Part shown: piece after piece, positions 1-38,492 of the stretch
Layout: each line of letters starts with the position of its first letter
Numbering within the stretch: the stretch's first letter is position 1
Source: Methanobacteriota archaeon
Lineage (GTDB): Archaea > Thermoplasmatota > Poseidoniia > Poseidoniales > Thalassarchaeaceae
Direction of reading: 5' to 3'
DNA length: 38,492 bases
NCBI GenBank assembly: GCA_004195715.1
Contig: PSPX01000009.1
Location: 50,592 to 89,083 of the forward strand
The notes under the pieces: model-generated
What the model was told of the DNA's origin: nothing
The model's database searches: none
Seen by the model: the letters and a program-made list of their open reading frames with translations, nothing else
Position numbers and translations under genes: made by a program

Positions 1-1
1 C

Positions 2-748
2 GACCCGTACGAGCTGTTCCTAGAATCGGTACGCGGCCACCGTCGCCTCATCACTGGATACGGGGGCAACCCGAAGGCTGACCCGGAGAAGTTTCGCGAG
101 GCGCAGAACCCCAAGCATGTCGCCATCTCACTCAACGGCGAGCCCACACTCTACTCTCGTTTGGGCGAGTTCCTCGACATCTGTCACCAACACGGAGTCT
201 CCACCTTCCTAGTGACCAACGGCAGTCTGCCCAAGGTCATCGAGAAGCTCGACCCACTGCCTACCCAACTCTACGTCAGTGTGGACGCTCCCAACAAGGA
301 GATCTTTGACCGGCTGTGCAAGCCCAAGTTCGACCAAGCAGCATTCCACAAGCTCGAGCAGACTCTCGAACTACTGCCCAGCCTCGACACCCGCACAGTG
401 TGCCGTCATACGCTCATCAAGGGCGAATCGCTAGGTCACCACGAGGACTATGCGCGCCTCGACAACATCGCTGACCCGGACTTCATCGAGGCAAAGGGAT
501 ACGTGTACGTCGGTAACAGCCGCAACAACCTGGCCATCGAAAACATGCCCAGCCACGACGATGTGATGGGTTTCTCCCGCCGCCTAGCGCCACTTGTCGG
601 GCGCGAGGTTCTCTCTGACCGCAGTGAGAGTCGTGTTGCTCTGATTGGCAAGGAGATGGTTCCGATTACCCTACCAGAGAAGGTGCGCGAACTACCCAAG
701 AATCTCGGGATCGCCAAGCCACAGCGGTATATGTTGCCTCAGGCCTAA
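2..748 (+). CDS. taw1: Radical SAM tRNA 4-demethylwyosine synthase (Taw1/TYW1-like), 5'-truncated by window edge
   Basis: Frame is open from the window start; '...YGGNPKADPEKFREAQNPKHVAISLNGEPTLYSRLGEFLDICHQHGVSTFLVTNGSLP...LYVSVDAPNKEIFDRLCKP' is typical of TYW1/Taw1. The SAM-binding CxxxCxxC lies outside the window. Confidence 0.88.
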   Translation, partial: DPYELFLESVRGHRRLITGYGGNPKADPEKFREAQNPKHVAISLNGEPTLYSRLGEFLDICHQHGVSTFLVTNGSLPKVIEKLDPLPTQLYVSVDAPNKEIFDRLCKPKFDQAAFHKLEQTLELLPSLDTRTVCRHTLIKGESLGHHEDYARLDNIADPDFIEAKGYVYVGNSRNNLAIENMPSHDDVMGFSRRLAPLVGREVLSDRSESRVALIGKEMVPITLPEKVRELPKNLGIAKPQRYMLPQA

Positions 749-1737
749 ACCATCGGCCTACTCGAACCGCATTCGGGACAACGCTGCTCCTCACTGCCCC
801 CATAGTCGTGAAAGCAGGCTGGGCAGGTCTTTGCGAGAGTTAGGTTCGCCTTGCCTTCGACCTGTAAGCGCTCAATGTCAACCCGTTCCAGATTCAGTGA
901 ATCTCTCTCGATGTCGGGAAGTTCGAATCGTCCGGGTCCGCCAATCTTCGCCAGAACGTCTGGAGGCAGGGTCACCGTCCCAGTATCATCTATGATGAGT
1001 TCACGGCTGTCTGACAGGTCGGCTATGTCCACATCGGTCCCGTGCTGAGCGACGAAGCGCCCATCCCTGAGTTCGAGTGAGCGCTCACAGAAGGCGGCGA
1101 CCTCCCTGTTGTGAGTTACAAGGAAGAATGCCACGTCCTCCTCTTTATGCAACTTCTCGAACAACTTTAGCACTTCCCTGCTAGTTATTGGGTCGAGAGC
1201 GCCAGTAGGCTCGTCGGCTAGAATCAACTTGGGATTCGTAATGAGGGCACGGGCTATCGCAACCCTTTGTTGCTCACCTCCGGAGAGCTCCTCAGGCATT
1301 CCGCGTGATCTGTCCCCCATTCCAAGGCGGTCTAGGAGGGCTTGGGCCTTGGCTCTGGCAATACCCGGCAGAACGCCTTGGTGACGGAGGGGCTGGGCAA
1401 CATTGTCAAGGGCATTCAAGTGAGGTAGTAAGTTGGAGTCCTGGAAGATGAATGAAACGGTCTTCTGGCGTAGTTCCACGAGTTGTGTTCCGGTCAGCCT
1501 AGTCATCCTGTTTCCCCCTAACTCCACTCCTCCGGCCGAGGGTTTCATCAGACCGCCGAGGCACTTCAGCAGAGTCGACTTGCCTGACCCTGAAGGACCT
1601 ACTACTGCGACTGCTTCGCCCTCGTATACAGTCACGTGCAGGCCGCGTAGTGCGACGACATTTCCATCCTCAGCCTTCGATTCGTAGACGTGATAGAGTC
1701 CGTCGGCCTTGAGAATCTCATTGCGTCCGTTCTGCAT
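745..1737 (-). CDS. ABC transporter ATP-binding protein (LolD/MacB type) with C-terminal extension ending in a zinc ribbon
   Basis: Walker A GPSGSGKST, signature LSGGEQQRVAIARAL, Walker B LILADEPTGALD, H-loop VTH; C-terminus CPACFHDYGGSEEQRCPEC. Confidence 0.93.
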   Translation of the reverse strand: MQNGRNEILKADGLYHVYESKAEDGNVVALRGLHVTVYEGEAVAVVGPSGSGKSTLLKCLGGLMKPSAGGVELGGNRMTRLTGTQLVELRQKTVSFIFQDSNLLPHLNALDNVAQPLRHQGVLPGIARAKAQALLDRLGMGDRSRGMPEELSGGEQQRVAIARALITNPKLILADEPTGALDPITSREVLKLFEKLHKEEDVAFFLVTHNREVAAFCERSLELRDGRFVAQHGTDVDIADLSDSRELIIDDTGTVTLPPDVLAKIGGPGRFELPDIERDSLNLERVDIERLQVEGKANLTLAKTCPACFHDYGGSEEQRCPECGSSRPMV

Positions 1738-1738
1738 T

Positions 1739-4700
1739 TCACTCCCCCTTCAAAACCACTGCCAGATCCGCCTGCAGCGCCCTTCGCGTGGTGTAGAGCA
1801 GTGCCACCATCACTGCAATCAACACGGATGCGTTGACCAATGCGAGGTCTAGCCAAGGCCAGACGAGTTCCCTGCTTATCGGCGCACTCTGGCCGAGGAA
1901 TAACTGGAATATGAAGCCGAAAATGCCGAAGAAGCCGTTGAAAGACTCAGCGATGGCTAGACCGAGTATAACTCCCAGACCCATACTCACAAGCAGTATG
2001 GAGAGAATCTCGAAGAGGACCAGTCGTATGACCTGGTTGGGACTCGCCCCTATCGCCTGAAGTATGGCCAGTTCACGCTTGCGCTGGGTCAGGACAAGAG
2101 AGAGGAATACGAAGGCAGAAGCGACTGATGCCAAAGAGGCCACAATGAATTGCATGCTAAGAAGACCTGGCGTGCCGAAGATTAGTCCTCCGTTTCGTTC
2201 GTTTTCGCGATGAGCAGTGGACCAGTCAGAAGCCGCACTCACGCCGATTCCATTGGCTATCTCGGCGCTGACTACTCTTAGGGCATCTTCACAGTCCTCG
2301 TTGGTCTGATCACACAACTCGAAGAACCACCGATTGGAAGTATAGGAATCTGCAACGATGTCACCGACAAGTGCTCTGTATGTAGACTCGCCAACCACTA
2401 TGGCCAAATCTGCTTCAGAGGAGGGAAGTCCGGGCACCCATTGATGGCCCCCGATGTAAGAAACATCTGTCTCTGTTACAGTGGATGTTATGACGAGTCC
2501 CTCAGGACCGAAGCTGTAATCGTATTCTGTATATTCAATCGTGATTACTAGTCCGGGATCAACCTCAATCTCAGACGGGTTCAACCCGCCAGCATCCCCA
2601 GATGAGAGGTCTAGTTGAGACCTAGCTTGGCTCCCGGCTGAGAATCCACTATTCTTCCAAGCATTCACTGCATTGTCTATGTCATCTTGAGGTACTGTCT
2701 GTGTGTCCCATATCAGCGTGTCTTCGTGCTCATCGAAAAGCACCCAGGTACGTATCAGTGAGCCTTCTCCCTTCTTATTTGTGAAAATGTCGCCCACTGA
2801 AGTCATGGCATCAATGTCGGTTATGTCTCCATCACCGGCTCTCTGTATAGCCAACATAACCTCAGCTCTGGCATGTTCCTCTGTGACTGGGGAGTCGAAT
2901 TGGACCTGCACATCAGCACCATTCTCAGCAGAGGTAGTCCGCTGATCTACGATAGTTCCAGTATAGCCCTGAACGGCGGCAAGAGTCACGATTGACAGGG
3001 TGAGTATCATAATCACAGCTAAGCGGTTTACTGATTCAGAAGAGCCAGATCCTCGCAGTCCTCTCCTGATGTCAGATACAGCTGGAGACCATGACAGGAG
3101 CATGGTCAGAATCTTTGGTCCGGCAGCACCAATTCTACCCAGTACTAGGGCGCCACCAATCCACAAAAAGAATGGTCCTAACAGTAGGAGTAGCGCGTTT
3201 AGTATGAAGTTGGATATGATGCCATTGGAACCGAAAGAACCCCACCCTCCATTGGACTGAATCCAACTTTCTAGATATGACAGTAGACCGATTCCAAAGA
3301 CAATTACATGAAGCCATGTCCTTGGCTCTCGCTTCTCTGAAACTTTTCTCACACCCTCATCAATCTCTATTCTGAGGAAGTCCCTTGTCTTAGATCTACC
3401 AAATAGCAGAGAGACCCCCACAGTGAGTAACAAGATGAAGAAGGTTGACCAGAAGCTCAGAGTCGGATTGATTTCGATTCCTCCGGATCTGAATGACATG
3501 AAGCCCACCGCGTCGAGCACTAGAGGTACAGATAGTAGAGCCAATGTGTAGCCGACAAACCAAGCAAACAGACTGGTTACAGCCAATTCGAGCATTATCA
3601 TGCCAGTGAGTGTTCCCTCGGTTCCTCCAATGACGCGATGAATCGAGATCTCCCTCTTACGCTGCTCCAAAGACAAAACCAGCCCGTAAATCAGCACCGA
3701 GAAGGATAGTATCACAATCGGTATCATCAGGATATAATCGAAAACCTGTATGATTCCTAGGAAGATGTTGAGAAAGGTGATGGTTCCGGATATGAGGTCG
3801 TTGTATTCTATGAGAATACCTGCGCTGGTGTAGTTGCCTGCCTCTACTTCCTCTTTGAGTGCATCAAGCCACTTGGTGGCGTCTGCAGTCGATGTAGTGG
3901 GTAGTTGGTTCCTATCGACTGCCAGCCCGAGGTATCCATGATCGTTGTCCATTAAGATGAGTTTCTGCTCATCGCTCAGAACCGCGTCGGAAACCATCAC
4001 CGGATTGAAAAGTAGGGTAGGATTTCCAGCGCCGCCTTCCTGGTAGACGGCTGCAACAGTCAGATTGTGAACTGTCATGTTCACTCTGCAGTACATGTAA
4101 CCGGATTCGGCGTAGAAGTCCTCCTCGCCCTGGCAGTCCTCGAATCCATCAGCGATGTTCTGGTAGCCGAGATATCCAGTCACATAAGTGAAGGTGAGAG
4201 ATGAGATTGTGTCATTTACCGCAACTCCGGCGCTGCTCGCTACCTCCGAGGGCAGCACAATAGACCGGTTTGCAGCTGCATCGGCGGCGCTGGCGGGCCA
4301 ACTGCCGTAGATGATGCGTGAGTCCTGACCTCGCGTGGAATGCCGCTCGCTGAGCTCGCCATCCCATATGCCTTCACCATAGAATCGGATCGTCCTGCCG
4401 TCATTAATCGGTGGTCCCAATTCCGAAGCCTCCGGATAGTCCCAACTGACATTAGACCAGTCGGCCGTGGGGCCTTCGGCGGCGATGATGTTGAGGGGCT
4501 GGGGGATGAAAAAGTCCTCATCGAAGAAGCCATCCACTCTGACTCCTTGGCGTCCAAAGACTAGTCCACAGTCAGAGAATTCTTCCATCCCCACGAACTC
4601 ATCACACATCGATTCCCAAAGTAAGGAGTCGTTAGTGCGTCCTTCAGCGTCAATTCCTGGGTCGTCAGCAAAGTCAATCTTAGCATCAAAAATTTCCTCT

Positions 4701-4879
4701 TGCAATGAGTACTGAAGAAATGCTTGTGATAGTCCGACTCCGTAAGCCAGAACAGTTGAGATTACCAAAGATGCAAGGAAGACACCTGCAAAGACGGCTA
4801 AGACTCGTTCCCTACTCCTCCATGCGCTTTTCCCAGCCATCATCAGATTGTCAGGGAGTGACATCAATCGATTCTTCAT
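1739..4879 (-). CDS. ABC transporter permease, FtsX/MacB-like, large duplicated form (1046 aa)
   Basis: N-terminal TM, large extracellular domains, two FtsX-like TM blocks ('LSLEQRKREISIHRVIGGTEGTLTGMIMLE' and 'LVLTQRKRELAILQAIGASPNQVIRLVLFE'); flanked by two ATPase genes. Confidence 0.9.
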   Translation of the reverse strand: MKNRLMSLPDNLMMAGKSAWRSRERVLAVFAGVFLASLVISTVLAYGVGLSQAFLQYSLQEEIFDAKIDFADDPGIDAEGRTNDSLLWESMCDEFVGMEEFSDCGLVFGRQGVRVDGFFDEDFFIPQPLNIIAAEGPTADWSNVSWDYPEASELGPPINDGRTIRFYGEGIWDGELSERHSTRGQDSRIIYGSWPASAADAAANRSIVLPSEVASSAGVAVNDTISSLTFTYVTGYLGYQNIADGFEDCQGEEDFYAESGYMYCRVNMTVHNLTVAAVYQEGGAGNPTLLFNPVMVSDAVLSDEQKLILMDNDHGYLGLAVDRNQLPTTSTADATKWLDALKEEVEAGNYTSAGILIEYNDLISGTITFLNIFLGIIQVFDYILMIPIVILSFSVLIYGLVLSLEQRKREISIHRVIGGTEGTLTGMIMLELAVTSLFAWFVGYTLALLSVPLVLDAVGFMSFRSGGIEINPTLSFWSTFFILLLTVGVSLLFGRSKTRDFLRIEIDEGVRKVSEKREPRTWLHVIVFGIGLLSYLESWIQSNGGWGSFGSNGIISNFILNALLLLLGPFFLWIGGALVLGRIGAAGPKILTMLLSWSPAVSDIRRGLRGSGSSESVNRLAVIMILTLSIVTLAAVQGYTGTIVDQRTTSAENGADVQVQFDSPVTEEHARAEVMLAIQRAGDGDITDIDAMTSVGDIFTNKKGEGSLIRTWVLFDEHEDTLIWDTQTVPQDDIDNAVNAWKNSGFSAGSQARSQLDLSSGDAGGLNPSEIEVDPGLVITIEYTEYDYSFGPEGLVITSTVTETDVSYIGGHQWVPGLPSSEADLAIVVGESTYRALVGDIVADSYTSNRWFFELCDQTNEDCEDALRVVSAEIANGIGVSAASDWSTAHRENERNGGLIFGTPGLLSMQFIVASLASVASAFVFLSLVLTQRKRELAILQAIGASPNQVIRLVLFEILSILLVSMGLGVILGLAIAESFNGFFGIFGFIFQLFLGQSAPISRELVWPWLDLALVNASVLIAVMVALLYTTRRALQADLAVVLKGE

Positions 4880-5628
4880 TCACCGACCCCCGAATATTCT
4901 CCCCACGCTGATCGGATGTCGGATGCTGCCGTAACACCGTCCCGGAGCAACAGCATCCTATCGGCCATCGATGCCAGTGTAGGGTCGTGAGTAACCATCA
5001 GAACTGATATTCCGTCCTCTTCGCAAAGCTGCTTGAACAGGTCAATGATTTCCTGGCCACTCTTCACATCGAGGTTTCCCGTAGGCTCATCTGCGAGCAG
5101 TAGAGGCCGGGATCCTGCAATTGCCCGAGCAATAGCAACTCTCTGTCTCTGTCCGCCTGACAGCTGATCGGGGATGAATTCCATACGATCCGCTAGGCCG
5201 ACTCTTTCGAGAGCATCTCTAGCCTGCTGTTCCGCTTGTTCGGAAGGGACTCCAGAGAGCTCCAGTGCGAAAACGACGTTGTCCAATGCGTTTAGTCTGT
5301 CAATTAGATGGAAATCTTGGAAAATCCAGCCGACTCCTCTCCTACGGACATCCACCACACGACTGGGGCTTTTCGTACCGTAGTTGAACTGATCCAGTGA
5401 GATTGAGCCGGAGTCGGCATTCAACAGTCCTCCAATGATGTTGAGTAACGTAGACTTTCCACATCCAGAGGGGCCCATAAGAGCCACCAGTTCACCGGGC
5501 TCGATTTCGAGATCTATCCCCTTGAGGACCTCTAGTCTGCGTCTTCCAGAGCCGAAGCCTTTGTGCAAGTCTGAGACATGTAGCACAGCCCTACGGGCTG
5601 AAGTTGACATATAAGCAGTTGTTGTCAA
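4876..5628 (-). CDS. ABC transporter ATP-binding protein (LolD/MacB type)
   Basis: GPSGCGKST, LSGGQRQRVAIARAIAG, LLLADEPTGNLD, VTHD; 4-nt overlap with permease start. Confidence 0.93.
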   Translation of the reverse strand: MTTTAYMSTSARRAVLHVSDLHKGFGSGRRRLEVLKGIDLEIEPGELVALMGPSGCGKSTLLNIIGGLLNADSGSISLDQFNYGTKSPSRVVDVRRRGVGWIFQDFHLIDRLNALDNVVFALELSGVPSEQAEQQARDALERVGLADRMEFIPDQLSGGQRQRVAIARAIAGSRPLLLADEPTGNLDVKSGQEIIDLFKQLCEEDGISVLMVTHDPTLASMADRMLLLRDGVTAASDIRSAWGEYSGVGE

Positions 5629-6710
5629 CCACCTTGGGTTGCATCATGGTAAGCTTCAGCCATGGCTTGTCCTTGTGCCTCGGCACTCAGAATATTCTTT
5701 ACATGGTCAATTAGGGAATCATCTGGATTCCTAGGGACTCCACCTGCTCGCATCCAAGCAGCATGGACTTTTACTATCTCGTCCATCCATGCCACGACAT
5801 CGGTCGCTGGCAGAAGGCACCGCTCCGGTATCACCTCGTTGTGGGCGGGAAGATTGGCTGCGATGACAGGGCATCCGGCGGCCATCGCTTCTGTGGGCGG
5901 GTAACCGAAGCCCTCTGAGATGCTAGGGAACAGTAGGACTTCGGCATGCTGGAAGGCAGCCACAAGTTGCTCGTCGTCCAACTCGGCCTCGCTTCCTATG
6001 TGTAGCATGTGGATGTCACTAGCTACCTCTTCGGGAAGACTGTCAATGACCTCGCGCACGAAGTCAAGCCGCTTGCGCGGCTCGTCGGTACCGACGGTAA
6101 TCAACAGGCACTTCGAGTCGTCGTCGTGCTCGGCGATGAGCTCGCGAGAGCGCGGATTAGCCTCCGGATCCCAGTAGTCGAGGTCTATCTGGTGTCGTAC
6201 TAGAGCGGTGGGCTTACCCGGAAACATCCGCTTCACATCCCTCCTCGTCATCTCCGAGACACAGATTAGCAGATCTGCCCTCGTCAGTCCCTGCTTCAGT
6301 CGCTTGAGGTCGCGACGACGGAACAGACCTGGTCTCTGATCGCCCACAGGGACTCTGATGTCTCCGGCCTTAATCTGGCGCGGCTTGAGGTGGAACATGT
6401 CGTGGACAGTCACCACCACGGGTATCGCGCATCCCTCGGGAACGAGGTGAGCCTGTTCCTGGTCGGTTATGTGCAGGAGGTCGGCTTCCGAGTCTTCCAC
6501 AGAGGATGAGACGAAGGCAGGGTGCTTACGCCACCTGGTGAGAAGGCGATTCGGTGCGAAACCCACAATCGGATGCTCAAGAGTGGTCACTTTCGACCAT
6601 CCCGGGACCATGGCGCGCTGGAGAAGTGACTCGACCGCGTGGTGAGCACGGCCCAGACCGGTGCTCGATGGCAGGGCGGCGCCCCTAGCCAGTACAACCC
6701 GCTTGACCAT
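5625..6710 (-). CDS. Glycosyltransferase (GT4-like)
   Basis: 'LLITVGTDEPRKRLDFVREVI...VLLFPSISEGFGYPPTEAMAAGCPVIAANLPAHNEVI' matches a GT4 C-terminal domain. ATG at 6710 (MVKRVVLARG) is preferred over the ORF-track start at 6782, which would overlap the divergent gene. Confidence 0.85.
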   Translation of the reverse strand: MVKRVVLARGAALPSSTGLGRAHHAVESLLQRAMVPGWSKVTTLEHPIVGFAPNRLLTRWRKHPAFVSSSVEDSEADLLHITDQEQAHLVPEGCAIPVVVTVHDMFHLKPRQIKAGDIRVPVGDQRPGLFRRRDLKRLKQGLTRADLLICVSEMTRRDVKRMFPGKPTALVRHQIDLDYWDPEANPRSRELIAEHDDDSKCLLITVGTDEPRKRLDFVREVIDSLPEEVASDIHMLHIGSEAELDDEQLVAAFQHAEVLLFPSISEGFGYPPTEAMAAGCPVIAANLPAHNEVIPERCLLPATDVVAWMDEIVKVHAAWMRAGGVPRNPDDSLIDHVKNILSAEAQGQAMAEAYHDATQGG

Positions 6711-6761
6711 GCGTCCACCAAGGCGTATCGGACTTAAACGAGGGCGGGTGATGGGTCGGAT

Positions 6762-7991
6762 ATGACGAGTAATGGGGAGCACGGTCCCTCTGCCGGCGGC
6801 CTAGTGGTCGCAAAGGGCAGTTTTGCTGCAATGGGGGGCGCCGAACGCGACTTGATGCGTAACCTCCCTGCGTTTGCTCGGAGGTTTTCGGTTAGCGTGG
6901 CAACGCTCCATCCTGTGCCAGAATTGGAATTGCTCTGCTCTGAGCTTGGAGTTCCTCTAATCTCCCCCGACGAGGCATGGGAGATGCCGATCGATGCACT
7001 CTCTACCGTGCTCGACTCAGGGAATGATACAGCCGCGAAAGCATGGCAAGGATGCTCCGGCCTTGCCGAGGCGTTAGCCGCTTCAGATGCTGTCCACTTG
7101 GTCAGTGGAGATGGTAGCCTCGCTCTGCTCGAACACGTGCCCGATTCAGTGGCAATTCACCTCCACCTACTCGAGCCGCATCGCGGTCTGCACGAGGATG
7201 TCCTCCACAGAGAAATCGATGGCTCACCCAAGCGCAGCCTAGGCCTGACAAGCGCCCTGCTATCACGGGCGAGGCGGCGTGACATTGAGGCCATCCGCGG
7301 TCTGACCGACAGACCGTGTTCAGCAATTAGCGGCAACTCCAGTTACACTGCCGCTCGTATCGGCGAGGTTTACGGTGTCGAGGCAGGAGTGTTGCTACCA
7401 AGCGTCGTATCAGATGAGTTTCCCGCCAAGGCCGGGTCAGACGAGCCAACTGAGTCACAGGACATCGTTGCACCATACTCTGTGAGTGTGGGCCGGGCCA
7501 GCTGGGTGAAGGGCACATGGGAGACGGTCTCGATGCTAGCCGGCAGCGGAGTCTCACTTGCTCATGTCGGGGGCGGTGCTGCAGAAGACCTCGTACGCCT
7601 CACCCAACACGCCGAATCGTGCGGAGTTGGGCTATGGATTGCCCCGCGCCTCAGCTCTCCTGAGATGGCATCGCTCATTCGAGGCGCTAGGGCTGTTGTG
7701 AGTATGGCTCACGGAGAACCTTTCGGCCTAACTCCCGTAGAGGCATTCTCAGTCGGAACACCCGCACTGATGGTCAACGAAGGCGGGTTTCTTGACAGCG
7801 TGATTGACGGTGTGAACGGACGACTCCTGCCTCGTAGTGATTACGGCGCCTGGCACTTATCTCTCGAACAAGCAGCTGATAGCGGAACCCGTACGTTATG
7901 GGCTGAGGCAGGGCGGGTTCGAATCGAGGAGATGGACCTCAGGCCAGATACACATTGTCACCGTCTGGAGTCCATATTGGACTGTCTTTGA
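6762..7991 (+). CDS. Glycosyltransferase (GT4-like)
   Basis: 'VSVGRASWVKGTWETVSMLA...GARAVVSMAHGEPFGLTPVEAFSVGTPALMVNEGGFLDSVIDGVNGRLLP' matches GT4 motifs; N-terminal 'GGAERDL'. Confidence 0.85.
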   Translation: MTSNGEHGPSAGGLVVAKGSFAAMGGAERDLMRNLPAFARRFSVSVATLHPVPELELLCSELGVPLISPDEAWEMPIDALSTVLDSGNDTAAKAWQGCSGLAEALAASDAVHLVSGDGSLALLEHVPDSVAIHLHLLEPHRGLHEDVLHREIDGSPKRSLGLTSALLSRARRRDIEAIRGLTDRPCSAISGNSSYTAARIGEVYGVEAGVLLPSVVSDEFPAKAGSDEPTESQDIVAPYSVSVGRASWVKGTWETVSMLAGSGVSLAHVGGGAAEDLVRLTQHAESCGVGLWIAPRLSSPEMASLIRGARAVVSMAHGEPFGLTPVEAFSVGTPALMVNEGGFLDSVIDGVNGRLLPRSDYGAWHLSLEQAADSGTRTLWAEAGRVRIEEMDLRPDTHCHRLESILDCL

Positions 7992-7993
7992 TG

Positions 7994-8012
7994 CATGATT
8001 CTTTGAATCATG
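7994..8012. terminator. Stem-loop between CDS (terminator or regulatory hairpin)
   Basis: Perfect inverted repeat CATGATTC-TTT-GAATCATG (8-bp stem, 3-nt loop), 3 nt after the TGA at 7989-7991. Confidence 0.4.
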
Positions 8013-8028
8013 TCGTCAAATCATTCAA

Positions 8029-8835
8029 ATGGAGCATAAAGGACACAATTTCATGGACGAAAGTCGTAAAGAAACAAACGGAGACCGCTCGGCCCAGATT
8101 GCCCTGACCATGGGACTACTGCTTTTCGCATCGGTCATTCTCGGCTCGGGAGCTCTCGGAGACGACCGCGATGCTAACGCCGCCGATGATAATGACGACA
8201 GAGGTGACGAACCTAGTGATCGAATTGGAGAAGACAGAAATGGGGCTGTTTTGGACGAAGAAATGTTGAGGCTCGAGATAGCCTGCGATGACGGCGATGA
8301 CGAGGCCTGCGAAGATCTGAGAGACATATTCGAGAACAGGATGATGGAAGGTCGCACAGACATGCGGGAGATGGATGGGCGTCGTGGGAACGACGATCGC
8401 GACATGCGTGAGGAGAATCAGATGAGAGTGCCCCCTGAGATTCTTCGTGAGATGGCTCAAATGTGGTGCCATAGTCACGTCTTTGACACCTTCTGGGAGA
8501 ACACTCACGCCGTCGAGTTAGATGACGGCTCGGGCTTCGAGATGATTACCTACGCCGACAATGGCAATGAAGAAAGCACGGTCATCAGTCACGGTGCAAT
8601 GTGGCAAATCACACGCGGACTTGAGCCACTCGTCGGGTCCTGCGCTGCCATGATGATGGAGCTGATGGGAGTGGGAATGCCACCCCATGACCATGAAGAT
8701 GACTGGGGCGAGGGAGAATGGTGTGAGGGACACCCGAATGCCGAGGATTGCCAGTGGGATGACGAAGACGAGTCCGATGAGTGGAATGACGAAGGCGATT
8801 CGGATGAGTCCGATGAAAACGCGCCTCGCGACTAA
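8029..8835 (+). CDS. Hypothetical acidic, Met/His-rich secreted or membrane-anchored protein
   Basis: N-terminal hydrophobic segment (IALTMGLLLFASVILGSGAL), then strongly acidic sequence with an Asp/Glu-rich tail. The start may instead be ATG 8053. Confidence 0.7.
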   Translation: MEHKGHNFMDESRKETNGDRSAQIALTMGLLLFASVILGSGALGDDRDANAADDNDDRGDEPSDRIGEDRNGAVLDEEMLRLEIACDDGDDEACEDLRDIFENRMMEGRTDMREMDGRRGNDDRDMREENQMRVPPEILREMAQMWCHSHVFDTFWENTHAVELDDGSGFEMITYADNGNEESTVISHGAMWQITRGLEPLVGSCAAMMMELMGVGMPPHDHEDDWGEGEWCEGHPNAEDCQWDDEDESDEWNDEGDSDESDENAPRD

Positions 8836-9434
8836 TCGAGTGAGATGCGCTCGGCCCTAGGGCCGAATCTGAACACCACGACTAGGGCTGCTATGCCCAC
8901 GAGGAGTAGTACGGCTGAAAGGATTGGATTGAGGACCGTGGCCGAGTCAGAGGGCAGCCAAACCGGCATGATATCGAATATCGATTCACCGCGGACCAAC
9001 TTGCCACCAATCGACGAAGCCATGGTGGTCATCAACATCGCTATGGCCGCTGTGGCCCCTTGAAGTGCGCTAAGCGAGCGGTGTTGCCAGACCCCTGGCC
9101 CTAGGCGTATCCTGCCTATGACGAACGAGGCCCAGAACCCAAAGGCCAGACCGGTGTACACGAACTTGTTGTAGAGCAGGGCGTTATTGACAACGTTGTC
9201 TGCTGCGAAGGAACCGCTTAATGCTGCGATGGGCATGAACACAAGACCTAGCAAGGCTCCGGCGATGGAGGCCTTGTCCATCGTAACCATAACTCGCTCA
9301 GATGACAGTCTTCCACCGGCAATATTCGGGAAGATTGTGGCTATTGCGCATCCCACTGCGCAAAGTGTGGCCAACACCATCGATCCCACGACCACCTCTG
9401 CCATCGCGGCGTGGAACGTCGCTGCGCCGAACAT
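8832..9434 (-). CDS. Hypothetical integral membrane protein (~4-5 TM)
   Basis: Several hydrophobic segments; 1-nt TAATG overlap with the upstream gene. Confidence 0.75.
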   Translation of the reverse strand: MFGAATFHAAMAEVVVGSMVLATLCAVGCAIATIFPNIAGGRLSSERVMVTMDKASIAGALLGLVFMPIAALSGSFAADNVVNNALLYNKFVYTGLAFGFWASFVIGRIRLGPGVWQHRSLSALQGATAAIAMLMTTMASSIGGKLVRGESIFDIMPVWLPSDSATVLNPILSAVLLLVGIAALVVVFRFGPRAERISLD

Positions 9435-10549
9435 TACTCACCACCTTCCGGCGGATTGTTTGGGTCTGCCACCCACTCCTCTTCAACTGGGTCCCACAAC
9501 CATCCAGGATTCTCCTCGGACGGGACCAGTCTCGACCAGTAGTCGTCCGCAAGCTCTAGTCCCGGAGGCTCAGGCGGCGTCTCGACTGCTTCGACCTCTT
9601 CGGTGTAATCGAGTTCGGGGCGCCCCTCCCAAGGGGAGAGTCTAGCCTGCAGCGAGAGCAGGAATGCCATGACGAGTAGTCCGAAAGCGAGGGCTTGCAT
9701 TCTCGCACCCCATATCTCACCATCGAAAGCGGCCGGCTCAGTGGCCACGGTCAACCACGGCTGAACTATCGAGAAGTCCCCGTTGGACGTGGTGACCTGA
9801 TACTGAATCCGAGTGTCACCAATGGTTGCCGGGAGCATCACATGCCACTCGTCGTCCTCGCCTGTGACCTCAGCGTCGTGTGGCATCCATTCTCCTTCTA
9901 GCATCCACTGGACCGACACTGATGTTGTGTTCCGCGACCTAACCACAGTCGGCGAGTCGTCGCCGGTCACTCTGGTTTCGGGGGTCCAGTCGAAAGCGAA
10001 GCCGGGCAGGTTCTCTGGCACGGGCTGGACATCCACCACGTATCCGCGAGTGAGTGCCGAATAGGCCCAATTATTGCTGTTAGGGTTGGAGCCATGGTGA
10101 ATCTCTGTTAAGAGGGTCTGGATGCCGGGCTGTTCGGGGGCCAGCATCACCCAAGTCAACGTCACAGAGCCACTGGGTGGAACAACGACCTCGACATAGT
10201 TGCGAGTGCCTCCGTTGGGGTCCTGCAAGATATTCCAACCGCGGTCCTCGGGATGATCGTCGTTGCCGCTGGCCGAACTCAGCAGGAACACTCCAAGCAG
10301 ACGGTTGCCTGACAAGCTCATCCCACTGGCCGTTACATGTACCGCCGTTGCAGTGCCCGAAAATGTGAGAGGGTCGACTGATATTGTCACGACTCCGTCG
10401 GACGGACTGCTGAGTGCCGGATCGCCATGGCACGAGCCTCCGCAGGTGTAGTCGCGGTTGGCATCGCCCTCACCGCCGGGGTTTGCCACGCTGGAACTGG
10501 TGGCGAACAGCAGTGCGATGACGATTAACACAGCGGCTCGGGAGCGCAT
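9434..10549 (-). CDS. Secreted, membrane-anchored protein with CGGSCH motif
   Basis: Signal peptide (AAVLIVIALLFATSSSVA), then DYTCGGSCHGDP near the mature N-terminus; beta-rich domain, C-terminal TM and WLWDPVEEEWV tail. Confidence 0.78.
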   Translation of the reverse strand: MRSRAAVLIVIALLFATSSSVANPGGEGDANRDYTCGGSCHGDPALSSPSDGVVTISVDPLTFSGTATAVHVTASGMSLSGNRLLGVFLLSSASGNDDHPEDRGWNILQDPNGGTRNYVEVVVPPSGSVTLTWVMLAPEQPGIQTLLTEIHHGSNPNSNNWAYSALTRGYVVDVQPVPENLPGFAFDWTPETRVTGDDSPTVVRSRNTTSVSVQWMLEGEWMPHDAEVTGEDDEWHVMLPATIGDTRIQYQVTTSNGDFSIVQPWLTVATEPAAFDGEIWGARMQALAFGLLVMAFLLSLQARLSPWEGRPELDYTEEVEAVETPPEPPGLELADDYWSRLVPSEENPGWLWDPVEEEWVADPNNPPEGGE

Positions 10550-13194
10550 TATGTCGACCTCCTGCGGCTCTCTACCAGTGTGATTCCAATAGCCGCTGCG
10601 CCCAGAATCAACAGCAGCGCGGCAATCGGCAGAGCGAGAAATTTGGGTGATCCGGTAGGATCTGTATCGACTGATTCAGCGGCGGACGTGGCATCGACGC
10701 TGACCATGTTCGCGCCTGAAATCCAAACAACCTCATGTCCGTCGACCACCGTCGTCACAGCATAATAGAGTACTGTTGCAGCGGGAACTGTTCCGCTCCA
10801 AGAGGTGTCGCTGGTAACTCCAATGGGAATCATATCGAGCGGTACAGGGTCCCCCCATGCTGGCACGGCGTCGAGCGCTGTCAGCCCGACCACGGTTGTT
10901 ATTGGGCTAGTAGAACTGTAGACTTGGTACTCCGAAGAAGCTCCGTTCCACGCGAGTATGACGGTCGAGCCATCAAGAGAACCTGAGAGTTCTGAAACCG
11001 AGTTGACCGAGCCCAGAACCACCTCGTTCTCCAGTGTGTCGGAATCGCCCATATCATCTATCACAGTCAGTGCGATCGTGTGTACTCCTCCGGGCAGAAG
11101 CACGTCTATTACCGGCCCGGACAGACTGACTCCGTTGACAACCCAGAACCAAGTCACCACCTCTCCGTCTGGATCACTAGAGGCAGTTCCGTTGAAGCTC
11201 ATCATCGCGCCCGGCACGAGCGTTTCGGGAGATGATGACCACCAGGCAGAGGGAGGGAGGTTGGCGATTGTTATCTCCTTGGAGGAGGACGTGGAAAGAC
11301 CCCATGGGTCGTTTGCAAACACGGTGACGTTCCAGATCTGACCTGGCTCAAGCCTCGACGAGGGGACTGCTGATTGACCATCTAGGTCGGGCACATGGAA
11401 GCCGTTCCTTGACCACTGGTAATCGAACAGTACTATTTCCTCGTCGGGATCCTCAGAAGTGGCCTGAGTCATTAGGTCGTGAACGGAGTCAGGCACACCG
11501 AGTTCGGACGATCCGAAATCTCCTCCCAACATTATCTCGGGCGCGCCGGGAGGAGCGTTCTGTATATTGCGGGAATTCGTCTTCATCGATGACCCAAGGC
11601 CCTCTCCATCACCAGGGATGACCTGTACCGACCAGTGCTGGTCCCGAATGGTCTCAGAGGCAAGGACCGTTACCATGTTATCGTAGTCATTGACCCACTC
11701 GCCGTTGACCCACCAGCGGATTTCGCTGTTCGACTCTGCGTCACCGTCGATATCACTCTGCTCCCATGATACTGTCAGATTCATCGTGGTGATCAGATCT
11801 CCCTCGGGGAGCATCGAAATTGAAGTCACCACAGGCGGCGTATTCTGTATAACCACCGTGCTAGTAGTCACCCATTCGGACCATATCAGTCCGTCGGAGA
11901 CCCTGACCTCAGCGAGCCAAGACTCGCCTTTCGAAGTGGCTTCGGGCGGAACCCAGTTCAAGTCGTTGTAAGCAGAAATCTGGGTCCCGTCCCTGAGCCA
12001 TCTAATCTCAGTCGCTTCCTTGGGGTCTCCATCGGGGTCGCTGTACCCCACGACGACCTGCAGGGCATCGGTGGTCACGGCGTTGCTCGAGGGTGTGATG
12101 TATGCTGTAACCGAAGGTTGCAGATTCGAAGAGCCGATGACTAACATAGGTGTCCAGACGGTGTCACCGTAATCGGTCCCGTCATGCGGCTTCACCGAGG
12201 CCTGCCACTCGTCCCCTGACCTCGTCCACAGGCTCGATACGGAGGTCGAGCCATCCAGTTCCAGCATCAGCCCACCATCGAGGTACCACTGGATGACAGT
12301 GTTCTGTTGGGGGTTGCCATCGAGATCGAAGTACTCGTAGTCGATACTGAGGTCGTCATTGTCGAGGGGGTCTGTTGGAGATAGTTCGAGATCTCTCGCA
12401 ACCGGCAATGTGTTGCCAATGGTCACTGGGTCGAGCATTACAGGCTCGCCGTCTTGGTTTACGTCAGAGGGAGTCAGCTCGACCTGCCATTGCTGCCCCC
12501 TTCCTATCCAACTGTTTGGCACATCCGTCAGATCGTCTATCGATGAGACTCTGAGTCCGTCCCGCCACCACTTGATCAGCGTGCCTTGCTCGGAGTCTCC
12601 GTCGGCGTCGTGGTAGTCGTAAGAGACTCCGAGTCCAGTGCCCTTGGTTGGGCTGGTCGGGACGTAGGTGACGTTGGAGGCCACCGGTGGAGTTTCGCCG
12701 CCACCGGCCTCGCCCAGAGTCCACGCCCCATGGCCCCATGTGTCACCCGAGTTCTGGCCGTTGCCGTTGGCGTAAAGTACGGCGACGGTGAAATCAACGT
12801 CGCCGGTGCCTGCAGCTGGGGCGATCCAGTCTGCGGTCCACGAGCGGGCGGCATCGCTGCTGTGGGTCAGCTCGCCGTTCGAGAGTTGCACGTATGCACC
12901 CAAGTTCGTCCAACTCCCCGCGCTCACGTCGAAGTTGAATCCTCCGTCGCCGGAGACATGGGGGCCGCCGTCCCATTGTAGGGAGTAGGTCGCACTTGGG
13001 GTGTAGCCACCCGCGCCGAAGGGGAGTCCGTTTATGGACGCAGAAAGACTCCCCGAATTCGAATGACAGGTGCAGCCGCTGACCGATCTGCCTGTCATCC
13101 CGGTAGACTGAGAATAAGCGGATTGCGAGAGCGACACGAGGAATAGCAGGACCAACAGCATAGCGAGACGTCGGCTGCGCTCCATACCCTGCAC
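10549..13194 (-). CDS. Large surface protein with GCTCH motif, tandem Ig/PKD-like domains and C-terminal TM anchor
   Basis: Signal peptide; SVSGCTCHSNSGSLSASINGLP (resembles 'choice-of-anchor V'-type N-terminal domains); repeated 'xxDxDGDxExxxxIxWWxxG...I.NxPP' units; C-terminal LALPIAALLLILGAAAIGITLVESRRR. Confidence 0.8.
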   Translation of the reverse strand: MQGMERSRRLAMLLVLLFLVSLSQSAYSQSTGMTGRSVSGCTCHSNSGSLSASINGLPFGAGGYTPSATYSLQWDGGPHVSGDGGFNFDVSAGSWTNLGAYVQLSNGELTHSSDAARSWTADWIAPAAGTGDVDFTVAVLYANGNGQNSGDTWGHGAWTLGEAGGGETPPVASNVTYVPTSPTKGTGLGVSYDYHDADGDSEQGTLIKWWRDGLRVSSIDDLTDVPNSWIGRGQQWQVELTPSDVNQDGEPVMLDPVTIGNTLPVARDLELSPTDPLDNDDLSIDYEYFDLDGNPQQNTVIQWYLDGGLMLELDGSTSVSSLWTRSGDEWQASVKPHDGTDYGDTVWTPMLVIGSSNLQPSVTAYITPSSNAVTTDALQVVVGYSDPDGDPKEATEIRWLRDGTQISAYNDLNWVPPEATSKGESWLAEVRVSDGLIWSEWVTTSTVVIQNTPPVVTSISMLPEGDLITTMNLTVSWEQSDIDGDAESNSEIRWWVNGEWVNDYDNMVTVLASETIRDQHWSVQVIPGDGEGLGSSMKTNSRNIQNAPPGAPEIMLGGDFGSSELGVPDSVHDLMTQATSEDPDEEIVLFDYQWSRNGFHVPDLDGQSAVPSSRLEPGQIWNVTVFANDPWGLSTSSSKEITIANLPPSAWWSSSPETLVPGAMMSFNGTASSDPDGEVVTWFWVVNGVSLSGPVIDVLLPGGVHTIALTVIDDMGDSDTLENEVVLGSVNSVSELSGSLDGSTVILAWNGASSEYQVYSSTSPITTVVGLTALDAVPAWGDPVPLDMIPIGVTSDTSWSGTVPAATVLYYAVTTVVDGHEVVWISGANMVSVDATSAAESVDTDPTGSPKFLALPIAALLLILGAAAIGITLVESRRRST

Positions 13195-13277
13195 AGGTTG
13201 GCCCGGCTGAATAAGTTCGCGGCGAGCGGAATTTTGCTTTCCGCTGCATTGATGGATGAAAGGCAGGTGGCCGGAGC

Positions 13278-15338
13278 ATGCGCACTGTGGAGAGCATAGC
13301 GATAATCGGGGCGGGAAACATGGGCTCCGGAATCGCTCAGAAGAGCGCGCAGGAGCACTTCGAGGTCCAGATGGTCGACCGCGAGCAGCAGTGGGTCGAC
13401 AGAGGCCAACAGATAATCTCAGACTTCCTCGATGAGGCAGTGGATAGGAGAATCTTCTCGCCAGCCCAAATCGAGGGTATCAGGAGTCGTATCACGGGAG
13501 TTACCGGGACTGAAAATGTCGCGTCTGACACCGACTTAGTCATTGAAGCGGTATTCGAGGACTTCGACATCAAGACCGAAGTATTTGGCATCCTAGACGA
13601 GGTCTGCGACGATCACACCATCCTAGCCAGTAACACCTCATCGCTCTCCGTCAACGACCTAGCCGAAGCTGTCGGCAGGCCGGATCGTTTCGTCGGACTG
13701 CACTTCTTCTACCACCCGGCCAAGAACAGGCTGATTGAGGTCATCCCCGCCAAGACCACTTCGTCAGAGACTCTGGCCGCAGTGGAGCAGTATTGCAAGA
13801 CCATGGGCAAAGTCGTCATCGTCTGCAAGGACAAACCAGGCTTTGTCGTCAACCGCTTCTTCGTGCCTTGGCTGAACGAGGCCTGCAGATTGCTGGAGGA
13901 GGACGTTGGCTCGACTGCCCAGATTGATGCAGTGGCACGCGACGCATTTCGAATCGGCCTAGGGCCGTTCGCGCTGATGAACCTGACAGGATCTCCGATT
14001 GCACTGCACTCCACCGACTACCTAGCTGCGCAGCTAGACACGCCGCGCTACTTGGCCACTCAGAGCCTGCGCGACCTCGTTGTAGAAGGTAGGACATGGG
14101 AGATTGGAGAAGATGAGGGGTGCAGCGACGAGTCTGCAGTGGTTATCCGCGAGCGTTTACTCGGACAGGTCTTCGCCGTATCATCCCAGATAGTGGACGA
14201 AGGTATCTGCTCGATGGAGGACGTTGACCGAGGCGCCAAGGTCGGTCTGCGCTGGGCACGTGGACCATTCGAGCTCGCCAACCACATAGGCGTGGGCGAG
14301 GCTGTGCGTATGGCATCTGCATACGCTGCAGATGCGGAGTTGAATCTGCCTGACTGGTTCACTGACAGGAAGGAGTCGTTCGAGTTCTCATACATCGATG
14401 TCGGAGTCGAAGACGACATCGCCACGGTGCGCATAAACAGGCCAGAGGCGATGAATGCGCTGAATGTCATCTTGGTATCACAACTAGGGGAAGCATTGGA
14501 TGGGCTGAACGCCCGTGATGATGTCACAACGATTGTATTGGAAGGAGCAGGCAAGGCCTTCGTCGCCGGTGCGGACGTGAAGTTCTTCGTTGACAAGATT
14601 CGTGCCGACGCGATTCAGGACATCTACGACTTCACCGCGCATGGTCACGCGGTTCTGGACAAGCTGGAGAACAGTCAGAAGACTACGATTGCACTGACTA
14701 CCGGACTGGCGCTTGGCGGCGGGCTTGAGTTGGCTCTAGCATGCGACTACAGGGTCGGCACCCGCCGCACTCAATTCAGGTTCCCCGAAACCGGTATCGG
14801 GATTTACCCCGGGCTCGGGGGCACTCAGAGGACCCCGCGTATCTGTGGTCTCGAGTGTGCTCGCTACGCAGTGCTCGCGGGCAATTTCCTCGATGCGTCA
14901 ACCGCTGAGGCATTCGGTTTGCTGACCCATCTGGTCGAGCCCTCGCAAGTCGAAGCCACCGTGGCTTCGATAGCATCTGCAGGCAAGCCCGAGAACAAGT
15001 ACCCCGGTCATCCACCTTCTTTTGAGAATCCCACGGTCGCCTTTGCGACTTCGTTCTACTCGGACAGAAACATGTCTTCGCTGATGGCTGGAGAGGCCCC
15101 GGTTGGCTTCGACGTCGCGGATAAGGTAGTCTCTAGGCAGCTCAAGTCACTATCCCGGGCAGCACCAATCGCACTATCGATGGCTAACGATTTACTCGAC
15201 GCGGCTACTGTCTCGGATCTCAAGGCGGGCCTAGAGCGCGAACTCGAGGGATTGGAAGGGATTTTTGGGACATCCGACGCGCTGGAAGGATTAGCAGCGC
15301 TCATCGAAGGTCGTAGACCCAACTACACCAATGAATGA
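13278..15338 (+). CDS. Bifunctional 3-hydroxyacyl-CoA dehydrogenase / enoyl-CoA hydratase
   Basis: N-terminal IAIIGAGNMGSGIAQ Rossmann motif, FVGLHFFYHPAKNRLIEVI; C-terminal crotonase domain GAGKAFVAGADVKFF...TTGLALGGGLELALACDYRVG. Confidence 0.93.
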   Translation: MRTVESIAIIGAGNMGSGIAQKSAQEHFEVQMVDREQQWVDRGQQIISDFLDEAVDRRIFSPAQIEGIRSRITGVTGTENVASDTDLVIEAVFEDFDIKTEVFGILDEVCDDHTILASNTSSLSVNDLAEAVGRPDRFVGLHFFYHPAKNRLIEVIPAKTTSSETLAAVEQYCKTMGKVVIVCKDKPGFVVNRFFVPWLNEACRLLEEDVGSTAQIDAVARDAFRIGLGPFALMNLTGSPIALHSTDYLAAQLDTPRYLATQSLRDLVVEGRTWEIGEDEGCSDESAVVIRERLLGQVFAVSSQIVDEGICSMEDVDRGAKVGLRWARGPFELANHIGVGEAVRMASAYAADAELNLPDWFTDRKESFEFSYIDVGVEDDIATVRINRPEAMNALNVILVSQLGEALDGLNARDDVTTIVLEGAGKAFVAGADVKFFVDKIRADAIQDIYDFTAHGHAVLDKLENSQKTTIALTTGLALGGGLELALACDYRVGTRRTQFRFPETGIGIYPGLGGTQRTPRICGLECARYAVLAGNFLDASTAEAFGLLTHLVEPSQVEATVASIASAGKPENKYPGHPPSFENPTVAFATSFYSDRNMSSLMAGEAPVGFDVADKVVSRQLKSLSRAAPIALSMANDLLDAATVSDLKAGLERELEGLEGIFGTSDALEGLAALIEGRRPNYTNE

Positions 15339-15681
15339 GAACTCTGAATACGGGAGGCTCGGTTGGACTGTCATGGCATACGGATGTCCGCGTTGTGGTT
15401 GGGTTGGCGACGACCCGATGGAAGCACGGAGCGTAGAAAACAATCCTGTAGCATATGGCGGCCATGCACAGGGACAGGGTGGAGGCGGTCCAAACCCCGG
15501 TTTCGTAGTGATGGAGAAGAAGCGAGTCACGAAGATTTACTGCCCTAACTGCCACAGGTCTCTACCTAAGTCTCAGCAGCCGAGAGTTGGAATGACTTCG
15601 GGGCAATCTGAACAGAGCTTGGGAAGGATGTTGACCTTCCTAATGATAATTGCTGTAGTCGGATATGTCGTGTTTACCTGA
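15331..15681 (+). CDS. Small zinc-ribbon protein with C-terminal TM segment
   Basis: CPRCGW and CPNCHR motifs; C-terminal MLTFLMIIAVVGYVVFT; 8-nt overlap with upstream gene. Confidence 0.65.
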   Translation: MNENSEYGRLGWTVMAYGCPRCGWVGDDPMEARSVENNPVAYGGHAQGQGGGGPNPGFVVMEKKRVTKIYCPNCHRSLPKSQQPRVGMTSGQSEQSLGRMLTFLMIIAVVGYVVFT

Positions 15682-15682
15682 C

Positions 15683-15838
15683 CTACATCTGGTCCTTCGA
15701 CGATTGAATCCAAGCAGGTGCCCGGTAGTTCGCAATCTCAGCGTAGAGCACTGCCCTCAGACTAATCCTCGGCACCTCAATCATTGCATCGCAATCGCCT
15801 ATCGTCTCATCCAACCAGTTCTCCAATAATTTGTCCAT
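15683..15838 (-). CDS. Small hypothetical protein (51 aa)
   Basis: ATG at 15838 preceded by GGAGGA (minus strand GGAGGAAACCACATG); divergent from the HxlR gene. Confidence 0.45.
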   Translation of the reverse strand: MDKLLENWLDETIGDCDAMIEVPRISLRAVLYAEIANYRAPAWIQSSKDQM

Positions 15839-15860
15839 GTGGTTTCCTCCTGCTACTTGG

Positions 15861-15876
15861 TGCAGTTTACGCACTA
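15861..15876. promoter_or_regulatory. Operator-like repeat, copy A (TGCAGTTTACGCACTA)
   Basis: 15/18 identical (including the preceding GG) to copy B at 15928-15943; lies 23 nt upstream of the small ORF start at 15838. Confidence 0.45.
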
Positions 15877-15927
15877 ATCATCCAATTCCTGTATATCAAC
15901 CAAGAAGTATTCACGATTACACTGAGG

Positions 15928-15943
15928 TGCATTTTATACACTA
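15928..15943. promoter_or_regulatory. Operator-like repeat, copy B, overlapping the HxlR TATA box (TGCATTTTATACACTA)
   Basis: Imperfect dyad GTGCAT-TTT-ATACAC; TTTTATAC about 31-38 nt upstream of ATG 15970. Confidence 0.5.
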
Positions 15944-15969
15944 GATGGTTTCTGCACAACCTGTTACCA

Positions 15970-16425
15970 ATGTCACGTGGTCCTTTACGAATCTCCTCCC
16001 CAGACCTCAAGATGATTCGTAAGGCGATCATCGAAGTGGAGGAAAGTGGCGCGATGATTCGCAGGTCGTTCGGGAAATACAACGATGATGATTTCAATAT
16101 TGGTTGGGAGGTTGATGCTGCCGTAGATGCGTTCTCGATCTTCAGTTCGAAGTGGACCATTGAGATCCTAGCGACTCTGTACATCGCTGGCGACCGTCGT
16201 TTCAACGAGATGAGGAAACTTCTGCACGGTATCAGCAGCAGGACCCTCTCAGACAAGTTGACCACCTGCGTTCAGAACGGACTTGTGGACAGAGTGGTCG
16301 ATGACGGACCGCCAATCCGAGTCATCTACCGCCTCACCGAACATGGTCGAGAGGCTGGAAGGCTGCTAAGTCCACTGGTGGCTTACATGAAACTGTATCA
16401 GGGTAAGGTCGTCGGACCCAAGTGA
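15970..16425 (+). CDS. HxlR-family winged-helix transcriptional regulator
   Basis: 'DAFSIFSSKWTIEILATLYIAGDRRFNEMRKLLHGISSRTLSDKLTTCVQNGLVDRVV...YRLTEHGREAGRLLSPL' matches HxlR. ATG 15970 chosen over the upstream ORF start. Confidence 0.9.
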   Translation: MSRGPLRISSPDLKMIRKAIIEVEESGAMIRRSFGKYNDDDFNIGWEVDAAVDAFSIFSSKWTIEILATLYIAGDRRFNEMRKLLHGISSRTLSDKLTTCVQNGLVDRVVDDGPPIRVIYRLTEHGREAGRLLSPLVAYMKLYQGKVVGPK

Positions 16426-16495
16426 GTGGGCATACCGAGCATGCCCTGCACAACCAACCGTATGCTTCAAAGGTCGTACGACGACGAAAGGTATC

Positions 16496-17149
16496 ATGGC
16501 ACTGATTGAGCAGTGGCGCAGTACGCGTCCTTGGTTCGTTGACGGGCTTGCTGCCATAGCCGGAGGGGCACTGGGCCTTGCCGGCCTTCTGCCGTTAATC
16601 GCGCCTGTTGCTCAGGGTACTCTGGCAGCGCCCAGAGACCACTCTTGGGAGCATCCACTTAGAAAGCGCATTCTCAACACCCTTGAGCGTTCCCCGGGGA
16701 TTCATTTTCGTGAGTTGCAGCGTCAGCTGGACGCTGCCAACGGCACCCTTCGCCACCACCTCGACGTGCTGAAGAACGAGTCTTCGGTGACCACTATGCC
16801 AGTAAATGGGAGGACCTGTTACTACATCGGAGCGCCCTCACAGGTAGAGATTCTCGCCGGGACTGGTGTGACCGATCAGAGCCGTGCGGCTGAGATGCTT
16901 CCAGTCGGGCTGTCAACCGTACAGCGCAAAGTAGTCGCCAGGTTGTCTAAGACTCCCGAACCGGTCTCTCAGGCTCAACTAGCGCGCGATCTCGGTAGGT
17001 CTCGTGCCTCGGTGCACTCAGCGATAGGGGTACTGCGCCAGCGTGGCATACTGTGCCCAGCCAAACTAGCCCTAGCGCCGCACATGTCCGGGCTGCAGAC
17101 CTCTGAAGTCGACTACCCGTGGTTGGACGTTCGCGTCGAATACGCTTGA
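16496..17149 (+). CDS. Membrane-anchored transcriptional regulator with two winged-helix domains
   Basis: N-terminal hydrophobic segment GLAAIAGGALGLAGLLPLIAPVA; wHTH1 'ILNTLERSPGIHFRELQRQLDAANGTLRHHLDVL'; wHTH2 'VVARLSKTPEPVSQAQLARDLGRSRASVHSAIGVLRQRGIL'. Confidence 0.8.
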   Translation: MALIEQWRSTRPWFVDGLAAIAGGALGLAGLLPLIAPVAQGTLAAPRDHSWEHPLRKRILNTLERSPGIHFRELQRQLDAANGTLRHHLDVLKNESSVTTMPVNGRTCYYIGAPSQVEILAGTGVTDQSRAAEMLPVGLSTVQRKVVARLSKTPEPVSQAQLARDLGRSRASVHSAIGVLRQRGILCPAKLALAPHMSGLQTSEVDYPWLDVRVEYA

Positions 17150-17205
17150 GTCTGCACCGGAGACTGGCCAAGCCTCTTGAGCCTAGGAATGCGCGCGGAG
17201 CGCGC

Positions 17206-18285
17206 ATGTTCAGAGTCAGGCTGTCCGAATCGCCTATGCCGACGGGTAGCAAGGACCCGGATGTCCTGCTGGCCTGGCTGCTCGATTCGATGGGGATGGT
17301 CAGGCGCAAGACAGAGGGGGATAGCGTCGAGGACGAGCAGGGTGCACTGCACAGACTGTTGCGTGAAACAGTGTTGATTGATCCTCTCAGAGGTTGGGAC
17401 GCCAGAGCATTTGGAGACTCCAGCGGCCTGTCTCAAACCGGCGTCCATCACCAACTCGTCAAACTAAGGGAGTCCGGACTGCTGGCCGCCGACACTGAGG
17501 GACGCTGGCACATACACGTTCTCAGAGGGGGCTCAGTTAGTGCAGCTATCGAGCTGGTCTCGGTCCAGGCCCGAGCGATTCTGGACCTGCGCCTATCCAA
17601 GCTAGCCGAAGTCATCTCCGAGTCTGACGACAGGATGGTCGCCTCTAGTGAGGATGAGAAGGCCTTCCGCATCGAAGTGGCCGAGCCGGGTGTCATCGCG
17701 GAAGGTGAGGACTGGTTCGATGCGCTGGTACGTGACCTCGGACTGAGCGGCGAGCGAGCCAAGTCAGGTGACAGGTTGTCGCGCAACCTACTCGAGGAGC
17801 TGTTGTCAAGCAATAGGGCCGTCACACTGCTCGCTCTGGCCGACAAGTGCGACGACTCTCGAGCCCGTGTCCAGAGATCGATTGAGCGCATGCGGGCTGC
17901 GGGCATCGTCGAGCGTGTGCCAATGCTGGATCGAATAGCCCAAGACGTGTACGGTGGCCTGATGCGACAGTACGATGCACGAGGCGAAGAGTGGTTGATG
18001 ACAAGGGGAGGGGTAGGCAGACTGGACGATTCCGTCTCGAAAGCTCTAATCTCTGGTGTCAAGAAGAAATCACTGAACATCGAGAAGGTGCAGAAGATAC
18101 TGGACCCAGTGCCGGTGGATTCTCAGAAAGTACTACTCAACACCCTCGGAGGCAGGATGCCTTACGGATTCAGAATCGCAGGCAGGGACGGAGATGCAGT
18201 GAAGGAGAAGGTGATGCGTCGGGTCGAGAAGACGCTGCGTCGGATGAGGACTGTTGCTCAGCGGCTCGACGAAGCTCTGGCGTAG
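17206..18285 (+). CDS. Winged-helix domain protein, putative transcriptional regulator
   Basis: 'DARAFGDSSGLSQTGVHHQLVKLRESGLLAADTEGRWHIH' and 'LLALADKCDDSRARVQRSIERMRAAGIVERV'; basic C-terminus. Start uncertain: ATG 17206, TTG 17146 (overlapping the previous stop) or 17119. Confidence 0.7.
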   Translation: MFRVRLSESPMPTGSKDPDVLLAWLLDSMGMVRRKTEGDSVEDEQGALHRLLRETVLIDPLRGWDARAFGDSSGLSQTGVHHQLVKLRESGLLAADTEGRWHIHVLRGGSVSAAIELVSVQARAILDLRLSKLAEVISESDDRMVASSEDEKAFRIEVAEPGVIAEGEDWFDALVRDLGLSGERAKSGDRLSRNLLEELLSSNRAVTLLALADKCDDSRARVQRSIERMRAAGIVERVPMLDRIAQDVYGGLMRQYDARGEEWLMTRGGVGRLDDSVSKALISGVKKKSLNIEKVQKILDPVPVDSQKVLLNTLGGRMPYGFRIAGRDGDAVKEKVMRRVEKTLRRMRTVAQRLDEALA

Positions 18286-18648
18286 TCAGTCAGCGTGCTG
18301 TTCCAAGGTCTCTAGAGCAACTATCTGAAGCGTTTCCTCGTGTGTTGCCTCCAGCACGATGGGACATGCCACCCCTGCTTCGGTTGCATCCTGCCACGTC
18401 TGGGCGCATACGCACCACCTGTCTCCAGCCTTCAGTCCGGGGAAGTTGGACTCTGGTGCAGGAGTGATGAGATCATTTCCCTGCTGCCGTGCAAACTCGA
18501 GAAATTCATCTGTGACTAAACAGCATACCGTGTGCAGTCCCCTGTCACTGCGATTAGTATTACAGCAGCCGTCTCTGAACCAACCTGTGAGGGGTTCAGT
18601 TGAGCAGGGCTGGAGTTTCTCTCCGAGTACATTGAACGAGGGAAACAC
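18286..18648 (-). CDS. DUF2237-family protein
   Basis: 'NVLGEKLQPCSTEPLTGWFRDGCCNTNRSDRGLHTVCCLVTDEFLEFARQQGNDLITPAPESNFPGLKAGDRWCVCAQTW...VVLEATHEE'-type conserved sequence. GTG start at 18648 proposed; the ATG at 18780 lies inside the dus gene. Confidence 0.82.
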   Translation of the reverse strand: MFPSFNVLGEKLQPCSTEPLTGWFRDGCCNTNRSDRGLHTVCCLVTDEFLEFARQQGNDLITPAPESNFPGLKAGDRWCVCAQTWQDATEAGVACPIVLEATHEETLQIVALETLEQHAD

Positions 18649-18685
18649 GTTTCCCGCATCGAACAGGCTCTGATTAACTCGCCTA

Positions 18686-19666
18686 TCAGGCAACCACTGT
18701 ATGAGGCTCAGCAAGAGCCTCCAGATATTCGGCAATCCTACTTCCAAGTTCAGTTTGGTCTTGTATGGAGTGGAGGTCAACTCTCATGGCTGAGGCACCT
18801 GGTAGCCCCTTGGTGAAAGATACCGCGTGCCGCTTGAGGTTCTTGTTCATCTGCGTAGGATATACCTCATCACTCAGTTCGAGATATCGCTCCCAACACC
18901 AGAGTCGGGCCACTGCGAGGTCGTCGGATCCCCATGGAGGATTCTGATCGTGCCAGCCCATATCGCGCTTTATCTCATGGAACACTGTTGGCCTACCTAT
19001 GGCTCCGCGTCCGATCATCAGGCCGGCTGCACCGGTAGCCTCGAGGCATGCTGTGGCGGTGGTCGCGTCAACCACATCGCCATTGGCGATGACTGGTATG
19101 TCAACTGCTTCTACGATATTGCGAATCTGCTGCCAGTCGGCCTCGCCGGAGTACCTCTGGCGCAGTGTGCGGCCGTGCACGCAGATTCGCTCGATGCCCT
19201 CAGCCTCCAGCCGCTGCGCAACCTCCAGAGCCGTGTTGGGCCCACCACCGGTGCCAAGCCTCACCTTGACAGTAATCGGTACCTCGGCTACATCGAGACA
19301 AGCCCTCACCATTCCTACGACCCTGTCAGGATCCCTAAGCAAGGCGGCCCCAGCGTCGTTGCGGCAGATCTTGGGGGCCGGGCAGCCGAAGTTGATGTCG
19401 ATGACGTCGGCCCTGTCCTGCAGCAGCTCGACAGTTTCGACCATCTCTGAGGTTATTCCGCCGAAGATCTGTGGGATGAATGGCTTCTCGCGGGGATCGC
19501 TCTCGACCTTGAGCCATGAGTTCGTGTTGCGCCTAGTCAAACCCGAAGCGGCAGTGAACTCGGTGACAGTAACATCGGCACCGCACTCGCGCGCGAGTAG
19601 CCTGTAGGCAAGATCAGTGACCCCTGCCATGGGGGCGAGGAACAATGGCACGGACTCATTGGACAC
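18686..19666 (-). CDS. dus: tRNA-dihydrouridine synthase
   Basis: FLAPMAGVTDLAYRLLARECGAD, DINFGCPAPKICRNDAGAALLRDPDRV, TVKVRLG, ICVHGRTLRQRYSGEADW, VIANGDV, GLMIGRGAIGRP. Confidence 0.95.
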   Translation of the reverse strand: MSNESVPLFLAPMAGVTDLAYRLLARECGADVTVTEFTAASGLTRRNTNSWLKVESDPREKPFIPQIFGGITSEMVETVELLQDRADVIDINFGCPAPKICRNDAGAALLRDPDRVVGMVRACLDVAEVPITVKVRLGTGGGPNTALEVAQRLEAEGIERICVHGRTLRQRYSGEADWQQIRNIVEAVDIPVIANGDVVDATTATACLEATGAAGLMIGRGAIGRPTVFHEIKRDMGWHDQNPPWGSDDLAVARLWCWERYLELSDEVYPTQMNKNLKRHAVSFTKGLPGASAMRVDLHSIQDQTELGSRIAEYLEALAEPHTVVA

Positions 19667-19707
19667 GAGCGGCGGTTCGGTAACCCCTCTATGAGGCCGT
19701 CGAGGCC

Positions 19708-20322
19708 TCAGAAGGTGGATTCCCAGTCATCGACACTCTGGGAGCGTTCCCAGTCGGCGTCGGATATGGACTTACCAATCTTGAGAATCTCTCGAGCCAG
19801 TAGCCAATAGACAAGAGCTAGTGAGCGTCGTCCCTTGTTGTTGGCAGGCAGAACCAGATCGACGTTGCGCAGCATGTTATTGGCATCACAAATGCCGACT
19901 ACCGGCAGGCCCGAGCTAACAGCCTCCGACAAGGCCTGGGCGTCTGCAGCCGGGTCGGTGACGAGAATCACTTCGGGCTCGATGTAGGTCCGTAGACGTG
20001 GATTGGTCAGCGTACCGGGGATAAATCGCCCGACTATGCGCATCGCACCGATGTTGTCGGCGAACTTGCGAGCTGGGCGCTGGCCGTACTGCCTAGCGCT
20101 CACAACGAGAATCCTCTCAGGGTCGAAGCGAGATAGGAACTTGGCCACTACTCGGATGCGAGAATCGGTCTCGTGGATGTCTATCAGATGCAGCCCGCTT
20201 GAATCCTGACGCAAGGTGTCTAGGAACTTCTTCATGTCCGCGGATTTCTGATTAGTCCCTATGTGCACTGCGTGCGTCTCGTACACATCATGCGGCACGA
20301 GAAGGGCTAGACTCTCATCCAA
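19708..20322 (-). CDS. rps2: 30S ribosomal protein S2 (uS2), archaeal type
   Basis: [83 protein letters not shown]. Confidence 0.96.
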
Positions 20323-20395
20323 GTTGAATCCTCAGCGTCGCGGCGACCTGCCCTCGACTCATAAGCGCTACGCATCTCACTATAGAGGCCAGAGG

Positions 20396-21016
20396 CTAGT
20401 CCAGTTCAGTCAAGTAGGTGCATTCTCCGCTCTCATGCACCTCGTCAAAGCGCACACACGGGCGGGTGATGGTCAGATAGACGTCGAAATGATCGTGGAA
20501 CGATAACTGCTCTATCGGTGCAGTGATACCGTAGCCACGGGCCTCAACCTCAAAGGTCCACTTGCCCTCTACGAAGGTGCCATTGCCTATGGAGAATCGC
20601 GTCTGCGGGTAGTCGCTACTAGTCTCAATCTCCCAGAACGGGTCTCCGCCGGCCTCCTTGACACCGGGCTCATACAGGCGCACCTCGACATATCGCAACT
20701 CGTTGGTCTGGTTGCCAATGACTTCCTCAATCTGAGACGACCACGGGAATTGTGCACGGAAGTTAATGACAAGCATGGTGACGCTCTCGTCGAACTGAAT
20801 CAGTTCCTCCTTCTCGTACGGGTCAGCCGCTTCCAATCCGGACGAGTAGAAAGTGTGGTCCCATCCAAAGGTCTCCTCCTTCTCGATCGTTAGCGGCAGC
20901 TCCCTCCATGTCTCCATGACCTCTCTCTGGGCAGCCAGTCCGAGGCATCCACTGGTCAGTGCAGATGCAAGCAGGATTGCTATGATGGAAACCGCAGTGC
21001 TGCTACGCTTCATCAT
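20396..21016 (-). CDS. Hypothetical lipoprotein
   Basis: MMKRSSTAVSIIAILLASALTSGCLG: signal peptide with lipobox-like Cys. Confidence 0.65.
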   Translation of the reverse strand: MMKRSSTAVSIIAILLASALTSGCLGLAAQREVMETWRELPLTIEKEETFGWDHTFYSSGLEAADPYEKEELIQFDESVTMLVINFRAQFPWSSQIEEVIGNQTNELRYVEVRLYEPGVKEAGGDPFWEIETSSDYPQTRFSIGNGTFVEGKWTFEVEARGYGITAPIEQLSFHDHFDVYLTITRPCVRFDEVHESGECTYLTELD

Positions 21017-21101
21017 CAATCGGAAACGACAACCTATCTTCAATCCGCTTGTCGTTTGTTGACCCTGCGAGCCTCATATTGGGCCCATGGACGTCTGCCG
21101 G

Positions 21102-21797
21102 TCACTCTTCTTCGGAGACCGCGCGGGGCTCGTGAACTTCCCTGAACACCACTACACCGACCCCAAGGTGGTCCCTCAGAGTACGTACGAGGCTGAACTT
21201 GGCAAAGGTCCAGTTCTGGTCATAGGCGATGGCCTCAGGAGTGGTGACGGTTAAGTCGTCACCTTCGAAGTCGACTTCGAAGTCGTCGCGGCCAGTGTTC
21301 ATGTTGAGCAATGTCTCGACTTTCTCGGTGCGGTCCTCGACTACCTTCGTGATTCGGTAGTCGTAGCGAAGGGTTACGCCAGCCAGCGGGTGGTTGTAGT
21401 CTATCCTCGCGCGCCCGGCGCTGAGGAATTGAAGGATACCTGTGCGACCGCCAATTTCGACCTGTGCGCCGATGCCGAGCATCTCAGGGTCTTTCACGCT
21501 GCGCAACAGGACGTTCTGGCCGATGGTCTCGACGAGGCTCGCATCACGCTCGCCGTAAGCGTCTGCGGCCTCGATGTCGAGGTTGTAGTCTGTCTCAGCC
21601 TCAGCCTCGGACAGATGGGCCTCGAATCCGGGAATCAATCGGCCGTCACCGATCACGGTAACCATGGGGGAGTAAGTTCGGGCCTCATCGTGGACGTCGT
21701 GCTCCTTGGCAGCCTCCTCGCGAGTCGTCTCGATGAGCTTCTCTGTCTCCGCATTAAAGAGATCGTAATCGATGTGAACTATCGTTCCGTCGTCCAT
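21102..21797 (-). CDS. FKBP-type peptidyl-prolyl cis-trans isomerase (SlyD/FKBP26-like)
   Basis: VTVIGDGRLIPGFEAHLSEAEAETDYNLDIEAADAYGERDASLVETI, DYNHPLAGVTLRYDYRITKV. Confidence 0.92.
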   Translation of the reverse strand: MDDGTIVHIDYDLFNAETEKLIETTREEAAKEHDVHDEARTYSPMVTVIGDGRLIPGFEAHLSEAEAETDYNLDIEAADAYGERDASLVETIGQNVLLRSVKDPEMLGIGAQVEIGGRTGILQFLSAGRARIDYNHPLAGVTLRYDYRITKVVEDRTEKVETLLNMNTGRDDFEVDFEGDDLTVTTPEAIAYDQNWTFAKFSLVRTLRDHLGVGVVVFREVHEPRAVSEEE

Positions 21798-21851
21798 TGG
21801 TAGGCCTCCTAGGCGACCCGCCGACCGGCTCCCCCTTTTTCATACAAACGG

Positions 21852-21868
21852 TATCACCGAAGGTGATA
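21852..21868. other. Intergenic stem-loop between ccmF and FKBP genes
   Basis: Perfect 7-bp inverted repeat TATCACC-GAA-GGTGATA. Confidence 0.4.
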
Positions 21869-21880
21869 TTTCTCTCGCTT

Positions 21881-24217
21881 CTAGTGCTCTGTAGAGCGGT
21901 CACTGGAGGCAAGGGCCAGAGCCCCTCCAAGCATCACTAGGACCCACCCTGCCCAGACCAGGTGGCTTCCTCTCAGACTGTGTACGGTGACCCTGACGGT
22001 CTCGACGTCATCGGTCCCACCAAGAATCATGGAACTCAGCAGGTCGTTGGACTGGAAGATATCCAGAATCACGATAGTGTCGCCTGTCAGGCCGGTCATC
22101 CTGTCGACCTCCGAACGCGAGTTGACTGCTCCGCTTGGCGAGTCAAACCGCAGCATCCCTGGTCTCAAAGTGTCAATGAGATTACCGTCTCGCCTTACTT
22201 CGATTAACACTCCAATGAAGCCGTCGCCGACGGCAAAGTCGTAGGCCTCGTCTTCTGCGGATATCAATTCAGTACCAACGAACACCAGCTCGTAGCCGTC
22301 ATGCTCGACCGGCTGGTCCCGCTCCAGAGTGACTAGGTGAGAGGGGTCCGAGCGGTCAACAAGGGTAGTGGTCAGGACGTGTCCTACCAACAGCAGGAGG
22401 ATGCCCAGGTGTGCTAGGTGCGAGGCCAGCAGCCTCGTGCGGGCGGCGTTGCGATTGCCTAGGCCGCCCTCTCTGAGCTTAGGCAGAGTGGTACTCGCGG
22501 TGCGCCATGCCTGCTGTGCGGTCGAGGGCAGGGCGAAGACCAACCAAGTCAACAAGAACAGAGCAACTGCGCCTCTGGTAATGCCATTTGTGAATATTAA
22601 ATCGGGATCTCCGGGGAGTGAGAACTGGTCAGCGGCGCTCGCGAGGGCGATGGAGGCCAGTAGCACTACACTAACCATTGAGGTGCCCGCCTCAGATGTA
22701 ATCGAGCGCCCCCAAGCATACAGTGTCAGACCGACGGCGAGAAGCCCGATGAGGGGGGCGCCATAGAACTCGTGGGCTTGAAGGCTGGAGCCGTCTATCT
22801 CTATGGTCAGCAGCAGCCATGTCAGGAGCAGGAAGGCCGTGCCACCATACCACGGTACCATCCTAGCGGCACGGGTCCTTGCCGAGACGTCGAAAATAGG
22901 TAGCAGTGCTCCCTCGAACTCACCTTCATCCTCAGGAGATAGCAGCCACGGGACGAGGAACGGGACCAACCCGGCGACCGCCTGCTGGATCTCGGAAATC
23001 CAGAGCCAACTGGAGAATAGCATCAGAAGGACGCCCATCGCAATCCAGTGCATCGGAGGATGCTTGGAGTCGCCGTGCACGATTAGTAGCATCAGGACGA
23101 GGCCGACTGCGAAGACCGCAGTAGATCCAATCCAGTATGCGGCAGCGCAGAAGAATAGTAGCAGGGCTGCGGCGAGCTGCGGTCTAGCTGCCAGCATGGT
23201 AGTTCCACCCGAGGCAACTACTGCGAGGTGCTGCTGCTGTCGCAGGTGCGCGTACGCGAAGTAGAATAGAACCAGTATTATCGCCAAGTAGGAGGTTATC
23301 TCCATTCCTATCGGACTAAGATCGGCTATGTCGAGAACGCGTAGATAGGGGTCGTCGGCTAGCGTGCCCTCGCCGTCCGCCACGAAGGCATGGACCGAGG
23401 CCCAGACGCCATTTGCTCGCGTTACTAGGGTGGCGTGGAAGGCAAGCGCTCCGGCGATCAGTCCGACGGCGGGCGCAGCCGAGACCGCGCTGGAGCCGGG
23501 TTTAGCTCGGACATGCACTACGAGAAGTAGTGCGAGCCACGGCAGAATCGAGCCGGTCTCGACAGGATCCCAAGCCCAGTATCCTCCCCAGTCGAGCACC
23601 GTGTATGCCCACAGACCACCGAGCCCGATGCCGATGCTCCCGAGCACGAAGCCGGCGCGGGCCCAGTGTAGTTGGGCGGCGTGGACCGATTCGGCCGTAT
23701 CACGCCTAATTACTCCGGCTAAGGCTACGCTGGCAGTAGCCAGACACAAAGCGTAGTACGAGAATACAATTGGTGGATGTATGACCATCAGATCGGTCTG
23801 GAGTAGTGGGTGTAGTTCGCCTTGTCCACCTGTGGCCGCAGCGAACGGGTCGAGCAGCCATGAAAGGACCACTAGCGCGGCTACCCAGCCGTGCATGATT
23901 CTAACTTCAAGCGGCGCTGACTCGTCATCTCTGGCCATGAACCAGGTCACTACCGCCAATATGGCAGCCCAGAGGAGAAGGGGTCCTGCCCGGCCACCCC
24001 AAACGGATGAGATTCGATATAGCAGAGGTAGTTCGTCACCGCCGTAGCGAGAGACGAGGTCGAGTGAGGAGGCGTCGAGTACGAAAGCTCCGACCAACAG
24101 TGCGAACGGGGAGATCTGTGCTGCCATCGTGACATTGCGAACGATTGGGTCGCCTGCCTTCTCAGGTCGCGCAATCTGATGCAGGCTGGTCAGCAGTGCG
24201 AGTGCGAGTAGCGCCAA
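21881..24217 (-). CDS. ccmF: Cytochrome c maturation protein CcmF-like heme lyase subunit
   Basis: Many TM segments; 'VWGGRAGPLLLW', 'MVIHPPIVFSYYALCLATASVALAGV', WWD-type motif 'WGGYWAWDPVETGSILPWLALLLVVH'. The true start may be an upstream alternative codon. Confidence 0.88.
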   Translation of the reverse strand: MALLALALLTSLHQIARPEKAGDPIVRNVTMAAQISPFALLVGAFVLDASSLDLVSRYGGDELPLLYRISSVWGGRAGPLLLWAAILAVVTWFMARDDESAPLEVRIMHGWVAALVVLSWLLDPFAAATGGQGELHPLLQTDLMVIHPPIVFSYYALCLATASVALAGVIRRDTAESVHAAQLHWARAGFVLGSIGIGLGGLWAYTVLDWGGYWAWDPVETGSILPWLALLLVVHVRAKPGSSAVSAAPAVGLIAGALAFHATLVTRANGVWASVHAFVADGEGTLADDPYLRVLDIADLSPIGMEITSYLAIILVLFYFAYAHLRQQQHLAVVASGGTTMLAARPQLAAALLLFFCAAAYWIGSTAVFAVGLVLMLLIVHGDSKHPPMHWIAMGVLLMLFSSWLWISEIQQAVAGLVPFLVPWLLSPEDEGEFEGALLPIFDVSARTRAARMVPWYGGTAFLLLTWLLLTIEIDGSSLQAHEFYGAPLIGLLAVGLTLYAWGRSITSEAGTSMVSVVLLASIALASAADQFSLPGDPDLIFTNGITRGAVALFLLTWLVFALPSTAQQAWRTASTTLPKLREGGLGNRNAARTRLLASHLAHLGILLLLVGHVLTTTLVDRSDPSHLVTLERDQPVEHDGYELVFVGTELISAEDEAYDFAVGDGFIGVLIEVRRDGNLIDTLRPGMLRFDSPSGAVNSRSEVDRMTGLTGDTIVILDIFQSNDLLSSMILGGTDDVETVRVTVHSLRGSHLVWAGWVLVMLGGALALASSDRSTEH

Positions 24218-24239
24218 CCCAAATCCGGGGAGTACGGAA

Positions 24240-25487
24240 TCACCACCCGTAGTACCTAGCTCTACTATAGCCGAATGCCAGCATTGCAGGTACGATTTTC
24301 TTGAAATATAGCCCGGGGCGGCGGAACAGCAACCTCAGTCCTACCATCGCCTTCCCACTAACTCCCATATCCCCCATCTCGTCGGGGAAGCAACGAGCCA
24401 TTGCCGACATTTCATCGTCTGACAGATCGAACAGCGCGTTCTTGCCACGCAGTATCTTGTCGTACGGGGGGAACTCGTCCTTCCACAGCCTCGAATACAC
24501 GGATAGCCGCTGGGCGCTGAGGTCACCCTCAGCGATAGCCGCGGCGGCTGTGTCAGCGGCGTAGACCGCTGACTTCAGTGCTAGGTGTGAACCGCCTTCG
24601 AAAAGCGGTGAGGTAAAGCCGGCGGCGTCACCGATCAGCATCAATCCATCATAGTGGGTGTTATCGAAGGGCCCGGAGATTGGGATGGTCCCTCCAAAAG
24701 CAGGGTTGCCCTTCTCCTTCCAAGACGGAGGAACCTGCTTGAGTTCCTTGAAGTGAGTGATATTGATGAACTCGTCGAGCGCCTTCTTGGTCCGGGGTCT
24801 GTCCTCGGTGACCAACCCTACGTTGGCGCGACCATCGCATTTGGGAATCATCCACAGGTAGCCTTTCTCGGCGTACTTTGGCCAGATGTAGAAGTCAAGG
24901 TAGCCGTCTGTCGGCACCTCAAGCATCTCGTACTGCATACCAGCCACGACCTTGCCCATCTCATTGAGCGGTTTCTCGTCTGTGAGCCTTACTATCTTCG
25001 AACAGACGGCGGCGACCCCAGAGGCATCGATTACGACTTTGGCCCGAATCGGGAACTCGCCTCCCTTGCCGTCGCACAGCCAGCCTGCGAAGCGACCGTT
25101 CTCCTCCACCTTCTCCATCGAGGTTAGTTTGTGGTTGAGGTGTATGCTGGCTCCGGCTTCGGTGGCCTCGTCTGCTATCCACCTCTCAAACAGGTGCTTC
25201 TCGAGGACGTATCCCTCCTCCGTCAGGCACTTCTCGGTGCCATCTGGGAATATTACCCTGATTCCATGCACTCTGAGACTAATGACGTGTTCTGGCAATT
25301 CTAGATTGAGGTTATTACAAGCGATCTCAGAGATACACTCTCCGCAGTGAACCGGGGTTCCTATTGCCGGGTGATCCTCGATTATCATCGTCGAGAGTCC
25401 TTTGCGAGCGCACTGCAGTGCGGCGTTTCCGCCGCCAGGGCCAGCTCCGACAACTAGGACATCACAGGTGCTCACGGCATCGCCCAT
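24240..25487 (-). CDS. Geranylgeranyl reductase family FAD-dependent oxidoreductase
   Basis: VLVVGAGPGGGNAALQCARKGLSTMIIEDHPAIGTPVHCGECIS...GLMLIGDAAGFTSPLFEGGSHLALKSAVYAA. Confidence 0.92.
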   Translation of the reverse strand: MGDAVSTCDVLVVGAGPGGGNAALQCARKGLSTMIIEDHPAIGTPVHCGECISEIACNNLNLELPEHVISLRVHGIRVIFPDGTEKCLTEEGYVLEKHLFERWIADEATEAGASIHLNHKLTSMEKVEENGRFAGWLCDGKGGEFPIRAKVVIDASGVAAVCSKIVRLTDEKPLNEMGKVVAGMQYEMLEVPTDGYLDFYIWPKYAEKGYLWMIPKCDGRANVGLVTEDRPRTKKALDEFINITHFKELKQVPPSWKEKGNPAFGGTIPISGPFDNTHYDGLMLIGDAAGFTSPLFEGGSHLALKSAVYAADTAAAAIAEGDLSAQRLSVYSRLWKDEFPPYDKILRGKNALFDLSDDEMSAMARCFPDEMGDMGVSGKAMVGLRLLFRRPGLYFKKIVPAMLAFGYSRARYYGW

Positions 25488-25582
25488 GGTACCATCGGAA
25501 GGTCCGATATCAAAGAAACCGTCGGTCGCGCCATCTACGATGGCGGGCGAACCTTCTCATTCTGTGAACGCTCCGCCGACTC

Positions 25583-27454
25583 ATGGTCTGGAGGAAACTC
25601 TCCCGATACGTCAGGTCCCTAGAGGAGTCTGGCGATATGCTGCGTATCCCCGATCCGGTGGATGTAGAACTGGAGGCGGGCTGCTTCGCTGACCGACTCG
25701 TGAAGCGAGGAGGTCCTGCAATAAAATTCGAGCAGCCTCGCTTGCCAGACGGCAGCATCAGCAAGTTTCCACTGCTGATGAACCTGTATGGAACGAGGGA
25801 ACGGACCTGCAGGGCGCTCGGTGTTGAAGAACCGAAGCAGGTCGGTGAAGGCATGGTCGCCCTGATGAAACCCGACATCGGCGGCATACTCAAGGCGCCA
25901 TGGACAGGGATAGGCCTTGCTAGGCAAGGCATGGCGATGGCGCCACGCAAAGTCTCGAGAGGGGCCTGTCAGCAGGTAGTCATGGAGGAACCCGACGTCA
26001 CTAGGCTACCTATACCGAGAACTTGGCCGGAAGACGCTGGACCTTTCATGACGCTTCCGCTGGTCGTCACCGCTGATCCTGAGACTGGCGTGCACAACAT
26101 GGGCATGTATCGCAGCCAGGTGTTCGGCCCCACCGAAGTGGGTCTGCACTGGCAGACCCACAAGCACGGCGCCGACCACGCTGACGCGTCCACGAACAGA
26201 ATGCCAGTGGCGATATGTCTGGGTGGTCCGCCCGAGTTGACCTTTAGCGCCATCTCCCCGTTGCCGGACAACTTAACCGAGTATGAATTCGCAGGACTAC
26301 TCGCCAGAAAGAGACTTTCGATAGTCAAGTGCGAGACCAGCGATCTCTGGGTGCCGGCCGAGTGTGATGTGGTCATCGAGGGTTACACTGTACCCGGTGA
26401 GACCAGACTTGAGGGGCCTTTTGGTGACCACTTCGGCTACTACTCGCTGCCCGAGCCTTACCCGGTAATGCACGTCACACGAATCACCCATCGCAGGGAT
26501 GCGATGATTCCCATGACCATCGTGGGGCTGCCTCCGATGGAGGATGGTTACCTTGGCGAGGCCGTCGGCGATGCCTTTCTGCCTGTGCTGAAATTCCAGC
26601 AACGTGATCTCGTCGATCTGTTCCTACCACTTGAGACCGGTTTCCACAACCTCGCCATCGTGGCTTCCAAACAGCGCTACCCGAGGCAAGCGCGCAAGAC
26701 GGCGCTGGGCCTGTTGGGTGTGGGGCAGTTGATGTTCCAGAAGGTCGTGATTGCCGTAGATGAGGGTCATCCGGTCAAAGACCTCGACGCTCTTCTCGAT
26801 GCCCTCGACTACCGTGTCCACATCCCCGAGGATCTTATCTTCCTGAGGGGGATGGTCGCTGACACACTAGCTCACACTGCGCCGTGGGACAACATCCATG
26901 ACAAGCTGATTATCGATGCCACTACGACTCCGGAGGGAGATCCGCACTCCGAGCTCCCCGAGCAGCTGGGTTGTTCCGACTCGCTAGAGATTTCTGCCTC
27001 AGCGGTGAAGGGGGTTGTCCAAGCTAGGATGTTACGCTCGTCTATGCTTGTGGTTACCACGAACATCGAAGGGAACCCGAAGCCCGAGAGCAGCATGGAA
27101 GAGCCCAGTGAAGATGGTGCTGCGAGGCAGCGTGAGGTCATCCGTGGAATCAGCGAAGCGATTTGGTCGCTCGAGGCCGCACGGAATCTGCGCTGGCTTT
27201 TCATCACTGACGACGACGCCTACTTGGCCAGTGGCGACTGGCGGCGTCGCCTGCTGTGGCAGCTTTTCTGCCGCTTCGACGTCGGACGTGACCTACACTT
27301 CGATGATTCAGGTGGCCGAATAGCTTGGGACGCCACCGCTCCAATCCCTTCGAACAAGGGTCCGCTGCCGGTCCGGCGCTGGCCCGGCGTCACACTACAC
27401 GACCCCGAGGTCGCCGAGAGAGTCGATTCGTGGCTGGCCGAGGGGGGCTACTGA
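25583..27454 (+). CDS. ubiD: UbiD-family decarboxylase
   Basis: PRTWPEDAGPFMTLPLVVTADPETGVHNMGMYRSQVFGPTEVGLHWQTHKHGADH; ETRLEGPFGDHFGYYSLPEPYPVMHVTRITHRRDAMIPMTIVGLPPMED. Confidence 0.94.
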   Translation: MVWRKLSRYVRSLEESGDMLRIPDPVDVELEAGCFADRLVKRGGPAIKFEQPRLPDGSISKFPLLMNLYGTRERTCRALGVEEPKQVGEGMVALMKPDIGGILKAPWTGIGLARQGMAMAPRKVSRGACQQVVMEEPDVTRLPIPRTWPEDAGPFMTLPLVVTADPETGVHNMGMYRSQVFGPTEVGLHWQTHKHGADHADASTNRMPVAICLGGPPELTFSAISPLPDNLTEYEFAGLLARKRLSIVKCETSDLWVPAECDVVIEGYTVPGETRLEGPFGDHFGYYSLPEPYPVMHVTRITHRRDAMIPMTIVGLPPMEDGYLGEAVGDAFLPVLKFQQRDLVDLFLPLETGFHNLAIVASKQRYPRQARKTALGLLGVGQLMFQKVVIAVDEGHPVKDLDALLDALDYRVHIPEDLIFLRGMVADTLAHTAPWDNIHDKLIIDATTTPEGDPHSELPEQLGCSDSLEISASAVKGVVQARMLRSSMLVVTTNIEGNPKPESSMEEPSEDGAARQREVIRGISEAIWSLEAARNLRWLFITDDDAYLASGDWRRRLLWQLFCRFDVGRDLHFDDSGGRIAWDATAPIPSNKGPLPVRRWPGVTLHDPEVAERVDSWLAEGGY

Positions 27455-28410
27455 TGGGATTCAGAGAAGTCCTTGAATTCGTCAAGGTCGAGCACACACT
27501 GTTCTCACTTCCATTCGTGTTGATTGGTTTCGTGATCGCCGACAAGCAGTTTGAATCAGAGAGCATGGATTTGGTCTGGATTATCATCGCAGGTATCGGT
27601 GCTAGAGGACTTGCGATGGCTCTCAACAGAATTGTTGATCGAGACATAGATGCTGAAAACCCGCGTACTGCGGCGAGGCATCTGCCTTCTGGAACAATGT
27701 CGATGCAGGGTGCATGGATGCTGACTGCAACTTTCCTAGGAATACTTCTGTTTGCTGCATGGAGATTGAACGATGTTGCTCTTAAGATGGCATGGCTACC
27801 TGTCCTAGCATTCGTGATATACCCGTTTACGAAGAGAATATCGTGGATATGTCACTTCTGGATTGGATTTTGCCTAGCCCTCGCTCCAGCAGGCGCATGG
27901 GTCGCCATCGCAGCGGATACGCACGGCTGGGCGGCTATCACCGGAATGCTGGATGGGCGTACGGATTTCCTGTGGTATCCGGAGATATTCTTCATCTCCT
28001 TGGGAGTAGCGCTTTGGATTACAGCATTCGACATCAACTACGCATCGATGGACCAAGATACGGATCGTAGACAAGGGATACATTCGTTCCCTGCAAGGTA
28101 TGGTCTTGAGTCAACTAGGAAATTGAGTGTGGCTTTGACCATTGGCTGGCTAGTGTGCTTCCTGCTAACAGGAATGCACGACTTCACGGACCAACGGTCC
28201 TTGCGTTACACGCTCTGGGTTCCTTCTGTGGTGCTAATGGCGCTGATTAACATCATCGTGATGACAAAAGGAGCCGTGGCTGCTGCTGCATCTGAAGAGG
28301 CAATGGGGAGGTTTCAGAGGACTCTCTTCCGTGCCTCGATGCTGACAGGATGGGTGTTGCTAGTTAGTCTCACGTTCGTAGAGTATTACGACGATGGAAT
28401 GATAGATTGA
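27454..28410 (+). CDS. ubiA: UbiA-family prenyltransferase
   Basis: Starts MGFREVLEFVKVEHTLFSLPF in a TGATG overlap with ubiD stop; ALNRIVDRDIDAENPRTAARHLPSG and DINYASMDQDTDRRQGIHSFPARYG Asp-rich motifs. Confidence 0.93.
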   Translation: MGFREVLEFVKVEHTLFSLPFVLIGFVIADKQFESESMDLVWIIIAGIGARGLAMALNRIVDRDIDAENPRTAARHLPSGTMSMQGAWMLTATFLGILLFAAWRLNDVALKMAWLPVLAFVIYPFTKRISWICHFWIGFCLALAPAGAWVAIAADTHGWAAITGMLDGRTDFLWYPEIFFISLGVALWITAFDINYASMDQDTDRRQGIHSFPARYGLESTRKLSVALTIGWLVCFLLTGMHDFTDQRSLRYTLWVPSVVLMALINIIVMTKGAVAAAASEEAMGRFQRTLFRASMLTGWVLLVSLTFVEYYDDGMID

Positions 28411-28419
28411 GGTCTTACG

Positions 28420-30682
<2,263 letters not shown>

Positions 30683-30696
<14 letters not shown>

Positions 30697-31705
30697 AGTC
30701 CCGGAAGCACTGCGAAGGGGCGTGTCGGAGTACAGCAAGGACGACTTCACTGCCCCAGTTGAAGACTACGACTTCTCCACTGTAGACGAAGTCAGTTCGC
30801 TCATCGACCAGATGGGGCGCGCTGGTGGCTTCACCGCTACCAAACTCGCGCACGCACGCGATGTGCTTAGCGATGCGATGGTCAAGAGTGGTCAGGAAGG
30901 AGTCCTCAACTGGCTCTCGTTCCCGGCTTGCTTGTGTGCTACAGGGACTCGAGGATTCTTTCTTGAGGCGCTCAAGCGCAAGGCGTTCAACGTGGTCATC
31001 ACTACTTGTGGCACCCTAGACCACGACATTGCTCGCACATACCAGGATTACTTCCACGGCGACTTCAACCTCGATGACGTCGCACTCGCCGAGCAAGGAC
31101 TCAATCGACTCGGCAACGTCATCGTGCCAAACGAGTGCTATGGCGAGATAATCGAGGCAGTTGTGCTGCCATGGTTGGAGGATATCGAAGCAGAACGTAC
31201 AGCAGAGCAACCTGGCAACCCGTGGCTTGGCTTCGGCTCTGTCGAGCTGTGCTGGGCGATGGGCGACCGCATAGAAGACGAAGGATCGCTTCTCCACTGG
31301 GCGGCCAAGCACCGCATCCCCATCGTCATTCCCGGACTCTCCGATGGCTCAATTGGTTCTCAGTTATTCATGCACCGGCAGAAGAACCCGAATTTCATGG
31401 TCGATTTCCTCGCCGACGAACAGATCCTCTCAGACCTTACCTGGACCGCCGAGGAGAGCCATGCGCTGATGGTCGGAGGAGGCATCTCGAAGCACCATGT
31501 AATCTGGTGGAACCAGTATCGTGGTGGTCTCGACTCTGCGGTTGGCATCACCACCGCCCCTGAGTATGATGGTTCACTCTCAGGCGCGCGCCTGCGCGAA
31601 GCGGTGTCCTGGGGTAAGATACGCCCCGACGCCCCACACGTGACAGTAGAGGGTGATGCCTCGGTACTACTACCCCTGCTTGGCGCCGACCTGTTTCGCG
31701 ATTAG
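30683..31705 (+). CDS. dys: Deoxyhypusine synthase
   Basis: VVITTCGTLDHDIARTYQDYFHGDF, VGGGISKHHVIWWNQYRGGLDSAVGITTAPEYDGSLSGARLREAVSWGKI (contains the catalytic Lys context). Start GTG 30683 or TTG 30677; overlaps the uvrB 3' end. Confidence 0.93.
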
Positions 31706-31768
31706 TGGGCGAATAGTCAACTAAAGCCGTGCAAACGCATAAAGGCGGTCAGCAGAGCGGCCGCTTCT

Positions 31769-31951
31769 ATGTCCGTTGAATCGATGGTACAGGGAATGAT
31801 AGATGCACTAAACGAAGCGCTTGGCGACGCTGCCAAGCACGACCGCGGTAACAGCGCTGCTGGGACCCGCGTAAGGAAGGCAATGCAGGGCTGCAAGAAC
31901 GTCGCTCAAGACGTCAGAAAGCAGGTCCAGTCCGACAAGAACTCTCGTTGA
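31769..31951 (+). CDS. Small basic Hc1/histone-H1-like protein (60 aa)
   Basis: GNSAAGTRVRKAMQGCKNVAQDVRKQVQSDKNS resembles bacterial Hc1-type 'GNKAAGTRVRKxMQxLKxLAQxIRKEVQ'. Confidence 0.75.
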   Translation: MSVESMVQGMIDALNEALGDAAKHDRGNSAAGTRVRKAMQGCKNVAQDVRKQVQSDKNSR

Positions 31952-31952
31952 A

Positions 31953-32633
31953 TCAGTCGTTCCTGTGAGCAAAGACCTCCATCAGTGCTACTCTCATGGA
32001 GACCAGTGGGCGCCAGCCTTCTCCCCCGGCTTTCAGCAAAGCGTCATGCAATGGTCCCAAATCTGGACGGATGTCCTTGGGCCTGTAGCTAGAGGCTGCG
32101 GGGCTGGTGTCCTCAGTCAGAGAGTGAATCGTGTGACTGTGGTGCAGCGCGTTGGTGAAACGAGACCACATCAGTGTCATCTCGGCGAGCACTGACTTGG
32201 GCGTCCATGCTCTTCGTCCGCTCATGTCAATGACTCCTTGAATTGCAGCGTCGGTGTCAGCCAGTATCAGCAGAGCGAGTGCGTCAGTGGCGTCCCTGAC
32301 GTGGACCCAGTGCCGTGCCTCGATGTCGGGAGGATGAATGCCCTCGGCTCCTTCCTTGACCCAGTCGGCCCAGTCGTGGATGACCTCACTGCCCCAGTCA
32401 ATGGCACCTTCGGGAATCAGAAGATCGTGTATCCTGACTACCAGATCAGCCTCTCCGTGCTCGACGTGGGCGGGTACTATTGCGACATCGCCGCTAGCGC
32501 CCTCGCCAATACCGACTGTGACCTCGGCCTCGCTAGGATCCTCAGTCAGCGTCGCCCCAGCGCGGTGTAATCTGTCGGCCAGTGCGTGATAGAAGGCGTC
32601 TACGGCCCCACTAATGTGGACTATCTTAGGCAT
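31953..32633 (-). CDS. Hypothetical protein, divergent/truncated NAD-dependent epimerase-like
   Basis: MPKIVHISGAVDAFYHALADRLHRAGATL...IEARHWVHVRDATDALALLILA...GVIDMSGRRAWTPKSVLAEM resembles the SDR-epimerase C-terminal half. ATG at 32633 used. Confidence 0.6.
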   Translation of the reverse strand: MPKIVHISGAVDAFYHALADRLHRAGATLTEDPSEAEVTVGIGEGASGDVAIVPAHVEHGEADLVVRIHDLLIPEGAIDWGSEVIHDWADWVKEGAEGIHPPDIEARHWVHVRDATDALALLILADTDAAIQGVIDMSGRRAWTPKSVLAEMTLMWSRFTNALHHSHTIHSLTEDTSPAASSYRPKDIRPDLGPLHDALLKAGGEGWRPLVSMRVALMEVFAHRND

Positions 32634-32640
32634 TCTACCA

Positions 32641-34158
32641 CTATGCTGCAGACTCTGCTTCGACACTCTCTGTCGATGTGAACTGGCGAAGCCCCTCGCG
32701 CAGTACGTCGATAATAAGATCAATTTCGGCTGAGGTGATGGCGAAGTGAGGTGTAAACCTGAGAGCGTTCTGGCCACCATGGATAACGCCTAGTCCATTG
32801 AACCTACACCACTCTTCAACACATCCGAAGCCAACCACTGGGAGAATCTCGGGGTCGAGCTCGGCACATAGCAGTAGTCCGGTTCCCTGAACTTGGGTTA
32901 TTGTCCCGGGCATCTCCTCGGACAACGCCTCGAGTTTTTGGACGAACTCGACTCCGCGGTCCCTGATATTCTGCCTCAACTCTGGAGTGACTCGATCGAG
33001 CACTGAAATCGCCGTCTCGAGTGCCCTCGGATTGGTAGTCATCGTGTTGCCATAGATGCCGACGACGTACAGATTGGCAGCCCTCTCGGAGAGACCGACG
33101 ATGGAAAGCGGATACTGCCCGGCGTTGAGCGCCTTGGACCAGGTCTCCATGTCTGGGATCTCACAGTCCTCAAAGCCGTCGTAGTCGACAATGCTCAGGC
33201 AGCCCTGCCCGCGCAACCCAGCCTGTATGGAGTCGATGATTAGCATGCTGCCATGTGCTGTGCAACGTGAGCGGGCGGCATCGTAGAACTCCCTAGTGAC
33301 GCATTGGCCCGGATTGCCCTCGCCCATCACCGGCTCCATTGCCATGAGTTCGATGTAGAATCCCTCATCATCGGCCTGAGTGAAGGCCTCATGCAGTGCC
33401 TCTACGTCGTTGCTATCGACAAACATCACATTATCGCGATCTTGGAAGGTCGCGAGGTGTTCCTCGTAGCCCGTGCTGCATGAGTCTGAGATCATAGCTG
33501 GCCGCTGGGTCCTTCCATGGAAGGCATTGGTCAGAGCCAGTAATTTGGTCGGCTTGCCCTCGTGACGACCTCCTTCTCCAGTCATTGATTTCGTGTTGGC
33601 GTCGGCGATCCTCATCGAAATAGTGACCGATTCAGAGCCACTGTTGAGACAGACGAAACGCGAGAATGGACAGCCTCCTCGGCTGCGGCCTATCTCTCTG
33701 CGAAGCCTCTCAGCCAGACGTTTTTGACTGAATGACGGGGTCATCACATTGGCCATCACCCAGTTCTGCTGCATAGAGTGGATGACGTCATCAGGTCCGT
33801 GCCCCATTCCCATCATGCCGTAGCCGCCATTGTCATGCAGCACGGCCCCGTGTGAAGTGATGACCCATGGACCACGAGCCGCTATCGCGACATAGGGGTT
33901 GACAGTCGGGGCCGAGTAGAAATTCACGTAATCTGACTGAAGTTCGGACACGAGATTGACCTCCTCCATCTCGAACAGCCTGTCACCGAGGTCGCTCCTG
34001 AGACTCTGGAAATTGTCAGAGGCCTCATCAATCGCCCTGCTCAACGAGGGATCTGACTCTAGGAAGTCACGAATCACCTCGTCCCTTAGGCCGACGGTCC
34101 TAGGCTCACCTGTGTTGCGGCGAATCTTCGCTAGGGCTTCCATCCCGTCTCCCATCAT
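32641..34158 (-). CDS. Class III PLP-dependent aminotransferase (4-aminobutyrate/lysine/ornithine type)
   Basis: FVCLNSGSESVTISMRIADANTK, LTNAFHGRTQRPAMISDS, MLIIDSIQAGLRGQGCLSIVDYDGFEDCEIPDMETWSKALNAGQYPLSIV, GNTMTTNPRALETAISVL. Confidence 0.88.
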   Translation of the reverse strand: MMGDGMEALAKIRRNTGEPRTVGLRDEVIRDFLESDPSLSRAIDEASDNFQSLRSDLGDRLFEMEEVNLVSELQSDYVNFYSAPTVNPYVAIAARGPWVITSHGAVLHDNGGYGMMGMGHGPDDVIHSMQQNWVMANVMTPSFSQKRLAERLRREIGRSRGGCPFSRFVCLNSGSESVTISMRIADANTKSMTGEGGRHEGKPTKLLALTNAFHGRTQRPAMISDSCSTGYEEHLATFQDRDNVMFVDSNDVEALHEAFTQADDEGFYIELMAMEPVMGEGNPGQCVTREFYDAARSRCTAHGSMLIIDSIQAGLRGQGCLSIVDYDGFEDCEIPDMETWSKALNAGQYPLSIVGLSERAANLYVVGIYGNTMTTNPRALETAISVLDRVTPELRQNIRDRGVEFVQKLEALSEEMPGTITQVQGTGLLLCAELDPEILPVVGFGCVEEWCRFNGLGVIHGGQNALRFTPHFAITSAEIDLIIDVLREGLRQFTSTESVEAESAA

Positions 34159-34250
34159 CTCCGGGACACATCGATTCCCACATCAACATTTCCAGAATCG
34201 GATTCTAGAATCCGTACGGAAAAGGCCCGGATTCGGAAGAAACACGATTT

Positions 34251-34336
34251 CTGATAATCATACAAATAATCAAACTGACTTTAGTTTTTCAATTGAAAAT
34301 TTATGAATAAGACTAATTTTCCAATTGGATTATCAG
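34251..34336. promoter_or_regulatory. AT-rich nested dyad-symmetric intergenic region
   Basis: Outer exact 9-nt arms CTGATAATC (34251-34259) / GATTATCAG (34328-34336) around palindrome TTTTCAATTGAAAA (34286-34299); second palindrome TCCAATTGGA at 34320-34329. Confidence 0.6.
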
Positions 34337-34432
34337 TCTTTGATTACGGATAGTATAAGTGCCAAGCAGCCACTGAAAGAACAGGAGAAATGCCTGGGGA
34401 TGCACTTCTCCCCCCCGACAGGGAGGGATTTA

Positions 34433-35020
34433 ATGAGTGATGAATACAGAATACAGGAATTATTGGAGAGAGATGTCTACGTAGGCGAGACCAGAGTCGG
34501 TGTGATTACCGGTGAGAGATTTCATCCGCGCGACGAGCTTGTGCGGTCGATGCGGATTAAGGTCGATGGTGACGTGGCTGAGGAATACATGAGAAAGCCG
34601 GCGAAGTTCGCTCCGCTTTCGAAAGAACTGGTGCACAGCATACGGACTGACGGCGGTGTGAAGCTGTCGAAGTCGATGCGTGAGCTGCAGCGCAGATGGC
34701 GGAACACAGTCAGGATTGACGAAAAGCTGTACGCACCCGACGAACTGCTCGATAGAGCTGTTCTCGACAACGACGGCTTGGATCTAGGGAATGTAACCGG
34801 CATGGTGAAGATCAAGCGGACCTACAAGGGACTGGTCGTCCAGCCGCACTACATCGTGCGCTCTAGGCACGGCTTGCCTGACTCCATCGTGGTGCCGGTT
34901 GCCCAGTTGGCACGGACCACAGCAAGACTGGATGAAATCATACTGCGATGTTCAATGAAGAGACTGGTCACTCTGCCGAGTTTTCTCAAACTCAACAGCA
35001 AGGATTCGGAAGAGGAATGA
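34433..35020 (+). CDS. Conserved hypothetical protein (possible PRC-barrel-like)
   Basis: ATG 34433 preceded by GGGAGGG; MSDEYRIQELLERDVYVGETRVGVITGERFHPRDELVRSMRIKVD. Confidence 0.75.
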   Translation: MSDEYRIQELLERDVYVGETRVGVITGERFHPRDELVRSMRIKVDGDVAEEYMRKPAKFAPLSKELVHSIRTDGGVKLSKSMRELQRRWRNTVRIDEKLYAPDELLDRAVLDNDGLDLGNVTGMVKIKRTYKGLVVQPHYIVRSRHGLPDSIVVPVAQLARTTARLDEIILRCSMKRLVTLPSFLKLNSKDSEEE

Positions 35021-35073
35021 ATTCGTCTTAGGAACATCTTGAAATCTAGTTTGGTACTCGCACACCTGCTTAA

Positions 35074-35151
35074 GGGCGTGTAGCTTAGTTTGGCTGGAGC
35101 ACCCGGCTGATAACCGGGAGGTCGCAGGTTCAAATCCTGTCATGCCCACCA
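35074..35151 (+). tRNA. trnI(gat): tRNA-Ile (anticodon GAT), CCA encoded
   Basis: GGGCGTG...CATGCCC acceptor stem; anticodon arm CCCGG-CTGATAA-CCGGG; T-arm GCAGGTTCAAATCCTGT; ACCA 3' end. Confidence 0.96.
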
Positions 35152-35207
35152 ATGAATCGAATCGGTCGGCAGAGTCATGAAGGGCCGTCAGACCGGCTTC
35201 TTGTCAC

Positions 35208-36137
35208 ATGCCGGTAGTGAGTGGCTCATCCGGCCGCGACGTGGCAACCTCTCTGGCTCCACTGATTGGGATGCAGTACATCGAACTTGAGAGTCGCAGA
35301 TTCCCAGATGGCGAGGGCTACGTGCGGGTTCCCTCCGACGCCATCGATGCCGTACGTTCCGAACCTGTGGTGTTGGTGTCAAACACCTACCCTGACTCAG
35401 GGATAGTGAATACCGTCCTGCTGTTGGAGGCCATAGCCGAGGTCCGCAGGGGTAATCTATCCAATCTCAAGGGCGAAGAGCCGCAAAACATGGAGGATGT
35501 CGGCAGCGGGGTCTACCTAGCTATCCCCTACTATGGATACTCCCGGCAGGATAAGCGCTTCTCGAAGGGTGAAGCTGTCTCCGCGCGCGTCATCGCCGAA
35601 ATTCTCGCACGTGGCTGCGACGGCATTGCCATCCTCGATCTGCATGAGCCCGCCGTGCTCAAGGACATGGAGGTTCCAATCGAGTTCGTCAGCTCAATGC
35701 CTGAGATAGCCGATCTTCTACAGAATGAAGTCTCACCAGACTTCGTACTGAGCCCAGACAAGGGGGCCATTGCGAGGGCTACCGAGGTTGCCGGTCTAAT
35801 CGGTTGTGACTTCTCCTACCTCGAGAAGACCAGGGTCGATGCTCACACCATAGAGCACACGCCGAAGGACCTCGATGTCGACGGCAAGGTGGTGGCGATA
35901 GTGGATGACATGATTAGCACCGGCGGGACCATCTGCCGGGCCAGTGACGCGTTGCGCCGGCAGGGCGCTACTGAGGTTCACGCGGCCTGCACACACGGTT
36001 TGTTCACTGGTGGCGCTATCCTTCGTCTATCCAATCACGTCGATGGTGTGCACAGCACCGATTCACTGCCTAATCCGAGGGCTGTGGTGAGTGCTGCACC
36101 GGCCCTCGCCCGAGGTCTGAAGAGGCTAATGAGTTAG
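35208..36137 (+). CDS. prs: Ribose-phosphate pyrophosphokinase
   Basis: YIELESRRFPDGEGYVRV, IPYYGYSRQDKRFSKGEAVSARVIAEIL, LSPDKGAIARA, VAIVDDMISTGGTICRASDALRRQGA (PRPP-binding). Confidence 0.95.
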   Translation: MPVVSGSSGRDVATSLAPLIGMQYIELESRRFPDGEGYVRVPSDAIDAVRSEPVVLVSNTYPDSGIVNTVLLLEAIAEVRRGNLSNLKGEEPQNMEDVGSGVYLAIPYYGYSRQDKRFSKGEAVSARVIAEILARGCDGIAILDLHEPAVLKDMEVPIEFVSSMPEIADLLQNEVSPDFVLSPDKGAIARATEVAGLIGCDFSYLEKTRVDAHTIEHTPKDLDVDGKVVAIVDDMISTGGTICRASDALRRQGATEVHAACTHGLFTGGAILRLSNHVDGVHSTDSLPNPRAVVSAAPALARGLKRLMS

Positions 36138-36176
36138 TGTGGGCGACCTACGGTCGTTTGCTGCGAGTCCGTTTCG

Positions 36177-36184
36177 TTTATATC
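36177..36184 (+). promoter_or_regulatory. Archaeal TATA box for the eL8-eS28-eL24 operon
   Basis: TTTATATC about 44-51 nt upstream of ATG 36228, in a short intergenic region; GAGGAG SD-like sequence near 36214. Confidence 0.6.
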
Positions 36185-36227
36185 GGCCACGTCGTGCGGC
36201 GGCTTACCCACACGAGGAGTAGTTCCA

Positions 36228-36611
36228 ATGAGTGTACACATAGCGTTTGAAACCCCGAATGACATACAAGAGCAAGTCTACGAGATGGTCAAGCATCTAG
36301 GCAAGGATGGACGAGGGCGCCTGAAGAAGGGCGCCAACGAAGTAACCAAGGCAGCAGAGCGTGGAACTGCGAAGATGGTGGTGATGGCTGAGAACGTCAA
36401 CCCCGGCGAGCTGCTGGCCCATATCCCAATGATTTGCAAAGAGAAAGAGATTCCTTTCATCTACGTCGAGGACCAGGCATATCTGGCCGAGGCGGCAGGC
36501 ATGAGCCTGGGCACCAGAACCGCTGCTATTGCGGTCATGGAAGTCGAGAAGGAGACTGAAGACAAGTTCAAGGAAGTCAAAGGCCACTGCGAAACGCTGT
36601 CATCAGAGTGA
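36228..36611 (+). CDS. rpl7ae: 50S ribosomal protein L7Ae (eL8)
   Basis: LKKGANEVTKAAERGTAKMVVMAENVNPGELLAHIPMICKEKEIPFIYVEDQAYLAEAAGM. Confidence 0.97.
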   Translation: MSVHIAFETPNDIQEQVYEMVKHLGKDGRGRLKKGANEVTKAAERGTAKMVVMAENVNPGELLAHIPMICKEKEIPFIYVEDQAYLAEAAGMSLGTRTAAIAVMEVEKETEDKFKEVKGHCETLSSE

Positions 36612-36632
36612 GTTTTCTAGGAGTGATTCGCT

Positions 36633-36854
36633 ATGGCACAGGACTCTTGGCCCGCTGAGGTTGTCGAGATTGTCGGCCGCACCGGTATGAGTGGTGAAGC
36701 CGTCCAGGTCAAGGTCCGCGTAGGCGACTCAACCAACCCTCGTGACATCGGTCGCATCATCGCACGCAACGTGCTTGGACCTATTCGAGTTGGAGACGTC
36801 CTGATGCTGAAGGACACTGGCCGCGAGGCCCGCAGCATTGGCGGCCGGAGGTGA
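36633..36854 (+). CDS. rps28e: 30S ribosomal protein S28e
   Basis: [63 protein letters not shown]. Confidence 0.96.
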
Positions 36855-36858
36855 TTAG

Positions 36859-37050
36859 ATGCCCGAGCGTCGTATCTGTAGTTTCACACACGAAGAGATC
36901 GAGCCGGGCACCGGCATGATGTTTGTCAAGCGCGACGGTAGTGTGTTCTTCTTCAAGGATAGTAAGGCACGCAAGAACATGCTCAAACTCAAGCGCAACC
37001 CGCGTCGGCTCAAGTGGACCCGTCGCTACGAGAAAGGCGGCATCAAGTGA
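36859..37050 (+). CDS. rpl24e: 50S ribosomal protein L24e
   Basis: CSFTHEEIEPGTGMMFVKRDGSVFFFKDSKARKNMLKLKRNPRRLKWTRRY. Confidence 0.96.
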   Translation: MPERRICSFTHEEIEPGTGMMFVKRDGSVFFFKDSKARKNMLKLKRNPRRLKWTRRYEKGGIK

Positions 37051-37053
37051 TTT

Positions 37054-37071
37054 GGAAGGCTTCTGCCTTCC
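37054..37071. terminator. Bidirectional terminator-like stem-loop
   Basis: GGAAGGC-TTCT-GCCTTCC perfect 7-bp stem, 3 nt past the rpl24e stop and 12 nt before the convergent stop. Confidence 0.55.
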
Positions 37072-37082
37072 TTCTTTGAGTA

Positions 37083-38491
37083 TCAGACGCTCAGGTTTCC
37101 TCGTACGAACTTGATGTAGCGTTGCTCTTCGTTGTCCTCGAATGGGTGTAATCCAATGTTCTGCTGGTATGCTATGCCCATCCAGGTGCCATCAGGGCTA
37201 ATCACGGTCTCGAAGAAGTCGTGCAGAGCGTGTACATCGCCTTCTGCAGCCTCATACTCGGTAACGATGTGAAGCGGTTCGGGGTCAGCGATGGTGAAGT
37301 CCCAGAGATCTCCTTCCTGAGGTTCCCTCAAAGCGGCTGCATAGAGATACCACTCCTCTCCGACCACGTAATCACCCTCCAGATCCCCGTCATCGAAGTC
37401 GAGTCCGTAGAATGCTAGGGCCACTACATTGTCCTCACTGATGCTGACGAACGGATACATCTGGATTCCATTGATGTGAGAGATGTTCCAAGTTGACCAG
37501 TTGGTGCCATGGTCGTATGACAAGGCCAGTCTCAGATCCCAGGGTCCTGTCCCTCCGTTGGGGCAATCGGCCCACACGACAGCCACGGTACCGTTCTCAT
37601 TCGTGTTGACCACCGGATATCCCTCTGGACAGTTTCCATTCCTATCTCCGACGCTCACAGGCTGCGCCCATGTGCCGTCCGTAAATCCTGTACCTCTACC
37701 ATACTGGTCACTGATTCGCACCTGCACGGTACCGGTACTGGAGTCAGCGTTCTCCTGAGCGATGTAGACGTACGGTCCGTGTCGCTGGCTAGCGATGGTG
37801 CTCCAGCCACCGGGAACAGCGTAGCACTGCGAGAATGACAGTCCGCCGTTCTCAGAGTGGTAGTACCAGTAACGGCCTACGTCAAGGGTGCACTCAGGGG
37901 GAGAGGCTCCGGAATTCCCCAGATAGTGGATGATTCCATCCGCTTGTGCGGCCACCCAAGGCCGGTCGTCAGCGGCCATGGTGTTCATCCTCTGACAGAT
38001 TGTGGTTTCGTAGGTGGTTCCATTGTCAGAGAAGGTATGCCACCAGTTGTCCTCGAGAGTCGTGTCGAGGTAGTAGACGGTGTCTTCTGCATCAACTGAG
38101 ATATCTCCCTCATCACCTAGGCATTCAGAGCCACCAGCTAGGTAGTTTGCAGTGAATGAGTTTCCAGGAGTCGGGCCGAAATTATCCCCGTGCCCCCATG
38201 TAGTACCGTTGTCGTATGAGGCCCAGAACCAAGAGGCCCAGTAGTCCCATGAGGTCTGCTGGCCTTGCTCGCAGGCGTACCAAGGACCGGGTTCTCCTCC
38301 TAATAGGGGGAAGACGGGGTTCGATTCGCCACCCCATCGGAGATCCTTGTGGGCTGTGACGAACATGTTCCCGCTACTTGTAATCGAGATGCTGGGCTCG
38401 TAGCCTATACCGTACTCTGGAAGGTCTTGGCCATTCGATTCGTCGACGCACTCTGCATGACGTGGCATGTACTGGCTCTCGCCCCAAGTGA
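37083..38491 (-). CDS. Secreted BNR/sialidase-like repeat protein, 5' end beyond window
   Basis: 'SYDNGTTWG', 'SENGGLSFS', 'SYDHGTNWST' BNR-like Asp-box-type repeats; open frame runs to the window edge. Confidence 0.75.
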   Translation of the reverse strand, partial: TWGESQYMPRHAECVDESNGQDLPEYGIGYEPSISITSSGNMFVTAHKDLRWGGESNPVFPLLGGEPGPWYACEQGQQTSWDYWASWFWASYDNGTTWGHGDNFGPTPGNSFTANYLAGGSECLGDEGDISVDAEDTVYYLDTTLEDNWWHTFSDNGTTYETTICQRMNTMAADDRPWVAAQADGIIHYLGNSGASPPECTLDVGRYWYYHSENGGLSFSQCYAVPGGWSTIASQRHGPYVYIAQENADSSTGTVQVRISDQYGRGTGFTDGTWAQPVSVGDRNGNCPEGYPVVNTNENGTVAVVWADCPNGGTGPWDLRLALSYDHGTNWSTWNISHINGIQMYPFVSISEDNVVALAFYGLDFDDGDLEGDYVVGEEWYLYAAALREPQEGDLWDFTIADPEPLHIVTEYEAAEGDVHALHDFFETVISPDGTWMGIAYQQNIGLHPFEDNEEQRYIKFVRGNLSV

Positions 38492-38492
38492 T

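Follow-up and report, generated by a model that had tools for sequence, protein, structure and literature searches.

A conserved promoter control region upstream of an order-specific gene

The AT-rich intergenic island analyzed here most probably combines the upstream regulatory sequence and the core promoter of the gene that starts at position 34433 (hereafter the 34433 gene), and would be bound by a regulator at multiple sites. Judging from the comparison of genomes across the order, we regard it as a real promoter control region, conserved order-wide and unusually rigid. The dyads, the spacing between them, and their distance to the TATA-like box all appear to be under strong selection.

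The window, that is, the whole stretch of 38,492 nucleotides that was analyzed (G000:C38:50592-89083), is part of a 1.45-Mb draft genome. The island lies in an intergenic gap of 274 bp (41% GC). On one side is the divergent neighbour, a class-III aminotransferase gene (32641..34158, minus strand) that is not tied to the element, and on the other side is the 34433 gene (34433..35020, plus strand), which encodes an order-restricted protein of 195 aa. Within the gap, a conserved promoter block of 116 bp (TTTCTGATAAT ... TATAAGTGCC, 34248..34363, plus strand) belongs to the 34433 gene. The block holds two dyads with CAATTG cores, two copies of a motif designated M2, and a TATA-like box of the 34433 gene (TATAAGTG, 34354..34361, plus strand), the last of which was assigned by sequence.

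Repeats of the island

All of the repeats reported in the preliminary description were recovered in the window exactly where it had placed them. Specifically, these are a pair of exact 9-nt inverted outer arms (CTGATAATC at 34251-34259 and GATTATCAG at 34328-34336), a perfect 14-nt palindrome that constitutes the distal dyad (TTTTCAATTGAAAA, 34286-34299, core CAATTG 34290-34295), a second palindrome that constitutes the proximal dyad (TCCAATTGGA, 34320-34329, core CAATTG 34322-34327), and an 8-nt inverted pair (TAATCAAA at 34267-34274 and TTTGATTA at 34339-34346). The two CAATTG cores are 32 bp apart, and from the start of the proximal core to the TATA-like box the distance is again 32 bp. A scan of the 1.45-Mb draft genome for TTTTCAATTGAAAA, which had also been proposed, returned this gap as the single occurrence even when up to one mismatch was allowed.

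Dinucleotide shuffling of positions 34186-34380 yielded palindromes at least 14 nt long in 2.2% of 1000 shuffles and an exact 9-nt inverted pair in 9.7%, while both together were obtained in 0 of 1000. Perfect palindromes of 12-20 nt occur at a dozen further places in the 38-kb window. Taken alone, the palindromes of the island are weak evidence; the case made by comparison with relatives is far stronger than that made by the sequence itself. Single palindromes as long as these are not uncommon in the window, as would be expected if the symmetry of this AT-rich gap had arisen by chance, but that explanation is refuted by the conservation and spacing of the sites across genera and families, and its probability is practically nil.

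Two further palindromes were observed. One of 16 nt (CGGATTCTAGAATCCG, 34199-34214), absent from the preliminary description, is located on the aminotransferase side of the gap; similar inverted repeats occur in congeners (L003, L006, and L007), with both arms altered in L006. The other is a perfect 20-nt palindrome (CTTCGAAGTCGACTTCGAAG, 21263-21282) within an open reading frame.

Conservation of the block and of motif M2

The order comprises two families, which differ in having smaller or larger genomes; this division, together with the gene content (MCM and two Orc1/Cdc6 genes in the group, L7Ae in the window), fits Ca. Poseidoniales (Marine Group II), to which these archaea almost certainly belong. 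Within family f1, 42 distinct orthologues from genera g1, g3, g4, g7, and g9 share a block length of exactly 116 bp; in genus g10 the length is 117 bp, owing to one 1-bp insertion. The block always precedes an orthologue of the 34433 gene in these six genera, and a sequence-only model of the block gave one full-length match per genome, at the 34433 gene, in about 88 genomes. When 29 loci were compared together, the block had a single length, the stretch from the block to the start codon took 9 lengths (60-71; a 3' flank of roughly 66 bp), and the stretch from the block to a conserved upstream CATCAA took 7. The middle of the block is poorly conserved in sequence, yet its length is constant, which points to helix phasing rather than to coding or RNA structure. 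Both the GATAAT of the distal M2 copy and the TATAAG of the TATA-like box are invariant in 33 of 33 alignment rows.

The distal copy of M2 is CTGATAATC at 34251..34259, which reads as GATTATCAG on the minus strand and is the exact inverse of 34328-34336; the proximal copy (GATTATCAGTC, 34328..34338, plus strand) is nearly invariant in f1. An inverted M2 copy upstream of the distal dyad is found in the genus of the window, where it forms the outer arms together with the proximal copy. These arms differ in relatives, in which CCGATAAT stands opposite ATTATCAG (L003, L006, L007, and L008) or CTGATAAT opposite ATTATCGG (L004 and L005). Since the arms are conserved but do not stay complementary to each other, they are best read as two copies of one motif and not as a hairpin, a structure that the uncompensated changes between them rule out. 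The preliminary description was therefore right about the exact inversion of the arms in the window, but their complementarity is not kept in relatives. Likewise, the 8-nt pair exists at 34267 and 34339 but is not conserved, its right arm falling in a variable stretch. The nearly concentric placement of the repeats is real and is a by-product of the fixed layout in f1.

The consensus of M2 is ATTATCMGYC in f1 and ATTAT[GA]CG[AT]CA in f2. The motif directly follows the proximal dyad in genera g1, g3, g4, g7, g8, and g9, and is found between the dyads in most of f2 and in g5 and g6. In f2, g5, and g6, ATTATNNGNC starts 15 bp before the start of the proximal CAATTG (112 genomes). The composite ATTATNNGNCNNNNNCAATTG was detected in 112 genomes, compared with ~4 matches for the control, and its distance to the 34433 gene downstream was nearly always about 115-127 bp. 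A different sequence, GGACAGTCTTATTACC, is conserved upstream of orc1-1 in the genus of the window (L041, L042, and L043) and has CAGTCTT in common with M2.

Layout across the order

The core layout in both families consists of CAATTG, 32 or 33 bp, a second CAATTG, about 32 bp, and a TATA-like box, and it is visible when representatives of about 20 genera from both families are aligned on CAATTG. Family f2 and genera g2, g5, g6, and g8 have drifted in sequence, and the layout remains. Matches to the pattern CAATTG-N26/27-CAATTG-N25..28-TWTA came from 146 of the 310 genomes, representing 15 of 22 genera, against ~4 matches for the reversed control pattern; the sampled genomes are related, and these genome counts do not represent independent events. 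Nearly all exact matches were located at the 34433 gene, at about 135-140 bp from its start in the pairs compared. About ten scattered other matches resemble coding sequence, and some others fall on the opposite strand of the same locus.

The spacing itself followed the same pattern. A distance of 32 or 33 separated 66 of the 212 CAATTG pairs lying up to 150 bp apart, and the last CAATTG preceded the TATA by 32 bp in 56 loci and by 64 bp (i.e., two steps) in 9 further loci in which the proximal dyad is degenerate. Over the 160 bp that precede the gene, CAATTG reached a density of 9.6/kb, versus about 0.5/kb in two sampled genomes. Some lineages showed variations: TATA-like variants are present at the same distance from the dyad in f2, the TATA-like box is 34-36 bp away in g5 and g6, and one dyad is degenerate in g7 and g10.

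The alignment of orthologous regions that had been suggested as a check thus revealed that relatives keep the dyads, the 32-bp spacing, and the distance to the TATA. The preliminary description had left three interpretations side by side, namely a multi-site operator, an origin-like element, and a structured 5' UTR. The first is supported, since the dyads, the 32 bp between them, and the interval to the TATA-like box are conserved order-wide; the other two do not hold, as detailed below. Two broader roles were also considered and rejected. CAATTG does not qualify as a general promoter element, since it was not enriched 32 bp upstream of other TATA-like boxes in two sampled genomes, and a multi-gene regulon does not fit a full layout that occurs once per genome.

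The controlled gene, its neighbours, and its leader

The 34433 protein was identified, nearly always in single copy, in 179 of the 195 genomes examined from the order; about 150 genomes from the rest of the phylum, five of them from the same class, yielded no match. Weak PRC-barrel matches at both ends are the sole domain evidence. A basic segment around KSMRELQRRWRNT is invariant in the protein, no relative in the PDB was found by sequence, and a single-sequence structure model, with a mean pLDDT of 30, was uninformative. The orthologue of the single-contig genome G002 (L144 / L145, G002:C1:1973634-1974207) is split into two overlapping frames. Downstream, the 34433 gene is followed by a tRNA-Ile, a phosphoribosyl-pyrophosphate synthase-like gene, and an L7Ae-like gene.

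Conceivably, the 34433 protein itself binds the array, controls its own gene, and serves chromosome organization or segregation, in which case Marine Group II archaea would have a partition-like locus of a kind unique to them. Such a role would account for one site per genome beside a gene that is both universal in and restricted to the order, and the invariant basic segment would suit a binder of DNA, as would the precedent of CdvA, a PRC-barrel protein that forms filaments with DNA (PMC3132758). On the other hand, no ParA-like partner was seen adjoining the gene, the domain matches are weak, and the likeness to CdvA is confined to that domain, so that the prospect of such a locus is a very slim one.

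The divergent neighbour is not constant. In G017 (L006 2364-3581) a different, lysine-aminotransferase-like aminotransferase occupies the same place, and in G022 (f2) the divergent gene is replaced by another gene. Since the dyads, the spacing, and the TATA-like box are kept in families where this neighbour changes, the element belongs to the 34433 gene. The same observation argues against a bidirectional control region shared by the PRC-barrel-like gene and the aminotransferase gene, as does inspection of the aminotransferase side, where no TATA-like box was seen at a fixed distance. Sharing would agree with the divergent arrangement of the genes and with a distal M2 copy that faces the aminotransferase and is as conserved in f1 as the proximal one, but we consider it unlikely.

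The leader of the 34433 gene carries the invariant GGGGATGC and, in the putative 5' UTR, a leader motif with eight invariant columns (GGGGATGCA, 34396..34404, plus strand), the ATG of which starts short reading frames ahead of the gene in several relatives. Neither consensus pairs nor a conserved fold were detected among 22 sequences of the leader (34364-34435), and an Rfam scan of the window gave the tRNA as the sole match. The suggestion of a structured 5' UTR, or riboswitch, is contradicted by the absence of a consensus fold in these leaders and by the position of the repeats, which are upstream of the TATA-like box.

A likely replication origin at another locus

The block has some features of a replication origin. 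It is AT-rich, contains inverted motifs of a protein-binding type, as do euryarchaeal ORB origins such as that of Methanomassiliicoccales (PMC4153887), and is present in one copy per genome. These genomes also have two Orc1/Cdc6 genes. On such a reading the block would be the chromosomal origin, or a second, non-ORB origin used by the divergent Orc1/Cdc6 paralogue; the dyads would serve as initiator boxes and the AT-rich block would be the unwinding element. The dyad may resemble the mini-ORB of Methanothermobacter, a likeness that was set aside. Unlike in ORB origins, the ORB consensus with its G-string is absent from the block, and an origin would not require a fixed distance to a TATA-like box.

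These genomes, in both f1 and f2, have an inverted pair of canonical ORBs at another conserved locus, about 150-165 bp apart around an AT-rich gap. In G020 (f2) and G015 (f1) the inverted pair, about 160 bp apart, lies between the ferredoxin and beta-CASP nuclease genes. The genome of the window has CACCCCTTCATTTCCATTGAAA at the same place (L176, G000 contig 4, locus 1283-1457), with the inverted TTCGACTGGAAATGAGAGGGAT ~150 bp further on, and similar pairs are present in G101 and G001; the pairs of these three genomes (G000, G101, and G001) are looser matches with three substitutions, and that of the window's own genome was recognized by position and sequence. The ferredoxin / beta-CASP locus (L176; also L167, L170, L174, and L182) is therefore likely to be the replication origin of the order, as far as its sequence indicates. 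Because of this inverted pair at another conserved locus, in the genome of the window as in others, the block is not read as an origin and the origin-like suggestion of the preliminary description is contradicted.

The distance to Orc1/Cdc6, which it had proposed to check, gave the same answer, the gap being far from both orc1 genes where this could be measured: the 34433 gene is 273 kb from orc1-2 in G126 and 144 kb from orc1-1 in G002. GC skew taken alone was uninformative, with no clear signal anywhere in the genomes looked at, and no skew change was seen at the block in G126. Overall, an origin function of the block is very unlikely. Single canonical ORBs were also observed just upstream of mcm in both families (L166 3896, L168 4119, L169 3826, and L171 3966), which suggests an Orc1-dependent control of mcm.

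Comparison with known systems and proposed mechanism

In archaeal control regions of the Lrp type, palindromic sites share one face of the DNA at intervals of two or three turns, a core site near the BRE/TATA has a highly constrained position, and there are further upstream sites, with about 100 bp being wrapped (PMC2995911). Examples from the Lrp family are Ptr2 acting on rb2/fdxA and Ss-LrpB acting on its own gene (PMC2995911). The block of the 34433 gene is similar in its clustered palindromic sites, placed three turns apart on one face, in a core site held at a constrained distance from the TATA-like box that follows it, and in its span of ~100 bp. It differs from them in the CAATTG core of its sites, in the extra motif M2, and in the occurrence of the full layout at one target per genome. 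The analogy concerns the mode of action and not the protein family of the putative binder.

By analogy with these systems, the following mechanism can be proposed for the promoter control region. The two CAATTG-core sites and the TATA box, set in steps of 32 bp or three helical turns, would all face the same side of the helix. Most likely, a putative dimeric regulator would occupy each dyad, and the dimers would cooperate in binding and bend or wrap roughly 100 bp. The dimer on the proximal dyad would touch TBP/TFB and so set the rate of transcription of the 34433 gene alone. From the conserved layout we infer the binding of a protein, the dimeric nature of the regulator, the use of TATAAGTG as a TATA box, and the effect on transcription; autoregulation by the 34433 product is possible. 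Some observations count against control by a regulator. A regulator with one target per genome is unusual, the position of M2 shifts between clades, the distances in g5 and g6 deviate, and dyads are degenerate in g7 and g10.

Implications for Marine Group II archaea

The gene regulation of Marine Group II archaea, an abundant and uncultured group, is little known. Besides the promoter control region, our analysis points to a likely origin site of these archaea, away from the block. A layout kept to the base pair throughout the order, in front of an order-specific gene, marks this gene as important and tightly controlled, and the block would provide a precise bait for finding its regulator.
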